Shown here piece after piece: positions 1 to 64,000 of a stretch of DNA of 64,000 nt. Source of the stretch: Desulfomicrobium sp. ZS1. Its GTDB lineage: Bacteria; Desulfobacterota; Desulfovibrionia; Desulfovibrionales; Desulfomicrobiaceae. The position numbers and the translations under genes were made by a program. Each line of letters starts with the position of its first letter. Positions within the stretch are counted from its first letter, which is position 1. The stretch is taken from assembly GCF_024204645.1 (NCBI RefSeq), contig NZ_CP100351.1, forward strand, positions 2,418,001-2,482,000. Direction: 5' to 3'. Below the pieces are notes generated by a model. The model did no database searches and was not told the origin of the DNA. It saw only the letters and a list, made by a program, of their open reading frames with translations.

Positions 1-58
1 GCACGACACCAACTTGCCTTGAGTGCTCCGTCCCTCAATCACTGCCCGTGCGAATACC

Positions 59-484
59 CTACGCGCACTCCCCCGCCGTCATTTCCGGCCTCTCGTACCC
101 TTCACCCGCAAAGATCACATCCGCACCCAGAAACTTCTCATAGTCCACGCCCCAGGCCCGCATCTGCAGGAGCAGCGGAATGAGGCTGCGGCCCATTTCC
201 GTCAGGGAGTACTCGACGCGGGGCGGCACTTCGCGGTAGACTTCGCGGTGTATCAGCCCGTCGGCCTCCAGCTCGCGCAGCTGGCGAGTCAGCATGCGTT
301 CGGTCACGTCGTGCATGCCGCGCCTCAGTTCCCCGAAGCGCACGGCATGGGCCAGGGACAGGTGGTAAAGGATGATGGGCTTCCACTTTCCGCCGATGAC
401 CGCCAGGGTCAGCTCGAAATAGCAGCGGTAGCGTTTGCCGGAGAGTTCCTTGATCTTGCAGGACCGAGGCTGGTTTTCGTCCAT
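59..484 (-). CDS. HxlR-family winged-helix transcriptional regulator
   Basis: A 141-residue protein with the whole HxlR/DUF24 pattern: a CxYF segment near residue 21, the IGGKWKPIIL helix around residues 30-40, FGELRRGMHDVTERMLTRQL as the recognition region and a basic wing ending in PPRVEYSLTEMG. Family members bind palindromic operators as dimers and often sense electrophiles or oxidants through the N-terminal cysteine; here Cys9 and Cys21 are candidates. GGAG lies about 7 bases before the ATG. It is divergent from the FMN flavoprotein at 598, the usual arrangement for HxlR regulators (YodB-like) that repress a quinone or nitro reductase, so regulation of that neighbour and itself is inferred. 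The fold call is firm; the ligand is unknown. Confidence 0.93.
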   Translation of the reverse strand: MDENQPRSCKIKELSGKRYRCYFELTLAVIGGKWKPIILYHLSLAHAVRFGELRRGMHDVTERMLTRQLRELEADGLIHREVYREVPPRVEYSLTEMGRSLIPLLLQMRAWGVDYEKFLGADVIFAGEGYERPEMTAGECA

Positions 485-504
485 TACTATACTCCATGTG
501 TGTA

Positions 505-526
505 CCGTACATTATAGACAGTACTT
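505..526. promoter_or_regulatory. Candidate HxlR operator and promoter between divergent genes
   Basis: The 113-base gap between the HxlR gene and the flavoprotein holds GTAC half-sites at 507-510 and 521-524 in inverted order, centred on a TATAAT on the minus strand (511-516) that would serve as the -10 of the regulator. Known YodB/HypR-type sites are short AT-rich palindromes with similar spacing. No convincing -35 was seen, so this is a position for a test rather than a proven site. Confidence 0.3.
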
Positions 527-597
527 TTCATAATCACAGACATGTGCTCTATCCGGGCCTGCAACACGCAGTCAATCCCAACAAAGGAGAGAAAAAT

Positions 598-1212
598 ATG
601 TACGTAGTCGCAGTCAACGGCAGCCCGCGCAAGGGCGGCAACACGGAAATCCTCTTGAACCACGCCCTCGAACCCCTGAAAAAGGCGGGCTGGGAAACGG
701 AGCTGGTGCAGGTCGGCGGACAGAACATCCGGGGCTGTCAGGCCTGCTACAAATGCTTTGTGCGCAAGGACGGACAATGCTCCATGAAAAAGGACGTCTT
801 CAACGAGATCATGGAAAAACTTCTGCGCGCCGACGCCCTCATCTTCGGCTCGCCGACCTACTTCGCCGATGTCTCCGCCGAACTCAAAGCCCTGATGGAC
901 CGCGCCGGCCTCGTGGCCTTGGCCAACGGCCGCGCCTTCAAGGGCAAGATCGGGGCGGCCGTGGTGGCCGTGCGGCGCGGCGGAGCGACCCACGTCTATG
1001 ACAGCATCAACCACATGTTCCTCATGAACCAGATGCTCATCCCCGGTTCCGTGTACTGGAACATGGGCTACGGCCGGGACAAGGGCGAGGTCGAGGGGGA
1101 CGCCGAAGGGCTTGGCAACATGAAGAATCTGGGGCAGACCATCGCCTGGCTGGGGGCGGCGATCAAACCGCATCTGGACAGCTTCCCGGCCCTGGAAAGC
1201 GTGAGCGAATAA
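598..1212 (+). CDS. NADPH-dependent FMN reductase / flavodoxin-family iron-sulfur flavoprotein
   Basis: A 204-residue protein. The start is the ATG at 598, after AAAGGAG at about 584; the open frame runs upstream to 496 without a matching ribosome site. The N-terminus VAVNGSPRKGGNT is the FMN phosphate-binding loop of the NADPH-dependent FMN reductase family, and GCQACYKCFVRKDGQCSMKKD is the cysteine motif of the iron-sulfur flavoprotein type, followed by FGSPTYFADVSAELKALMDR, the second flavin-contact region. It probably carries FMN and reduces small electrophiles or quinones in the cytoplasm. It is divergent from the HxlR regulator, which supports an oxidant or electrophile response. Confidence 0.9.
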   Translation: MYVVAVNGSPRKGGNTEILLNHALEPLKKAGWETELVQVGGQNIRGCQACYKCFVRKDGQCSMKKDVFNEIMEKLLRADALIFGSPTYFADVSAELKALMDRAGLVALANGRAFKGKIGAAVVAVRRGGATHVYDSINHMFLMNQMLIPGSVYWNMGYGRDKGEVEGDAEGLGNMKNLGQTIAWLGAAIKPHLDSFPALESVSE

Positions 1213-1308
1213 AAGGCCCAACCAAGCTCGACCTTTATTGATTAAAACAGGCCGGAGCGCTCGCAGGCGTTCCGGCCCATGTCTTTTTGAGCAACGGAGA
1301 AATTTCCC

Positions 1309-2175
1309 ATGGACACCACCGGCATCACCCTGGCCATCCTCTCGGCCCTGTTCATGGGCACCATCGGCGTCTTCTCCAGAATCACCGGACTGCCCGCCGA
1401 AACCATCACCTTTTTCCGCCTCCTGCTCGGAGCCGGATTCCTGGCCATTTTTCTCCTGGCCACCCGTCAGGCCGGGACGCTCAGACGCTGGCCGACCTGG
1501 CCAGTGATCCTCAACGGCGCGCTTTTGGCCGGTTTCATCATCTTCTACGTGCAGGCCATGAACCTGACCTCCATGGCCAACGCCATCATGCTGGTCTATC
1601 TGGCCCCGGTGGCCGCCTCGATCTTTGCGCATTGTTTCATGAGGGAACGGCTGAATTTCGCGGGCTGGATTCTCATCGGCCTGGCCATGCTCGGCTTCGC
1701 GACCATGATGGAATTCAGGCTCGATTTCGCGGACGGCTCGAACCATGCCGCCGGGCTCGGCCTGGCCGCCCTGGCCATGCTCTGCTACGCGAGTTTCATG
1801 CTCATGAACCGCCGCATCCGGCCCCACGTTCCGGTCATGAACCGCGCCTTTTATCAACTCCTGATCGGAGCCCTGGTCATGCTGCCCTTCTTCCTGCACT
1901 CCCGGCCCGAAATCACCGCCGTGAACGGCCTCTGGCTCCTAGCCACGGGCCTGATCCCCGGCTTCCTGGCCATCACCTTCGCCGTGGCGGCCCTCAGCCG
2001 CCTGCCCGCCGCAACCTTCGGCACCCTGGCCTATTTCGAACCCCTGGCCGTGGTCTTCTTCGGCTGGTCCATCTTCGGGGAATACCTGTCCGCCCTGCAA
2101 CTGGCAGGCTGCGCCGCCATCATGGCCAGCGGCTGCGCCAAAGCCCTGCTCGCATCCCACACAGCCTCGTCCTGA
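1309..2175 (+). CDS. EamA/DMT-family transporter
   Basis: A 288-residue membrane protein with about ten hydrophobic segments in two homologous halves, each an EamA domain; the second half shows LATGLIPGFLAITFAVAALSR and the typical YFEPLAVVFFGW stretch. Family members export amino acids or other small metabolites across the inner membrane; the substrate cannot be read here. CGGAG precedes the ATG. It follows the flavoprotein by 96 bases and may be in the same transcript, since no terminator is visible between them. A second, separate EamA transporter lies at 16732. Confidence 0.88.
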   Translation: MDTTGITLAILSALFMGTIGVFSRITGLPAETITFFRLLLGAGFLAIFLLATRQAGTLRRWPTWPVILNGALLAGFIIFYVQAMNLTSMANAIMLVYLAPVAASIFAHCFMRERLNFAGWILIGLAMLGFATMMEFRLDFADGSNHAAGLGLAALAMLCYASFMLMNRRIRPHVPVMNRAFYQLLIGALVMLPFFLHSRPEITAVNGLWLLATGLIPGFLAITFAVAALSRLPAATFGTLAYFEPLAVVFFGWSIFGEYLSALQLAGCAAIMASGCAKALLASHTASS

Positions 2176-2393
2176 CCATTCCCCAACACACTACCGCTGC
2201 ACGTCACGCAAACAAAACGCCCGAAGATTGTCGGCTAGCCATGCCTACGCAATCAAGGGCAAACATACTCTAAAATACATTATTCCATCTGATTGAATCC
2301 GAGCAAGGAAAAGTCAGCGCGGGAGGAGCAGGGAAAGCGCGGACCTGTTAGGCGAAATGAACTCTAGCGGGCAATACGGACTAAGATATTATG

Positions 2394-2428
2394 AAAAAAA
2401 GCCATCCTCATGTGACGATGGCTTTTTT
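2394..2428. terminator. Bidirectional intrinsic terminator
   Basis: GCCATC at 2401-2406 pairs with GATGGC at 2417-2422. The hairpin is flanked by seven A on the left and seven T on the right, so it can stop transcription from either side. It lies 9 bases past the stop of the minus-strand outer-membrane gene, its most likely client, and about 220 bases past the plus-strand transporter. Confidence 0.8.
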
Positions 2429-2436
2429 TGAAAAAA

Positions 2437-3162
2437 TTAGAACATGTACCGCAGCCCAAGCATGCCCTCATGAGCCACAACCCGTGCTTTGCCTTCGACA
2501 CTCAACTCTCCGAATCCCAAATCACCGGTTTCGGATTTTCCAAAATCCGAATAGCGATACCCGAGATCAATGCAGACGTTTTCATTAAAATCATACGCTA
2601 TTCCAGCGCCAAGGTTGAATGCGAAGTTTGTTTGAGTCTCGGCAGCAGATTCGTCATAAATGCTGTCGCCATCTGCCGTGATCTTGATACTGCCGTCTGC
2701 CTTGACGATAGCGACACCAACGCCTGCTCCTACATAAGGAGTGAAAGCGGTTCCTGTCTCAATGTCAAAATAGGCATTCAGAAATACTGTCTGCACATCG
2801 AATTTCATATCTCCTGATTCTTTAATAAGAGCTCCCTCACCATAAAAAGAGTCAGAATAGCTTCCTTCCGACTGACTGCGCATCGCGTATTCAAGCTCCA
2901 TCCGCACTGGAACGGCAAAATTCGGTGCAAAGTCATATCCAAGAGCCAAGGCACCGCCAAAACTTGAATCCTTCTCGCTATCAAGATCCGCAGATTCAGA
3001 GCCAATGCCCGTCAGATCAACACTCAAGCTCGCATCGTCGATACGCTGATAGGAATACAGAAATTTTGGGGCTATATAATACCCGCTATATTCACCAGCC
3101 GTTGCAAATGCCGAAAAACAAAAAACTCCGAGAAGTGCGCAGAAAACAGAACATTTCTTCAC
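2437..3162 (-). CDS. Outer-membrane beta-barrel protein (OmpA/OmpX-like porin fold)
   Basis: A 241-residue exported protein. The start is the GTG at 3162, set by AAAGGAG six bases upstream; the frame stays open another 64 codons without a ribosome site. A signal peptide of about 22 residues (KKCSVFCALLGVFCFSAFATA) is followed by alternating aromatic and polar strands such as YVGAGVGVAIVKADG and CIDLGYRYSDFG, ending in LGLRYMF with the C-terminal phenylalanine recognised by the BAM machine. This is the outer membrane protein beta-barrel (OMP_b-brl) type of about eight strands; the function is unknown. The gene is clearly more AT-rich than its neighbours, a hint of transfer or of different expression. 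Confidence 0.85.
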   Translation of the reverse strand: MKKCSVFCALLGVFCFSAFATAGEYSGYYIAPKFLYSYQRIDDASLSVDLTGIGSESADLDSEKDSSFGGALALGYDFAPNFAVPVRMELEYAMRSQSEGSYSDSFYGEGALIKESGDMKFDVQTVFLNAYFDIETGTAFTPYVGAGVGVAIVKADGSIKITADGDSIYDESAAETQTNFAFNLGAGIAYDFNENVCIDLGYRYSDFGKSETGDLGFGELSVEGKARVVAHEGMLGLRYMF

Positions 3163-3282
3163 TTTGGTTCTCCTTTGAAAAATTGATTGAAACATTTGCT
3201 CTGTTAGTGCTTCTCGAATGTATGACGCAACAAAAAAATAAAACATACTCGTCTGATACGAAATATCATTATGTATGACGCG

Positions 3283-3330
3283 GAAATCTGGGGTCAGGAA
3301 ATCTGGCACAGAAATCTGGCAGAAATCTGG
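3283..3330. repeat. Four short GAAATCTGG repeats at the mobile-island edge
   Basis: GAAATCTGG occurs at 3283, 3298, 3311 and 3322 with spacers of 2 to 6 bases. The first copy continues as GAAATCTGGGGTCAG, the same GGGGTCAG that starts the end repeat of the transposase element at 5312-6224. The cluster therefore looks like the left flank of that element, now cut off from it by the group II intron. Confidence 0.6.
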
Positions 3331-3331
3331 G

Positions 3332-5311
3332 GTAGAGTAGGAAGCTGGCTCCACGTTTCTCCGTGACTTCGCTTGACGCCTCGCCGCACGCGGCTACTAC
3401 GTGTCAAACGGGTCATCCGTTTCGCCAGCCTCCCCTCATCAAACCGTGCATGCAGTTTTCCCGCACACGGCTTTCCGATGTTCTTCACTTCAAGGCATGC
3501 GCTTTCGTCCATCCGGCGGACGTGGGAACCTTGTACAGACCATACCGACTGTAGAGCACGTGGTTGGGATATTCGTGATACCCCTCATAGCGTGTCTGCC
3601 CATGCCTTTTGCACAGGTGTGTTCGTATCCGCTGCTCCACATGTGCTCGCACTTTTTCCAGGCACCGGCTGCAATTCCCATAGTGGAAGTAGTTCACCCA
3701 GCCCCGAAGGGTTGTGTTTACTCCTCCGACGACGGACTCCATATGCAGCACCGTTCGAGATCGTGATGTTAGCGCTGTGATTCGATCCTTAATCTTCTGT
3801 ATGGATTTTCTGGCAGGCTGCACGTGAGCGTACAGGCGACCTGTTCTTCCACTTTTTTCCATGCGAATTGCGTAACCAAGAAAGTCGAACTTTTCCGAAA
3901 TGGCGTCAACCACATGGGTCTTCGTTTCATTCAGAGTGAGTTCCAGCCGGGACAGAATAACGCGGATCGCTTGCATCGGCTGATCCGTTCCCTGCTTGCA
4001 CAGGACAACAAAGTCATCCGCATATCTGACCAGCAGGGCACCAAGTTTCCTGTGCAGACTGTTCCTCTCCCATACACGATCCAGAATATGGAGGTAAACA
4101 TTGGCCAAAAGCGGGGAGATTACTCCGCCTTGCGGAGTACCCTTCCGATTCTTCCGACCGCCGCCGATGTTTCTCCGTTTTCCATCCCCACCTTCCTCCA
4201 CCACCGGAGCCTTGAGCCACATCTGGACGAGATGCAAAACCTGCCCGTCCGCAATGCGACTGGCCACCAGCAGCATGAGTTTATCGTGAGGGATCGTATC
4301 AAAGTACTTGGATAAATCCGCATCTATAACTTGAGTATGCCCCGTGTTCAGCGCGTAGGTAATCGCGTCAACCGCCATATGCGCTGATTTCTTGGGTCGA
4401 AACCCGTAAGAGTGTTTGCAGAAGTCCGCTTCGAAGATCGGCTCGATGACCAGCTTCGCCGCCATTTGCACCACCCTGTCCCGAATGATGGGTATTCCCA
4501 GTGGACGCTTTGATCCGTCCGCCTTGGGAATCAGCACCCTTTTTACCGGGCTTGCACAATAGGTATGCGTGACAAGTAATTCCCTGATTTCCGCCAGAAA
4601 GGCGGCCCTTCCCATGGTGGCCTCGATGGACGCAAAGGTCACGCCGTCGATGCCGGCGCTGCCCTGGTTGGCCCGGACAAGTCTGTAGGCATGAGCGAGG
4701 ATGTCCGCCCGGCAGATCTTGTCGTACAAGGCGTAGAAGCGAAAGGCCGGTTCCTGTTTGGCCTTGAAGTACAGCTTCCTCTGAAACGTCCTGATCTTAT
4801 CCGGAGTTTGTAGCACGATGTGCAATCTCCTGATCCTCTGTTTTTCGGTTGCGTGAACAAAGCAGGGTCCCTTCCCTCGGGCCGGGTTATGTTGTCCCGA
4901 ACCCTCAAACGGTACTATGAACCCCTCCGACTCCCGCCAAAGCCCGCCGTGACTTCGGTCTCCCTTATACGCGGCGGTTGGCGCTCCTCAGGCGCCACTC
5001 GGGCGGGTCTCCGGCACTGGGTTGTCCATCTTCCGTTACATGCCGTCCCTGCTACCCCGGGAGATCATGCGAATCGCTCCTGTTATCATGATTCGCACAT
5101 ACCAGCCTTCCCCAACTGACCACAGGGTCGGCATCTCCATTTCAAGTTACGAGGCTACGCGTAGGTTCATTTGCATTACGGCCTGCAACTTCGCCAGTGG
5201 AGAACTTACGACCCCTGATTACTCAGACGCCGCTCTCCTGTACTACTGATCGAACAGGCAATTCATCAGTCGAGACTTCAACTCGATAGATGGACAACTG
5301 TTACCGCATAC
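3332..5311 (-). mobile_element. Group II intron (RNA plus maturase gene)
   Basis: The reverse transcriptase/maturase gene is followed on the minus strand by a clear domain V at about 3473-3441: AGCCGTGTGCGGG, an AAAA loop region, then CTGCATGCACGGTTT, with the AGC catalytic triad. Domain VI follows: GGGAGGCTGGC pairs with GCCAGCTTCC and the RNA ends in CTACTCTAC near 3332, the usual AY 3' end. The 5' end is less certain. GTATGCGG at 5311 leaves about 490 bases for domains I-III, which fits bacterial introns, and puts both ends exactly in a GGGGTCAG repeat; it departs at one base from the usual GTGYG. The stretch 4826-5311 holds no protein gene and is read as intron RNA. Confidence 0.8.
3485..4816 (-). 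CDS. ltrA: Group II intron reverse transcriptase/maturase
   Basis: About 443 residues. Reverse transcriptase blocks run in order: NQGSAGIDGVT, VKRVLIPKADGSKRPLGIP, HSYGFRPKKSAHMAV, VIDADLSKYFDTIPH, GTPQGGVISPLLANVYL and the active-site YADD near residue 265. A maturase (domain X) region with GWVNYFHYGNCSRCLEKVRAHV follows. There is no HNH endonuclease domain, as in many bacterial introns that use pre-existing nicks or replication forks. An AGGAG sits about 10 bases before a GTG at 4816, preferred here; a TTG at 4825 is too close to it. The protein splices its host RNA and copies it into DNA. The frame looks intact, so the intron may be active. Confidence 0.92.
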   Translation of the reverse strand: MLQTPDKIRTFQRKLYFKAKQEPAFRFYALYDKICRADILAHAYRLVRANQGSAGIDGVTFASIEATMGRAAFLAEIRELLVTHTYCASPVKRVLIPKADGSKRPLGIPIIRDRVVQMAAKLVIEPIFEADFCKHSYGFRPKKSAHMAVDAITYALNTGHTQVIDADLSKYFDTIPHDKLMLLVASRIADGQVLHLVQMWLKAPVVEEGGDGKRRNIGGGRKNRKGTPQGGVISPLLANVYLHILDRVWERNSLHRKLGALLVRYADDFVVLCKQGTDQPMQAIRVILSRLELTLNETKTHVVDAISEKFDFLGYAIRMEKSGRTGRLYAHVQPARKSIQKIKDRITALTSRSRTVLHMESVVGGVNTTLRGWVNYFHYGNCSRCLEKVRAHVEQRIRTHLCKRHGQTRYEGYHEYPNHVLYSRYGLYKVPTSAGWTKAHALK

Positions 5312-6224
5312 GGTCAGATCTTGATACTTGAATAATTTCGGAGTAACCTTTCCCCATGGTACGACCACTCCGCATAGAATTTCCGGGAGCCATCTATCAT
5401 GTGACATCCCGGGGCAACGCCCAGGCTTCCATTTTTCTGGACGACATCGACAGGAGCACCTTCCTCGCAGTCCTCGGACTGACGATGCGCCGCTTCAACG
5501 TGATCTGTCATGCGTATTGTCTGATGACCAACCACTTCCATCTGCTGCTTGAGACTCCAGACGCTAATCTGTCAAAGGCCATACGTCAGTTCAACAGCGT
5601 CTACACGCAGGCGTTCAACCGGCGGCACGGCCGGGTTGGTCACGTGCTGCAAGGGCGGTTCAAATCCATTGTCGTTGACCGGGACGCCTATCTTCTCGAA
5701 CTGTGCAGGTACATCGTCCTGAACCCGGTCAGGGCCGGGATGGTCAAGGATCCTGGCAAGTACCCGTGGTCCAGTTACCGGGCTACGGCAGGTCTCGGAA
5801 AGAAGCCGGATTTTCTGGCTGTGAACTGGATTCTGGAGCAATTCGGTGCTGATCGCGTCCAGGCCCGGAAAGAGTACCGTCTCTTTGTCAAGTCAGGCAT
5901 TGATGCGGGATCGCCCTGGAATGACCTCAAAGGACAATGCCTGCTCGGAGACGACCCGTTTCTGGAGAAACTCTTTCCCTTGCTCAAGGACAAAAGCGCC
6001 TTGAAGGAAATTCCTCGTGTGCAACGCTTTGCCGACCGACCAGCTCTGGATGATATTTTACATGGCATTCAAGACCGGACTCAACGTAACGCAGCCATCT
6101 TCAAGGCTTGCCAGGAGTATGGATATACCCAAGCGCAAATTGCCACTGCCACAGGACTGCACTATTCAACAGTGAGTAAAATCATCAAGAAAATTGGGTA
6201 ATTCAAGATTCAAGATCTGACCCC
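5312..6224 (+). mobile_element. REP-type Y1 transposase element with imperfect terminal inverted repeats
   Basis: The left end GGTCAGATCTTGATACTTGA (5312-5331) matches, inverted, the right end (6201-6224), which reads ATTCAAGATTCAAGATCTGA then CCCC. The two arms differ by a short insertion and by two missing G at the left, where the group II intron begins. The transposase stop codon touches the right repeat. Single-copy transposase genes of this MVRPLRIEFPGAIYHVTSRG type are, as I recall, commonly bounded by this GGGGTCAGATCTTGA motif in many genomes. Confidence 0.65.
5356..6201 (+). CDS. REP-associated (Y1/IS200-like) transposase
   Basis: A 281-residue protein opening with RPLRIEFPGAIYHVTSRGN, the first strand of the Y1 transposase fold. 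The HUH motif is HFH at residues 60-62 (MTNHFHLLLET); candidate nucleophile tyrosines are Y112 and Y119 in AYLLELCRYIVLNPVRAGMV. The C-terminal 80 residues end in a helix-turn-helix resembling DnaA domain IV or MerR (YTQAQIATATGLHYSTVSKIIKKIG). Y1 enzymes cut and join single-stranded DNA at hairpins. The ORF is intact and bounded by inverted repeats. Automatic pipelines sometimes mislabel this family as a toxin or RelE; the HUH motif argues against that. Confidence 0.88.
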   Translation: MVRPLRIEFPGAIYHVTSRGNAQASIFLDDIDRSTFLAVLGLTMRRFNVICHAYCLMTNHFHLLLETPDANLSKAIRQFNSVYTQAFNRRHGRVGHVLQGRFKSIVVDRDAYLLELCRYIVLNPVRAGMVKDPGKYPWSSYRATAGLGKKPDFLAVNWILEQFGADRVQARKEYRLFVKSGIDAGSPWNDLKGQCLLGDDPFLEKLFPLLKDKSALKEIPRVQRFADRPALDDILHGIQDRTQRNAAIFKACQEYGYTQAQIATATGLHYSTVSKIIKKIG

Positions 6225-6433
6225 TTTCTTGAGGTTCCAACCTGCTACCCCATCCCCAGAGAACAAGCCGCGTCTGGAAGAGGACGGAGCAGTCTTTTTA
6301 ATAGCTTTGAACAACACAGACATTTGGGGTACAGGAACTTAAAACGGTTCGCGCGCTTCGCCCCGCCTCTCATTTCGACCGCTCTCCCCGTCCACTTCCA
6401 CGGGCCAACGGACACGCGCCACGAGGAGGAACA

Positions 6434-7168
6434 ATGGATTACACCTTCTGGACGGCCCTGTGGACCAGCGTTCTGGCGGCAACTGTGACCACCCTCGGTA
6501 TCTGCACCATCCGCAAATTCCGCTCCTGGGGACAGAGAAACACGACCTACTTCATGTGCTTCGCCGCCGGCGTGCTCATTTCCGCGCCCTTTCTGCACAT
6601 AATCCCCAAGTCTTTCGCCATGACACCTCATGCGCCCGCCTGGCTCCTGGCCGGGTTCTTTGGACTGCATCTCTTCAACCGCTTCCTGACCGCCTTTGTA
6701 TGCGAAAAGGACCCGGACAGGCAGGAATTCGCCATCGGCCTCATCCCCATGATGGGCATCGGCCTGCACTCCTTTATCGACGGGTTCATCTATTCCATTA
6801 CCTTCACGGTAAGCATCTTCACGGGGGTCATCGCCACCTTCGGCATGGTGTTGCACGAATTTCCCGAAGGCATCATCACCTATCTCCTGCTCCTTAAAGG
6901 CGGCGCCTCAGAACGCACGGCCATGCTCCTGGCCTTTTTCGCCGCAGCCGCCACCACGCCGCTAGGGATGCTGATTTCCTACCCCGCCGTAAGGAGCATC
7001 GACCGCGAGACCCTTGGGGCCTTGCTGGCCCTTTCAGCCGGAGCCCTGGTTTACGTCGGGGCCACGCACCTTCTCCCAAGGGCGGAACAGGACAAAAAAA
7101 AATACAGCCTGCTCGCCCTGGCCGGCGGAGTACTGGCGGCTGTCCTCATTGTCCTGTCCAAAGCATGA
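6434..7168 (+). CDS. ZIP-family divalent metal transporter
   Basis: A 244-residue inner-membrane protein with about eight hydrophobic segments. The two metal-site helices are present: HSFIDG (His112, Asp116) and HEFPEG (His141, Glu142, Glu145), the core of the ZIP/ZupT binuclear centre. Members carry zinc, iron or other divalent ions, usually into the cytoplasm. GAGGAGG precedes the ATG. No metal regulator gene is adjacent. It lies just right of the mobile island and seems to be a single-gene unit. Confidence 0.9.
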   Translation: MDYTFWTALWTSVLAATVTTLGICTIRKFRSWGQRNTTYFMCFAAGVLISAPFLHIIPKSFAMTPHAPAWLLAGFFGLHLFNRFLTAFVCEKDPDRQEFAIGLIPMMGIGLHSFIDGFIYSITFTVSIFTGVIATFGMVLHEFPEGIITYLLLLKGGASERTAMLLAFFAAAATTPLGMLISYPAVRSIDRETLGALLALSAGALVYVGATHLLPRAEQDKKKYSLLALAGGVLAAVLIVLSKA

Positions 7169-7216
7169 CGGCTTGGAGACCGGAAGGACCAGGGGAAAAA
7201 CGATCACGTCTCGCTT

Positions 7217-7534
7217 TTACTGATAAACACCTTTCCTCTTGTAGGTCTTGTCATAGGTCTGCGCCTTCACCGCTCCGCTTTTCCTCTCGATGACAGGCCA
7301 TCCGGCAACGGGTGGCTTTTCTTTTGCCCGACCTATCTACGGAGCCCATGATGACCTGACCACTCTCCCCGCCTGCTCCAGACCGCGAAACAGAGTTGCT
7401 TTTACGCTACTCAATGATCTTTCCTGAGTTGCAGCCTTGCCCCGCTGATCCTCATACAGCTCTTCGGTAATTTTTAAATTTCCCAATGCTTTCGGACAGT
7501 CAAACGTTTCTTTTCCCTGGTCTACCGGATGGCA
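7217..7534 (-). pseudogene. Possible decayed coding frame, unidentified
   Basis: On the minus strand one frame stays open for about 104 codons except for a single TAG. The upstream part reads like TFDCPKALGNLKITEELYED and QERSLSSVKATLFRGLEQ; after the TAG come KPPVAGWPVIERKSGAV and KAQTYDKTYKRKGVYQ before a TAA at 7217. There is no start codon or ribosome site. The residue make-up is protein-like but I do not recognise it, and the length is not beyond chance. This and the hairpin at 7297 are all I see in the 470-base gap 7169-7639. Confidence 0.2.
7297..7325 (+). terminator. Possible intrinsic terminator downstream of the ZIP gene
   Basis: GCCATCCG at 7297-7304 pairs with CGGGTGGC at 7309-7316 with one G-U pair around a GCAA tetraloop, followed by TTTTCTTTT. 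It lies about 130 bases after the transporter stop, far for a dedicated terminator, and falls inside the candidate decayed frame. Confidence 0.45.
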
Positions 7535-7639
7535 TCAGTGTTGCTTTGCTTGCAGAAAACACACAGCCGTGCAGGCCAGACATTCATCGCGACGCGAACC
7601 TCATCGGCTACGCCAACCCAACCATGAAATGGAGGATCA

Positions 7640-8017
7640 ATGTCCAAAATAGGCATCATCCGTTGTGAAAAAAATGAAACCAAGTGCCCTCTGACCTCCT
7701 GTTTCAAGGCGCTTTCCTCGGCCACGGAAGGCTTTACGGGCTGCGAGGAGCCGGAAATCGCGGGCGTTTTCACCTGTCGATGTCCGGGCGAAAACGTGGC
7801 AGACTTGGCCAGGATACTCAAAAGCAAGGGAGCCGAACGCGTCCACTTCTGCACCTGCCTGTTTTCGCACAAGGAGAAGGATGGATGGGCACTGGGCACC
7901 GGCTTTTGCGAGGATGTGGACCGGCTCGTCCGCCAAGCCGCCGATGCGGCGGGAATCCCCTGCGTCAAGGGCACTGCGCACCTGCCGCATGGATATGTTC
8001 CGGAAGTGGTCGAATAA
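7640..8017 (+). CDS. CGGC-domain protein
   Basis: A 125-residue cysteine-rich protein with ATGGAGGATCA before the start. It contains IIRCEKNETKCPLTSCFKAL, then FTGCEEPEIAGVFTCRCPGEN, VHFCTCLFSHKEK and an HLPHGY end: nine to ten cysteines spread as in the CGGC domain family, whose members are proposed to bind metal or an iron-sulfur cluster. It begins a three-gene operon with the NifU-like protein 15 bases on and the DUF5320-like protein. The role is unknown; the context suggests iron-sulfur or metal handling in an anaerobe. Confidence 0.8.
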   Translation: MSKIGIIRCEKNETKCPLTSCFKALSSATEGFTGCEEPEIAGVFTCRCPGENVADLARILKSKGAERVHFCTCLFSHKEKDGWALGTGFCEDVDRLVRQAADAAGIPCVKGTAHLPHGYVPEVVE

Positions 8018-8038
8018 AAACAGAAGGGGTTTTTGCTC

Positions 8039-8479
8039 ATGGGCGACGATCTGGACCGCATCATTGAGGCCATGCAGAATACGATAAATGAAGACACGCG
8101 CGCGGCCTGGGGCGAGGAAGCTTACGAGCGCTGGGTCAACCCGCCCAACATGGGGTCCATGACCGACGCCCACGGCACGGCGGAACTGCGCGGCACCTGC
8201 GGCGACAGCATGGTCATCTCGCTCAAATTCGACGGCGACCGGGTCTGCGCGGCATCTTTTGAAACGGACGGCTGCGGCCCCAGCGTGGTCTGCGGCTCCC
8301 TGGCGGCGGAAATGGCAGTGGGCAAAACGGCCGAAGAACTTATCGACATCACCGGCGAAATGGTCCTGGCCAGGGCCGGTCAGATCCCGGAGGACCATCA
8401 TCACTGCGCTTTTCTGGCCGTCTCGACGCTGCACGAGGCTTTAAGCAGATACATGCGTTTGGTCCTTGAAAAGAATTGA
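8039..8479 (+). CDS. NifU/IscU N-terminal-like iron-sulfur scaffold protein
   Basis: A 146-residue protein; the ATG at 8039 is chosen over a TTG at 8033 because AAGGGG ends nine bases before it. The C-terminal 100 residues follow the IscU/NifU_N pattern with the three cluster-ligand cysteines in GTCGDSM, TDGCGPSVVCGS and HHHCAFLAVSTL. The first 40 residues (DDLDRIIEAMQNTINEDTRA) are an extra helical leader seen in NifU-like proteins of sulfate reducers. It probably assembles or carries an Fe-S cluster. It lies between the CGGC protein and the DUF5320 protein; no cysteine desulfurase is nearby. Confidence 0.82.
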   Translation: MGDDLDRIIEAMQNTINEDTRAAWGEEAYERWVNPPNMGSMTDAHGTAELRGTCGDSMVISLKFDGDRVCAASFETDGCGPSVVCGSLAAEMAVGKTAEELIDITGEMVLARAGQIPEDHHHCAFLAVSTLHEALSRYMRLVLEKN

Positions 8480-8528
8480 CGGAAAATTTTTATACAACTG
8501 CTCCCGCGAAAGGCGGGAAGGAGGTTTT

Positions 8529-8831
8529 ATGCCAGCTGGTAACGGAACGGGCCCCATGGGTATGGGCTCCATGACAGGACGCGGTGCCGGATATTGCTCC
8601 GGTTCCGGGATGCCGGGTTACGCAAATGCCGGAGGATTCGGCGGTGGCGGATTCGGTTTTGGCGGCGGCAGAGGCCGCAGAAATCGCTTTTTTGCGGCAG
8701 CGCCGCAGGGTCGCTTCGCACGGCAGGGAGCCGTTGACCCTGCCACGGAGCAACAGGTGCTGAAAAATCAGGCCGAGGCTCTACAATCGCAACTGGAAGC
8801 CATCCAGAAACGCTTGGCGGAAATCAAATAG
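8529..8831 (+). CDS. DUF5320-like small glycine-rich protein
   Basis: A 100-residue protein; AAGGAGG fixes the ATG at 8529. It starts with GTGPMGMGSMTGRGAGYCSG, the signature of DUF5320, followed by a Gly/Phe/Arg-rich stretch (FGGGGFGFGGGRGRRNRFF) and a C-terminal coiled coil (KNQAEALQSQLEAIQKRLAEI). Such proteins are, from general knowledge, usually encoded beside Mrp/NBP35-type ATPases or NifX/NifB-like metal-cofactor proteins in anaerobes. Last gene of the CGGC/NifU-like operon; a strong terminator follows. Confidence 0.78.
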   Translation: MPAGNGTGPMGMGSMTGRGAGYCSGSGMPGYANAGGFGGGGFGFGGGRGRRNRFFAAAPQGRFARQGAVDPATEQQVLKNQAEALQSQLEAIQKRLAEIK

Positions 8832-8853
8832 CCGGGACACCCGGCACGTAAAG

Positions 8854-8895
8854 AGAATGGCCGCGCCCCTCAGGGGGTTGCGGCCATTCTTTGTT
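8854..8895. terminator. Strong intrinsic terminator
   Basis: AGAATGGCCGC at 8854-8864 pairs perfectly with GCGGCCATTCT at 8880-8890 and is followed by TTGTT. It ends the CGGC/NifU-like/DUF5320 operon and may also serve the convergent methyltransferase gene that ends at 8917. Confidence 0.85.
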
Positions 8896-8916
8896 ATATG
8901 CTCATGAAAGCGACCA

Positions 8917-10116
8917 TCACTTCGCCACACCCCAGACCGCATGCACAGGGTCGGAATGCTGGATCATGGGATAATAGCGATCCCGTGCGTCCATAGGCCG
9001 GGGCCAGCCGCGCTCCGAAAGGGTGGCCAAATCCTTGAAGAGCCCGCTCTCTCGAAAATATTCCGTGACCAGTCCAGTCCGCTCGAACTCGTGCAGCTCG
9101 GTCCAGATCCGCACGGCCTGATCCGGAAACCAGCGGTGCGAAAAAACCATGACGCAAAGCCCGCCGGGTTCGAGCACCCGCGCGATCTCGCGGAAAACCT
9201 CCAGAGGGCGGGCCAGATATTCCACAGACAGGCTGCATATCACGGCGTCGAAAGCGCGGTCCGCGAAAGGCAGGGCCGGGTCGGCGTTCAAGTCATGCAC
9301 CACGTGGGACGACAGGGCCGGATTCTCGCTCATCTCCTCCGCGTTCATGCCCAGGCCCGTGGCCGTAACACCTTCCGGCAGATGGGACTGCCAGCTGGCC
9401 ATGAGATCCAGGATGCGTTTTCTGCCCGGCAAAAGGCGCGAATAGACCTTGGCGATGTTTTCGCGCGCCTGGCTGTCCACATGGGCGACCTTGCGCGGCG
9501 TGGCGTAAAACACGGCGTCATTCATCCCAAGCGCCTTATCCAGGGGTGCGTCCAATCCAAAATTCGTGCCCTTCTTGTCCTTGCGCTTGAGACCAGGCCC
9601 ATCGGTCAGGGCGCAGATCCAGTCCTGGCATTGCCCGCCAAATTCCGCCGTCTTGGGCCAGACCGCGAGCGGAGCAATCTCGAGCCTGGCCTCAAGATCG
9701 GCCATGGGATGATTGAGATCAACGGTCAGCATGTCCTCGTCCATGTTGATGACGCGAAAAGGCTGAATGTTTTGCGGATAGATGCCGGGCACTCCGCGTA
9801 GCATTCCCTGGGGGTAAAAACGCCCCTGAATCGGGACAATACCCGGCTGATCGGCCGCAACCTTGAAGGCCTTACGCGGCACGGTCATGACTTTTCGCAT
9901 GTCGCGCACCGGCACATGCACGCCGGGTTCAAGCTCGACATGGCGGGACTCTCCCGCCTTCATTCCCAGAATCTCCTTCTCAAGCCCGGCAGGAAAAACA
10001 TCCCGCCACAGGTTCACGTTCTGGGCATAAAAACTGTCTTCGTGGCGCACCCCATGCTCTTCCCAGTGCAGGCGGAACAGGATGTTGGCCAGGGTATCGG
10101 TGGAAATGGCGGTCAT
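8917..10116 (-). CDS. Fusion of an FKBP/SlyD-like domain and a class I SAM methyltransferase
   Basis: A 399-residue protein. Residues about 10-170 track an FKBP of the SlyD type: FPAGLEKEILGMKAGESRHVEL, VPRKAF, then MLTVDLNHPMADLEARLEI, matching the NHPLAG strand of SlyD. Residues about 215-395 are a Methyltransf_11 domain: KRILDLMASWQSHLP (a variant of motif I that lacks the GxGxG glycines), FADRAFDAVICSLSVEYLARPLEVFREIARVLEPGG and MVFSHRWFP. It is presumably cytoplasmic, as no signal peptide is seen. The prolyl-isomerase half may hold a protein substrate for methylation, an inference. It is a lone gene convergent with the terminator at 8854. Confidence 0.8.
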   Translation of the reverse strand: MTAISTDTLANILFRLHWEEHGVRHEDSFYAQNVNLWRDVFPAGLEKEILGMKAGESRHVELEPGVHVPVRDMRKVMTVPRKAFKVAADQPGIVPIQGRFYPQGMLRGVPGIYPQNIQPFRVINMDEDMLTVDLNHPMADLEARLEIAPLAVWPKTAEFGGQCQDWICALTDGPGLKRKDKKGTNFGLDAPLDKALGMNDAVFYATPRKVAHVDSQARENIAKVYSRLLPGRKRILDLMASWQSHLPEGVTATGLGMNAEEMSENPALSSHVVHDLNADPALPFADRAFDAVICSLSVEYLARPLEVFREIARVLEPGGLCVMVFSHRWFPDQAVRIWTELHEFERTGLVTEYFRESGLFKDLATLSERGWPRPMDARDRYYPMIQHSDPVHAVWGVAK

Positions 10117-10210
10117 GACGGCCTCCGGTGTAATTAAAAAAAAGAATAATTCCTGATAAGATACCGCGTGATGCAGTCAAGAAGAAAAAAAAGCGATTAC
10201 GCCATGCCCA

Positions 10211-10240
10211 TAAAACAAGAAAGCGCCCCGAACGGAGCGC
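10211..10240 (-). terminator. Intrinsic terminator of the aminotransferase-ferredoxin unit
   Basis: On the minus strand GCGCTCC (10240-10234) pairs with GGGGCGC (10229-10223) around GTTC and runs into TTTCTTGTTTT. It lies 28 bases past the ferredoxin stop. Confidence 0.75.
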
Positions 10241-10267
10241 CCTTGGGTTGCTTGCTTACGTCAATCC

Positions 10268-10462
10268 CTATTCGATGATCTCGATGCAGTCGTCCGGGCA
10301 GTAGGCCACGACCTTGCGGGCCAGGTCTTCCTCGCAGGGGTTTTTGAGGATCACGGCCACATGCGCGGCCTCGTCATAGGCGAAAAACTCCGGGGCCAGC
10401 TCCACGCAGGCCAGACATCCGGAACAGCAGGGCTGGTTCAGAGCCACTTCCACCATGTTCAT
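10268..10462 (-). CDS. Small single-cluster [4Fe-4S] ferredoxin
   Basis: A 64-residue protein with PCCSGCLACVELAPEFFAYDE (CxxCxxC ligands within Cys12-Cys19) and a final VVAYCPDDCIEIIE that supplies the fourth ligand, the layout of monocluster [4Fe-4S] ferredoxins. It carries single electrons in the cytoplasm. Its ATG overlaps the stop of the aminotransferase by four bases (ATGA), so the two are translationally coupled. The partner reaction is not evident from sequence. Confidence 0.88.
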   Translation of the reverse strand: MNMVEVALNQPCCSGCLACVELAPEFFAYDEAAHVAVILKNPCEEDLARKVVAYCPDDCIEIIE

Positions 10463-11613
10463 TTGAGGCCTCCCAGATATTTTTCAAGCCGACGCATGCC
10501 TTCTTCGATGTTCTCGATGGAGTTGGCATAGGAAAAGCGGATGTAGCCCTCGCCTCCCGGCCCGAAATCCACTCCCGGCGCCACGCCGACTCCGGCCCTC
10601 TCAAGCAGGTCGAAAGTGAAGCGCATGGAATCGTTCGTGTATTTCTTGGCATTGGCGAATACGTAGAAGGCTCCCGTGGGCTCGACCTTGATGCCGAAGC
10701 CAAGCTCGCGCAGCCTGCCGATCATGTGCTTGCGGCGCTGGTCATAGATGGCCTTCATGCGTGTCACGTCCGGACCGGCCTGGGTTAGGGCGGCCACCCC
10801 GGCCCACTGGGCGATGGAGCTGGTGCACAGAAAAAAATTCTGCTGCATGGTCTGCAGGCGCTTCATATAGCCCTTGGGCGCGATGACATAGCCGAGCCGC
10901 CAGCCGGTCATGGCGTAGAGTTTGGAGAAGCCGTTGAAAACAAAACAGTTGTCCGTGAATTCAAGGGCGGTGTGCTCCTGCCCCTCATAGACAAGCCCGT
11001 GGTAGATCTCGTCGGAGAAGAGCGGCACGCCCAGCTCGGCCAGGCCGCAGTAGACCTCGGGGCTGACCAGGGTGCCCGTGGGGTTGGATGGCGAATTGAC
11101 CAGAATGCCGCGCACATCCTCGCCCATGCGCTCCTTGACCTGGTCCACGCGGAACTGGAATCCGTCCTCCTCGCGCACGGGCACAAAATCGGGCACCGCC
11201 CCGGCGAAGCGGATGAAATTGGGATAACAGGCATAGCTGGGGTCCGAGAGCAGCACCCGGTCGCCGGGCTGCAGCAGCAGCGAAAAGGCCAGCAGCATGG
11301 ACGGCGACGTGCCCGAGGTGACAAGCACCTGATCCGGATGGACCGCCACCCCGTACTTGGCATGATAGTTCGCGCAGATGGCCTCGCGCAGCTCGATGAT
11401 GCCCAGAGAATGGGTATATTGACAGCGACCGTCGCGGATGGCCTTGCAGGCGGCGTCCTTGACGCACTCGGGCGTGTCGAAGTCGGGCTCGCCGATCTGC
11501 AGATGCACGATATCCCGGCCCTCTTTCTCCAGCGCGCAGGCCCGCTCCAGCACGTCCATGACCTTGAAGGAACTTAAGCTCTGGCAGCATGGGTTGATGC
11601 GGCATTCATTCAT
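10459..11613 (-). CDS. Class I/II PLP-dependent aminotransferase
   Basis: A 384-residue fold-type I enzyme. The start at 11613 follows GAGGGGG; the open frame upstream (to 11784) has no ribosome site. Seen are HLQIGEPDFDTPE, SPSNPTG (substrate and PLP contacts, residues 174-180), FSDEIYHGLVY with the PLP-ring Asp, and the Schiff-base lysine Lys231 in VFNGFSKLYAMTGWRLGY. The length and motifs fit the aspartate/alanine aminotransferase group (AspC/DapL/AlaT-like); the amino acid partner cannot be named. Coupled by a four-base overlap to a ferredoxin gene. Confidence 0.9.
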   Translation of the reverse strand: MNECRINPCCQSLSSFKVMDVLERACALEKEGRDIVHLQIGEPDFDTPECVKDAACKAIRDGRCQYTHSLGIIELREAICANYHAKYGVAVHPDQVLVTSGTSPSMLLAFSLLLQPGDRVLLSDPSYACYPNFIRFAGAVPDFVPVREEDGFQFRVDQVKERMGEDVRGILVNSPSNPTGTLVSPEVYCGLAELGVPLFSDEIYHGLVYEGQEHTALEFTDNCFVFNGFSKLYAMTGWRLGYVIAPKGYMKRLQTMQQNFFLCTSSIAQWAGVAALTQAGPDVTRMKAIYDQRRKHMIGRLRELGFGIKVEPTGAFYVFANAKKYTNDSMRFTFDLLERAGVGVAPGVDFGPGGEGYIRFSYANSIENIEEGMRRLEKYLGGLK

Positions 11614-12034
11614 AAAAATCCCCCTCGCGATTCGTAATACGGGCGGCTTATACCGCTTCGCGGCAAAGCTCAAATTCTTCCATGCGCACCAAGGCGGCAA
11701 TCCTGTGGACGTGGTAATGATTTTTTCCAGTTTACCTCCACACCGGCCACAAGTATTTCCACTTTCCCGGCGTGTCCCGTCCACAAACTGCTACCTGATG
11801 GGACTGCGCGCCACAATCCGCCACGCCATATCTCGTCTTGCGTCATGGAAACGATCATATTATGGCTTCGCCACCTCGCGCCCGGCCACTGGGCGCCCAG
11901 GCAAATCACAACCATTCCATTCCATTTCCCGGCAACGTTCGACCACGCATGCAAAACGGTGAGTTCCCGCTCATCTGCGCCGCGCCCGGCGCGCTCTGCG
12001 AAGAACCCCTAAGAATTGGAATGAAGGAGATATC
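11614..12034. other. 421-base intergenic region, no gene seen
   Basis: The gap lies between the start of the minus-strand aminotransferase and the plus-strand ychF, so it must hold both promoters. I see no convincing gene, repeat or terminator. The ychF ribosome site GAAGGAG lies at about 12023-12029. Confidence 0.5.
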
Positions 12035-13135
12035 ATGGGACTGAGCATAGGCATCGTGGGCCTGCCCAATGTGGGCAAATCCACTCTTTTCAACGCGCTG
12101 ACCAAGGCCCAGAATGCCGAAAGCGCCAACTACCCCTTCTGCACCATCGAGCCCAACAAGGCCGTAGTGCCGGTGCCGGACCCGCGTCTGGCCAAACTCG
12201 TCGAACTGGTGAATTCGCAGAAGATCATCCAAGCCACGGTGGACTTCATCGACATCGCCGGGCTGGTCAAAGGCGCGAGTAAGGGCGAGGGGCTCGGGAA
12301 CCAGTTCCTGGCCAACATCCGCGAATGCGACGCCATCCTGCACGTGGTGCGCTGCTTCGAAAACGACGACGTCATCCATGTCGACGGGTCCGTCAACCCC
12401 ATCCGCGACATCGAGGTCATCGACACGGAACTGATCCTGGCCGACCTGCAGGCCGTGGAGCGCAAGGCCGAGCGCCTGTCCAAGCAGATCCGGGGCGACA
12501 AGCGCCTTGCTCCCCAGCTGGACCTGCTGCAAAAGCTCACGGCCCACCTGAACACGGGCAAACCGGCCTCGGAACTCGAAGAGCTCAAAAGCGACCTGGG
12601 ACAGGAGCTGCGCAAGGACCTGCTGCTGATCACCTTCAAGCCGGTCATCTTCGGCATGAACGTGGACGAGGCGGGCCTTGGCGAGGACAACGATTTCGTC
12701 AAGCAGGTCCGGGAACTGGCTGCGGCCAGAGGCGCCCGCAGCGTTAAGATTTCCGCCCGCATCGAGGAAGAGCTGGTCGGCCTGACCCCGGAGGAAGCCC
12801 AGGAATTCCTGTCATCCTACGGAGTGAGCGAATCGGGCCTGGACCTGATCATTCGCACCGGCTACGAGATGCTCGGCCTGTGCTCCTACTTCACCGCCGG
12901 CCCCAAGGAGGTCCGCGCCTGGACCATTCACCAGGGCTGCAAGGCTCCCCAGGGCGCGGGCGTGATCCACACGGATTTCGAGCGAGGCTTCATCCGGGCC
13001 GAGGTCATCGCCTACGACGATTACGTCAAGCACGGCACCGAAGCCAAATGCCGGGCCGCCGGAGTGCTGCGGGTCGAGGGCAAGGAATACGTCTTGAAAG
13101 ACGGGGACGTGGTGCACTTCCTCTTCAACGTCTAG
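12035..13135 (+). CDS. ychF: Redox-regulated P-loop ATPase YchF (OLA1 family)
   Basis: A 366-residue protein, the standard YchF length. The N-terminus is SIGIVGLPNVGKSTLFNALT (P-loop), followed by DFIDIAGLVKGASKGEGLGNQFLANIRECDAI (switch II and the long insert) and a coiled-coil helical domain. The C-terminal TGS domain contains FTAGPKEVRAWTIHQGCKAP and ends EYVLKDGDVVHFLFNV. YchF prefers ATP to GTP and binds the ribosome and proteins of the oxidative-stress response. GAAGGAG precedes the start. Confidence 0.97.
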   Translation: MGLSIGIVGLPNVGKSTLFNALTKAQNAESANYPFCTIEPNKAVVPVPDPRLAKLVELVNSQKIIQATVDFIDIAGLVKGASKGEGLGNQFLANIRECDAILHVVRCFENDDVIHVDGSVNPIRDIEVIDTELILADLQAVERKAERLSKQIRGDKRLAPQLDLLQKLTAHLNTGKPASELEELKSDLGQELRKDLLLITFKPVIFGMNVDEAGLGEDNDFVKQVRELAAARGARSVKISARIEEELVGLTPEEAQEFLSSYGVSESGLDLIIRTGYEMLGLCSYFTAGPKEVRAWTIHQGCKAPQGAGVIHTDFERGFIRAEVIAYDDYVKHGTEAKCRAAGVLRVEGKEYVLKDGDVVHFLFNV

Positions 13136-13144
13136 GAGGCCGCC

Positions 13145-13275
13145 CAAAATCCGTTCTCGGCTGCGTTGCTCATAGGTTTTGAAGGGCTCATGGAGTCCGG
13201 CGGCACTGCACCCTTCAAAATCGGCTGCCCGTGCCGGGCACATGCGCGCCTTGCCGCAACGAGTTTTGAACGGCC
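13145..13275. repeat. Imperfect palindromic intergenic repeat
   Basis: TTTTGAAGGG at 13177-13186 and CCCTTCAAAA at 13211-13220 are perfect inverted arms with a 24-base spacer. Outside them AAATCCGTTCTCGGCTGCGTTGC and a degraded inverse copy (CTTGCCGCAACGAGTTTTGAACGG) extend the symmetry. It fills the gap between ychF and the TrmJ-like gene. It resembles a dispersed intergenic element, but I cannot see a second copy here. Confidence 0.5.
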
Positions 13276-13291
13276 TCAACCTTTGGATTTG

Positions 13292-14044
13292 ATGAACATG
13301 CTTGAGAACATCGACGTCATTCTCTTCCGCCCCAAGTACCCCGAGAACATCGGCTCCGTGGCCAGGGCCTGCCTGAACATGGGCTGCGGCCAGATCGTGC
13401 TGGTGGATCCATGGAATTGGGACCAGGGCAAAGCCCTGCCACTGGCCACCCACCACGCGGGGCACCTCTTGGAGAACATCCGCATCCATGGGACCCTGGC
13501 CGAAGCTCTGGCGCCCTATTCCTTCGCCTACGGCACCACGGCCAGGACCGGCGGCTGGCGCCAGGGCATCCAGACGCCGGAGGAGGCCGCCCCGCGCATC
13601 GTCGAGCAGCGCAATGCCGGCGGCACGATCGCCATCGTCTTCGGCCCCGAGGACAAGGGGCTGACCAACGAGGAAACAGACCTCTGCAACCAGCTCCTGA
13701 CCATCCCCACCACCGACAACCTGACCTCGCTGAACCTGAGCCAGGCGGTCATGGTCGTGCTTTACGAGTGCTTCAAAAAATCCCTGGCCAAACCTTTCAA
13801 AGTGGCGGGCCAGCCCAAGGATCGCTACATCAACAGCGAGGAGCGGGAAGTCCTCTTCAACCAGCTGCGCGAAACCCTGATCGAAATCGACTTCCTCAAC
13901 AAGGACAACCCGGAATACTTCATGCTGCCGCTGAAGCGCTTCTTCAACCGCATCAACCCGCGCCTGAACGAATACAACCTGCTCATGGGCCTCTGCCGCC
14001 AGATGAGACGGATCGTGAACATCGCCAAAAACGACAGATCATAG
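13292..14044 (+). CDS. trmJ: TrmJ-like SPOUT tRNA/rRNA 2'-O-methyltransferase
   Basis: About 250 residues from the ATG at 13292 (a second ATG at 13298 is also possible; neither has a strong ribosome site, and the open frame to 13166 runs through the palindromic repeat). VILFRPKYPENIGSVARACLNMG is the conserved N-terminal motif of TrmH group 1. The knot region has IAIVFGPEDKGLTNEETDLC and IPTTDNLTSLNLSQAVMVVLYE, the SAM-binding trefoil motifs. E. coli TrmJ (about 246 residues) methylates the 2'-OH of tRNA position 32; that target is inferred by family. Confidence 0.88.
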   Translation: MNMLENIDVILFRPKYPENIGSVARACLNMGCGQIVLVDPWNWDQGKALPLATHHAGHLLENIRIHGTLAEALAPYSFAYGTTARTGGWRQGIQTPEEAAPRIVEQRNAGGTIAIVFGPEDKGLTNEETDLCNQLLTIPTTDNLTSLNLSQAVMVVLYECFKKSLAKPFKVAGQPKDRYINSEEREVLFNQLRETLIEIDFLNKDNPEYFMLPLKRFFNRINPRLNEYNLLMGLCRQMRRIVNIAKNDRS

Positions 14045-14215
14045 GGGCGGACCTACGTGTTCGCCCTTCTTCTTCGCGACGCATCGCCCATGACAGGGCG
14101 GGCGTGTACGGCAGGGCGGGCATGTACGGCAGGGCAGGCGTGTACGGCAGGGCGGGCATGTACGGCAGGGCGGACATGTACGGCAGGGCGGACACGCAGG
14201 TCCGCCCCTACGGTG
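14042..14215. repeat. REP-like array A with five 18-base tandem units
   Basis: The array opens with TAGGGGCGGACCTACGTGT at about 14042 and closes with its inverse ACACGCAGGTCCGCCCCTA. Between them lie five copies of an 18-base unit, consensus GGGCGGGCATGTACGGCA, that vary at G/A and C/T positions. The ends form a long hairpin typical of REP doublets (REPINs/BIMEs). The array starts at the stop codon of the TrmJ-like gene and ends just before the stop of the RayT-type transposase. Confidence 0.85.
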
Positions 14216-14217
14216 CA

Positions 14218-14910
14218 TCATATCATCCAATCCGCATCATCCGCCGGATGGCCAACCCCATACATGGCCGATATTTCCCGCAATCCCTGGTCCGGATGCA
14301 ACCGATCCATTTCCCATCGCACAGGATTGGTGGCGATATATTCCCGGATGCGATTCAATTCCGATTCGTCGCGTACGATGTGTTCCCAATAATTACGTTG
14401 CCATAACCGACCGAAAAACGGTTGCCATCCGTGTTGTTTCACGCTGCGAATATATTCATTGGTCGACATCGTTTTAAACCATTGCACCACACGACGTAGG
14501 GGCGAACCTACGTGTTCGCCCTCCCCAACGTGTTCGCCCATTTCCACCGAAACCACATGTTCGCCCATGTTTGGGCGGGCGTGTAAGGCAGGGCGGACAC
14601 GTAGGTCCGCCCCTACGGAATCATTATGCGGACAGGCGTGGCCGGTATTGATGACGATGAAATGGACATGGTTCGGCATGCACACCCAGGCGTCGCAGGC
14701 AATGTCATCAAATTTACGCATCAATTCATTATACCAACGATTCAACATCACACCCGCTTCGTTCAGTCGTATTTCCCCATCCAGCACATGGCCAAACAGG
14801 CACGACCGACCCTGCACGCATATGGTCACAAAATACGCACCAGACCGGGAATAATCATAATTCGGCAACCGAATGGAACGTCGACGATGGATTTTTGGAT
14901 TGCACGGCAT
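14218..14910 (-). CDS. rayT: RayT-type REP-associated tyrosine transposase carrying an internal REP array
   Basis: A 230-residue Y1 transposase. The N-terminus RRRSIRLPNYDYSRSGAYFVTICVQGR and the HUH motif HVH at residues 81-83 (MPNHVHFIV) are typical; the likely nucleophile is Tyr174 in QRNYWEHIVRDESEL, followed by IREYIATNPVRWE. RayT proteins cut REP hairpins and are thought to spread them. Residues about 98-140 (GADLRVRP, ALHARPNMGEHV, GEHVGSPLRR) are simply the translation of REP array B and have no place in the fold, yet the frame stays open. Arrays lie on both sides as well. Whether the enzyme remains active with this insertion is unknown. Confidence 0.87.
   Translation of the reverse strand: MPCNPKIHRRRSIRLPNYDYSRSGAYFVTICVQGRSCLFGHVLDGEIRLNEAGVMLNRWYNELMRKFDDIACDAWVCMPNHVHFIVINTGHACPHNDSVGADLRVRPALHARPNMGEHVVSVEMGEHVGEGEHVGSPLRRVVQWFKTMSTNEYIRSVKQHGWQPFFGRLWQRNYWEHIVRDESELNRIREYIATNPVRWEMDRLHPDQGLREISAMYGVGHPADDADWMI
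14491..14622. repeat. REP-like array B inside the RayT reading frame
   Basis: Left arm GTAGGGGCGAACCTACGTGT and right arm ACACGTAGGTCCGCCCCTAC enclose degraded copies of GTTCGCCC and GGGCGGGCGTGTA. The length is close to a multiple of three and no stop arises on the minus strand, so the transposase frame continues through it. Confidence 0.85.
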
Positions 14911-15036
14911 CAGTCCTCCAGGCAGGAATCATGACGCATCACGACAAATTCTGCCAGGGACAGGCTGACGCAACGGAAAAAAATACAGATACAACCGTAT
15001 CGCCGGCGGCCCGTTTATTCGTGGCGATGTGTAGGA

Positions 15037-15178
15037 AATGGGCAGGGCGGACACGTTGGGCAGACACGTTGGGCAGACACGCAGGTCCGCCCCTACGATC
15101 CATCACGCCGTAGGGGCGGACCTACGTGTCCGCCCTGCCCAACGTGTCCGCCCCCCCCTACGTACCCGCCCTGCCCCC
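15037..15178. repeat. REP-like array C overlapping the 3' end of the MocR gene
   Basis: Here the order of arms is reversed: GGGCAGACACGTTGGGCAGA and ACACGCAGGTCCGCCCCTAC come first, then after 15 bases GTAGGGGCGGACCTACGTGT and GTCCGCCCTGCCCAACGTGT. The stop codon and last six codons of the MocR regulator fall in this array. Confidence 0.85.
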
Positions 15179-16621
15179 CATCGCCATCCCCAGCCTCCTG
15201 ATCCCCTCTTCGATGACCTCCTCGCTGTTGGAGGCGAAATTGAGCCGCATGAACCCTTCGCCCTGGGCCGGATCGAGATGAAAATTTCCTCCCGGCGCGA
15301 AAATCACGCCTTCCTCGCAAGCATTGGGGAGCAGTTCCGAGGCCTTGATTCCTCCCGGCAAGCGCAGCCACACGAACAATCCGCCCTTGGGGCGCAGCCA
15401 GGAGCATTCCGAGGGCATATGCCGCTCCAGGGCCGCGAGCATGGCGTCCCGGCGACGTCGATAGAGGGTGCAGGAACGTTGCAGGTGGGCGGCATAGCGG
15501 CCCACGGACACGTAATCCTTGAGCGCCCGCTGGATCAGGTTGCAGGTGGCCAGGTCGTGACAGCGTTTGGAACGTAGCAGGTGGGCGTAGACCGGGCCGT
15601 CGGCGACCACGAAACCCACGCGCAGGCCGGGGATGAGCATCTTGGAAAAAGTGCTCATGTAGATGACCCGCCCATCCGGGTCGAGAGACTTGAGCGTGGG
15701 TTGGGCGTGTCCCTCGTAGCGGATATCGCCGACGTAATCGTCCTCCAGTACCGGCACGTCGAAGCGTCCGGCAAGGCTGAGGAGCTGTCTGCGGCGCTGC
15801 CCGCTGAGGCAGGCGCCCGTGGGGTTGTGAAAATTGGGGATGGTGTAGATGAGACCCGGCTTGTGGCGGCTTAAAATCCCTTCCAGCTCGTCCACGTCCA
15901 GGCCGTCCTCGTCCAGGCCCACGGTGTGAATGCGCAGGTTCCGGGAGCGGAACACGTCCAGGGCCCCGGCATAGGTCGGACGCTCCACGACCACGCTTGA
16001 TCCGGGAGGCAGGATCAGGCCGGCAACCAGGGAAAGGGCCTGCTGGGACCCGGCGGTGATGAGAATGTTGCCGGGCCCGGTCTGGATGCCCTGGCTGGCC
16101 AGAACCTGGGCCAGGGTGGCACGCAGGGGCCCGAATCCGGCGATCTCCCCGTACTCCACGGCCGCCGCCCCGTCCCGGCGCATGACCTGCCCCAAGAGCC
16201 TTCTGAACTCGTCCATGGGAAAAAGGCGCGGGTCGCAGGCCCCGCCGTCCAGGGCGATCCAGTCCGTCTGGCGGCTGACCTCCGGCAAATAGGCGTTCAT
16301 GGCCTCGAAACCGCCGTAACGCAGACGGTCCTGCCAGGCGGGCCACCCACCGGCGCGGGGAAAACCGCCGGTTTCGCCCGGCGCATGAGGCAGCACGTAA
16401 AAACCGCTGCCCTGCCGGGAAGTGATCAGCCCCTCGGCCAGAAGTTCGGCGTAGGCGCTCTCCACCGTGCCCCGGCTCACGCCCAGATTCGCGGCCAGGA
16501 CGCGGACCGCAGGCAGCCGGACCCCGGGCAGCAGGTTGTCGGACAAGATGCTGTGGCGGAAATGGCCACTGATCTGGGCGTAAACGGGCTCGGAGGAATC
16601 AGAATCCAGTGCCAGGCGCAT
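15158..16621 (-). CDS. MocR-type regulator: GntR winged helix fused to a PLP aminotransferase domain
   Basis: About 487 residues. The ATG at 16621 is preferred over one at 16636 because GGAGG, the ribosome site, lies between them. The N-terminal wHTH (YAQISGHFRHSILSDNLLPG, LPAVRVLAANLGVSRGTVESAY) is GntR-like. Residues about 110-480 are a fold-type I domain with LITAGSQQALSLVAG, IPNFHNPTGACLS, LEDDYVGDIRY and the PLP lysine in YMSTFSKMLIPGLRVGFV. MocR proteins sense an amino acid or PLP and switch a divergent transporter or enzyme, here the EamA gene at 16732. The last residues (GGRAGT) come from REP array C, so the original C-terminus was replaced or trimmed. Confidence 0.92.
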   Translation of the reverse strand: MRLALDSDSSEPVYAQISGHFRHSILSDNLLPGVRLPAVRVLAANLGVSRGTVESAYAELLAEGLITSRQGSGFYVLPHAPGETGGFPRAGGWPAWQDRLRYGGFEAMNAYLPEVSRQTDWIALDGGACDPRLFPMDEFRRLLGQVMRRDGAAAVEYGEIAGFGPLRATLAQVLASQGIQTGPGNILITAGSQQALSLVAGLILPPGSSVVVERPTYAGALDVFRSRNLRIHTVGLDEDGLDVDELEGILSRHKPGLIYTIPNFHNPTGACLSGQRRRQLLSLAGRFDVPVLEDDYVGDIRYEGHAQPTLKSLDPDGRVIYMSTFSKMLIPGLRVGFVVADGPVYAHLLRSKRCHDLATCNLIQRALKDYVSVGRYAAHLQRSCTLYRRRRDAMLAALERHMPSECSWLRPKGGLFVWLRLPGGIKASELLPNACEEGVIFAPGGNFHLDPAQGEGFMRLNFASNSEEVIEEGIRRLGMAMGGRAGT

Positions 16622-16657
16622 GCAGCCTCCAGTCATAATTGGACTAGCCGATTTCGT

Positions 16658-16691
16658 GTGAAATTGGCCCTTATCACGGGGCCAATTTCAC
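16658..16691. promoter_or_regulatory. Perfect palindrome between the MocR gene and its divergent transporter
   Basis: GTGAAATTGGCCC at 16658-16670 is repeated in inverse as GGGCCAATTTCAC at 16679-16691 with an 8-base spacer. It is the only strong symmetry in the 110-base divergent gap and lies about 40 bases upstream of each start. That is where an operator for the MocR protein would be expected, although MocR sites described so far are often direct repeats. Confidence 0.55.
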
Positions 16692-16731
16692 CCTAGATCA
16701 CCTTCACGTCCAGCACAAGAAGGAGAACTCC

Positions 16732-17682
16732 ATGGCCATGTCCCGCTCCGCGCAAGGCTACAGCGCCGCCCTCGCCAGCGCCGTGTTTCTGTCCACGACA
16801 TCCATCTTCATCCGCCATCTGGTCACGGAATTCGACATGCCGCCGCTGGTTCTGGCCTTCTGGCGCAATGTCTTCGTGATCGCGACTCTTGTTCCGGCCA
16901 TGCTCCTTTTCAACCACAAGCTCCTGCGCGTCGAGCGGGCCCATATCCCCTTTCTGGCCATTTTCGGGCTGATGCTGGCCGGATTCAACGGTTTCTGGGC
17001 CATTTCGGTGGCGCAGAACGGAGCGGCCGTAGCCACGGTCATGGTCTACTGCTCCGTGGCCTACACGGCCATCCTGGGCTGGAAGTTCATGGGAGAGAGC
17101 CTCGGCGCGCTCAAATTCGCGGCCATTGTCTTGTGCCTGTGCGGATGCGCGCTCATTTCCGGGGCGCTGAACGCTTCGGCCTGGCAGAGCAATCTTCTGG
17201 GCGTGGTCGCGGGCCTGCTGACGGGCCTGTGTTACACGGCCTACAGCCTGATGGGCCGGGTGACCTCGGAGCGGGGCATTTCCCCCTGGACCACCCTCCT
17301 CTACATCTTCGCCTTCGCCGGGACATTCCTCTTCCTGGCCAACCTGAGCGGCGGGTGGCTTCCCGGCTCGGCCGTGACACCGACGGATTTGTTCTGGCTC
17401 GGTGACAGCGTGGAGGGCTGGACCGTGATGATCCTGCTGGGGGCCATCCCGACGGTGGGCGGGTACGGATTCTACAATGTCAGTCTGACCCTGCTGGATG
17501 CCAGCGTGGCCAATATCATCGTTTCCTTGGAACCTCTCTTCACCGCCGTTCTAGCCTTTGTGCTCCTGGGTGAAACCCTGAGCCCTGTCCAGCTCCTGGG
17601 CAGCGCTCTGCTCCTTTCGGGCGTGGCGGCCATCAAGCTGGCCGACTTGCGCCGCCCCCTGCCCGTGCCGCAGGAAGCATGA
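16732..17682 (+). CDS. EamA/DMT-family transporter, likely MocR target
   Basis: A 316-residue inner-membrane protein with ten predicted helices in two EamA halves: ALASAVFLSTTSIFIRHLV starts the first, GVVAGLLTGLCYTAYSLMGR the second, and VANIIVSLEPLFTAVLAFVLLGE is the conserved ninth helix. Members of this RhaT/YdcZ-like group export amino acids or related compounds. AAGGAG precedes the ATG. The divergent MocR regulator and the palindrome between them suggest induction by an amino acid or vitamin B6 compound, which is an inference. Confidence 0.9.
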   Translation: MAMSRSAQGYSAALASAVFLSTTSIFIRHLVTEFDMPPLVLAFWRNVFVIATLVPAMLLFNHKLLRVERAHIPFLAIFGLMLAGFNGFWAISVAQNGAAVATVMVYCSVAYTAILGWKFMGESLGALKFAAIVLCLCGCALISGALNASAWQSNLLGVVAGLLTGLCYTAYSLMGRVTSERGISPWTTLLYIFAFAGTFLFLANLSGGWLPGSAVTPTDLFWLGDSVEGWTVMILLGAIPTVGGYGFYNVSLTLLDASVANIIVSLEPLFTAVLAFVLLGETLSPVQLLGSALLLSGVAAIKLADLRRPLPVPQEA

Positions 17683-17707
17683 AGCCCCGGCGAGCGGGGC
17701 TTCATGC
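17677..17707 (+). terminator. Perfect 12-bp hairpin over the transporter stop codon
   Basis: GCATGAAGCCCC at 17677-17688 pairs with GGGGCTTCATGC at 17696-17707 around a 7-base loop. It begins inside the last codons of the EamA gene. No T run follows, so it may be an mRNA-stabilising hairpin or a factor-dependent stop rather than a classic terminator. Confidence 0.55.
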
Positions 17708-17753
17708 GGATTCAAATCCCATGCACCGAAAAAACGCGCAGACGCCAACTTCG

Positions 17754-18392
17754 CTAGCGTTCCTCGGCTTCTTTTCTCACCCGGCGGATGAGATCGCCCA
17801 TGTTTTTCACATCCGTGACCTTCCAGTACCCTTCGGGCTGAAGCTTAAGATCAAGCTGCACCGGGTAATTCCGTTCGCTGCCATGATCGTACACGGTGGC
17901 CTGGGCCGTGGCCGCGTCGCCTTTGACCGGACTGACGCGCACGCCACGCAGCTCCTTGCGGGCCGTGGACGCGTCGGCAAAGAGAACCGCAAGTAGTCCG
18001 CCGTCGGGCAACGCCGCCTCCTTTGACGGCTTTCCGGAAAAATCCCCGGAAGCCACGCCCCGAATCACGAACTTCCTGGTTTCTTCCACAAGCATCATCT
18101 TCATGGACTGGGCCGCCGCCGATCCGGACTCACCAGCCAGGCCGCCCGATAGCATCTCCATGAGCGGATCGCCCTCGCCTCCCGGAGGATTGGCTGCGTA
18201 ATCAGCCACAAAGCGGTCCACCCCGCGCGCGATGATGCCGCGCAGGTCGATATATTTTTCAAGCAAGGCATGGTCGTTGCCGTCGATGGCGCGCTGGATG
18301 TTCGCCAGACTTGCAGCCGGAGGCTCCGCTGCCCATGCGACACCGGACCATAAGACAAGAATCATTACAATAAAGCATTTGTACCGGACCAT
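17754..18392 (-). CDS. Secreted DUF2939-like protein
   Basis: A 212-residue protein; AAAGGAG eight bases upstream fixes the ATG at 18392, while the frame remains open to 18635. A signal peptide (VRYKCFIVMILVLWSGVAWA) is followed by ASLANIQRAIDGNDHALLEKYIDLRGIIARGVD, then a helix-rich middle and a C-terminal beta part with YPVQLDLKLQPEGYWKVTDVKN. The layout (one-domain periplasmic protein in which a residue pair IDL follows the helix, then an SH3-like end) fits the DUF2939 group. The function is unknown. No partner gene is adjacent. Confidence 0.65.
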   Translation of the reverse strand: MVRYKCFIVMILVLWSGVAWAAEPPAASLANIQRAIDGNDHALLEKYIDLRGIIARGVDRFVADYAANPPGGEGDPLMEMLSGGLAGESGSAAAQSMKMMLVEETRKFVIRGVASGDFSGKPSKEAALPDGGLLAVLFADASTARKELRGVRVSPVKGDAATAQATVYDHGSERNYPVQLDLKLQPEGYWKVTDVKNMGDLIRRVRKEAEER

Positions 18393-18673
18393 AGGGGGTT
18401 TCTCCTTTCGTTGCGTGGCATCTATGCCAACCACAACCCGGCCGTCCACTCCCAACCACGGCGAAAAACCGAAAATGAATTTTCCCCGGACCACGGCCCG
18501 CTCAAAAAAGCGGTCCCGGCCAGATATTCTCTTTACGGTGAAACGCCATGCAAAAAGCCCCCACACAGACACCTGCGGCGCGGAGGCTTGGGTCAAAACA
18601 CTCAGACAAGGCACATGATCTGCGCCACGACTCAAGAATTCGCAAATCCCGACATCCCGGCGATACTCAAAAA

Positions 18674-18913
18674 TCAGGCTTCCTTAACCTCCATGGCATC
18701 CTCAAAAAATGCGGTCAGTACAAATTGCTTGCCGCCGATGTTCACTGTCTCAGACTGGTTGGGAAAAAGCTCCATCGTCGCGTCGAAGCTGCTGCCGATA
18801 AAAACCGCCTTGGCCTCGCCGTTGCTTTCCCAGCGCACCTCGTTACCGTCATCCAAAACAAGCAGCTCACCATCGTGTACCCGAACGGGCAGATCTTTCT
18901 CTGAATACTGCAT
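18674..18913 (-). CDS. Small conserved-type protein of unknown function
   Basis: A 79-residue acidic protein with ATGGAGGTGTTCA before its ATG, an excellent ribosome site. It shows YSEKDLPVRVHDGELLVLDDG, RWESNGEAKAVFIGSS and ETVNIGGKQFVLTAFFEDAME, an all-beta pattern with no cysteine or membrane segment. I do not recognise the family. The 280 bases between it and the upstream gene at 18392 show no other frame of note. Confidence 0.65.
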   Translation of the reverse strand: MQYSEKDLPVRVHDGELLVLDDGNEVRWESNGEAKAVFIGSSFDATMELFPNQSETVNIGGKQFVLTAFFEDAMEVKEA

Positions 18914-19104
18914 TGAACACCTCCATAACTGGTTGAATGGTCAAAAATATTTTGGTTCAGCATACCAGAGCAGGAAACGGGGTCAAGGGTGCAACCGCAT
19001 TTTCACCAATTTGAACGCCGTGGTGGGTTCCTTGACTGTTCCCATGATCACGCCTACTGCCTCCTAGGCCCTTAAGCGAGGGTTACACAGCATTCGGAGA
19101 GGAT

Positions 19105-20700
<1,596 letters not shown>

Positions 20701-20716
20701 GCGCAGCTGGCGATCT

Positions 20717-21595
20717 ATGGTTTTATTTTTGGCGTTTTTTCTTCTGCTTCTGCTCCCCGGCGAAGCGCTTGCCTGGGGACCGGGGGTGCACATGGCCATC
20801 GGCAACCATGTCCTGACCCACCTGCACCTTCTCGCCCCGGCAGTTGCCGCCGTGCTGGTGGCGCACCCCGAACAGTTCCTGTACGGATGCCTGTCGGCAG
20901 ACATTTTCATCGGCAAGGGCAGCACGTTCACCCCCACCCACTCCCATAACTGGGACACGGGCAGAACTCTCTTGCGCCAGGCCGAGGACGCCCAGGCCCA
21001 GGCCTACGCCTACGGATACCTGTCCCACCTGGCTGCCGATGTCATTGCGCACAACTATCTGGTCCCGAACATGCTCGGATTCTCCGCCGGTCGCGGCAAA
21101 TTCGCCCACACCTACGTGGAAATGCTGGCTGACCTGCAGGTCGAATGGCCTCGCAAACAGGCCTCGCGCATCTTTCGCATCCCCCACCCTGAAGCCGACA
21201 ATTCCCTGGTCCTGACCATGGGGCAGAAAAAATTGCCTTTCTCCATCAAAAAACGCATCTTCCGCCAGAGTTTGCACTTGGTGGAAGAGAAATCCTACAA
21301 ACGATCCCTGCGCATGTTCCGGGGCCTTCTGCCTTTTGCCCGCAAGGAGGCGTTCATCACCGAAGCCATCGACTACGCCCGGGATATGGTCATGGATCTG
21401 CTCCAGAATCCCCAGCGCTCGCCGGTGCTGGAGTGCGATCCTATCGGCAGCATGAACCTGGGCCAGGTGCGCAGATTCCAACGCAAGCAGCGCTCCTATT
21501 ACACCGCGCGCGGCGAGGGCATCATTTTCCCCCTGGACACCCGTCTTGAACCCTGTCTGCACGATTTCGGAGGCTCCCATGACCGATTTTCTTAA
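20717..21595 (+). CDS. Secreted zinc-dependent phospholipase C-like protein
   Basis: A 292-residue protein from the ATG at 20717, 16 bases after the prfC stop. A signal peptide VLFLAFFLLLLLPGEALA is followed at once by WGPGVHMAIGNHVL, the N-terminal tryptophan-type start of the bacterial phospholipase C/S1-P1 nuclease fold. Histidines and acids that could bind zinc are in HSHNWDTGRT and GYLSHLAADVIAHNYLVPN, then KFAHTYVEMLADLQVEW. The C-terminal 130 residues are helical and basic. The family call (zinc dependent phospholipase C) is good; the substrate is unproven. Confidence 0.78.
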   Translation: MVLFLAFFLLLLLPGEALAWGPGVHMAIGNHVLTHLHLLAPAVAAVLVAHPEQFLYGCLSADIFIGKGSTFTPTHSHNWDTGRTLLRQAEDAQAQAYAYGYLSHLAADVIAHNYLVPNMLGFSAGRGKFAHTYVEMLADLQVEWPRKQASRIFRIPHPEADNSLVLTMGQKKLPFSIKKRIFRQSLHLVEEKSYKRSLRMFRGLLPFARKEAFITEAIDYARDMVMDLLQNPQRSPVLECDPIGSMNLGQVRRFQRKQRSYYTARGEGIIFPLDTRLEPCLHDFGGSHDRFS

Positions 21596-21938
21596 TTTTC
21601 TGCGCGATCAGATCCGGCAAGTGCGGGACATCGAAAACACGGCGCACGACCTGCTGCACAACGCGGCCGACGATGCCGGATATCGCGAGGCCATGCATCG
21701 CAAGGCGGAATTGCTGGCCAATCTGTCCGCGAACGCGGCCCCTTTTCTGGACACGCTGAGCCTGGAACGCCGCCCCATGATCGAACACAAGCTGGACATG
21801 TTTTCTCAAAGCGCCAAACGCAGCCTGGACATCGGCAGTGTCTTTTACATGTCCGCCCTGCTCTACCCCGACGACCACAAACCAGGAGAGCCGAACACGC
21901 TTGAAACCTGGCTTGCGGAACTCGAGCGGACCAAATAA
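21579..21938 (+). CDS. Small helical protein of unknown function
   Basis: A 119-residue protein. GGAGG six bases upstream fixes the ATG at 21579, 17 bases inside the end of the phospholipase-like gene, so the two are coupled. It is entirely helical: FLNFLRDQIRQVRDIENTAHDLL, EAMHRKAELLANLSANAAPFL and SLERRPMIEHKLDMFSQSAK, with no cysteine pairs or membrane segment. I do not recognise the family. The overlap suggests a job with the gene before it or with the FKBP gene 30 bases on. Confidence 0.75.
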   Translation: MTDFLNFLRDQIRQVRDIENTAHDLLHNAADDAGYREAMHRKAELLANLSANAAPFLDTLSLERRPMIEHKLDMFSQSAKRSLDIGSVFYMSALLYPDDHKPGEPNTLETWLAELERTK

Positions 21939-21968
21939 AAACAACAACCTTCATCCACAGGAAGCATC

Positions 21969-22394
21969 ATGACACTTGTAGCTGGAACCAAAGTACTGGT
22001 TCATTACACGGGCACGCTCGACGACGGCACCCAGTTCGACTCCTCCCGGGAACGTGACCCCCTGGAAATCACTCTTGGCCAAGATATGGTCATCCCCGGC
22101 TTTGAAAAAGCCATCGTCGACCTTGAGCCCGGCCAGAGCGTGACCGTGACCATCCCGGAGGAAGAGGCCTACGGCCCGCACAATGAAGAAATGGTCATCC
22201 GCGTCCCCAAGGCGTCCTTCCCCCCGGAAATTGTCCCCACCGTCGGAGAACAGCTTGTGCTGCGCTCCCCCGACGGCAACGAACTCCCGGCCCTCATCGT
22301 CGATGTCGATGACGACGAGGCGACCCTGGACGCCAACCACCCCCTGGCCGGATTCGCCCTGACCTTTGAGATCGAACTGATCAGCGTCGGCTGA
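21969..22394 (+). CDS. SlyD-like FKBP-type peptidyl-prolyl isomerase
   Basis: A 141-residue protein: VLVHYTGTLDDGTQFDSS, PLEITLGQDMVIPGFEKAIVDLEPG (FKBP core), EEEAYGPHNEEMVIRVPKASFP (start of the inserted IF chaperone flap) and LDANHPLAGFALTFEIELISVG, the end of the FKBP fold. It lacks the histidine/cysteine-rich metal tail of E. coli SlyD. It catalyses proline cis-trans isomerisation and acts as a chaperone in the cytoplasm. AGGAAGC precedes the start. Compare the FKBP half of the fusion protein at 8917. Confidence 0.94.
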   Translation: MTLVAGTKVLVHYTGTLDDGTQFDSSRERDPLEITLGQDMVIPGFEKAIVDLEPGQSVTVTIPEEEAYGPHNEEMVIRVPKASFPPEIVPTVGEQLVLRSPDGNELPALIVDVDDDEATLDANHPLAGFALTFEIELISVG

Positions 22395-22408
22395 ACGCAG
22401 GCATTCAG

Positions 22409-22532
22409 GACAAAAGGCATGGATTCCCGTCTTCACGGGAATGACAACAGCGTTGTTCGACCGTTTGGAGGAGTTGTCCACCGTCGTGTCTCAACGTCAT
22501 TCCCGCGCAGGCGGGAATCCATGCCTTTTGTC
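22409..22532. repeat. Large inverted repeat built of REP-like hairpins
   Basis: The left arm 22409-22445 contains AAAGGCATGGATTCCCG, TCTTCA and CGGGAATGAC; the right arm 22496-22532 is its inverse with GTCATTCCCG, CGCAGG and CGGGAATCCATGCCTTT. Each arm is itself a hairpin, and the two form a REPIN-like unit with a 50-base spacer. The ATTCCCGCCTGCGCGGGAAT motif is, from memory, widespread in Proteobacteria. It fills the gap between the convergent FKBP and Rel genes and may act as a transcription barrier. Confidence 0.8.
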
Positions 22533-22632
22533 AGCATTCTCCCGCCACCCCCGGTTCAAACTCCGTCAAAACTCCAAAAAAAAAGATCCCGAGCTTCCCC
22601 GAAATCCCTCGCCCTCGCCGAACAGCCCGCCC

Positions 22633-24780
22633 TCATCCCGCCGAAGACCGCGTCACTTCCTGCACAGCCTCAAGATTCCGCAATTTTTCGATGATGGCGT
22701 AGAGCTGGGTCGTGGTCTTGACTTCGATGACGAAATCAAGCTCCGACATCCCGTCCACGGCAGAGGTGAACTTTCCGGAATCGATGTTGATCCCCTCCTT
22801 GGCCAGCAGGCCGCTGACCAGGCCCAGAACGCCGCGCTGGTTCTTGCAGAGGACCTTGATCTTGGCCGGCAGAGGCTTGGTTTCCTCCTGACCGCCCCAA
22901 CTTACGTCGAGCAGGCGTTCGGGCTCCATGTTGGCGACATTCGGACAATCCTGGGTGTGAACAGTCACGCCGAGGCCCCGACTTATATAGCCCACGATGG
23001 GATCTCCGGGCAACGGATTGCAGCACTGGGCATAACGGATGAGCACCCCGTCCACGCCCTGAATGCTAATGGAATCAGGATCCTGGGGCTTGGTCTGGGG
23101 CGCGCCCGGACCGGTGGTCTTGCGTTCCTCGGGTTTTTGCTCCTCTTTGGGCAGGAGTTTTCTGAGCACCTGCCGGGCAGTGATGCGGCCATGACCCACG
23201 GCGGAAAAAAGATCGTCAAGCTGGCGGAAAGAGAACTCCTTGACCACAGGATCGAAATCGCCGTTCTTGATGGCCTTGGCCACATTGATACCCATGCGCC
23301 GGCCTTCCTTTTCGAGGAGTTCCTTGGCCAGCGACAGGCTACGCGCCCGCTCCTCGGTGCCGATCCAGTGCTTGATGCGTGATCTGGCCTTGCCGGACTT
23401 GACGAACTGCAGCCAGTCGCGGCTGGGGTTGCGGGAAGCGTCGGTGATGATCTCCACCGTGTCGCCATTCTTGAGCGGCGTGTTGAGCGGGACGATGCGG
23501 CCGTTGACCTTGGCCCCGGCACAGTGGTTCCCGACCTCGGTATGGATCAGATAGGCAAAATCAACAGGCGTCCCACCTTCGGGCAACTCCTTGACCTGGC
23601 CGCGCGGCGTGAAGACGTAGACCTCGTCCTGGAACAGGTCGAGACTGAGCGTCGACATGAAATCCCTGGAATCCTTCAGATCCCCCTGCCAGTCCAAAAT
23701 CTGGCGCAGCCAGCTGAAACGGTCGGCTTCCTGGGCCTTTTTGCTGCCATGCTCCTTGTAGGACCAGTGCGCGGCCACGCCGTTCTCGGCCAGTTGGTGC
23801 ATTTCTTCCGTACGAATCTGGATCTCGATGCGCTCGCCCTCGGGGCCGATGACCGTTGAGTGCAGACTCTGGTACATGTTGGCCTTGGGCATGGATATGT
23901 AATCCTTGAACTTGCCCGGCACCGGTTTCCACAGAGAATGCACGAGCCCCAGCACCGTGTAGCATTCCCGCAGATTGTTCACGATGACTCGAAAGGCGAT
24001 CATGTCGAAAATCTGGTCCAGGGTCAGCCCGCGCTGTTTCATCTTGTGGTAGATGGAATAGACATGCTTGATGCGACCCTTGACCCGTCCATTGATCTCA
24101 TTTTCCGCGAGCACATCCTGAATCATGGCGCTGACCTTGTCGATATAGGCCTGGCCTTGATCCTGGTAGCGGTTGATTCCCTCGGAAATCTGGGCGTACA
24201 CGTCGGGCTTCATATATCTGAGGCCGTAATTTTCGAGCTGCACCTTGATGCGGTACAGGCCCAGACGGTTGGCCAGCGGCGCATAGATGCCCAAAGTTTC
24301 CTGGGCAATGGCGCGCTGTTTGTATTCCTTCTGGAATTCAAGGGTGGAGATGTTGTGCAGGCGGTCGGCCAGCTTGACCAGGATGACCCGGATATCGTCG
24401 GCCATGGCCAGGATCATCTTGCGGATGTTTTCGGCCTGAGCCTGCTCCTTGGACTCGAAGTTCATCTTGCTGATCTTGGTCACGCCCTCGACAATGGCGC
24501 CGACCTCCGGCCCAAACAATTCGACGATCTGGGGGATGGAGACCTCGGTGTCCTCCACGGTGTCATGCAGCAAGCCGGCCACGATGGTAGCCGCGTCCAG
24601 TCGCAAATCCACTAAAATATTGCTTACTTCCAAAGGATGAGAAAGATAGGGCTCGCCGGAAAGCCGGATCTGACCGGCATGGGCGGCGGCGGAAAATACA
24701 TAAGCCTTCTGGATAAGCGCCACGTCCAGCGGTGAGAGATATGTGGACGCCTGGTCCAGAATGTCGGTTATGCGAATCAT
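22633..24780 (-). CDS. relA: Bifunctional (p)ppGpp synthetase/hydrolase of the Rel/Spo family
   Basis: A 715-residue long RSH protein. The hydrolase part has HAGQIRLSGEPYLSHP and the HD pair at residues 72-73 (GLLHDTVEDTEV), so hydrolysis is expected. The synthetase part has GRVKGRIKHVYSIYHKMKQRG, FDMIAFRVIV and HWSYKEHG. TGS follows (YVFTPRGQVKELPEGGTPVDFAYLIHTEVG), then the helical/zinc-finger-like region with RYAQCCNPLPGDPIVGYISRG and an ACT domain. As the only RSH gene here it probably sets (p)ppGpp levels by both reactions. ACAGGAAAAAAC precedes the ATG. Confidence 0.96.
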   Translation of the reverse strand: MIRITDILDQASTYLSPLDVALIQKAYVFSAAAHAGQIRLSGEPYLSHPLEVSNILVDLRLDAATIVAGLLHDTVEDTEVSIPQIVELFGPEVGAIVEGVTKISKMNFESKEQAQAENIRKMILAMADDIRVILVKLADRLHNISTLEFQKEYKQRAIAQETLGIYAPLANRLGLYRIKVQLENYGLRYMKPDVYAQISEGINRYQDQGQAYIDKVSAMIQDVLAENEINGRVKGRIKHVYSIYHKMKQRGLTLDQIFDMIAFRVIVNNLRECYTVLGLVHSLWKPVPGKFKDYISMPKANMYQSLHSTVIGPEGERIEIQIRTEEMHQLAENGVAAHWSYKEHGSKKAQEADRFSWLRQILDWQGDLKDSRDFMSTLSLDLFQDEVYVFTPRGQVKELPEGGTPVDFAYLIHTEVGNHCAGAKVNGRIVPLNTPLKNGDTVEIITDASRNPSRDWLQFVKSGKARSRIKHWIGTEERARSLSLAKELLEKEGRRMGINVAKAIKNGDFDPVVKEFSFRQLDDLFSAVGHGRITARQVLRKLLPKEEQKPEERKTTGPGAPQTKPQDPDSISIQGVDGVLIRYAQCCNPLPGDPIVGYISRGLGVTVHTQDCPNVANMEPERLLDVSWGGQEETKPLPAKIKVLCKNQRGVLGLVSGLLAKEGINIDSGKFTSAVDGMSELDFVIEVKTTTQLYAIIEKLRNLEAVQEVTRSSAG

Positions 24781-24826
24781 GTTTTTTCCTGTAGGCCCGG
24801 GGATATGGAACTAAATCCAGCTTGAA

Positions 24827-24974
24827 ATTGGCCTTCAGACCTCAAAATGTCAACTTCTCTTTGACAGCGGTCTCACTTGGCGGCTTTAAAAGGGCCAAAG
24901 ACTCCGGCATCCAGGCGCGCCCTTTTAAAGCGCCACCCGGAAGGCCAATACCCTGCCTGAAAAAAATCCAGGCA
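24827..24974. ncRNA. Candidate structured RNA: three-way junction plus hairpin
   Basis: The inverted repeats nest. P1 is ATTGGCCTTC (24827-24836) with GAAGGCCAAT (24940-24949). Inside it P2 is AGACC (24837-24841) with GGTCT (24869-24873), capped by TGTCAA/TTGACA (24848-24853, 24861-24866). P3 is GGCG plus CTTTAAAAGGGC (24879-24895, one bulged G) with GCCCTTTTAAAG plus CGCC (24919-24934), 16 base pairs. A further hairpin TGCCTG/CAGGCA follows at 24954-24974. Such nested perfect arms form a closed three-way junction in either strand. The strand, transcript and role are unknown; a DNA element or repeat is the alternative. The rest of the gap to 25284 is AT-rich, with nothing else seen. Confidence 0.45.
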
Positions 24975-25284
24975 CTCCCGGCGCCAATGTGGGTAGACAT
25001 ACACATGGGTTATCATTGAAAAATATGTCATACGATTTCATTCAAACGAAACACGGACTCCGACTCGCCAAGTCCAATTTCTTGCAACAACTTGGCACGT
25101 TAGCAATTTAAAGAATATTTTCAAAAAGATCTTTCCCAAATTGCCCCAGCTCTTGATAAAGAATTGTGATTTGTTTAAATGGTTCAATTGTGCCGTGCCG
25201 TGCTTCGCTACCAACGCTCCGGAAGTGACGACAGGCCCTGAAATATCACCGCCAACAGCGGTTTTACGGAGATAAACCCAAAAC

Positions 25285-28200
25285 ATGTCCCACTCTGACG
25301 AAGCACGCATCCAGCGTATCGTGCACAATTTTTTGTCTGACAATATTCCCGAGCACATCCGCGACGGAGCCCAATATCTTATTGCCGACGGTGGCATACA
25401 GAAAATCGACATCCGACGGGACGAAGACTCCTGGGATGTGGAAGGGCAGATCCAGGGCGACGATTTCCAGACCTATTCCTCAGAACTGGGCATCAACCTC
25501 GACCAGGGCACCATCAATTCCTACTGCAACTGCCAGGATTCATTTTCCGGCATCTGCCGCCATGTCGCGGCCACGGCCCTGGGGCTCCTCTCCAAGCTCG
25601 ACGTCAAACGCGAAGTGGAGACGCAGCCCATCAAATCCGAATGGAAACAGAGCTTCCGCTATTTCTTTTCCACCGCCCTGGAGCCGGAACCGGGCCATCA
25701 TTATTTCATCTACCGCTTTTTTGCCGAGACCGGGCGGCTGCAGGTCGAATTCTTTCGCGCCCGCCAGAACAAATCCGGCCTGTCCACGGTCCAGAACCCC
25801 GTGACCGTGGAACAAATCATCCGCAACCCGGACTGGTGCGAGATATCACCCGAACTGCCCAAGGTCTGTGAACAGATCGGACAATACCTGGACTATTACG
25901 GACACCGGGTGGAGATCCCGTTTGGCCTCATGACCTGGTTCTTCTGGGCCATCAAGAACGAATACTACCAGCTATGGGAAGAATCCGAGCAGCCCGTGCG
26001 CATCGAAAGCACGCCCATGCGCCTGCAACTGAAGCCCAAATTCACGGACGACGGATTATCCTTCGACATCATGCTCGGCCGCGAGGGCAAGGTGCCCTTC
26101 TCCATCCTGAACCAAAACGTGTCCTTTTACGGCCACCTGCCCCTGTGGGTCTGTCTCAAGCACAGCTTCTACCCGGTGCAGACCGGACTGCGCCCGAGCC
26201 TGATTCAGGAGCTTGTGATCTCGCCCCCGGTCATCCCACATGCGGACATCTCCGAATTCCTGGACCGCGTCTGGACCCAGATTCCGGCTTCGGACCTGCA
26301 CGGCCAGGAGGAATTCCTGGAACGCATGCAGCCCATTTTCGTGCCCGCGAACTACAATCCCAAGCTTTTCCTGAACGAGGAAGGCAGCCTGCTGACGCTC
26401 GAAGTCCAAAACATCTACGAGACCGAACACGGCGACATCTCCCTGCCCGGCCCCAACCAGGACCTGCAGACCGGCAGCTACCAGTTCGAGGGCAAATCCT
26501 TCCTCATCCGCCGCGACCAGGAGGAAGAGGAAGCGCTCTTGACCACCCTCATGGACATGAACTTTCAGCCCAGAAGCAGCGCCATGTGGTTCCTGGAACC
26601 CGAGGAAGCCATCACCTTCCTGCTCGACGCCTATCCCAAGCTGGTCGAGGCCTACCGCGTCTACGGCGAAAAGGATCTGGCCCGCTACAAGGTTCGCCTG
26701 ACCCCGCCCAACGTGGTGGCCACTGTGGAGACGCAGGAAGAGGACAAGTGGTTCAACCTGGAGATAAACGTCGAGTACGACGACATCTCCGTACCCATCG
26801 ACAAGATCTGGAAGGCCTGGACCCAGGGCAAGCGCTATGTGCAATTAAAGGACGGCTCCTACACCAGTTTGCCTGAATCGTGGCTCGAAAAGCTCGGGCA
26901 CAAGCTCATCGCCCTTGGCCTTGATCCGGAAAAGCCACCCAAGAAGCGTTTCGAGAATTTCGAGGCCCCGGTCCTGGACAAGATCCTCGAAGACATCCCC
27001 GAGACCACCTCCGATGGATTCTGGGACACGCTGCGCGACAAGATCAACGATTTCCAAGAGATCAAACAAGTTGAAAAACCAAAGGGCGTGGACGCAACCC
27101 TGCGTCCCTATCAGCTGCAGGGCGTCAGTTACCTCAATTTCCTGCGCGAATACCACTTCGGCGGCATCCTGGCCGACGAGATGGGTCTGGGCAAGACCAT
27201 CCAGACCCTGACCTTTCTGCAATACATGAAGGAGCAGGGTCACACAGGCCCGAACCTCATCATCGTGCCGACCTCGGTATTGCCCAACTGGGAGCGCGAG
27301 GCGCAGAAATTCGTGCCGGACATGAAGCGTCTGGTCATCTATGGCGCGCGGCGAGAAAACCTCTTCAAAAAGATCGAGTCTTCTGAGCTGATCATCACCA
27401 CCTATGCGCTCCTGCGCCGGGATCTGGACGAGCTTCTCAAATTCGAATTCAACGCCGTCATCCTGGACGAAGCCCAAAACATCAAGAACCCGAACACCAT
27501 CACCGCCAGAAGCGTGCGCAAGATGCAGGCCCGCTTCCGGCTCTGCCTGTCGGGCACGCCTATCGAGAACACGCTCCTTGAGCTGTGGTCCCTGTTCGAG
27601 TTCCTCATGCCTGGCTTCCTGGGCTCCCAGGCGTCCTTCCAGAAGGGCTTCGTCAAGCCCATCAAGGACGGCGACGACGACAGTCTCGGGTACCTCAAAG
27701 CCCGGGTCAAACCCTTCATCCTGCGCCGCACCAAGAACGAGGTCGCCAAGGATCTGCCGCCCAAGATCGAAAACATCTACTACTCCGCCCTGCTGGACGA
27801 TCAGCGCGATCTCTACTCGGCCCTGGCCAAGAAACTCAAAGAGCAGGTCCTGCAGGACGTGGACGAGAAGGGCATCGGCCAGAGCCAGATATCCATCCTG
27901 GACGCGCTTTTGAAGCTGCGTCAGATCTGCTGCCACCCGAGGCTTTTGAAGCTCGACATGCCCGGCTTCAACGCCAACCTGTCCTCGGGCAAATTCGAAG
28001 CCTTCAAGGATCTGGTCACCACCATCATCGACGACGGGCACAAGGTGCTGGTCTTCTCGCAGTTTGTGCAGATGCTGCATATCATCCGCAACTGGCTGCA
28101 CATGGTCGAGATCCCCTTCTGCTACCTGGACGGCACATCAAAGGACCGCTTCGAACAGGTCGACAAGTTCAACAACACGCCCGAGATCCCCATCTTCCTG

Positions 28201-28491
28201 ATCTCACTCAAGGCGGGCGGCACAGGCCTGAACCTGACCGCGGCTGATTACGTCATCCACTACGATCCGTGGTGGAACCCGGCCGTGGAAGACCAGGCCA
28301 CCGACCGTACGCACCGCATCGGCCAGACGCGCCAGGTCTTCGCCTACAAGATGATTTGCGAAAACACGGTCGAGGAAAAAATCCTCAAGCTCCAGGAATC
28401 GAAAAAAGGTATCGCCGACTCCATCATCCCCGGTCAGTCGGCCTGGAAGAGCCTGACCCGCTCCGATCTGGAAATGCTCTTCGAAATCTAG
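25285..28491 (+). CDS. SWIM zinc-finger SNF2/Rad54-type helicase
   Basis: A 1068-residue protein. A SWIM zinc finger sits near the N-terminus: Cys81, Cys83, Cys91, His93 in YCNCQDSFSGICRHVAA. A long middle region of about 480 residues resembles the SNF2-associated bacterial domain. The ATPase begins near 600: LRPYQLQGVSYLNFL (Q-motif type), ADEMGLGKTIQTLTF (Walker A), VILDEAQNIKNP (Walker B), CLSGTPIENTLLELWSLFEFLMPG, VFSQFVQMLHII, LISLKAGGTGLNLTAADYVIHYDPWWNPAVEDQATDR and HRIGQTRQVFAYKMI. It probably moves along duplex DNA and remodels protein-DNA complexes; the target is unknown. No methylase or nuclease is adjacent, so an RM or DISARM role is not supported. Confidence 0.93.
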   Translation: MSHSDEARIQRIVHNFLSDNIPEHIRDGAQYLIADGGIQKIDIRRDEDSWDVEGQIQGDDFQTYSSELGINLDQGTINSYCNCQDSFSGICRHVAATALGLLSKLDVKREVETQPIKSEWKQSFRYFFSTALEPEPGHHYFIYRFFAETGRLQVEFFRARQNKSGLSTVQNPVTVEQIIRNPDWCEISPELPKVCEQIGQYLDYYGHRVEIPFGLMTWFFWAIKNEYYQLWEESEQPVRIESTPMRLQLKPKFTDDGLSFDIMLGREGKVPFSILNQNVSFYGHLPLWVCLKHSFYPVQTGLRPSLIQELVISPPVIPHADISEFLDRVWTQIPASDLHGQEEFLERMQPIFVPANYNPKLFLNEEGSLLTLEVQNIYETEHGDISLPGPNQDLQTGSYQFEGKSFLIRRDQEEEEALLTTLMDMNFQPRSSAMWFLEPEEAITFLLDAYPKLVEAYRVYGEKDLARYKVRLTPPNVVATVETQEEDKWFNLEINVEYDDISVPIDKIWKAWTQGKRYVQLKDGSYTSLPESWLEKLGHKLIALGLDPEKPPKKRFENFEAPVLDKILEDIPETTSDGFWDTLRDKINDFQEIKQVEKPKGVDATLRPYQLQGVSYLNFLREYHFGGILADEMGLGKTIQTLTFLQYMKEQGHTGPNLIIVPTSVLPNWEREAQKFVPDMKRLVIYGARRENLFKKIESSELIITTYALLRRDLDELLKFEFNAVILDEAQNIKNPNTITARSVRKMQARFRLCLSGTPIENTLLELWSLFEFLMPGFLGSQASFQKGFVKPIKDGDDDSLGYLKARVKPFILRRTKNEVAKDLPPKIENIYYSALLDDQRDLYSALAKKLKEQVLQDVDEKGIGQSQISILDALLKLRQICCHPRLLKLDMPGFNANLSSGKFEAFKDLVTTIIDDGHKVLVFSQFVQMLHIIRNWLHMVEIPFCYLDGTSKDRFEQVDKFNNTPEIPIFLISLKAGGTGLNLTAADYVIHYDPWWNPAVEDQATDRTHRIGQTRQVFAYKMICENTVEEKILKLQESKKGIADSIIPGQSAWKSLTRSDLEMLFEI

Positions 28492-28547
28492 AAACATCGG
28501 GGGAGAGGCGCTCGGCCTTTCCCCCTTTCTCACCCGGGCAAGGTTTC

Positions 28548-28925
28548 ATGGCCCACCTTCTTGCCGCCAACGCGGTTCTCCTGCTGCACCTCTTGTTCAT
28601 CTGCCTGGTCATGCTCGGCGGCCTCATCGTACTGCGCAAGCCTTGGTTTGCCGTGGTCCATGTTCCGGCGGCGGGCTGGGGCACGCTGGTCGAAGCCTTT
28701 GGCTGGTACTGTCCGCTGACTGATCTGGAGAATGCCCTGCTGCGCCGGGCGGGAGAGGACGGATATGCAGGAGGGTTCGTTGCGCACTATCTGCTGGCCG
28801 TAATTTATCCTGACGGATTGACCCGCGAAACGCAGATAGTGCTGGCGGGTCTGGTCGTGCTGATCAACGCTGTGGTGTACGGATTGGTCTTGAAGAGAAG
28901 ATCGGGGCGCAAGCGGAGGGGATGA
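28548..28925 (+). CDS. DUF2784 family membrane protein
   Basis: A 125-residue protein with three to four hydrophobic helices: VLLLHLLFICLVMLGGLIVL, a middle segment around VVHVPAAGWGTLVEAFGWYCPLT, and IVLAGLVVLINAVVYGLVLK. The WxCPLTxxEN stretch (WYCPLTDLENALLRRAG) is the DUF2784 hallmark. The function is unknown. The ATG at 28548 lies 56 bases past the helicase stop, with no terminator seen between them. Confidence 0.85.
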   Translation: MAHLLAANAVLLLHLLFICLVMLGGLIVLRKPWFAVVHVPAAGWGTLVEAFGWYCPLTDLENALLRRAGEDGYAGGFVAHYLLAVIYPDGLTRETQIVLAGLVVLINAVVYGLVLKRRSGRKRRG

Positions 28926-28931
28926 TGCACG

Positions 28932-29453
28932 TCAGGACAGGACGCGCTGCACCCGCTTGAGTCTCGGCCACCAGTAGGTGTCAAGGGTTGAGAGTATCAC
29001 GCCCCGGCTCGCCGACGCGTGCAAAAATGTTCTTTGCGCCACAAGCACGCCGATATGATCACCGCCCTTGTCCAGAAAATAGACCAGGTCTCCGGGCCGC
29101 ATCTCTTTGGCTTCGACCCGTTGGCCCACCCGAATCTGATCCCGGGAAGTCCGGGGTAGCGTTACGTGAAACGCCTCCCGGAAAATCGCCTGCACCAGCC
29201 CCGAGCAATCCACTCCCTGCCGGTCCGTACCGCCGATTCGATGCCGTACGCCTTTCCATGCCTCAAACTGGGACAACAAAATTTCAGAAACCGACGCGTC
29301 ACGGACAGTGTGCGGAGAAGGCGGGATCACGACAGGTTGAATCACGGTCTTGGGTGCGCAGCCGACCCCCAGAAAAAGCAGACAGACAAAGACCAGGAAG
29401 GAAGACTCAAGGGTCACGGGGCAAAGTAATGCAAGGTCTTTGCGGACAGTCAT
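28932..29453 (-). CDS. NlpC/P60 family lipoprotein peptidase
   Basis: A 173-residue protein with a lipobox FLGVGC (lipid-anchored Cys32) after a hydrophobic stretch. The NlpC/P60 catalytic residues are Cys83 (GVDCSGLVQAIF), His133 (GDHIGVLV) and His145 (FLHASASRG). Such enzymes cut the D-Glu-meso-diaminopimelate or nearby stem-peptide bonds of peptidoglycan. It is the shorter of two neighbouring paralogs (the other starts at 30240), which share VRxRxGGTDxxGVDCSxLVQAIF. It is convergent with the DUF2784 gene, six bases apart. Confidence 0.9.
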   Translation of the reverse strand: MTVRKDLALLCPVTLESSFLVFVCLLFLGVGCAPKTVIQPVVIPPSPHTVRDASVSEILLSQFEAWKGVRHRIGGTDRQGVDCSGLVQAIFREAFHVTLPRTSRDQIRVGQRVEAKEMRPGDLVYFLDKGGDHIGVLVAQRTFLHASASRGVILSTLDTYWWPRLKRVQRVLS

Positions 29454-29477
29454 AGGCTCACGATCCCTGGTATGTTC

Positions 29478-29514
29478 TTGAGCGCGACGGGCAAAACATC
29501 CGTTTTGCGCTCAA
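29478..29514. terminator. Hairpin between the two NlpC/P60 genes
   Basis: TTGAGC (29478-29483) pairs with GCTCAA (29509-29514), and GCAAAAC (29491-29497) with GTTTTGC (29502-29508). The right halves are contiguous while the left half has a seven-base bulge. It may reduce read-through from the longer paralog into the shorter one. No T run is present. Confidence 0.4.
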
Positions 29515-29517
29515 GGC

Positions 29518-30240
29518 TCAGCCGCCGCTGGGGCGAATCACAAGCTGCTCATCGCTATCCAGAATGCGACGGACGCGCTTCAAACGCGGGGTCCAGTATT
29601 TGTCGAACTTGGACAGAGTCACGCCTTTCTTGCGCGAAGCGTGCAAAAATTCGTTCTCGTTCACGGCCACGCCCACATGCCTGCGGCCGCGATCAATGAA
29701 GTACAACAGATCGCCCGGCTGGATTTCGTCACGAGGCACGGCCTCGCCCAATTTGGCCTGTTCCGCGGATGTGCGGGGCAATTCCATTTCAAAGGCGTCC
29801 TTGAAAATGGCCTGCACCAGCGCCGAGCAATCCACGCCGCGATAGTCCGTGCCACCTAAACGATAGCGCACTCCACGCCAATCTTCGTACTGCGCAAGAA
29901 CAATGTCCCCGATGGCGGGAACCGGCTCGATTTCATCGGACGTTGTCAGGGAAGAAAAGTCGGCGGCATATTCCGGGGCCGAGGTGGAGAAATAATCGTT
30001 ATCACGGGAAAAGAGGATTGAATAATCGAATTCGCGATGCCGACCAGGCTCAGCGCCATCATTCTGACGCGCTTCCGATTGGGCAACGGGCTTTTGCGTG
30101 ACAGCCGGGGGACAGAAGGATGAGTCCACGTGCTTGGGCGAACAGCCACCCAGGGTGCAAAAAATAAAGAGAAGGAGCGCAAATCCGGGCAAAGCCAAAA
30201 ACTCATTGCGGGGGCCTTGCCCACCTTGCGGAAAATCCAT
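29518..30240 (-). CDS. NlpC/P60 family lipoprotein peptidase (long paralog)
   Basis: A 240-residue protein; AGGAGGG six bases upstream fixes the ATG at 30240 rather than 30261. The lipobox CTLGGC gives lipid-anchored Cys33. A 75-residue linker rich in Asp/Ser (YSILFSRDNDYFSTSAPEYAAD) precedes the peptidase domain with Cys138 (GVDCSALVQAIF), His188 (RRHVGVAVNENEF) and His200 (FLHASRKKG). The C-terminus YWTPRLKRVRRIL matches that of the short paralog (YWWPRLKRVQRVL), so the two arose by tandem duplication. It is anchored in a membrane facing the periplasm and should remodel peptidoglycan. Confidence 0.9.
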   Translation of the reverse strand: MDFPQGGQGPRNEFLALPGFALLLFIFCTLGGCSPKHVDSSFCPPAVTQKPVAQSEARQNDGAEPGRHREFDYSILFSRDNDYFSTSAPEYAADFSSLTTSDEIEPVPAIGDIVLAQYEDWRGVRYRLGGTDYRGVDCSALVQAIFKDAFEMELPRTSAEQAKLGEAVPRDEIQPGDLLYFIDRGRRHVGVAVNENEFLHASRKKGVTLSKFDKYWTPRLKRVRRILDSDEQLVIRPSGG

Positions 30241-30376
30241 AGCATTCCCTCCTGTGCTCATTTTCAGGGCGTTTCCTACACAAAAAAAAGCCCTACGTCA
30301 AAACGATTGCCGCGAATTCATAACCGCCCACGGTTACCGCCGCTGCGGCATAAAGACCCTTCAAGCGAGACAGTTC

Positions 30377-31537
30377 ATGCATCCATCCACCAGGCTCATC
30401 CATGCCGCAGGCACACAGGCCCCCCACGCTCGAACCATAAGCCCGGCGATTTCCAGAGGGTCGACAGTGCTCTTTGACAGTCACGCCGACTTCATCAAAG
30501 CCGGCCGGGGCGAATACGACGGGATAACATACGGCACCGACCGCCTGCCCCAGCAACGCATCCTCGAAGAAGCGCTGCGCGTGCTGGAAAACGCGGCCCT
30601 GACCCGCGTTTATCCATCGGGAATCAGCGCCATCAGCGAAACCCTTCTGGCCTTTGTCCGGGCCGGAGACGAAATCCTGGTCTGCGACAACGCCTACGGG
30701 CCGACCATCCGGTTCTGCACCGAGGTCCTTGGCAAACTGGGCGTGCAAAGCCGGATCATCCCACCCGACACAGGGGCGGACATCACAGACCACCTGCGCC
30801 CGCAAACCCGCCTGATTTTTCTCGAATCACCGGGTTCTTTAAGTTTTGAAATTCAGGATATTCCGGCCATCACCACGATCGCGCGTCAGCAGGGCATCGT
30901 CACCATCCTGGACAACACCTGGGCCACCCCGCTTTACTTGAACCCCTTTGAACTGGGCGTGGACGTATCCATCCAGTCCGTGACCAAGTATATTTCGGGA
31001 CACTCGGACGTGCTCATGGGCTCAGTTTCGACCAATGAAGCCCACGCCGAAACCCTGGCCAAGGCCTATGCCGGGCGGGAAATCTACGCATCTCCCGAAG
31101 ACTGTCAGCTGACCCTGCGCGGCCTCAAGACCCTGCCCCTGCGCATGAAAGAGCACCAGGCCTCGGCCCTGATCGTGGCCCAGGCGCTAGGCGATCATCC
31201 GCTGATAGAACGGGTGCTGCACCCGGCGCTGCCCTCACACCCGCAGCACGCGCTCTGGAGACGCGATTTCACGGGCTCTTCGGGACTCTTCGCCTTTACC
31301 CTCAAAAAGGAATACCCGGACAGCGCCCTGGGACGTTTTGTGGACAGCCTCGAACTTTTCGGCATCGGCTACAGCTGGGGCGGATTCATGAGCCTCGTGA
31401 CCACGGGCAGGCCCAAACGCAAATTTGCCGGACCGCTGTCCGGAAAAACCCTGGTCCGGCTGAACATCGGCCTGGAGGATCCAGCCGACTTGCTGGCGGA
31501 TCTGAACAAGGGGCTTGCGCACCTGGAAAACAACTGA
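30377..31537 (+). CDS. metC: Cystathionine beta-lyase (Cys/Met metabolism PLP enzyme)
   Basis: A 386-residue fold-type I enzyme. The Schiff-base lysine is Lys204 in SIQSVTKYISGHSDVLMGSV; PLP contacts include YPSGISAISETLLAF and VTILDNTWATPLYLNP. HPSTRLIHAAGTQAPH near the start is typical of the MetC branch, which cleaves cystathionine to homocysteine, pyruvate and ammonia, though gamma-lyases are close relatives. The ATG at 30377 is the first codon of homology; the frame is open to 30098 antisense to the NlpC gene. It is followed by a convergent alanine racemase. Confidence 0.9.
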   Translation: MHPSTRLIHAAGTQAPHARTISPAISRGSTVLFDSHADFIKAGRGEYDGITYGTDRLPQQRILEEALRVLENAALTRVYPSGISAISETLLAFVRAGDEILVCDNAYGPTIRFCTEVLGKLGVQSRIIPPDTGADITDHLRPQTRLIFLESPGSLSFEIQDIPAITTIARQQGIVTILDNTWATPLYLNPFELGVDVSIQSVTKYISGHSDVLMGSVSTNEAHAETLAKAYAGREIYASPEDCQLTLRGLKTLPLRMKEHQASALIVAQALGDHPLIERVLHPALPSHPQHALWRRDFTGSSGLFAFTLKKEYPDSALGRFVDSLELFGIGYSWGGFMSLVTTGRPKRKFAGPLSGKTLVRLNIGLEDPADLLADLNKGLAHLENN

Positions 31538-31567
31538 AACAAAAATCAAAAAAACGCGCCAGCAAAC

Positions 31568-32692
31568 CTAGTCCACGTACTCACGCGGATTCTGACCCAG
31601 CAGACAAAACACCTCGTAGGTGATCGTCCCCCACCACCCGGCGAGCTCTTCGGCAGAAATGGCAGCGGGCCCCGCGCCGCCAAGCAAGAAAATCTCGTCG
31701 CCCGCCGCCGCCTCCGGCACATGGCTTAAATCCACGGCCGTAAGCTGCATGCAGACCCGCCCCAGCACCGGAACCCGCCTGCCATGGATGAGCATCCGCG
31801 CCTTGGCCGAGAGCCCGCGCGAATAGTTGTCCGCATAACCAACAGCGACGATGCCGATACGCATTTCGGCAGGAGCGGTGAACGTTCGCCCGTAGCTTAC
31901 GCTCTGACCGGCCGGTATGGTCCGGATCTGCACCAGCCTGCTCGAAACCTGCATGGCCGCTTGCAACCCATGCCCCTTTGCCTCCCAAGGCGTGCCATGG
32001 AAGGGATTTGCGCCGTAAAGGGCAATACCCGGACGCTGCAGGTCGTGATGCAGCGCGGGGTGCCCGAAGATGGCGCCGGAGTTGGCCAGGCTGGCCCGCA
32101 CATCCAGCCCCCGGGCATGGAGCGTCTCCAGGATGCGCGCGAATCGCCCACCCTGTTCCTGCGCATATTCGGCCTGCCCCGGATCGTCGGCCGTGGCCAA
32201 ATGGGAACAGGCCATGGTCGCCCGGACATGCTCAAGTCCGTCAAGGGTGTCCGCCACGCCGGCGGCCTCGTCCACTGTAAAGCCCAAACGGGCCATGCCC
32301 GTATCGAACTTGAGCGCAACCCGGACCGTTGTCCCGGCAAGCCTTGCGGCCTCTTCCAGGAGCAGCAGCTGTTCGGTGCTGCCGACAAAAGCGACAATAT
32401 CGCGCTCGCACACGCACGCATAATCGGCCGCATCCAGAGGACCGAGCAGGGAAATGACCTCGGCCTGCGGCACGGTGTCCTTCAAGACGGCGGCTTCACC
32501 GACTGTTCCTGCGGCCATGGTTCGGGCCCCGGCCGCAAAAAGGGCCACGGCCGCTTCGGGCAGCCCATGCCCATAGGCATCGGACTTGATGACCGGCGCC
32601 GGGTTCGTGGCCAGGGTGCGGATCAACCTGTAATTATCGACCAACGCTTTTAAGCGAATGCGCGTACGCACATGATTGTACCAGATGCTCAT
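31568..32692 (-). CDS. alr: Alanine racemase
   Basis: A 374-residue enzyme from the ATG at 32692 after AAGGAGC. The PLP lysine is Lys36 in VIKSDAYGHGL (the family has VKANAYGHG; SDA is a mild variant). The catalytic tyrosine lies in QSVSYGRTFTAP and the second half has VGYADNYSRGLSAKARMLIHGRRVPVLGRVCMQLTAVDLS. It interconverts L- and D-alanine for peptidoglycan synthesis in the cytoplasm. It lies 26 bases downstream of htrA in the same direction and is probably cotranscribed. Confidence 0.95.
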   Translation of the reverse strand: MSIWYNHVRTRIRLKALVDNYRLIRTLATNPAPVIKSDAYGHGLPEAAVALFAAGARTMAAGTVGEAAVLKDTVPQAEVISLLGPLDAADYACVCERDIVAFVGSTEQLLLLEEAARLAGTTVRVALKFDTGMARLGFTVDEAAGVADTLDGLEHVRATMACSHLATADDPGQAEYAQEQGGRFARILETLHARGLDVRASLANSGAIFGHPALHHDLQRPGIALYGANPFHGTPWEAKGHGLQAAMQVSSRLVQIRTIPAGQSVSYGRTFTAPAEMRIGIVAVGYADNYSRGLSAKARMLIHGRRVPVLGRVCMQLTAVDLSHVPEAAAGDEIFLLGGAGPAAISAEELAGWWGTITYEVFCLLGQNPREYVD

Positions 32693-32718
32693 GAAATGCT
32701 CCTTGAATGATCCTGTTT

Positions 32719-34053
<1,335 letters not shown>

Positions 34054-34144
34054 GACAAAGTCTCCTTGAAAACCAGGACAACTGACGCAAGCGGCTCTCA
34101 ATACAAGGGCTTTTCCCGATTTTTTGAGTCACTCGCCATAACAA

Positions 34145-34603
34145 TCATTCATCCATGGAAATGGGAATATTCCTGTTCACCGAGCGACGGGCGCACTTGG
34201 GTACCCGCACCTGCAAGAGGCCCAATTTCATGCTGGCCACAACGGCCTGATCATCGATGTCCTCCGGCAGCTCGAAGCGACGGGAAAAGCAGCCATACGA
34301 CCGCTCCATGACTTGAAAGGCCGCGCCCTCGATATTCAGGGGCGGCTGGCGTTCACCAAAAACGGCCAGCTCATTGCCATGCACCTCAAGCCGAACGTCG
34401 TCACGCTCAAGCCCCGGCAACTCCACCAGGATAAAAAAAGCATCCTCGACCTCGATCACATCGGCGACAGGCCTGAATCTGGCCAGCCTGCGTCCGTTCT
34501 CGGCAAAAGGTGATGAGCAGGCAGAATCCTCGACCAGACGCTGCATGTCTTCTTTCAAATCTTCCATCTCAAGCCAGGAATTCCAGGGAAAAAGCTTTGC
34601 CAT
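34145..34603 (-). CDS. Small heat-shock protein (Hsp20/alpha-crystallin)
   Basis: A 152-residue protein with the alpha-crystallin domain at about 45-140: PVADVIEVEDAFFILVELPGLERDDVRLEVHGNELAVFGERQP, then FSRRFELPEDIDDQAVVASMKLGLLQVRVPK. The usual C-terminal IxI motif is replaced by NRNIPIS. It is an ATP-independent holdase in the cytoplasm. It lies 91 bases upstream of htrA on the same strand, giving a small stress cluster. No heat-shock promoter or ROSE-type element was recognised. Confidence 0.92.
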   Translation of the reverse strand: MAKLFPWNSWLEMEDLKEDMQRLVEDSACSSPFAENGRRLARFRPVADVIEVEDAFFILVELPGLERDDVRLEVHGNELAVFGERQPPLNIEGAAFQVMERSYGCFSRRFELPEDIDDQAVVASMKLGLLQVRVPKCARRSVNRNIPISMDE

Positions 34604-34672
34604 AAATCACCAGGGTTCACGTCGTTTGAAGCTTGAAACCACCAAACCGTCCGCGAAATTCGGGGACGGAGT

Positions 34673-35143
34673 TCAAATGAAAAACAATGCGCCCAAAACC
34701 AGAAGCGCAAGAACTACAAACACGATCCACATTTTGCTCTTTTCCTCGTCCACGAACATCGCGCTGCCAATTTGCGAACTGCGGATGTTTTCGCTCTGGG
34801 CCTGGGCAAGGCGGCGCATCTCCTCCGCCTCGGCTTCGGCCTGCCTATCATGGCCCAGCCCCTTGCGTCGCACCTCCTCCATGGCCAGGGCGTAGACAAC
34901 GCCGCATTTGGGACATTCGAAGGGCGTCGCGAAATCATCGTCGCCAGCCTGTCTTTCGTACTGGCACTTGGGGCATTTTTCCAACCGCAACTTGAGACTC
35001 GCAGGCATGACCACGGGCTCGTCCGCCAGAGGGGTTCCGGGCGCATCGGTATCATCGACGGAACCGGGAACGCTTGGTGCCTGGGCAGGGCCGTCAGGGG
35101 CGGCGACTTCTTTTTTTTCAGAGCTGTTTTCCATTTTCATCAC
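34673..35143 (-). CDS. Zinc-ribbon protein with a C-terminal membrane anchor
   Basis: A 156-residue protein. Its ATG overlaps the TGA of the PilB-like gene (ATGA), so the two are coupled. An acidic, proline-rich leader is followed by a zinc ribbon (KCPKCQY and FECPKCGVVYALAMEEV), a charged coiled coil (RQAEAEAEEMRRLAQAQSEN) and a single membrane helix at the very end (MWIVFVVLALLVLGALFFI). The zinc ribbon should be cytoplasmic. I do not recognise a named family; coupling to the ATPase suggests it works with that secretion or pilus complex. Confidence 0.75.
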   Translation of the reverse strand: MMKMENSSEKKEVAAPDGPAQAPSVPGSVDDTDAPGTPLADEPVVMPASLKLRLEKCPKCQYERQAGDDDFATPFECPKCGVVYALAMEEVRRKGLGHDRQAEAEAEEMRRLAQAQSENIRSSQIGSAMFVDEEKSKMWIVFVVLALLVLGALFFI

Positions 35144-37452
35144 TCGGAGGTCGTCACTTTCTGCAGTTGCAGGATATCAATATCCCCTTTGAAAATCTTT
35201 GCTATCCCGTCCTGATAGAGGGTCCGCATGCCCTGCTCGATGGCCATCCGCGCGACCTCTTCCGACGGATGCTTGCGGGCGATGGCCTTGCGGATTTCAG
35301 GGGTCGCCACGAGCAGTTCGTGAATTCCGGTCCGCCCTCGGTACCCGGTCTGGCCGCAACGCCCACAGCCCTTTGCCCGGTAGATGCTGGCCGTGGAACG
35401 CTCAATCCCAAGCTCGGGAAAAAACTCCGCCCCGTATTGATTGAGCAGATACTCCCACTCCTCGTCGGAAGGAGCATAGGCCTCGCGGCATTGCGTGCAC
35501 AGGGTCTTGACCAGGCGCTGGGCCAGAATTCCGTGCAGCGCTTCAGAGAAGTTAAGCGATTCTACGCCCATGTCCAGAAGGCGGGTCACTGTTTCCGCCG
35601 CGGAATTGGTGTGCAGGGTCGAAAAAACCATATGTCCCGTGAGCGAAGCCTCCACGCCGATCTGCGCGGTCTGGAGATCACGCATTTCGCCCACGAGGAT
35701 CACGTCCGGGTCCGCACGCAAAAAGGCGCGCATGATGCGGGGAAAATCAAGGCCGATGGCACTTTCGACCTGGACCTGCTGCAGTCCCGGCTGCGTGATC
35801 TCAACCGGGTCCTCTACGGTCCAGATCTTCTTGTCCGGAGTGTTGATGCGCGCCAGAATGGAGTGCAGGGTGGTCGTCTTGCCTGAGCCTGTCGGCCCGA
35901 CGACCAGAAAAATTCCATGCGGCTTGAACATGAGACGCTCAATCTGAGCCGCGTTCGCTTCGCTCAAGTTCAGCTTTTCGAAGGGCAGGGCCTTGCCGGA
36001 GGTGAGCATGCGCAGCACGGCGCTCTCGCCGTGCACGGTGGGGAGCGTGGCGACGCGAAGCTCAAGCTCGCGCCCCTTGAAGCGAACCCTGGCCTTGCCG
36101 TCCTGCGGCAGCCTCCGCTCGGAAATATTCAGGTTCGAGAGGATCTTGATGCGCGAAACCACCGGCTTGATGATGCTCTCCGGGACAGTCAGCACCCGCA
36201 CGCAGGTGCCGTCGATGCGCATGCGCACCACTCCAGGCCGCCCCGTTCTTGAGGGTTCGATGTGAATGTCCGAGGCTCCGGCCTTGTGCGCGTGCATGAT
36301 GATCTTGTTCACGAAGCGGACGGCGAGCTGGCGGCTTTCCTGGGAAATGTCCTCCTCTTCGACCTGCGCGAGCTCAAGGCCATCGTCGGAGACCCCTTCC
36401 AGATCGGCCAGGGCTTCGGAGAGGTCGTCCCCGTCGTCATAGTCGTCGAACTCCTCCTCATGCTCATCCTCATGCATGGCTTCATAGGCATCGGCCATTC
36501 CTTTCGAGCCGCCGGCGGACTTCAGGAGCTGGCTGCGATCGCCAAGAAAGGCAAGAATCTCCTCCGGCAACCCCACCTTGAATTCATATTCCTTCACGTT
36601 CAGGATTCGTTTGATTTCCTCAATCTTTTCGGAATCATGCGGATTGTGAAGAAGGATCACGACCTTCTCGCCCTTGGCATGGATGGGCACCCACAGATTA
36701 TTGAGCAGGTATTGGCGGTTGATGCCTTTGAGCATATGCTCAGAGACGGGATTTTCCTGGTAGCGCAGAAACGGCGTCTGGTAATAGATTTCCAGCGATG
36801 CGCCGATGTCATCCGGGCTCACGCCAAAATCCAGCTGCAGCAGACGGGATGTGGAAATGCCCTTCCTGGCCGAGCGCGAGACGGCGTCATCGAGCTGCTC
36901 GCGGGTCAGAGCTCCCTGCAAAACGAGATTTTCATACGGTCCCTTGGGCAGGCTGCGTTCCTCGAACATTTTCTGCCCCATGATGCTCACTATCAAACGA
37001 CAAAAGGCCTCGTCCTCGCGGGAAAAATCCCCAGTTTGCTTGTTCAGGAGCTGCAACACCCCCAAAAGCTCATTCTCGTGCTGAATCGGCATGGAGATCA
37101 CATTGCGCGTTTCAAAATCGACCAACTGATCGTACTGGCGGTCAAAACGCAGGCTCGGATGAATGGCCTCAAGCTCCTGAGTTTCAATGCTCTTTAAGAT
37201 AAAAGGCATCTGCGACTGGGCCGTGTAACCGACAAGGCTCGATGTGGAAATGGGCAGACGCACTTCGCGCGGCCTGCCGTCCTTCAGAACGAGGGCGAAC
37301 AATTCCGAGTGCTGCGCATCGCACTTATACAAACGTATCTGCTCGACTTGAAAAAGAGCCTTCAAATCGGGCAGACATTTATTCCAGGCCATTTCAAATG
37401 CCTGGGCCGCCTGAAAAATTTTCTTGATGTCGATCAGCTTGGACTTGAGCAT
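35140..37452 (-). CDS. GspE/PilB-type secretion ATPase with an N-terminal GAF domain
   Basis: A 770-residue protein. Residues about 15-165 form a GAF domain (LVGYTAQSQMPFILKS, NVISMPIQHENELLGVLQLLNKQTGDFS). An MshEN/GspE N-terminal domain follows (LLQLDFGVSPDDIGASLEIYYQTPFL), then an acidic linker (HEDEHEEEFDDYDDGDDLSE) and the ATPase: SDIHIEPSRTGRPG, VVGPTGSGKTTTLHSI (Walker A near 520), VEDPVEITQPGLQQV, LRADPDVILVGEMRD and GHMVFSTLHTNSAAETV. A zinc-binding CTQC/CGRCG group is near the end. GAF-bearing ATPases of this kind may be ligand-gated. No pilin, GspF or GspD genes are nearby. A second ATPase lies at 52968. Confidence 0.92.
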   Translation of the reverse strand: MLKSKLIDIKKIFQAAQAFEMAWNKCLPDLKALFQVEQIRLYKCDAQHSELFALVLKDGRPREVRLPISTSSLVGYTAQSQMPFILKSIETQELEAIHPSLRFDRQYDQLVDFETRNVISMPIQHENELLGVLQLLNKQTGDFSREDEAFCRLIVSIMGQKMFEERSLPKGPYENLVLQGALTREQLDDAVSRSARKGISTSRLLQLDFGVSPDDIGASLEIYYQTPFLRYQENPVSEHMLKGINRQYLLNNLWVPIHAKGEKVVILLHNPHDSEKIEEIKRILNVKEYEFKVGLPEEILAFLGDRSQLLKSAGGSKGMADAYEAMHEDEHEEEFDDYDDGDDLSEALADLEGVSDDGLELAQVEEEDISQESRQLAVRFVNKIIMHAHKAGASDIHIEPSRTGRPGVVRMRIDGTCVRVLTVPESIIKPVVSRIKILSNLNISERRLPQDGKARVRFKGRELELRVATLPTVHGESAVLRMLTSGKALPFEKLNLSEANAAQIERLMFKPHGIFLVVGPTGSGKTTTLHSILARINTPDKKIWTVEDPVEITQPGLQQVQVESAIGLDFPRIMRAFLRADPDVILVGEMRDLQTAQIGVEASLTGHMVFSTLHTNSAAETVTRLLDMGVESLNFSEALHGILAQRLVKTLCTQCREAYAPSDEEWEYLLNQYGAEFFPELGIERSTASIYRAKGCGRCGQTGYRGRTGIHELLVATPEIRKAIARKHPSEEVARMAIEQGMRTLYQDGIAKIFKGDIDILQLQKVTTSE

Positions 37453-37495
37453 ACAACCTCGCTTTCACGGCCTGTCGGTACGGTGTGAACAAGAA

Positions 37496-37526
37496 ACGGG
37501 ACCTGGAAATGAGAATCCGGTCCCGT
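37496..37526 (-). terminator. Hairpin ending the phosphorelay operon
   Basis: ACGGGACC (37496-37503) and GGTCCCGT (37519-37526) are perfect arms; on the minus strand the hairpin runs into TTCTTGTT. It lies 26 bases past the response-regulator stop and 44 bases before the ATPase start, so it separates the kinase cluster from the GAF-ATPase unit. Confidence 0.7.
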
Positions 37527-37551
37527 GAAACGGCAACTCATGGGCAAAAGA

Positions 37552-38070
37552 TCAATCCAGATACGGGGAAGAAAAGCCATTGTTGTTCTGGCCTGACATC
37601 GCCCTTATTTTCATGATCAGTTCGTCGCGCTGCTGCTTGAAAATATAGCGCTCCGAATGGCAGCGGATACGGGCCACAAGGTCGGTCTTGTCAGGCAATT
37701 TAACCATGTAGTCATTGGCGCCCAAGGCAATGGCCTTCTTCTTGAGTTCCGGTTCCTCGCGGGCCGACAACACAATGAGGGGCACATCGCGAAAATCCTC
37801 GCTGCTCTTGAAAAACTTGACCATGGTCAGGCCGTTCACGCCCGGCATGACAAGATCAAGCATTATCACGGTAGGCTGAACGCCAATGGCGGTTTCCAGA
37901 GCCTTGTCCGGTTCCTTGCAGTAGTGAAAGGTGATGTCCGTTTCCGAGGAGAGCTTGATACGCATGGCCTCCCCTATCAGAAATTCATCATCGATCAGCA
38001 GGACCGAGACCGGAATCCGGGTCACGTATTCGTCCACGATGGCATCAACGTCTTGATTGTACATGCTCAT
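37552..38070 (-). CDS. Response regulator receiver protein
   Basis: A 172-residue protein with one receiver domain: VSVLLIDDEFLIGEAM (Asp27, Asp28), the phosphoacceptor Asp72 (VIMLDLVMPGVNG), SA in VPLIVLSAREE and the lysine in GANDYMVKLPDKTDL. The C-terminal 45 residues (IFKQQRDELIMKIRAMSGQ) look like a coiled coil without an output domain. Its ATG overlaps the stop of the hybrid kinase (ATGA), so it is the natural last acceptor of that phosphorelay. Confidence 0.9.
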   Translation of the reverse strand: MSMYNQDVDAIVDEYVTRIPVSVLLIDDEFLIGEAMRIKLSSETDITFHYCKEPDKALETAIGVQPTVIMLDLVMPGVNGLTMVKFFKSSEDFRDVPLIVLSAREEPELKKKAIALGANDYMVKLPDKTDLVARIRCHSERYIFKQQRDELIMKIRAMSGQNNNGFSSPYLD

Positions 38071-41000
38071 CCTTTTCGCTCCACGATATGTACATTTTCG
38101 AGATACTTGTTCATTATTTTAAGCAATTTCTGAACTTCATCCGCATTTTTTTGCATGCCTGCCGTTTCAATTTTGTATCCGATATGGCTTAAATAATCAA
38201 AACCATACGTGCTACCCAGGCCCTTTTGACTGTGCCCATGGCGACAAATGATATCAAAATTATTCTCCACCAATGCGTCCTGCATTTCAGCGACATTTGA
38301 ATGCATGGTGTCCATAAAGAGGGGCACAAGTTCATAGAGTTCCGCATCGACCTCGACCGTATAGTCCTGCACGTCTTCAGGAATCTCTACAGCCACCTCT
38401 TTGCCGGGCAATACGTCCTCAATCTCCTCTTCGACTAGGTCGGCCTTTATCTCGTAAACGATATCCACCCGCTCAAGATAATTGCCCAGCGCCAGCAGAA
38501 GATCCGCAAGATGCTCGGCATCCCGTGCTTCGGCGGCAGCCTGGATTTTCCTGCCAACGATGCTGATGTACTCAAAGCCATAGGTGCTGCCGAAGCCCTT
38601 GTGGCTATGCCCGAAGCGCCGCATGGTCGGGTAGTCCTTCTGGGCCAGGGCCTTGCCCATGAGTTCCAGATCCTTCTGCATGGCGTCCATGAGAAATGGG
38701 ATGAGCTCGGACATTTCCGGCGCGACGTGGACCACATAGCGCCCGTCCACCGGTGCGGGCAAAGCATCATCCCCGATCATTTCCCCGGATGCTTCGTCTG
38801 TCTGAATCTTCGGCGTCTCGCCCGTGTTCATGAACACAGCCAGATGGTTGACCGCTTCTACGACGACGGACGCCTGCCTGCTCTTGGCCGCGCTCTCGAT
38901 GATTTTGCCGGACTGGCTGATCTCATCCACGGCGTAGGTGCTGCCCAGCCCCTTCAGGCTGTGCCCGCAGCGCTGCATGGTGCCGAAATCCTGCGTGGTG
39001 ATGGCGTCGGCGAGCTGTGCCTGAAAATCACGGACGGTGCGCAGGAAAAGCGGACGCAGGTCCTGAAGCTCGGGATCGATCTGAACCGGAGAATCCTGCT
39101 CATCCAGAATGGGCGTGACCTCCGTCACCAGCAGGGGTTCGGGTTGCGCGATCAGGGATTCGCGCTGCCCGGCAAAGAGGTCGATAATATTGATGAGCGC
39201 CTGCTTCTTGATGGGCTTGGCCAGAAACTCCGTACACCCCGCATCCATGGTCTTCTGCCGGTGCTCCTGGAAGGCGTGGGCCGTCAGGGCGATGATGGGC
39301 GTCTTGTATTCCCGCTTCTCCTGTTCCCAGGCGCGGATGCGGCGCGTGGCCTCCAGCCCGTCCATGACCGGCATTTCCATATCCATGAGCACAAGATCAA
39401 AAGGCCCTTCGGTGAATTTCTCGAGCGCGATCTTGCCGTTCTCGGCGTGGACGATGGAGACGTTGCTGCTCTTCAAAAAGAGCTCCACCACCCTTCTGTT
39501 CGCCTCGACATCGTCGACCAAGAGGACTTTCCAGCCCTTGTCATGGAAGTCCGTCATGCGTCTGCGCTGCGACTCGGACACCACCTCGTAGATCTTGTCG
39601 TGCAGGACAGCGTCCCGCTCGCTTTTGAGAATGTACGATAACGGCCCGAAATCCGTCGCCTTTGGCAGCCGCGCAAGACCCTCGGCGGTCTCCACCGCGA
39701 GGACAAGGTTGGCCACGGGGATTCCCTGTCCAATGAGCAGATGCACAATCTCGATTCCCGGCACGTTGTCGACCATGGAATCGATAAGGATGGCCTGGAA
39801 GGTGAAATCCTTCTTGTGCGCGTTCAGGGCGTCGATCGCATTGGCCGCCGAAGGACAGGAGACGGGCACGAGCCCCCAACTGCGCACCAGGGAAGAAATG
39901 CTGCCCCGGCCTTCCGGCTGGTCCTCGACGATAAGCAGGTGCGTGTCCGCAGGTATCTTCAGGCGGAATTCCGGCAGCTGAACCTTTTGATCGGGGGCGA
40001 GGGGCAATTTGAAGAAAAACGTGGTTCCCTGCCCTGGTTCGCTTTCGACCCAGATCCGTCCACCCATGAGCTCAACGAGCTTCTTGGAAATGGCCAGGCC
40101 AAGACCCGTGCCCCCGAACTCCCGAGTCGTGGACGAGTCGGCTTGCGCAAAACTCTCAAAGACGGTGCCCAGCTTCGATTTTGGAATCCCGATGCCCGTA
40201 TCCTTGACCGCAAAGAGGCAGCACGGAGCCCCATCGTCCATGACGGACTCCGCCACGGACATGGTCACCCCGCCGGCACTGGTAAATTTGAGCGCGTTGC
40301 CGACGAGGTTGATGATAATCTGCCGGATGCGGGTCGGGTCGCCGATGTAGCGTTGCGCGAGCCCTTCCGAGACCTTCTTTTCGAGCCGAAGCGCCTTCTC
40401 CTCCGCCCGGTATACAAAGAGCTTGTTCACGTCGTCCACAAGCTCCCGCAGATTGAACGGGATGGATTCGAGCTTAATCTGACCGACCTCAATCTTGGAA
40501 AAATCAAGGATGTCGTTGATGATGCCCAGCAGAAGCTCGCCCGCGGAACTGAAGGTCTTGACGTATTCCTGCTGGTCCTCGTTCAGGCTCGTCTCCTGCA
40601 GCATCTCGGCCATGCCCAGAATCGCATTCATGGGGGTGCGGATTTCGTGGCTCATCCTGGCCAGGAATTCGCTCTTGGAGCGGGTGGCCTTGTCGGCCTG
40701 GTCCTTGGCCACGCGCAGGTCTTCGGCGTGCTGCCGCAAGAGTTCGCTGGCCTTTTTGCGGTCCGAGATGTCCTCGATGACGAATATGACGCCCCGGCTC
40801 AAATCCTGCGGGTCAATGGCTTTGGCGGAGACCTGGCTCCAGAAGACGCTGCCGTCCTTCCTGCGGAACTGGTATTCCAGCTGGGCTATCTCCCGCTCGG
40901 CCAGCCGGTTAAAGAATTTTTCGCTGAATTCATCAAAATTCCTGCCGGAGACATGAAATTTCTCGGGGTTGATCAGCGGTATTTCCGCCACCGAATAGCC

Positions 41001-41849
41001 GAAAATGGTCGCAAATCTTCGATTCGCCCGGATCACTTTATGGTCGGAGCTTAAAACAGAAATGCCAACCAGCGAGTTGTCGAAAATGGCTTGCAGTTCA
41101 TGGTAAGCGTTGTTCAAATCCTCTGTGCGCGCGTCGACCTTCTCTTCCAGGCTCTTGTAGAGCTCTTTCAAGCTTTGGCTCATGATGTTGAATCCATGAG
41201 CCAGAACCCCGAGTTCATCCCGGCGCTGATCCAGATTGGTGGTCACGAACTCGCCTCGCGACAGGCTCTGGGTGAGAATGGAGAGATTGACGACCGGAAG
41301 AATGAGCAGGCGGTTCAAAAAGATGTACAGAAAAAGCGCAATCAGGCCGAGCACCACGGCAAAAGCGGCCACGAGGCGAATGGTGGTCGCCTGCACTTCC
41401 TGCCGCGCCTTGTCGATAAACATGCCCAGCTTGACCTGGCCGATGCTTTTTCCTCCGACAAGGATGTCGCGGCTGACCACGCTCACGTCCCTGGAACTGT
41501 ACGCGCTCATGAGATCGTCCCTGGTCAGCCCGACCCGGACCTCGCCTTTGAGGAAGGATTTTCCCAAGGGGTCGACGATCTGGCAATACGCGACAAGCGG
41601 AGAATACTCGGCCTTGATCGCCAATTCCTCCAGCAGGTAGATGCTTTCCCTCTGGATGGCGGGCACGCTTGCCTGGGCGACCATCTCCGCCTGTTCCTGT
41701 CCCTGCCTGCGAATGTCGTTTATGAGGAAATCGAGTTGCGTGACATAGATGAAGTACCCCAATGCAAAAAAGCATATCGCCAGAATGAATTGAATTCCAA
41801 GATGTATCTTGAACTGGAGGAGATTAAAAAATGCTTTTTTTCTTTCCAT
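38067..41849 (-). CDS. Hybrid sensor histidine kinase with two receivers and three HPt modules
   Basis: A 1260-residue inner-membrane protein. In order: membrane helix 16-37; a periplasmic sensor of about 120 residues; helix 158-178; HAMP to about 235; PAS about 250-365; HisKA with His401 (SHEIRTPMNAILGM); HATPase (IIINLVGNALKF, VKDTGIGIP, GGTGLGLAISKKLV); a divergent receiver about 636-760; a canonical receiver about 774-895 with Asp823 (LVLMDMEMPVMDG); then three HPt-like blocks with His963 (CGHSLKGLGSTY), His1081 (FGHSHKGFGSTY) and His1206 (HGHSQKGLGSTY). It should pass phosphate His401-Asp823-HPt-response regulator. The last ten codons overlap the receiver gene by four bases. The stimulus is unknown; the PstS-like neighbour is a candidate. 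Confidence 0.93.
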   Translation of the reverse strand: MERKKAFFNLLQFKIHLGIQFILAICFFALGYFIYVTQLDFLINDIRRQGQEQAEMVAQASVPAIQRESIYLLEELAIKAEYSPLVAYCQIVDPLGKSFLKGEVRVGLTRDDLMSAYSSRDVSVVSRDILVGGKSIGQVKLGMFIDKARQEVQATTIRLVAAFAVVLGLIALFLYIFLNRLLILPVVNLSILTQSLSRGEFVTTNLDQRRDELGVLAHGFNIMSQSLKELYKSLEEKVDARTEDLNNAYHELQAIFDNSLVGISVLSSDHKVIRANRRFATIFGYSVAEIPLINPEKFHVSGRNFDEFSEKFFNRLAEREIAQLEYQFRRKDGSVFWSQVSAKAIDPQDLSRGVIFVIEDISDRKKASELLRQHAEDLRVAKDQADKATRSKSEFLARMSHEIRTPMNAILGMAEMLQETSLNEDQQEYVKTFSSAGELLLGIINDILDFSKIEVGQIKLESIPFNLRELVDDVNKLFVYRAEEKALRLEKKVSEGLAQRYIGDPTRIRQIIINLVGNALKFTSAGGVTMSVAESVMDDGAPCCLFAVKDTGIGIPKSKLGTVFESFAQADSSTTREFGGTGLGLAISKKLVELMGGRIWVESEPGQGTTFFFKLPLAPDQKVQLPEFRLKIPADTHLLIVEDQPEGRGSISSLVRSWGLVPVSCPSAANAIDALNAHKKDFTFQAILIDSMVDNVPGIEIVHLLIGQGIPVANLVLAVETAEGLARLPKATDFGPLSYILKSERDAVLHDKIYEVVSESQRRRMTDFHDKGWKVLLVDDVEANRRVVELFLKSSNVSIVHAENGKIALEKFTEGPFDLVLMDMEMPVMDGLEATRRIRAWEQEKREYKTPIIALTAHAFQEHRQKTMDAGCTEFLAKPIKKQALINIIDLFAGQRESLIAQPEPLLVTEVTPILDEQDSPVQIDPELQDLRPLFLRTVRDFQAQLADAITTQDFGTMQRCGHSLKGLGSTYAVDEISQSGKIIESAAKSRQASVVVEAVNHLAVFMNTGETPKIQTDEASGEMIGDDALPAPVDGRYVVHVAPEMSELIPFLMDAMQKDLELMGKALAQKDYPTMRRFGHSHKGFGSTYGFEYISIVGRKIQAAAEARDAEHLADLLLALGNYLERVDIVYEIKADLVEEEIEDVLPGKEVAVEIPEDVQDYTVEVDAELYELVPLFMDTMHSNVAEMQDALVENNFDIICRHGHSQKGLGSTYGFDYLSHIGYKIETAGMQKNADEVQKLLKIMNKYLENVHIVERKG

Positions 41850-41919
41850 ATCCTACTCGTGCTGTAGCCGCCGACGGCAAGGGCAAAGGTTCATGAGATT
41901 TCGGACACCATAAAAGGCC

Positions 41920-42348
41920 TCAGGGCAGGGCCAACACCGTCTGCACGGCATCAAGCAGGTCTTCGCGCTTGATGGGTTTGCTCAGACACTGTTTTGCGCC
42001 CATGAGCCGTGCCCATTTCAAATAGTCCGTGGCACCGCCCCTGCCTCCCGCGGACATGGCGATAATGCGAATGCGGCTGTTTTCCTTGCGCAATTCGCGA
42101 ATAATCTGAATTCCTTCCTTGTCCGGCATGATGAGGTCGGTGATGACCAGATCAAAATCCTGAGATCGGTACAATTTAAGCCCTTCCTCGCCATCCGAGG
42201 CCTGCACGACATTGTAGCCGGCGGAAATCAGGATCTTGGCCAGGGCCAGACACATGAGTTTATCGTCATCGATGACAAGTATGTTCTGCATGACCGCCTT
42301 TTGTCCGGAATCGGAGCTATGGGGATGAGGTTGCGTCATTTCAGCCAT
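41920..42348 (-). CDS. Response regulator receiver protein (CheY-like)
   Basis: A 142-residue single-domain receiver: NILVIDDDKLMCLAL (Asp27-29), the phosphoacceptor Asp71 (DLVITDLIMPDKEG), IRIIAMSAGG and the lysine in CLSKPIKREDLL. The start is uncertain: ATG at 42348 has GGAG only three bases before it, while ATG at 42291 removes an unconserved leader. From 42348 it overlaps the end of the PstS-like/OmpA gene by 13 bases. It is the second receiver of the cluster and has no output domain, so it probably acts by protein contact. Confidence 0.88.
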   Translation of the reverse strand: MAEMTQPHPHSSDSGQKAVMQNILVIDDDKLMCLALAKILISAGYNVVQASDGEEGLKLYRSQDFDLVITDLIMPDKEGIQIIRELRKENSRIRIIAMSAGGRGGATDYLKWARLMGAKQCLSKPIKREDLLDAVQTVLALP

Positions 42349-44093
42349 ATCTCCACACGTCGGTTTTTTTCTCTGCCAGCGCGGATATCGTTGCGCTCGA
42401 TCGCGCCCTCTTCACCCGCGGCCAGGACAACGACATCCTGCAGCCCTCTCTTCCTGAACGCCTCGGCGACAGCTTCCGCCCTTTTGCGGGAAACTGCCAG
42501 ATTGGACGCATAGGCGCCTACGGAGTCCGAATAGCCGACCAGAACGATGGTCTTCCCCGAATTTTTCGGTTCTTTCATCATGGCCGCGATTCGCGCCAGA
42601 TCTCTGCCGCCCTGTTCATCCAAACCGAGGTTTCCCGTCTCGAAGTTAAACACGAACGGCAGCTTTTGCGCCCCGTACACGCCGTCGAGGTAGTCTTGCA
42701 GAACCTCCCTGCGGACGCTCTCGGGCACCGCCTCGCCGTCAAACTGGACCAGGGGCGGAAGCGTGGTCAGCGCAGGGGCTTTTAAAACGGGAGCAGGCTC
42801 CGATCCAAGCGTCTGCGCAAAAGAGGACCCGGGACCGTCAAGCGGCGCGTCCCGATCTGCGACACTGGCATCACCTTCGACCTCACTGTTTTTCACGAAG
42901 CCGAATTTCTTGACTATGTCCTGGCCCACGGCGCCCAGGGCGACGCGAACGAAGTCACGGGCATAAATATTGTCCGTCGTGGCCTTGTGATAGAGGTACA
43001 TGTTCCGCACGGCCGGGTAGGTCACGGTGCGAATGGACGCAGCCGTGGGCGCCACCGCCTCGGAGTCCGCGCCCGGCTTGAGCGGCATTTCACGGCACTG
43101 GCCGGCCATCGTGATGCTGCCGAACCCGACCGCCCACGGGTCTTGAGAGACGAGTTCGGGCAGCAGCTCATGGATGTCGACAACGCGGGCCGAGGAAACG
43201 AAATCTTTCCCGCTTAAAAAAAAGTCTTTCACAAAACGGCGGGTTGCAAAATTTTCCTGCAAGACAAACACCTTGATCGGGGCGGCCGGACCTCCAACCT
43301 GCTCCCAGTTCGATATCTCGCCGGAAAAAATGCCCCCGACCTGCTCGACAGTCAGGGCCGGCACGGGATTGTCCTTGTGCACCAGCACCGTCACCGCGTC
43401 CATGCCAAGCTTGTGCTCACTCTGCGCCGTTATGACGCCCTCGCCAAAAATCTTGGCGTCCACCGCGGAGATTCTGTGGGTGGCCATTGCGATGTCGCAG
43501 GCTCCGGCCTTGAGCGCCGAGAACCCGGAGGCCGTTCCCTGGCCGGCTATCTCAATGGCGCGAATCTCCTTGGCAGCGTAAAAAATCCCTTCCACGGTCA
43601 TTTCATCAGCGCTTTTCCCAGGAATTTTACGAACTTCATTGGCTCCGATGTTCAGCAGATAAAATTCTGCCAGCTCCGGCACAAGCCGACTGGCCAGCGT
43701 GCTCGCGCCCGTCAGGGTCAGGATGGTCTGCGAGGAGTACTGGACGGGCTTGTAGACGCCCTCGACCTCGGCTCCGGTTTCGTCTTTTTTGAGCACGACG
43801 GGAGGAGGGGTTTCCCAGCCGGGAATTGGCTTGAATTCGACCCGATAAAGATTACCTGCCGCGTGAAAGTCGCCGGCTCCGTGCCATTGGCTGAGCAGCC
43901 GCCACTGCCCTCCTGCGACGGCAGCTTCCTGCGGAAAAATGGACACGCGTTCGACCGGATGAACCGAGCCGAGCGTCAACAGGTCCGGTCTGAGAAAAAA
44001 CGTAACAGCCGCCCCCATGAGAGCAATGGCCACCAAGGCCAGGAAAAAACCCACAATTTTTCCAGACGATCCAGATCCGTCCATGTCAGCCAT
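42336..44093 (-). CDS. PstS-like substrate-binding protein fused to an OmpA peptidoglycan-binding domain
   Basis: A 585-residue protein with one N-terminal anchor (IVGFFLALVAIALMGAAVTFFL, residues 13-34). Residues about 125-395 are a type 2 periplasmic binding domain of the phosphate-binding group: TLTGASTLASRLVPELAEFYL, GQGTASGFSALKAGACDIAMATHRIS and FSGEISNWEQVGGPAAPIKVF. After a proline-rich linker, residues about 470-585 are OmpA C-terminal: FNFETGNLGLDEQGG, VLVGYSDSVGAYASNLAVSRKRAEAVAEAF and NDIRAGREKNRRVEIWL. It would span from inner membrane to peptidoglycan. Located at the head of the phosphorelay genes, it may be the periplasmic sensor for the kinase, an inference. Confidence 0.87.
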   Translation of the reverse strand: MADMDGSGSSGKIVGFFLALVAIALMGAAVTFFLRPDLLTLGSVHPVERVSIFPQEAAVAGGQWRLLSQWHGAGDFHAAGNLYRVEFKPIPGWETPPPVVLKKDETGAEVEGVYKPVQYSSQTILTLTGASTLASRLVPELAEFYLLNIGANEVRKIPGKSADEMTVEGIFYAAKEIRAIEIAGQGTASGFSALKAGACDIAMATHRISAVDAKIFGEGVITAQSEHKLGMDAVTVLVHKDNPVPALTVEQVGGIFSGEISNWEQVGGPAAPIKVFVLQENFATRRFVKDFFLSGKDFVSSARVVDIHELLPELVSQDPWAVGFGSITMAGQCREMPLKPGADSEAVAPTAASIRTVTYPAVRNMYLYHKATTDNIYARDFVRVALGAVGQDIVKKFGFVKNSEVEGDASVADRDAPLDGPGSSFAQTLGSEPAPVLKAPALTTLPPLVQFDGEAVPESVRREVLQDYLDGVYGAQKLPFVFNFETGNLGLDEQGGRDLARIAAMMKEPKNSGKTIVLVGYSDSVGAYASNLAVSRKRAEAVAEAFRKRGLQDVVVLAAGEEGAIERNDIRAGREKNRRVEIWLK

Positions 44094-44130
44094 ATATACC
44101 GCTCCTCTCCACCATCATGTTGATTTGAAA

Positions 44131-44622
44131 TTATTGGGGAAGAATGTATTTTCCGAGAACTTTGTCAAAATTACTTTCGCCCAGAAAAAGAGCGCCAACC
44201 TTTGAGCCGCGTATAGACTCTATCGATATCTTCTTTTCCATTTTTGAGCGTTCACCATCATCCAGAATAAATCTTAATATCAAAACAGATCCAACACTAA
44301 AATCACAACTGTTACATTCAAAACCAACCCCTGTCAGAGAAATGTCCGTCACGATCACATCTCCAGCAGGATCAATCGACTCAAAAGAATCATAAAGAAG
44401 ACCATGTATATATGTTTCTTTCCTGTAATATTTCCTAAAATTAAAAGAAACTTTGAATTTATGCGCACATCGACGACATGTTGCGTTTATATTCCAATGA
44501 TAAACGTCTTTTATTCTTTCAACGGCAACTTCTTTTTCCAACTTGCATTGGGGACAGGCAAAAGAGACAACCATTTTATTGTGCACAAAAACTTCAACAT
44601 CTGATATTTTGTCGTCGCTCAT
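44131..44622 (-). CDS. PilZ-domain protein with an N-terminal zinc ribbon
   Basis: A 163-residue protein. Four cysteines (FACPQCKLEKEV, Cys23/26, and TCRRCAHKF, Cys49/52) form a probable zinc ribbon. The PilZ signature follows: RxxxR at Arg63-Arg67 (FRKYYRKET) and DxSxxG at 93-98 (VTDISLTGVGFECN), the two halves of the c-di-GMP site. The protein should bind c-di-GMP and act by contact with a partner, perhaps the ATPase or the receivers downstream. The start at 44622 is chosen by homology; the open frame to 44691 lacks a ribosome site. The gene is notably AT-rich compared with its neighbours. Confidence 0.85.
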   Translation of the reverse strand: MSDDKISDVEVFVHNKMVVSFACPQCKLEKEVAVERIKDVYHWNINATCRRCAHKFKVSFNFRKYYRKETYIHGLLYDSFESIDPAGDVIVTDISLTGVGFECNSCDFSVGSVLILRFILDDGERSKMEKKISIESIRGSKVGALFLGESNFDKVLGKYILPQ

Positions 44623-45316
44623 ATTTTTTCTTTTTGTTAAAATTAAGATATTGTAAAAATATGCCGCAAAATACAGATCCTTGGAAACCAAAATTCACAT
44701 GACCCAGGCCAAGAAAAAATCACAAAAAAAACATCACGTCGCAGTCCGAACTGTTTGTGCGAAATGACACGCACTGCCGCTCGTTTCAAGCTAAAAATCA
44801 CATTTTGAACAGCCGCTGAATCAAATTTCGACTCATGACAAAATTTCGTGGTGTCCCATGCGCCGCGCTTCAAACCCGAACACAGCCAGCAGTTTGGCTG
44901 GACGCATCATCCCGAGCACCGCCAAAACGGAGCCTGGCCTCTCACGTTGAAACAGCCTTGAATCCGAAGCGTGCGACACAAAATGTAAAAGTCAAAAAAA
45001 TCATTGAGATCTGCAAAATATCATTACAAATTCGAGCCAACAATGCAATCCATATAATCAGATTAACGCCCTCCCTTTATGGACTGCACGGACCGCATTT
45101 CAAACATGACTCAGCAAGCAACGCGCATACAAAACGCGCAAAAACCAAAATTGGCAGCGTTTTACAACTGAACAAGAATTGCAAGTGAATGTCTCGCGCA
45201 GTACACGAAGACGGCCCCGCAATAAATCGAACGCCACATGCCCGTCAGGGGCCTCCTCTGGCTGATTGGTTTGCAAGCGCACAATTTCAAGACCCGGCTG
45301 CAAAGGAAAACCGTTT
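44623..45316. other. AT-rich gene-poor region, 694 bases
   Basis: Between the PilZ gene and the photolyase the sequence is richer in A and T than the window average. It holds no open frame with a ribosome site, strong hairpin or repeat that I could find. It must contain the promoter of the PilZ gene and of the photolyase, whose ribosome site AAAGGAAAA starts at 45302. Confidence 0.5.
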
Positions 45317-46675
45317 ATGAACCCACGTCGCGTGAACATGTTGCGAAACACCCCGTTAGGCCAGGGTCCGGTGCTGTATTGGATGCACCGGGATTTTCGG
45401 GCCGCCGACAACTGGGGGTTGACCTATGCCCGATTGCAGGCGCTCAAAAACAAGCAGCCTGTGGCGGTGATCTTTTGTCTGGCTCCGGACTTTGCGGAGG
45501 CCACTGCGGTTCATTTCAATTTTCTGCTCGATGGACTGACAAAAACGGCTCAAGCGCTCAGGCAGCAGAACATTCCCTTTTTCGCCCTGTCCGGCATTCC
45601 TGGCCTTGAAGTCGCGAAATTCGCCCGCACGCACAAGGCCAGTCTTGTCGTCACCGATTTCGACCCGCTGCGCGTCAAGATGCACTGGCACAAGGACCTG
45701 CTTTCGGCCTGCAAACAAGCCGTGCATGAAGTCGATTCGCGCAACATCGTGCCCGCGCGGGTGGTCTCGGATCGGCGCGAGTTCATGGCGCGGACCCTTC
45801 GCCCCAAAATCAAGCGCCTGCTGGTCGAATTTCTGGATGAATTCCCCGTTCTGCCCATGCATCCGCATCCATGGCCGACAACGGTCTCGGCGCCTGACTT
45901 TACCGCCCTGCGGCACAAAATCCGCGATGACGGCAGACGCCAGGCGCTGTGTGTCGAACCCGGCGAACAACCTGCCCGCGACCTGCTCCGTCATTTCCTG
46001 CAAAACAAACTGCCCGTCTACGCGAACCGCAACGATCCCAACCAGGATGTCTGTTCGAATCTTTCCGCCCACCTGCATTTCGGCATGCTCTCCGCCCAAC
46101 GCGCGGCGCTTGAAACACAGTCATGCGGGCTGGCCGGAGAAAATGTCGACTCCTTCCTGGACGAGCTCATTGTCCGCCGTGAACTCTCAGACAATTTCTG
46201 CCTCCACACCCCAGGCTACGACACCGAAGAGGGCTTCCCCGCCTGGGCCAAGGAGAGCCTGCACAAACACCGGAACGATCCCCGCCCCGTCATCTACTCT
46301 CCGGAGGAATTGGAAGCGGCCAGGACCCACGACCCGCTCTGGAACGCGGCCCAGACCCAGATGCTTCGCAGCGGCAGGATGCACGGCTATCTGCGCATGT
46401 ACTGGGCCAAAAAAATCCTGGAGTGGTCTTTGTCCGCAGCCGACGCGCTGCGCGCGGCCATCCGCCTCAACGACCGCTACAGCCTCGATGGCCGGGACAG
46501 CAACGGATACACAGGCATTGCCTGGTCCATCGGCGGGGTGCATGACCGTGGCTGGACCGAACGGCCGATTTTCGGCAAGATCAGGTTCATGAATCTTGCG
46601 GGGGCGCGTCGAAAATTCGACGTGGACCGTTTCGTAAGGTCCTGGATTGCGCCCCAGGATGATGCCTCAATCTGA
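45317..46675 (+). CDS. phr: Class II (eukaryote-type) deoxyribodipyrimidine photolyase
   Basis: A 452-residue flavoprotein starting at the ATG after AAAGGAAAA. The N-terminal domain (VLYWMHRDFRAADNWGLTYA) is followed by the class II core: LHFGMLSAQRAAL, SFLDELIVRRELSDNFC, WAKESLHKHRNDPRPVIYS, RMYWAKKILEW and the end signature LNDRYSLDGRDSNGYTGIAWSIGGVHDRGWTERPIFGKIRFMN. It repairs cyclobutane pyrimidine dimers with blue light through FADH-. The length and motifs fit a complete enzyme. It is probably a single-gene unit; the tamA gene begins 16 bases past its stop, so read-through is possible. Confidence 0.95.
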   Translation: MNPRRVNMLRNTPLGQGPVLYWMHRDFRAADNWGLTYARLQALKNKQPVAVIFCLAPDFAEATAVHFNFLLDGLTKTAQALRQQNIPFFALSGIPGLEVAKFARTHKASLVVTDFDPLRVKMHWHKDLLSACKQAVHEVDSRNIVPARVVSDRREFMARTLRPKIKRLLVEFLDEFPVLPMHPHPWPTTVSAPDFTALRHKIRDDGRRQALCVEPGEQPARDLLRHFLQNKLPVYANRNDPNQDVCSNLSAHLHFGMLSAQRAALETQSCGLAGENVDSFLDELIVRRELSDNFCLHTPGYDTEEGFPAWAKESLHKHRNDPRPVIYSPEELEAARTHDPLWNAAQTQMLRSGRMHGYLRMYWAKKILEWSLSAADALRAAIRLNDRYSLDGRDSNGYTGIAWSIGGVHDRGWTERPIFGKIRFMNLAGARRKFDVDRFVRSWIAPQDDASI

Positions 46676-46691
46676 TCCCCAGGAATCGTAC

Positions 46692-48458
46692 ATGTCCGCT
46701 TTGCAGGGCCGTCTCCTTCTTTTTGTGTGCCTGATCCTGGCTTTGTTTCCGGCGCCAGGCCTCTGCGCATCCGCCGAATACACGGTCGGCATTCCGGCCC
46801 TTCCGGACGGCCTTACCCCCCTGCTTTCCTCCGTCTCCGATTGCGTGAACCTGCAGGAAAATCCTCCCGCGACTCCCGGCCTGCTGCGCAAGCGAGTGGC
46901 CAACGACATTGAATCCTTCAAAAGCGCGCTCCAGGCCAGAGGATATTTCAAGGCCGAAGTCACGGGAGAAGTGGACACCAACACGGCCCCGCTGGCCGTC
47001 CGGTTCCTGATCGAACCGGGACCGCGTTTTGTTTTTGAAAAGCCCCGGCTTGTGCTTCAACCCGAGGACTCTGCCCGCAAGCATCTGCGTGACTCCTTAA
47101 GCAGGATCAAAGCGGGCGAGAAATACTCGTCCAGCACGATTCTGGACGTTGAAACGGCTCTGCTGGAACGCTTGAAGGAACACGGATACCCCTCGCCCGT
47201 GGCCCGCGAAAAAAAAGTGATCGCGGATCATGCCACGGACACGGTCAGCGTCAGCTTCACCATCGACACCGGGCCCGCCGCGAAATTCGGCCCCACTCAA
47301 ATCCTGGGGCTTGAAAATGTCTCGGACAAGGTCGTCACCGACGAATTGGCCTGGGAGGAAGGGAGCCCGTATGACCGGCGCAAAGTGGACACGACCCGCG
47401 AGCAACTCATCCGCACCGGCCTTTTCCGTTCGGTGCGCATCAGCGCGGACCACTCCGGGGGCTTGGGGATCGTAGACATGGGCATCACTCTGCTTGAAGC
47501 CCCGCAGCGCAGCGTGCGTGCGGGTCTGTGGTATTATTCCGATCTGGGGCTGGGTACCAACGTGGGCTGGACGCACCGCAACATTTTTGGCGCAGGCCAG
47601 GAATTGCGCCTCGATGCTGAACTGGCCGAAAACCTGCAGCGGGCCAAATCCGATCTGATCCTGCCACGCATGTGGCATCCCCGCCAAACCCTCGGGCTAT
47701 CGGCCCAGTATGAGCACGAAATCACCGACAGTTACGATTCCACCAACCTTTCCCTCTCGGCCCTCATGCGCAGGCCTGTTTCGGAGCTGCAGGTGGGCTA
47801 CGGGCTGGCCTACCGGCTGGCCGAGGTGGAGAATGATGAATTGCGGCGCTTCAACCTTTTCTCCGTTCCTCTCATCGCCGAATTCTCCAATGCCAACAAC
47901 TTGCTGGACCCCACCAGCGGCATCACTCTGGCCGCCCGCATGGAGCCCTTCACCGACATTCAAGACAGTGAAACATCCTTTGTACTGTGGAACCTTTCAG
48001 GCAGGCACTACCTGCCTCTAAGCAAAAACAAGTCCATCGTCCTGGCCACGCGTGGACGCTACAGCCTGTTGGCCGGGGCCAACCGGGACAGCATCCCTGA
48101 AGACATGCTCCTGTATGCCGGCGGTGGGGGCTCGATACGCGGTTACGCCCATCAATACGCGGGCGAGCTCGACGAGGACGACGATCCCCTGGGCGGCGTG
48201 AGCGCCGTAGATTTTTCGGCGGAATTGCGTTTCCGCATCAACCGTGAATACGGAGTAGTCCTTTTCGGAGACGGGGGCGGCGCCTTTTCCGGCAGAAACC
48301 CTTCGGAAAAGGAGGACTATTTTTGGGGAGCCGGTGCCGGACTGCGCTACTTCACGCCCATCGGACCGATCAGGGCGGATGTGGCCGTGCCCCTTGATCG
48401 CAGGGACGGCGTGGACGATCCATTCCAAATTTACATCAGCCTGGGGCAGGCTTTCTGA
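46692..48458 (+). CDS. tamA: TamA: Omp85-family outer-membrane translocation protein
   Basis: A 588-residue protein. Signal peptide ALQGRLLLFVCLILALFPAPGLCA is followed by POTRA domains (about 30-240; LRKRVANDIESFKSALQARGYFKAEVTGEVD and FGPTQILGLENVSDKVVTDEL), then a 16-stranded barrel with the Omp85 motif GGGGSIRGYAHQYAGE and FFGDGGGAFSG-like strands, ending in YISLGQAF with terminal Phe. TamA works with TamB in outer-membrane protein or phospholipid transport to the outer membrane. The next gene, tamB, starts on the last base of the stop codon, so the pair is coupled. Confidence 0.92.
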   Translation: MSALQGRLLLFVCLILALFPAPGLCASAEYTVGIPALPDGLTPLLSSVSDCVNLQENPPATPGLLRKRVANDIESFKSALQARGYFKAEVTGEVDTNTAPLAVRFLIEPGPRFVFEKPRLVLQPEDSARKHLRDSLSRIKAGEKYSSSTILDVETALLERLKEHGYPSPVAREKKVIADHATDTVSVSFTIDTGPAAKFGPTQILGLENVSDKVVTDELAWEEGSPYDRRKVDTTREQLIRTGLFRSVRISADHSGGLGIVDMGITLLEAPQRSVRAGLWYYSDLGLGTNVGWTHRNIFGAGQELRLDAELAENLQRAKSDLILPRMWHPRQTLGLSAQYEHEITDSYDSTNLSLSALMRRPVSELQVGYGLAYRLAEVENDELRRFNLFSVPLIAEFSNANNLLDPTSGITLAARMEPFTDIQDSETSFVLWNLSGRHYLPLSKNKSIVLATRGRYSLLAGANRDSIPEDMLLYAGGGGSIRGYAHQYAGELDEDDDPLGGVSAVDFSAELRFRINREYGVVLFGDGGGAFSGRNPSEKEDYFWGAGAGLRYFTPIGPIRADVAVPLDRRDGVDDPFQIYISLGQAF

Positions 48459-51400
48459 TGCATCCCGTCATATCCAAACGCTTACGAAAATCCGGCTTGA
48501 TTCTCCTGGGCTGCGTGGTCCTCAGCGCCACATGCGCGGGCCTCATCCTGGGCACGGACAAAGGGCGGCAAGGGCTGCTGGACACCATCACCCGCCTCAC
48601 CCAGACGCAGGCCTTTCACCTGGAAATGGAGGGCCTGCGGCTTGGCGAAACCTGGACCCTGGACCGCCTGACCGTCAGCGATGCAGGCGGCCCCTGGCTC
48701 AACGCTGAAAAACTGAGCGGGCGCCCGCTCCTGACCGAGCTGTTGCGGGGCAAAATCTCCCTGCGGCACGTGGGTATCGACCGCCTTGAAATACAGCGTC
48801 TGCCCGAGTCCGAGGAAACTTCCGAGACCTCGGAATTCTCGGGGCCACCTTCTTTAAGCATCGCCGGCATGGATATCGATTCTATTCGCCTCGCTCCGGA
48901 GGTCGCGGGGCGCGAAGCCCTGCTCTCCCTGCATGGCGCGCTGGCCCTTGACGCAAATGAGCCTCACGCCCGTTTGCGCGTGGCCCGGCTGGACAGAACA
49001 GAGGACCTGGCGGAGCTTGATGCCCGCCTCGATCTTCGCAAACACACCCTTGATCTGCATCTGGACGTGCACGAAGAACCGCAGGGGCTCCTGCACTCCG
49101 CCCTAGGCATGAACGGCACACAGGGCATTTCGCTGCAGGCCACAGGCAGCGGTCCCATGCGCGAATGGAACCTGGGCTTTAAGTCCGTGATTTCCGATGT
49201 CGCGCAACTGGCCGGCAACGCGACCATTTCCCTGGACCCAGCGCCAAACGTCGAGCTGCGGGCGCTGGTCACGCCCGGTCCGGCCTGGAACCTTTACACG
49301 GGCCTGCCGCAGGAAAAAACGACTCTCAAGGCTCAAGGGAGTTGGCTTGATCCCATCCTGCGCATTACCCGCCTTGAGCTGCAAAGCCCGACCGGCAACC
49401 TTGACGGCAACGCCACCTGGAATTTTGAGAACCAGACCCTTGCATCCACGGCCAACGCGCACAACGTGAACGTGTCCTGGCTCATGCCCGAAAACATAAG
49501 GACGGGCCCCATCAACGCTTCCGCCTCCCTGCATGCGGACCCAGAGGGCATGCGCGCGCAGGGAACAATTCTGCTGCGCGAGCTGGAAATCTCCGGACAC
49601 GCCGTTCCCGCCGCTGAAGCACGCCTGTCCCTGGGCATTCCCGCAGACGCCGAGGGCTGGCAGGTTGTAACGCAGCTTGAGGCACAAACCCCGAGCCTGC
49701 CCGAAGGTCTGCGCGCCTGGACGATGAATGCCACCCTCGGCGACGACGGATCATCCTATTATGCCAAAGCGCTGCGCCTGGAATCAGACCGTTTGGGGCT
49801 ATCGGCCAACGGCACCCTCGACTCCCTCGTGAACATGCATGCACGGCTTGATCTGCGTAAGCCGCCTGCGGGATCCACGCAAAAACCCGTGTCGGCAATT
49901 CTGGACACAACGCTTGAAGGGCGGGTGAACCGTGCGACTGCAAGCATGAATGCCAGCCTCGAAGCCACGGCCGTCCGGATCGACGGCTTGCCCCCGGAGC
50001 TTGAACAGCTGCTGGGTCCAAACAGTCGCGTGCGGGCCAACTTCAGCCTATCTCCGCAGCTCTTCAGCGTGCACGAGGCGCAGCTGCAGGCGCGGACAAC
50101 GGCAAAAGCCAGCGGCGCGTACGACCTGGAGAAGAACACGTTTCAGGCCAGGCTCAGCGCCGCCTTCCCGGAAATCAGCAATGCGGCCGTGCGCATCGCG
50201 CAGGGGGCAACCCTGCGCGCCTCGGCCTCGGGCAGCCCGGACGCCTTTGGGCTGAACCTTTCCGCCGCAACCGGAAATATCGGCGTGCAGGAGCTGTCCC
50301 TTTCCTCTGCCAATGCGACAGCCACAGTGCTCGGCTTGCCTGCCCGGCCCAGCGCCACCGTGAGGGCGACGGCCGTGGCCGAACAGGAGCCCGTCAGCCT
50401 TGAGCTGAAAATCGAATCCGCCAAAAACCTGCTGCGTACCACGGAATCCGCCCTGCATCTCCCGGAAACATTCCTGCGTTTCAACGGCGACATTCATCCG
50501 GACCCGCTTTTTTTTATCGGCGATGCGGATTTTCAAAGCACTGATTTGCGCTCTCTTGGCCGCATCCTGAAAAAGGAAATCGGAGGCGAACTTTCCGTGC
50601 AGGCCCGCCTCGATGCACCCAAAGGGAAACAAAAAGTCACCCTACAGGGGCAGGGAAAATCCCTGTCCGCCATCAAAGCCCGCATCGCCGGAGCCTCCTT
50701 GAGCGGCACGCTGGGCGATCCCGGACTGCCGGACGAAACGGATATCGAGCTGAAGCTGACGTCGGCGAGCCTGAACGACATCAAGGCCGACACGATAAGC
50801 GCGAGACTGCGCGCAGTGGAGTCAGGCTACGGATTCGACATCGGCATCGTCCACGCTTCTTCCCGCACCGACCTCGCGGCCAAAGGAGTACTGTCTTCGG
50901 ACCTAAGCGGCCTTGCCCTTGAACATCTTCGCGGAACCCTGCTGCGCCAAGAACTCAAGCTTGAATCCCCCTTCAGCATGACCGTCTCGCCCTCCGGAAC
51001 AAGCTGGCGGGAAACCAGCTTGAGTTTTGGCCCGGCGCGGCTGCGCTCTCAGGGCAGCATTTCGGGCGAAATCACGAATATCACCGCCGACCTGACCGGC
51101 TTCGACCCTGCGCTGTTGCAGCCTTTTTTCCCTGAGCTACCGAGCGCCAGCGTTGACGCCCGGCTTGGCGTCAAAGGCGCGCCCTCGGAACCGGACGCGC
51201 AGCTCTGGGTGCAGGCCAGGGATATCAGCCTGAAATCTTCCGGCCTTGAGAGTCTGCAGGGCCTCGACGCCACGGCCAACGTGCGCCTGCTTCACAATGT
51301 ACTGGAAGCGCAGGCCTCCCTGGCCTCACAAGACGCCATCGAAATAAACGCGCGCCTTTCAAGCCCCATGCAGATCGACCTCTTTGCGCCAGCGCTGCCT

Positions 51401-52675
51401 CTGGAATCGCCCCTTTCCGGGCAACTCACGGGGCACACCAAGCTCATGCTGCTGCCGCACCTTCTGCGCCTTGATGATCAGACCCTGGAAGGAGATTGCG
51501 CTCTCGATTTTCGCATCGGTGGCACATGGACCGATCCGAAGCTCTCGGGCACGGCTCAGGTGCGCGATGCGCGCTATGAGAACTACCGCAGCGGGACCAT
51601 TATCCAGGACCTGGACATGGACTCCACGGCCGACGGGTCCGTCCTGACGGCAACCCTGTCCGCTACGGACGGCGCAACGGGCACGGCCGAGGCCACAGGC
51701 CAAGTGGACCTTTTGACACTCAGGCACATTGTCGATGTGCTTTTCAGCAATTTTCAACTGCTGCGCCAGGACCTGATACAAAGCACGGCAAAGGGCGGCC
51801 TGCGCCTGCAGGGAAACCCGGACGGGACTGAGCTGCGCGGAAACATCACCCTCGACCCGACCACAGTCCGTCTTCCGGCGAAAACCCAGGCCGATCTGGC
51901 GCATATTGAAGTCCAGGAAATCAATGTTGAAAATCCTTCGCCGCGCGCTGCAGGCAAAACCGGGAATTTCCTGCTCGGCTTTGATCTACGTGTGGCGATC
52001 CCGGCCCGTCTGAGCGTGAAAGGCCGGGGCCTGGACTCGGAATGGTCCGGAAACCTGCATATCGGCGGCAACCAGCTCCAGCCCGTGATCACTGGCGAAA
52101 TGAACCTGTTGCGCGGCACGTTCGATTTTCTCGACCGCACCTTCACCTTGAATAAAGGCTCCCTGGCCCTGGGCGGCGAGACCCCGCCCAACCCCTTCCT
52201 GGAAGTGCTCGGCGAAACCCGAATCCTGGAAAATCTCGTCCAGGTACGCATCAGCGGTCCCGCCAGGGATTTTCGGGTGAACCTGTCTTCGGTTCCAAGC
52301 CTGCCCCAGGACGAACTGCTGGCCCTGATCCTTTTCGGCCGCTCGCTACGACAGATATCCCCGCTGCAAGCGGTGCGCCTTGCCCAGGCGGCCGCGGAAA
52401 TAACCGGTTTCGGGGCAAGTCCGGATTTTCTGGACTCCATCAAATCAAGCCTGGGGCTCCAGGAAGTGGACGTGACCAAAGACGAGGAGGACAACACCGC
52501 CGTCGGCGTCGGCGGCTACTTCGGGGGCAAATATTACATTCGCACCCAAAGCAGCGTTTCGGGGCAGGATCGGACCAAGGTCGAAGTGCAGCTCACTCCG
52601 AAAATCAGCGTGGAGACCGAAGTGGGATCAGATTCCCGGCAGGGCGGAGGGGTGATGTGGAAACACGATTATTGA
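48458..52675 (+). CDS. tamB: TamB: AsmA-like translocation and assembly protein
   Basis: A 1405-residue protein. One N-terminal membrane helix (GLILLGCVVLSATCAGLILG) anchors it in the inner membrane, and a long stretch of repeated beta strands spans the periplasm. The C-terminal DUF490/TamB domain contains RLSVKGRGLDSEWSGNLHIGG, GEMNLLRGTFDFLDRTFTLNKGSLALGG and QDELLALILFGRSLRQISPLQAV. TamB proteins bridge inner and outer membranes and are thought to carry phospholipids or help outer-membrane protein insertion. The length is close to the E. coli protein (1259), with the extra in the repeats. It overlaps tamA by one base (TGATG). Confidence 0.93.
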   Translation: MHPVISKRLRKSGLILLGCVVLSATCAGLILGTDKGRQGLLDTITRLTQTQAFHLEMEGLRLGETWTLDRLTVSDAGGPWLNAEKLSGRPLLTELLRGKISLRHVGIDRLEIQRLPESEETSETSEFSGPPSLSIAGMDIDSIRLAPEVAGREALLSLHGALALDANEPHARLRVARLDRTEDLAELDARLDLRKHTLDLHLDVHEEPQGLLHSALGMNGTQGISLQATGSGPMREWNLGFKSVISDVAQLAGNATISLDPAPNVELRALVTPGPAWNLYTGLPQEKTTLKAQGSWLDPILRITRLELQSPTGNLDGNATWNFENQTLASTANAHNVNVSWLMPENIRTGPINASASLHADPEGMRAQGTILLRELEISGHAVPAAEARLSLGIPADAEGWQVVTQLEAQTPSLPEGLRAWTMNATLGDDGSSYYAKALRLESDRLGLSANGTLDSLVNMHARLDLRKPPAGSTQKPVSAILDTTLEGRVNRATASMNASLEATAVRIDGLPPELEQLLGPNSRVRANFSLSPQLFSVHEAQLQARTTAKASGAYDLEKNTFQARLSAAFPEISNAAVRIAQGATLRASASGSPDAFGLNLSAATGNIGVQELSLSSANATATVLGLPARPSATVRATAVAEQEPVSLELKIESAKNLLRTTESALHLPETFLRFNGDIHPDPLFFIGDADFQSTDLRSLGRILKKEIGGELSVQARLDAPKGKQKVTLQGQGKSLSAIKARIAGASLSGTLGDPGLPDETDIELKLTSASLNDIKADTISARLRAVESGYGFDIGIVHASSRTDLAAKGVLSSDLSGLALEHLRGTLLRQELKLESPFSMTVSPSGTSWRETSLSFGPARLRSQGSISGEITNITADLTGFDPALLQPFFPELPSASVDARLGVKGAPSEPDAQLWVQARDISLKSSGLESLQGLDATANVRLLHNVLEAQASLASQDAIEINARLSSPMQIDLFAPALPLESPLSGQLTGHTKLMLLPHLLRLDDQTLEGDCALDFRIGGTWTDPKLSGTAQVRDARYENYRSGTIIQDLDMDSTADGSVLTATLSATDGATGTAEATGQVDLLTLRHIVDVLFSNFQLLRQDLIQSTAKGGLRLQGNPDGTELRGNITLDPTTVRLPAKTQADLAHIEVQEINVENPSPRAAGKTGNFLLGFDLRVAIPARLSVKGRGLDSEWSGNLHIGGNQLQPVITGEMNLLRGTFDFLDRTFTLNKGSLALGGETPPNPFLEVLGETRILENLVQVRISGPARDFRVNLSSVPSLPQDELLALILFGRSLRQISPLQAVRLAQAAAEITGFGASPDFLDSIKSSLGLQEVDVTKDEEDNTAVGVGGYFGGKYYIRTQSSVSGQDRTKVEVQLTPKISVETEVGSDSRQGGGVMWKHDY

Positions 52676-52713
52676 ATCCGGCGAAGGTCAAAGAAACCGG
52701 CGGCCGGGGCTGA

Positions 52714-52965
52714 CTAAAGCTCATCGTCGGGATCGGAAGTAGGGGGAGCGGCCTTGATGGTCAGGGTCAGCACATCATGCAAAACCTTGCCCCGCTCCTG
52801 AGCCAGCTGTTTCCATTTCTTCTTTTCCTTTTTCATGGCCTCGATGGTCAGCAGCAAGTCTTGAATGGTATGCGCGGGATACCCGTACTTGCCATGCTTG
52901 CCCTTGCGCAATTCTTCATCGTTACGCTCTTTCAATGCCCTGAGTTGGCTTGAGGAAAGTATCAT
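52714..52965 (-). CDS. Small charged helical protein downstream of the secretion ATPase
   Basis: An 83-residue protein with ILSSSQLRALKERNDEELRKG, KYGYPAHTIQDLLLTIEAMKKEKKKWKQLAQERG and an acidic tail ending in DPDDEL. It is mainly helical and contains no cysteine. Its ATG lies two bases past the ATPase stop, implying a shared transcript. I do not recognise the family. Confidence 0.72.
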   Translation of the reverse strand: MILSSSQLRALKERNDEELRKGKHGKYGYPAHTIQDLLLTIEAMKKEKKKWKQLAQERGKVLHDVLTLTIKAAPPTSDPDDEL

Positions 52966-52967
52966 GG

Positions 52968-55076
52968 CTAACCGCTCGCGGCCCGGACCTGGTCCATGTC
53001 GGTCAGGCCCATCATGACCTTCATCATGCCGTCCTGCTTGAGGCTCAGCATGCCTTCGGCTACGGCCTGGGCCCGGATCTCCTCCGTGGGCTTGCGGTGC
53101 TTGATCTGATTCTTGATGCCGGATGAATTGACCATGAGTTCATGCACGCCCACCCGGCCCTTGTAGCCACCCACGCACTGCCCGCAGCCGACCTTGCGGT
53201 ACAGGGTCGGCTTGCCCTGCAGAAATTCCTTGGCATGGACCTCCCAGCCCTGCCCGAACTCAAGGGCCATCTCCTCCAGTTCCTTGGCATCTGGAGTGTA
53301 GGCTTTCTTGCAGCTCGGGCACAGGGTCTTGACCAGCCGCTGGGCCAGAACGCAGAGCAGCGAATCCGCGAAGTTGAACGGATCCAGATCCATGTCCAGC
53401 AGGCGGGTCACTGTTTCGGGGGCGGAGTTGGTATGCAGGGTCGAAAAAACCAGATGGCCGGTCAGGGACGATTCAACACCGATGTGCGCTGTTTCCTTGT
53501 CGCGCATTTCACCGATCATGATCACGTCTGGATCGGCTCGCAGGAACGAGCGCAGAGCCGAAGCGAAAGTCAGCCCGATCTTGGGATTGACCTGTACCTG
53601 CCTGAGCCCCTCCTGGGTGATTTCCACCGGATCCTCGGCAGTCCAGATCTTGCGCTCGGGAGTGTTGATGTAACTCACCGCCGAATGCAGGGTCGTGGTC
53701 TTGCCCGAACCCGTGGGACCGACCACGAGAATCAGCCCATACGGCTTGTAGATGAGCTTCTCGAAGGCCGCCTTGTTCTGCGGCAGCAGGCCGAGCTTGT
53801 CCAGCGGCAGCGGCTTGCCCGAGGCCAGCACGCGCAGCACCACGTCCTCCATGCCCTCCAGCGTGGGGATGGTCGCCATGCGGTATTCCACGACCTTGTT
53901 GCGGTCGGGCAGCTTGATCTTGATCTTGCCGTCCTGGGGCAGGCGGCGCTCGGCGATGTCCAGGCTGGCCATGATCTTCAGGCGCGAGACGATGGGCCGC
54001 GCCAGGGGCAGGCGAACCTTGCGAAATTCATAGCAGGTTCCGTCCAGCCGGAAACGGAACATGCAGTAGCGGGACTGCGGGTTGGGCTCGATGTGGATAT
54101 CGGACACGTTCTTGCGCCAAGCCTCCACCAGAAGGGCGTTGACCATGCGCACAACCTCGCTGTCCTGGTCGCTCACTTCGGTCTCGGTCTCTTCTCCCGC
54201 CGTGACTATGTCGGCGGACTCGACATCCTCGTCAAAAGCCGCGGCCAAATCCTCGCCCGAGCTGAACTGCTTGTAGAAGTGCTCGATGTACTGCTCGATA
54301 TCCCCGGCCAGAGTGACCTTGGCCTCAACGTTGGACGTGCCGTATATGAAGCGGATCTCGTCCAGACGTCCCAGGTCAAAGGGATTGGTCATGAGCACGG
54401 TGATGGTGTTGCCTTCCTGGGAAAAGGGAAGCCAGCCATACCGTTTGAGAAAATCCGGATCAAGGCGACGCTTTTCAAAGAGTTCAAAGGGCGGCTCTTT
54501 GCTCGCAGAAAAGGGCACAAACTCGGTGCCGTAAAAACGGGACAGGCTCTCGCCCAGATCCTTCTTGGCGATCTTGTATTCCTTCAGCAGCAAGGCATCC
54601 GAATCCTTGCCTTCCATAGACATGACCGTCGAGAGCTGATCGGCGCTGATAAGGTTCTTTTCGAGAAGATGGGAATACCGACTGCTGCTCGATGTAACGG
54701 GGCGGGGGGTCAAAGCCTTGATGCGCTGCTCGATGCCCGGAAAATCGGGATCGAGAATGCGCACTTTTTCAAAAATGGACCGCGCTTCCTTGTGGTCGTC
54801 CTGATGCAGGTAAATGAGTCCGGCACGGAAATAAAGTTTGGCAGCGACCTTGGGGGGATAATCGTTTTCACCCAGGATCTTAAGAGTGACTTCGGCCTGC
54901 TCCTGGACCTTGCCGAGCTTGTTCAGACTGTCGAGCATGAGCCGAACCATGTCGTAGCTGCGCACGCCATGGGAATAGCCGCTCCGGCAAATGCTCAGGA
55001 CTCCGGCATAGTCATCCTTGGCAAACAGATTCCAGGCCTGGGAGAGAAGTTGCTCTTCACTCTGCGGATTATCCAT
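52968..55076 (-). CDS. GspE/PilB-type secretion ATPase
   Basis: A 702-residue protein. Residues 1-120 are TPR-like helices (LLSQAWNLFAKDDYAGVLSICRSGYSH, AAKLYFRAGLIYLHQDDHKEARSIFEKV). An MshEN-like domain (YGTEFVPFSASKEPPFELFEKRRLDPDF) and an acidic linker precede the ATPase: VSDIHIEPNPQSRY, VVGPTGSGKTTTLHSAV (Walker A), TAEDPVEITQEGLRQV, LRADPDVIMIGEMRD and a zinc tetracysteine (LCPSCKKAY, GCGQCVGGYKG). It powers a type IV pilus or type II secretion machine, but no other part of one is seen. It shares most of its ATPase sequence pattern with the 35140 gene; the N-terminal sensor differs (TPR instead of GAF). Confidence 0.92.
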   Translation of the reverse strand: MDNPQSEEQLLSQAWNLFAKDDYAGVLSICRSGYSHGVRSYDMVRLMLDSLNKLGKVQEQAEVTLKILGENDYPPKVAAKLYFRAGLIYLHQDDHKEARSIFEKVRILDPDFPGIEQRIKALTPRPVTSSSSRYSHLLEKNLISADQLSTVMSMEGKDSDALLLKEYKIAKKDLGESLSRFYGTEFVPFSASKEPPFELFEKRRLDPDFLKRYGWLPFSQEGNTITVLMTNPFDLGRLDEIRFIYGTSNVEAKVTLAGDIEQYIEHFYKQFSSGEDLAAAFDEDVESADIVTAGEETETEVSDQDSEVVRMVNALLVEAWRKNVSDIHIEPNPQSRYCMFRFRLDGTCYEFRKVRLPLARPIVSRLKIMASLDIAERRLPQDGKIKIKLPDRNKVVEYRMATIPTLEGMEDVVLRVLASGKPLPLDKLGLLPQNKAAFEKLIYKPYGLILVVGPTGSGKTTTLHSAVSYINTPERKIWTAEDPVEITQEGLRQVQVNPKIGLTFASALRSFLRADPDVIMIGEMRDKETAHIGVESSLTGHLVFSTLHTNSAPETVTRLLDMDLDPFNFADSLLCVLAQRLVKTLCPSCKKAYTPDAKELEEMALEFGQGWEVHAKEFLQGKPTLYRKVGCGQCVGGYKGRVGVHELMVNSSGIKNQIKHRKPTEEIRAQAVAEGMLSLKQDGMMKVMMGLTDMDQVRAASG

Positions 55077-55135
55077 GCATCGTGCTCACGCGTTGGTCCG
55101 GATTCGGGCGGCCGGTTTCCGGCCGCCCGAAAGGA

Positions 55136-56125
55136 TTATTTCTGAAGCCAAGCCATCATTTCGCGCAGGCTGTCTCCGACCTTCTCCACCTGATGCTCGT
55201 GGCTCTGACGCCTTCTGGCCAGGAAGAAAGGCAGGTTGGCCTTGTTTTCCAGAATCCAGTTGCGGGCAAACGTGCCGTCCTGAATCTCTTCGAGCACCTT
55301 CTGCATGGCCTTGCGGGACTCTTCGTTGATGACCCGCGGGCCGGTCACGTAGTCGCCGTATTCGGCCGTGTCGCTGATGGAGTGGTGCATCTTCTTGAAT
55401 CCACCCTCGTAGAGCAGATCCACGATGAGCTTGAGTTCGTGCATGCACTCGAAAAAGGCTATCTCGGGCTGGTAACCGGCCTTGGTCAGGGTCTCGAACC
55501 CGGCGCGGATGAGCTCGCTCACGCCGCCGCAGAGCACTGCCTGCTCACCGAACAGATCGGTCTCGGTCTCTTCGGCGAATGTGGTCTCAAGCACGCCGGA
55601 GCGTGTTCCGCCGACTCCGGCGGCATAGGCCAGGGCCTTGCCCAGGGCCTGACCCGTGGCGTCCTGATACACAGCCACCAGGCACGGCACTCCGCCGCCC
55701 TTCTCGAATTCGCGACGCACCAGATGTCCCGGGCCCTTGGGCGCGATCATGACCACGTCCACATCCTTGGGCGGGACGATCTGGTTGTAGTGGATGTTGA
55801 ATCCGTGACCAAAAACCAGAGTCTTGCCCGGAGCCAGATTCGGCAGGATTTCTTCCTCGTAGACCTTGGGCTGGTACTGATCCTGAACCAAAATCTGGAT
55901 CAAGTCGGCCTTCTTGGCCGCTTCGGCCGCGCTGACCGGCTCGAAGCCGTGCTCACGGGCCAGCTGCCAGTTGGGGCCGCCCGGACGCTGGCCGATGATG
56001 ACCTGCACGCCGGAGTCGCGCAGATTCTGCGCATGGGCATGACCCTGGCTGCCATACCCGATGATGGCCACGATCTTGTCTTTGAGTATATTCAGATCTG
56101 CATCCTTGTCATAATAAACTTTCAT
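55136..56125 (-). CDS. ilvC: Ketol-acid reductoisomerase, class I
   Basis: A 329-residue enzyme starting at the ATG after AGAAGGAGATACT. The NAD(P)H-binding fold has [22 protein letters not shown], followed by [26 protein letters not shown]. The C-terminal knotted domain has the metal ligands in [13 protein letters not shown]-type [41 protein letters not shown] and [12 protein letters not shown]. It converts acetolactate to dihydroxyisovalerate with Mg2+ and NADPH, the second step of valine and isoleucine synthesis. It is the third gene of ilvB-ilvN-ilvC, 61 bases from ilvN. Confidence 0.97.
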
Positions 56126-56186
56126 AGTATCTCCTTCTCTCGTGAATATTGATACCCGCAATAGCGGATCCTCAGCCAATTGGTCT

Positions 56187-56675
56187 TCAGTCGGCAAGCT
56201 GCATGCTGCGGCGCATGGCCACGGTCCCGGCGCGGATGAACTCCTTGACGCCGAAACGCTGCAAGAGGGCCACCACGGCCTTTATCTTGCCCTGATCACC
56301 GGTGATTTCAAGGGTCAGCTCGTCAGGACTGACATCAACCACCTTGCACCTGAAAATATCCGCTATGCGCAGCACTTCCGCGCGCTTGGCGTCCTCAGCA
56401 CCGACCTTCATGAGCACGATCTCGCGCTCCACAGCCTGCAGGTGCGTCAGATCGACGACCTTGATGACAGTGATAAGCTTGTGCAGCTGTTTCATGATCT
56501 GCTCGATGATCTGTTCGTCGCCGCTGGTGCAGATGGTGATATGGGAAACTCCCGTTTCCAGGGTCGGGCCGACGTTCAGGGATTCGATGTTGAATCCCCG
56601 GCCGCTGAACAGGCCGACCACGCGGGACAGGACTCCGGGTTCGTTCTCGACAAGTATGGATAAGACATGTCTCAT
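56187..56675 (-). CDS. ilvN: Acetolactate synthase small (regulatory) subunit
   Basis: A 162-residue protein with TAGGAGGCCGCC before the ATG. The N-terminal ACT domain is [34 protein letters not shown], where valine binds for feedback control. The C-terminal half ([33 protein letters not shown]) is the ALS_ss_C domain, as in the long IlvH type. It pairs with the IlvB catalytic subunit encoded nine bases upstream. Confidence 0.97.
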
Positions 56676-56684
56676 GGCGGCCTC

Positions 56685-58373
56685 CTAAACCAGCAACATT
56701 TCCGACAGGGCCGCGCCTGCCGGGACCATGGGCGCGACGTTTTCCTCGGGCTCCACGCGCACATCAACGATGACCGGACCCGGATAGGCGAAGGCCTCTT
56801 TCAGGGTCGCCTCCAGATCCTCGGCTCTTTCGACCAGAAATCCTCCGGCCCCGTAGGCCTTGGCCAGGGCCACGAAATCGGGGTTGGTGTGCAGGCAGGT
56901 GGCGCAATAATTCTTCTTGTAGAAAAGTTCCTGCCACTGCCGGACCATGCCCAGATACCCGTTGTTCAGGATGACGATCTTGACCGGCACCTGATAGCTG
57001 ACCGCCGTGGCCAGTTCCTGGATGTTCATCTGGATGGACCCGTCGCCCGCGATATCGACCACCAGCTTGTCCGGAAAAGCAAGCTGGGCCCCGATGGCCG
57101 CCGGAAAGCCGTAGCCCATGGTTCCAAGGCCGCCGGAGGTCAAAAGGGTGCGCGGTTTGCGGTAGGTATAGAACTGCGCGGCCCACATCTGGTTCTGGCC
57201 CACCTCGGTGGCGATAATGGCCTCGCCTTTGGAAAGCTCATGAATTTTTTCCACCACCCACTGCGGTTTGATGGCCCCGCCATTCTTTGCATAGCTGAGC
57301 GGATGGGAAACGCGCATCTCGGTCAGGGAGGTGTTCCAGGTCTCGTGCTTGGCCTGCCAGTCCACGTCTTTGATCTTGGCCGCCTCTTCGATCAGTCCGG
57401 CCAAGGCCTGCTTACAGTCCGCGACAATGGGCACATCCACGACCACGTTCTTGCTGATGGAGGTGGGGTCGATGTCGATGTGGATGATTTTGGCCCGGGC
57501 GGCAAAGGAATTGACCCGGCCCGTGACCCGGTCATCAAAACGCGCGCCCACGGAAATGAGCACGTCGCAATTATTGATGGCCATGTTGGCCGTGTAGGTC
57601 CCGTGCATGCCAAGCATCCCGAGCCACAGGGGGTGATCTCCGGGAAAAGCGCCAAGGCCCATCAGCGTGGTGGTGACCGGCAGATGGAACATTTCCGCCA
57701 GCCGGGTCAGTTCCGCGGCGCTGTCGGATGAGATGACACCGCCACCGGCATAGATCACCGGCTGCTTGCTCTGGGCGATAAGCTCTGCGGCCTTGCGCAA
57801 CTGTTTGCGATTCGGATTAACGTTGGGATTGTAACTGCGAAGACTTATGGTTTCCGGATAGGAAAACTTGGTCTTGGAGTTGACCACATCTTTGGGCAGG
57901 TCAATGAGGACCGGACCCGGCCTGCCGGTCCGTGCAATATAAAAAGCCTGCTTGATGGTCGTGGCCAAGTCGGCGACATTCTTGACCAGATAGTTGTGTT
58001 TGGTGCAGGGCCGGGTGATGCCCACGATGTCGGCTTCCTGAAAGGCATCGTTGCCGATCAGGTGCGTGGGCACCTGCCCCGTGATCACAACCAAGGGAAT
58101 GGAATCCATGTAGGCCGTGGCGATTCCGGTCACGGTATTGGTCGCGCCGGGCCCGGATGTGACCAGGCACACGCCCACCTTGCCCGATGCCCTGGCGAAA
58201 CCGTCGGCTGCGTGGACTGCGGCCTGTTCGTGACGGACCAGAATATGTTTGATCGGGTGCTTGGGGAGTTCGTCATAAATGTCGATGACCGCACCCCCGG
58301 GAAATCCGAAAATGAGATCAACCCCTTCCCGCTTCAAACACTCCATTAGAATCTGGGCACCGGTGAGGACCAT
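56685..58373 (-). CDS. ilvB: Acetolactate synthase large (catalytic) subunit
   Basis: A 562-residue ThDP enzyme: [44 protein letters not shown] (active-site Glu in RHEQAA), a middle FAD-binding domain, and the C-terminal ThDP site with [18 protein letters not shown] and [19 protein letters not shown]...[19 protein letters not shown]. It joins two pyruvates, or pyruvate and 2-oxobutyrate, to make the acetohydroxy acids of the branched-chain pathway. It lies at the head of ilvBNC; the leader shows no attenuator-type run of Leu/Val/Ile codons. Confidence 0.97.
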
Positions 58374-58379
58374 GGCTTC

Positions 58380-58610
58380 CTATCCCTCCTGACGTTTGTA
58401 TTTCTCAAGCAAAGTCTGAATCCGGGTTTTGCCGGCCAGCTTTTTCTTCTTGTATTCTTTCACTTCCAGATCTTCAGCAGGGGAAAGCACGGCTTTGCCC
58501 GAGTAGCGCTCCAAAAGTTTTTCAAAACCCACATGTTCCTCCCACAGACTCTTGAGTTCCTCGTCGTGACCCAAGTTCGCCGCAATCAGTTCGAGGTCTT
58601 GCTGTTCCAT
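58380..58610 (-). CDS. DUF465 family protein
   Basis: A 76-residue helical protein with TAAGGAGACATCCT before the ATG. LKSLWEEHVGFEKLLERYSGKAVLSPAEDLEVKEYKKKKLAGKTRI is the YdcH/DUF465 helical hairpin. The function is unknown. It is six bases upstream of ilvB, in the same transcript as the neighbouring small genes. Confidence 0.85.
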   Translation of the reverse strand: MEQQDLELIAANLGHDEELKSLWEEHVGFEKLLERYSGKAVLSPAEDLEVKEYKKKKLAGKTRIQTLLEKYKRQEG

Positions 58611-58627
58611 AGGATGTCTCCTTAGCG

Positions 58628-58948
58628 TTATGGTTTGCCCAATGCCCTTTCCGAAAATACATTCCAGTCAGGCTCTTCCACCACATCCAGCAGCAGGTTC
58701 TTTTGCCGGGACGCATGCCCGGACTCGATGACCACCTGCGAAGCCTTGATTCCCAAAATTTTCGACACAAACACGATCAACGCGCTGTTGGCCTTGTTGT
58801 CGACGGCCCGGGCCTGTAACCGGATCTTCAAAAAGTCGCCATGCAGGCCCGCAACTTCAGTTTTCCTTGCCCCGGGCTGGACCCAGATCCCAAGCCTCCA
58901 GCCTTTATTTTTGGCCGGTCCGGCGAAAACCGGGTGATCCGTACACAT
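58628..58948 (-). CDS. DUF167 (YggU-like) protein
   Basis: A 106-residue protein with WVQPGARKTEVAGLHGDFLKIRLQARAVDNKANSALIVFVSKILGI, the core of DUF167/YggU. YggU of E. coli is of unknown function and is usually encoded beside YggT, as here (YggT at 58954). No strong ribosome site is visible; five bases separate it from the YggT stop, so coupling is likely. Confidence 0.88.
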   Translation of the reverse strand: MCTDHPVFAGPAKNKGWRLGIWVQPGARKTEVAGLHGDFLKIRLQARAVDNKANSALIVFVSKILGIKASQVVIESGHASRQKNLLLDVVEEPDWNVFSERALGKP

Positions 58949-58953
58949 GAGTA

Positions 58954-59247
58954 CTAAAACATCATCTGCGACATCAGTCGAGCCAAAAAAACCTGCACGA
59001 ATTTGATGCCAAGGACCACGACAAACGGAGAAAAATCAATCCCGCTGATATACGTGAACGGCAACCACTTGCGAATACGGTAAAAAACAGGCTCGGTCAG
59101 ACTCCTGATCCCACGCACGATGGGATTATACGGATCGGGGTTGACCCAGCTCATGATCACGGAGGCGATGACCACCCAGAAATATAAAGACAACACGCTG
59201 TCTGCCACATAGTAAACAGCCGCAAAAAGACTCGAAAAAACAGGCAT
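58954..59247 (-). CDS. YggT family membrane protein
   Basis: A 97-residue protein with two hydrophobic helices: LFAAVYYVADSVLSLYFWVVIASVIMSW and FSPFVVVLGIKFVQVFLARL. The central WVNPDPYNPIVRGIRSLTEPVFYRIRKWLP stretch is the YggT/CcmB-like family signature, shared with YlmG of Gram-positive cell-division clusters. GAGGGGAATGTTAC precedes the ATG. It is an integral inner-membrane protein with a suggested role in envelope organisation. Confidence 0.92.
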   Translation of the reverse strand: MPVFSSLFAAVYYVADSVLSLYFWVVIASVIMSWVNPDPYNPIVRGIRSLTEPVFYRIRKWLPFTYISGIDFSPFVVVLGIKFVQVFLARLMSQMMF

Positions 59248-59301
59248 GTAACATTCCCCTCAGAAGACGCTGACGCTTCGCGTAGGCGTCATGTTTTCAG
59301 G

Positions 59302-59976
59302 CTAATCGATTATCTCGCAAAAACCCGTCTCAAACCATTGCCGCAGTTCATGAAAACTGTCCACATGCAGTTGGGCCCTCAAATCCCGGTTCCGATAGGC
59401 CCAAAACGGGACCCCGGCCCGATTCGTGGTCTCCTGGTCAACGGAAGAATCCCCAAGATAGGACATCTCCTGCACAGCCAGCCCCCAGGTTTCGACAATG
59501 CGCCGCAGGCCCTCGGGGTCGGGTTTGGGCAGGGCCACCTTGGCTGCAGTCATGACAGGATGAAAAAAACGGGTCAGATCGAACCGTTCCAGCACCATCT
59601 CCATGGAATTCTTGCGGTTGGTGTTGACGGCCATGCGCACATCCAGCTTCTCCAGGGTATGAAGCAGCTCAAAAAGCCCCGGCTCCGGCACCATGCGATC
59701 GATGAAATCACCATAGGTCATGTGCCCCTGCAACTGTGCCGCCTTGGGCAAAAGGTCTGCCGGGATGATCCGGGCCATGGCCTTGTCCACGGTATGCATG
59801 AACGCGTAATCCTCATCCTCTGGAGTCATGGGCGCAAGGCCCAGGGCGCTCAGGATGTGGTTGTAATAATGACGGTTCACATTCCTGGAGTCGAAAAGTA
59901 CACCGTCACAGTCAAAGATCACGCCACGAATCCGGCGCAAATCAAAACGACGGGACTGGCCCGCATCAGCTGTCAT
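59302..59976 (-). CDS. HAD-superfamily phosphatase
   Basis: A 224-residue protein. Motif I is VIFDCDGVLFDSRNV (nucleophile Asp22, acid Asp24); motif II is in MAVNTNRKNSMEMVLE; motif III/IV are in ALPKPDPEGL and YLGDSSVDQETTNRAG. A four-helix cap (residues about 34-100) fits the phosphoglycolate phosphatase/beta-phosphoglucomutase group. The substrate is unknown. It begins two bases after the acyl-CoA ligase stop (GGAGTAGAC ATG), so the two are coupled. Confidence 0.9.
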   Translation of the reverse strand: MTADAGQSRRFDLRRIRGVIFDCDGVLFDSRNVNRHYYNHILSALGLAPMTPEDEDYAFMHTVDKAMARIIPADLLPKAAQLQGHMTYGDFIDRMVPEPGLFELLHTLEKLDVRMAVNTNRKNSMEMVLERFDLTRFFHPVMTAAKVALPKPDPEGLRRIVETWGLAVQEMSYLGDSSVDQETTNRAGVPFWAYRNRDLRAQLHVDSFHELRQWFETGFCEIID

Positions 59977-59978
59977 GT

Positions 59979-61631
59979 CTACTCCATGGCCTCCGGAAAA
60001 TACTGCCCGGCCAGATCACGCAGCTTGAATTTTTGGATTTTGCCGCTCGCGGTCATGGGATATTCATCCAGGAAGACCACGTATTTAGGAATCTTGTAGC
60101 GCGAGATCTGGCCACGGCAGAAGTCGCGGATATCCTCGGTGGCGTAGTCGAAGCCTTCCTTCAAAATGACGAATGCCCCCACTTCCTCGCCGTACTTGCG
60201 GCTGGGCACGCCGACCACCTGCACGTCCTTGATGCCCTCCATGCGGTACAGGAATTCCTCGATCTCGCGCGGGTACACGTTCTCGCCGCCGCGAATGATC
60301 ATGTCCTTCAGGCGGCCGGTGATGCTCAGGTAGCCGTCCTCGTCAATGGTGCCGAGGTCTCCGGAATGCATCCAGCCGTCCGGGTCGATGGCCTGGGCCG
60401 TGGCGTCGGGACTGTTGTAGTAGCCCTTCATGACGTTGTAGCCACGGCAGCAGACCTCGCCCTGCACGCCGGGAGCGACGGGCTCGCCCGTCTCGGGATC
60501 GACGACCCGCACCTCGATCTCGGGCATGGCCCGGCCCACGGTCTTCGTGCGCTGCTCAATGGAGTCGTTGACCCGGGTCTGGGTCATGACCGGGGAGGTT
60601 TCGGTCAGCCCATAGCAGATGGTGATCTCCTTCATGTTCATGATGTCCATGACCTTTTCCATGACCGGCGCCGGACACGGTGAACCGGCCATGATGCCCG
60701 TGCGAAGCGAAGAAAGATCATAGCGCGGGAAAGAGCGATGTTCGAGCACGCTGATGAACATGGTGGGCACGCCGTAAAGGGCGGTGCACTTTTCCTCCTC
60801 GACGGCGGCCAGGACCATGAGCGGATTGAACCCCTCAAGGATGACCAGAGTGGCGGCATGGCTGATCGCGGCCAGGACTCCCAGCACGCAACCGAAGCAG
60901 TGAAAGAGCGGCACAGGTAGACAGACCCGGTCATTATGGGTGAACTTCTGGTTTTCGCCGATCCAGAACCCGTTGTTGCCGATATTGTAGTGGGTCAGCA
61001 TGACGCCTTTGGGGAAGCCGGTGGTGCCCGACGTGTACTGCATGTTGACCACGTCGTGCGGGTCGAGAGAGGCCTGCCGGGCGCGGTAATCCTCTTCGGA
61101 GGTGACCCGGCTCAGCGCCAGGAGCTCCGGCATGGAGTACATGCCCCGATGTTTCTCCTGCCCCAGAAAGAACACTCGCTTCAAATCCGGGAATTTTTCG
61201 CTGCGCAGATAACCCCGCTCCTGGGTTTTGAGCTCCGGAACCAGACCATACACGGTCTGCACGTAATCCGTGTCCCGAAAGGAATCGATGAGCAGCAGGT
61301 TCTCGCACTCGGACTGCTTGAGCAGGTATTCCAACTCGGCCGTTTTATAAAAGGTGTTGACCGTCAGCAAAACAGCCCCGATCTTGGCCGTGGCGAACTG
61401 AAAAGCGACCCAGTACGGCACGTTGGTCGCCCAGATGGCCATCTTCTCGCCTTTCTGCACGCCCATGGCCATGAGCCCCTTGGCCAGGTTGTCGACCAGT
61501 TCCCCAAATTCCCGGTAGGTCATCCGAAAATTCCGGTCCACATAAACCACGGCTTCATTGTCCGGGTGCTGCATGATGGCTTCATCAAGCATCTGCCCCA
61601 GGGTAATTTCTCGCAACGCAGGCTTGTCCAT
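59979..61631 (-). CDS. AMP-binding acyl-CoA ligase
   Basis: A 550-residue enzyme from the ATG at 61631 after AAGGGGGAGTC. Motifs: the P-loop [14 protein letters not shown] (residues 199-212), [15 protein letters not shown], then [44 protein letters not shown] and the final lysine in [14 protein letters not shown]. It adenylates a carboxylic acid and joins it to CoA, probably a fatty or branched acid. It follows the XRE-cupin regulator by 25 bases, a pair that I recall as recurrent in Desulfobacterota. Confidence 0.95.
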
Positions 61632-61656
61632 GACTCCCCCTTTGGATGACACCGGA

Positions 61657-62226
61657 CTATTCCGGAAAATAGAGCACCGCATAAATGGAGGCCGGAGCAT
61701 TCCCGCCAGCCGCCACATGATGCGGAACGATGGAATTGAGATAAATGGAATCCCCCTTGCCGAGGGTCAGCACGTCCTTGCCGTACGTGATCTCGATGGA
61801 ACCTTCGTGCACGACAATGAACTCTTCGCCTTCATGGCTGGACAGCTTTGGCTCCCCGCACGCTGCAGGCATGAGTTCGACAAAGAAAGGCTCCATGTGC
61901 CGATCGGTCTTGCCCTTGCCAAGGGAATAGAACTTCATGTCCACGGAACAGCCCTTGCCGCCAAGCATGCTCAGGCCCTCTTCCCTTTCCCCCAGACGCA
62001 CGATGAGCGGATCCTGGCCCAACTCGTCATCCAGAAATGTGCCCATGCGCACACCCAGCCCTCGCGCGACTTTGAGTAGCGGCCCGAGGGACGGATAGAC
62101 GGAATCGTCTTCCAGAGATTTAAGAAACGCAATTTCAAGCCCCGTGCGCTGGGCCAGGTCTTCAAGGCTGATCTCGTTCATTTCCCGGAATCGTTTGACA
62201 CGTTTGCCGAGTTGCTCTTTGCTCAT
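61657..62226 (-). CDS. XRE-family regulator with a C-terminal cupin domain
   Basis: A 189-residue protein. The helix-turn-helix covers residues about 7-62 ([33 protein letters not shown]). The cupin covers about 105-189 ([36 protein letters not shown] and [18 protein letters not shown]). Such proteins regulate the adjacent enzyme according to a small-molecule ligand bound in the cupin barrel. The acyl-CoA ligase 25 bases downstream is the likely target, with an acyl-CoA as ligand, which is an inference. Confidence 0.94.
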
Positions 62227-62242
62227 AAACCGTTCTCGCTGG

Positions 62243-63007
62243 TTAAAGGTTCAGAGGACGGGCCGTTAAAATGACGGGCTCGGGCAGATCGATCCTGCGG
62301 CCGCAGACGCGCTCCGCCGCTTCGGCGTCCACGACGCAACAGACCAGCCCAGCCGGGTTGCCTTCGCAAGGCGAAAAACTCAGATCCATGGACACAAGCT
62401 CGCGCACCACGTCTTCGTCGGAAATAAAAAGCCGCGTGCCCAGAGGCAGAAACAGAAGCAGTGAGGGCAAAAGGTTCTTCCACGGCAGCTCCACGCAGGC
62501 CCTCGGGAAAAGGGCCTCATCCGAAACGCCGGGCTGTGTAAAACTTTCCTCGTCGTCAAGGCCGAGCACTGCGGCGAAGCCGTCCCGCGCGGCCTCAAAG
62601 CGGCCTTCCTGCTCACAGATGGCCACGAACTGCTCTTCGCGGTACAGAGCCATAGCCAGCAAAAGCTGAGCTTGGCGCCGCAGGTCCCCGAGACTCGGCT
62701 CTTTGGGTGCATCCCTCCCGGTCAGCTGCGACTTTATGTCCATTGTCGTATCGGTGTAAAAATTATCAAGCCCTGCAGCCTGGTAGGCCTGCATGTCCGA
62801 AGGCCTTGGAAAACGCTCGCCGAATTCCATGTAGCTTCTGAGCATGCTCCGCACCTCTGCGGGAGGACACGGCAGCTCGGCCGGACGCCACCGAGGCAGT
62901 TCCGTGACCATGTCCACGCCCGGATCAAAAAAAACAACACTGTCCGGAAGGGGGCCGTAGCCCAGTTTCGGATGCAACCAGGGAAAATGCACTACCATAT
63001 CGCTCAT
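62243..63007 (-). CDS. Unrecognised protein, probably cytoplasmic
   Basis: A 254-residue protein after AAGGAGATAGATAA. It contains VVHFPWLHPKLGYGPLPDSVVFFDPG near the N-terminus, a helical middle (DLRRQAQLLLAMALYREEQFVAICEQEGRFE) and an alpha/beta end (RLFISDEDVVRELVSMDLSF, GLVCCVVDAEAAERVCGR). No signal peptide or membrane segment is present and no motif is known to me. It lies 16 bases upstream of the XRE-cupin gene and 22 after the next unknown gene, so all four are likely one operon. Confidence 0.78.
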   Translation of the reverse strand: MSDMVVHFPWLHPKLGYGPLPDSVVFFDPGVDMVTELPRWRPAELPCPPAEVRSMLRSYMEFGERFPRPSDMQAYQAAGLDNFYTDTTMDIKSQLTGRDAPKEPSLGDLRRQAQLLLAMALYREEQFVAICEQEGRFEAARDGFAAVLGLDDEESFTQPGVSDEALFPRACVELPWKNLLPSLLLFLPLGTRLFISDEDVVRELVSMDLSFSPCEGNPAGLVCCVVDAEAAERVCGRRIDLPEPVILTARPLNL

Positions 63008-63029
63008 TTATCTATCTCCTTAGATGCAA

Positions 63030-63404
63030 TCATTCGTCATGAGAGAGCTCAAAGCGACGGCAACGGCCTGCGCAAGGGGGCAGACGCAACACGCACACTC
63101 CTTCGATGAAATGACGGCACAGAATTTCCCCGGCATCATCCTGCAGGGCCGTAAAATTTGCACAGTCCCAGTCAATGTTCAAGGCTTGCGCCATGCGCTG
63201 CTTCCAAATTCGCCCGGCCTCCTCGGAGGTCAGGCCCAAAATCTCACCCCGCACCACAAATTCGTCGAAACGGTCTTCAAGGACGCTCAGCACGGTGCAG
63301 GAAAATTCTGCGCGCAGCCCCGGGTTCATCAGCTCTTCATACAGGCAACGGCCGGCGATCCAGAAACGGCAAGCATCGCCGGGCATGTGCAGCAACGGGT
63401 TCAC
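63030..63404 (-). CDS. Unrecognised cysteine-containing protein
   Basis: A 124-residue protein with a GTG start at 63404 five bases after CGGAG. Ten cysteines occur, several in pairs around HFIEGVCVLRLPPCAGRC and in GDACRFWIAGRCLYEEL, which could bind a metal or Fe-S cluster. I know of no named family. It is the first gene of the run leading to the regulator and acyl-CoA ligase. Confidence 0.7.
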   Translation of the reverse strand: MNPLLHMPGDACRFWIAGRCLYEELMNPGLRAEFSCTVLSVLEDRFDEFVVRGEILGLTSEEAGRIWKQRMAQALNIDWDCANFTALQDDAGEILCRHFIEGVCVLRLPPCAGRCRRFELSHDE

Positions 63405-63570
63405 GAAAACTCCGCAAAGCGGCAGGCCGCAGCACGAAAAATCAGGAGACAGCTATTTGACAAATACATTCCATCCCTTCGGAAACCAAGGTTTTTCTTC
63501 CACAAGGAAGAGTTGACCTGCCCGAAGCGCTATGTGTATATGAGGCGCAATCATTCTCGAGGAGGCATAC

Positions 63571-63768
63571 ATGTTTGGCATTGGTATCCCTGAGCTTCTA
63601 ATAATACTGGTCATCGTCCTGGTCATTTTCGGGGCCAACAAGTTGCCTGAAATCGGTTCAGGAATGGGCCGGGCCATAAAAAACTTCAAGAAAGCCACTG
63701 GCGAGCCTGAAGAAATCGACGTCACGCCCAAGTCCGAGTCCAAGGACGCATCCGACAAAAAAGAATAA
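63571..63768 (+). CDS. tatA: Twin-arginine translocase subunit TatA
   Basis: A 65-residue protein with GAGGAGG before the ATG. It has one N-terminal helix ([20 protein letters not shown]) followed by the hinge FG and the amphipathic helix [21 protein letters not shown], then a charged tail. TatA forms the pore that passes folded Tat substrates, such as metal-cofactor enzymes, across the inner membrane. No tatB or tatC is in view, so they must lie elsewhere. Confidence 0.95.
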
Positions 63769-63784
63769 GCTCCCCCGTTTTTCC

Positions 63785-63816
63785 ACAAAAAATCCCGGCC
63801 CGACCGGGATTTTTTG
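63785..63816. terminator. Bidirectional intrinsic terminator
   Basis: ATCCCGG (63792-63798) pairs with CCGGGAT (63804-63810), flanked by an A run and a T run. It serves tatA and the convergent SPOR-like gene. Confidence 0.9.
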
Positions 63817-63822
63817 TAGCCG

Positions 63823-64000
63823 CTAACGGACCTCCACGGTCAACCCCTGGGTCTTGGCAGCGTCCCCGAGGCGTCTGGCCAATGCATCCCTGGAGCGGGT
63901 CTGAACCCGCCAGACACCGACCATGCCGGCCCCGTCCATCTCCACGCCAAGCAACGTCTTGCGTTGGACTTCCTCGCTCCAGGAATCCATAAGCCGGTCG
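63823..64000 (-). CDS. 3' end of a SPOR-like protein gene
   Basis: Only the last 59 codons are in the window, running off its right edge. The translated end includes MVGVWRVQTRSRDALARRLGDA and QGLTVEVR, which resembles the beta strand-helix-strand end of a SPOR peptidoglycan-binding domain. The family call is tentative because most of the protein lies outside. Confidence 0.55.
   Translation of the reverse strand, partial: DRLMDSWSEEVQRKTLLGVEMDGAGMVGVWRVQTRSRDALARRLGDAAKTQGLTVEVR

Follow-up and report, generated by a model that had tools for sequence, protein, structure and literature searches.

The locus

The window analyzed here is a stretch of 64,000 nucleotides from the genome of Desulfomicrobium sp. 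ZS1, which consists of a single contig of 3.87 Mb. Its minus strand carries a single open ATG frame for a protein of 399 residues, to which homologues align from end to end, and in which a SlyD-like domain is joined through a linker to a class I methyltransferase domain. The gene, its parts and two further features of the window are as follows.

8917 to 10116, minus strand: gene for the SlyD-like and class I methyltransferase fusion protein, 399 residues
9637 to 10107, minus strand: SlyD-type FKBP domain with insert-in-flap part, residues about 4-160
9700 to 9714, minus strand: NHPMA motif, residues 135-139
9544 to 9636, minus strand: inter-domain linker, residues about 161-191
8923 to 9543, minus strand: class I methyltransferase domain, residues 192-398
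9376 to 9414, minus strand: non-canonical motif I, ILDLMASWQSHLP, residues 235-247
9334 to 9357, minus strand: GLGMNAEE at the end of strand 2, residues 254-261, with Gly at the usual acidic position
10220 to 10243, minus strand: weak terminator-like hairpin 3' of the upstream ferredoxin gene
45266 to 46675, plus strand: class II photolyase gene, not adjacent to the fused gene

Upstream of the fused gene, on the same strand, are a small ferredoxin gene (10268-10462), about 150 bases off, and an aminotransferase gene (10459-11784); genes for a DUF5320 protein and a NifU-like protein are convergent with it, and the fused gene has no obvious operon partner at this locus. The hairpin between it and the ferredoxin gene, if a terminator, would give the fused gene its own transcription unit; this is weak evidence, because the consensus scan that placed it found three terminator-like sites between 8700 and 10500 against 2.1 expected. 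The photolyase gene scores just under the cut-off of the TIGR00591 (phr2) model (E 1.1e-158, 529.4 bits, cut-off 550.05) and above that of Pfam DNA_photolyase. It lies 35 kb from the fused gene, and the DUF1722 gene of the same genome lies 1.8 Mb from it; the genome thus holds all three genes unlinked, and neither RudS nor photolyase adjoins the fused gene in the window.

A SlyD-type fold with an altered pocket

The first-pass annotation, made from the DNA sequence alone, had recognized a SlyD core and the NHPMA strand in the N-terminal half of the protein, and both are borne out by profile and model comparisons. Matches from the single sequence are weak: Pfam FKBP_C gives 12.0 bits for the whole protein and 14.0 for the domain alone, under the gathering score of 21.1, and the Thermus SlyD structure 4odm is found at E 0.002. 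A profile built from 49 N-terminal domains of fused proteins matches the same structure at E 3.1e-13, the 16-kDa FKBP 4dt4 (SlpA) at 9.6e-10 and E. coli SlyD 8g01 at 3.1e-8. The AlphaFold2 model of all 399 residues has a mean pLDDT of 89.6 and a pTM of 0.90, with its lowest confidence in the linker (block mean 59 at residues 171-180), and a Foldseek search with it returns methyltransferases together with SlyD and SlpA, the latter two from E 8.5e-9 (SlyD 3cgm). The N-terminal half is therefore predicted to fold as an FKBP with an insert-in-flap part. The first three positions of the NHPMA motif are also well conserved across the fused domains (N 46/49, H 46/49, P 49/49).

The prolyl-isomerase pocket of SlyD-type FKBPs includes the residues Tyr, Asp and Tyr. 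We aligned the 49 fused domains with the canonical SlyD of the same genome and with three further SlyD-like proteins (L098-L100), encoded in related genomes, and this set of residues is not kept across the fused domains. The two tyrosine positions hold Tyr in none of the 49 domains (one having a gap there) and in one, respectively, and thus something else in 49/49 and 48/49; Asp occupies the third position in 8/49, a soft count because the alignment of the first strands is gappy. The canonical SlyD-like gene lies in the same window (21969-22391; FKBP_C 71.4 bits), has complete pocket motifs and provides the fused domain with a natural control. The domain is thus like SlyD and SlpA in its fold, its NHP motif and the order of its parts, and unlike them in lacking the pocket tyrosines, in carrying a conserved GR-x-YP stretch and in having a methyltransferase behind it.

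These observations bear directly on the proposal of the first-pass annotation that an active prolyl isomerase or chaperone has been fused to a protein methyltransferase. The FKBP fold with its insert-in-flap part speaks for such an enzyme; the missing tyrosines, and a canonical SlyD encoded in the same window, speak against it, and we regard it as very improbable. On sequence grounds isomerase activity in the fused domain is unlikely because both tyrosines are missing, the fold and the NHP motif being kept, which makes the term prolyl-isomerase domain doubtful. We think it quite probable that the SlyD-like domain has a binding role other than isomerization. That it holds a protein substrate, as first suggested, is possible; RNA or a partner protein would fit equally well. 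The protein would then offer a naturally occurring FKBP fold that seems stripped of its isomerase residues and turned into a binding module.

The methyltransferase domain and its conserved, non-canonical motifs

The assignment of the C-terminal half to Methyltransf_11 is secure, at 45.1 bits against a cut-off of 21.2 (E 1.6e-11). Structural comparison with VIA-align, covering mainly residues 188-399, places it in the Rossmann-like methyltransferase fold, with Z between 13.9 and 15.9 among the best 50 rows. A Trm112-partner methyltransferase was considered and set aside: the Haloferax Hvo_0019 complex (6f5z) tops the VIA-align list, but most of the best 50 rows (Z 15.9-13.9) are tied within 1, so that no weight can be placed on this match.

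Residue counts were taken from 112 methyltransferase domains of the family, of which 58 are fused to a SlyD-like domain, 30 carry a zinc ribbon and 24 stand alone. Not one of the 112 has GxGxG in the motif I region. In its place, ILDLMASWQSHLP contains D237 (111/112), M239 (111/112), S244 (110/112, Thr in the other two) and H245 (111/112). The end of strand 2, where class I methyltransferases usually have an acidic residue that binds ribose, has no such acid in most of the family: position 256 is Gly in 107 domains, Asp in four and Thr in one, and it is followed by N258 and E261, each in 107/112. Conservation extends to N265 (111/112) and to N277, Y300, R328 and W338 (112/112 each). In comparison with Methyltransf_11 class I enzymes, the fused protein shares the fold, the Pfam score and the LPF...FDAV region; it differs in lacking GxGxG, in having Gly for the strand-2 acid and in its conserved S-H-L-P and D-L-N. 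The motif I that had been called degenerate is indeed non-canonical and without GxGxG, but near-invariant D237, S244 and H245 do not fit the word degenerate.

The absence of the glycines extends to standalone bacterial and archaeal relatives and, judged from the alignment, is probably older than the fusion; as a trait of the whole family it says nothing special about the fusion itself. The four domains with Asp at position 256 (L153-L156) are standalone, have the same D-L-M...S-H motif and form the deepest group in the midpoint-rooted tree, a position that hints at, but does not prove, a later loss of the acid that still preceded the fusion.

Without the strand-2 acid, the domain may fail to bind SAM. 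If the altered motif I and the absent acid abolish binding, the protein would be a pseudo-methyltransferase acting as a scaffold or sensor, as the complete lack of GxGxG and the Gly in 107/112 domains might lead one to expect; one fused homologue (L128) lacks even D-L-M and S-H. A scaffold would scarcely need such strict conservation of D237, S244, H245, N265, N277, Y300, R328 and W338, which vary little or not at all among the 112 sequences from bacteria and archaea, however, and because four standalone relatives pair the strand-2 Asp with the D-L-M...S-H motif, a changed pocket is indicated rather than decay. We therefore hold a pseudo-methyltransferase to be unlikely, if worth serious thought, and somewhat favor an active enzyme of the SAM type. 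The domain would represent a distinct class I family, in which D-L-M-x-x-W-x-S-H-L-P and G-L-G-x-N-x-x-E stand where other enzymes have GxGxG and the ribose-binding acid; most probably it has kept the capacity to bind SAM, or a near analogue, and to transfer a group from this cofactor. Such a pocket probes the extent to which a class I methyltransferase can depart from motif I.

The homologue L128 (5036-6187 of its sequence), whose branch in the tree is very long, no longer has the D-L-M...S-H motif and is perhaps a degenerate or re-purposed copy.

Distribution and history of the fusion

The first-pass annotation had allowed that the fusion might be unique to this genome through misassembly. 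This is ruled out by homologues that align end to end in many genomes and fall into one group of the tree. A scan of genome contigs yielded 28 distinct fused loci, 27 with an intact frame (the exception being L025), and the nearest public relatives, at 87% identity, come from Desulfomicrobium MAGs. The fused form occurs in at least 30 of 395 genomes of the source phylum, the source genome counted, and at least 37 match in the methyltransferase part only, at E 1.5e-64 or better; these counts are lower bounds, because at most four candidates were scored per genome. The 30 include two genomes in which the gene is split over two frames (G006 and G166) and one that matches only from profile position 32 (G186). 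Fused homologues are spread across the Desulfobacterota; outside it, two genomes of a second bacterial phylum and a single archaeal MAG have one. In the phylum of L026, 8/398 genomes match the methyltransferase profile at E 1e-25, two of them with a SlyD-like domain, and in the archaeal phylum of L030 the figures are 8/196 and one, the genomes of both loci being counted; contamination is possible for these two loci, because both come from MAGs.

Relatives that lack the SlyD-like domain fall into two kinds. Among the 37 non-fused genome loci, 30 have a C-terminal Cys4 zinc ribbon extension and seven do not. The zinc-ribbon type resembles the fused type in its neighboring position in the tree and in having the same kinds of gene neighbor, and differs in that the C-terminal ribbon replaces the N-terminal SlyD-like domain. 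The ribbon matches Pfam Ogr_Delta below the cut-off (E 0.0028), and the model of this type has a pLDDT of 89.9; the ribbon is left without a structural class, because the best 50 Foldseek rows are all methyltransferase-fold entries. Plasmids provide 15 further records, which match in the methyltransferase part only, over 41-56% of the query. These standalone relatives (Deinococcus, Methylobacterium, Haloarcula) belong to the same family, with the same motifs and 38-46% identity over the matched part; unlike the fused form they consist of the methyltransferase part alone, and no photolyase or RudS match was found in the flanks of four such loci.

In a tree of 112 rows, built without L025 and L164, the 58 fused rows make up one side of a single branch (SH-aLRT 92), and the zinc-ribbon rows form a starred neighboring group that includes one standalone row. 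Read from this tree, the simplest history would be a single ancient fusion, after which the two-domain enzyme would have been kept across the Desulfobacterota. One enzyme family thus has two different add-on domains in neighboring lineages.

A mobile or phage origin was also rejected: 50,697 phage records contain no match, and IMG/VR gave one partial, weak match (residues 77-132, 31%). Our literature search, conducted mostly without subscription journals, found no description of the fusion or of a link between this methyltransferase family and RudS; as far as that search reached, the family and its SlyD fusion are apparently an undescribed variant.

Three fused copies are frame-broken: L058 and L059 (in G006 and G166) and L025. 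Each break falls at a short homopolymer run, within the linker or adjacent to it, and leaves the two domains in separate frames; the breaks may reflect sequencing error, mutation, tolerated fission or something regulated.

Gene neighborhoods

Families of neighboring genes were defined by clustering the neighbor proteins, and their representatives were named by Pfam and NCBIfam. The recurrent kinds are a class II photolyase (TIGR00591, under the strict cut-off), a DUF523+DUF1722 protein (the RudS architecture), an NAD-binding/NmrA-like reductase and a PNPOx-like protein, PPOX-A; a fifth, which has no Pfam or NCBIfam match at 1e-5, is named PPOX-B here. These module genes were sought in flanks of mostly up to about 5 kb at 113 loci, 59 having the SlyD-like domain and 54 lacking it; two loci were entered twice (L016 as L101, L030 as L164). 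The queries were single sequences from L010, L015 and L026, which are themselves among the 113, and distant module neighbors are missed because of such searches. RudS-like neighbors occur at nine fused and eight non-fused loci, L010-like photolyases at five and six, L026-like photolyases at three and none, the reductase at six and three, PPOX-A at five and 16 and PPOX-B at seven and four. Both RudS domains were confirmed by Pfam for L010 and L026; the match of L017 is weak (E 3e-10). At least one module gene is present at 39/113 loci and two or more kinds at 14/113; the searched flanks of the other 74 contain none. None was found in the flanks of standalone relatives, nor at fused loci L150 and L030, two of the three outside the Desulfobacterota. 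In the zinc-ribbon architecture (L061-L097), the methyltransferase gene at several loci immediately follows a PPOX-A gene of the same orientation.

For comparison we used 40 hand-placed stretches of 11 kb from 32 of the 67 genomes that have the family, and excluded the query loci L010, L015 and L026 from the tested set. Any module gene is found at 30/66 loci against 0/40 control stretches, and photolyase or RudS at 15/66 against 0/40 (Fisher P 4e-4); the reductase by itself, at 4/66, does not differ significantly from the controls (P 0.15). The signal is stronger in the zinc-ribbon and standalone group (20/37) than in the fused group (10/29).

The fused locus richest in such neighbors is L026, from a gammaproteobacterium of the Arenicellales. 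A cyclopropane-synthase-like (CFA-like) gene, a photolyase and a MerR regulator, the latter two on the minus strand, are followed in a row by a glutathione peroxidase-like gene, RudS and the fused gene; three bases separate the end of RudS (4913) from the first ATG of the fused frame (4917). The regulator is closest to CarH, under the cut-off of that model. At L122 a photolyase gene lies upstream and a CrtD-like gene (below cut-off) downstream.

Co-occurrence across genomes

The link to photolyase and RudS, which the first-pass annotation had not anticipated, is also seen genome-wide in the 395 genomes, searched at E 0.001 with DUF1722 taken as RudS and kinship handled at the family level only. 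Photolyase (PF00875) is present in 99 genomes, in 92 of them over the cut-off, and DUF1722 in 192. Genomes with the fused type have photolyase in 24/30 cases against 75/365 of the others (P 6e-11), and DUF1722 in 27/30 against 165/365 (P 9e-7). Within the six families that have at least two fused genomes, mixed families f63 and f91 with one each being left out, the photolyase link persists at 19/22 against 8/35 (permutation P 5e-5, reached in 0 of 20,000 shuffles). Two of the photolyase matches (G053 and G321) are under the Pfam cut-off, and without them the counts are 22/30 overall and 17/22 within families. The zinc-ribbon and standalone group has DUF1722 in 32/37 genomes and shows no genome-wide enrichment of photolyase (10/37, P 0.45). 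The photolyase and DUF1722 links are not independent, because the two co-occur in 84 of the 99 photolyase genomes.

Proposed model for the function of the fused enzyme

According to the main text of PMC11417400, RudS removes the sulfur of 4-thiouridine from tRNA and lowers the growth delay caused by UVA, and its genes frequently belong to light-responsive operons. The L026 cluster, with photolyase, RudS and a CarH-like regulator together, resembles these operons; the main text of that paper names no methyltransferase of the fused kind, the word appearing twice, both times in its reference list. We propose that the enzyme is part of a stress module with photolyase, RudS, the NAD-binding reductase and the PPOX-like proteins, and that this module would act in the response to light or near-UV damage. 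Because several families have the methyltransferase gene next to RudS and photolyase, the enzyme most likely serves the same stress, and we consider its link to light or near-UV likely.

The same neighborhoods can be read differently, as shared stress regulation only, with an ordinary small-molecule or lipid methyltransferase whose SlyD-like domain aids folding or solubility. The solved sequence relatives include MitM and phosphatidylethanolamine methyltransferase, standalone relatives manage without an extra domain, and the L026 cluster includes a cyclopropane-synthase-like gene, all of which would suit such an enzyme. Two neighboring lineages each retain a different extra domain, however, which suggests binding of a substrate or partner, and we find the small-molecule reading rather unlikely.

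In the reading that we prefer, to which as a whole we give a probability of about 0.45, the protein is a light or near-UV stress methyltransferase whose SlyD-type domain, most likely no isomerase, would hold a macromolecular substrate or partner beside the methyltransferase. Counting against this reading are the 74/113 loci whose searched flanks contain no module gene, among them the standalone relatives and the fused loci L150 and L030, the separation of the three genes in the genome of the window, the missing photolyase enrichment in the zinc-ribbon and standalone group, and the altered strand 2. Domain identities, the single branch of fused proteins, residue conservation, recurrent neighbors and genome co-occurrence are computed results; catalysis, substrate binding by the SlyD-like domain and the light or UV function are inferred. 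Candidate substrates may be tRNA, protein or a small molecule. This would give the methyltransferase family a testable role in light or near-UV stress and in the metabolism of tRNA s4U. A more speculative extension, and a long shot, is that the family has a new cofactor pocket, with Ser-His and Asn instead of the Gly loop and the ribose acid, and works together with RudS, on tRNA or the released sulfur, as the second step of a near-UV tRNA response, a repurposed SlyD fold and the zinc ribbon being interchangeable substrate binders.

Other features of the window

GC-rich repeats of 18 nt, tandem and inverted, fill about 1.1 kb at positions 14035-15191; they overlap a frame (14218-14910) that has no Pfam match at 1e-5 and that we take to be transposase-like. 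A group II intron (3332-5279) contains a reverse transcriptase/maturase gene (3485-4825, minus strand) and is adjoined by an IS200-like transposase gene (5356-6201, plus strand).
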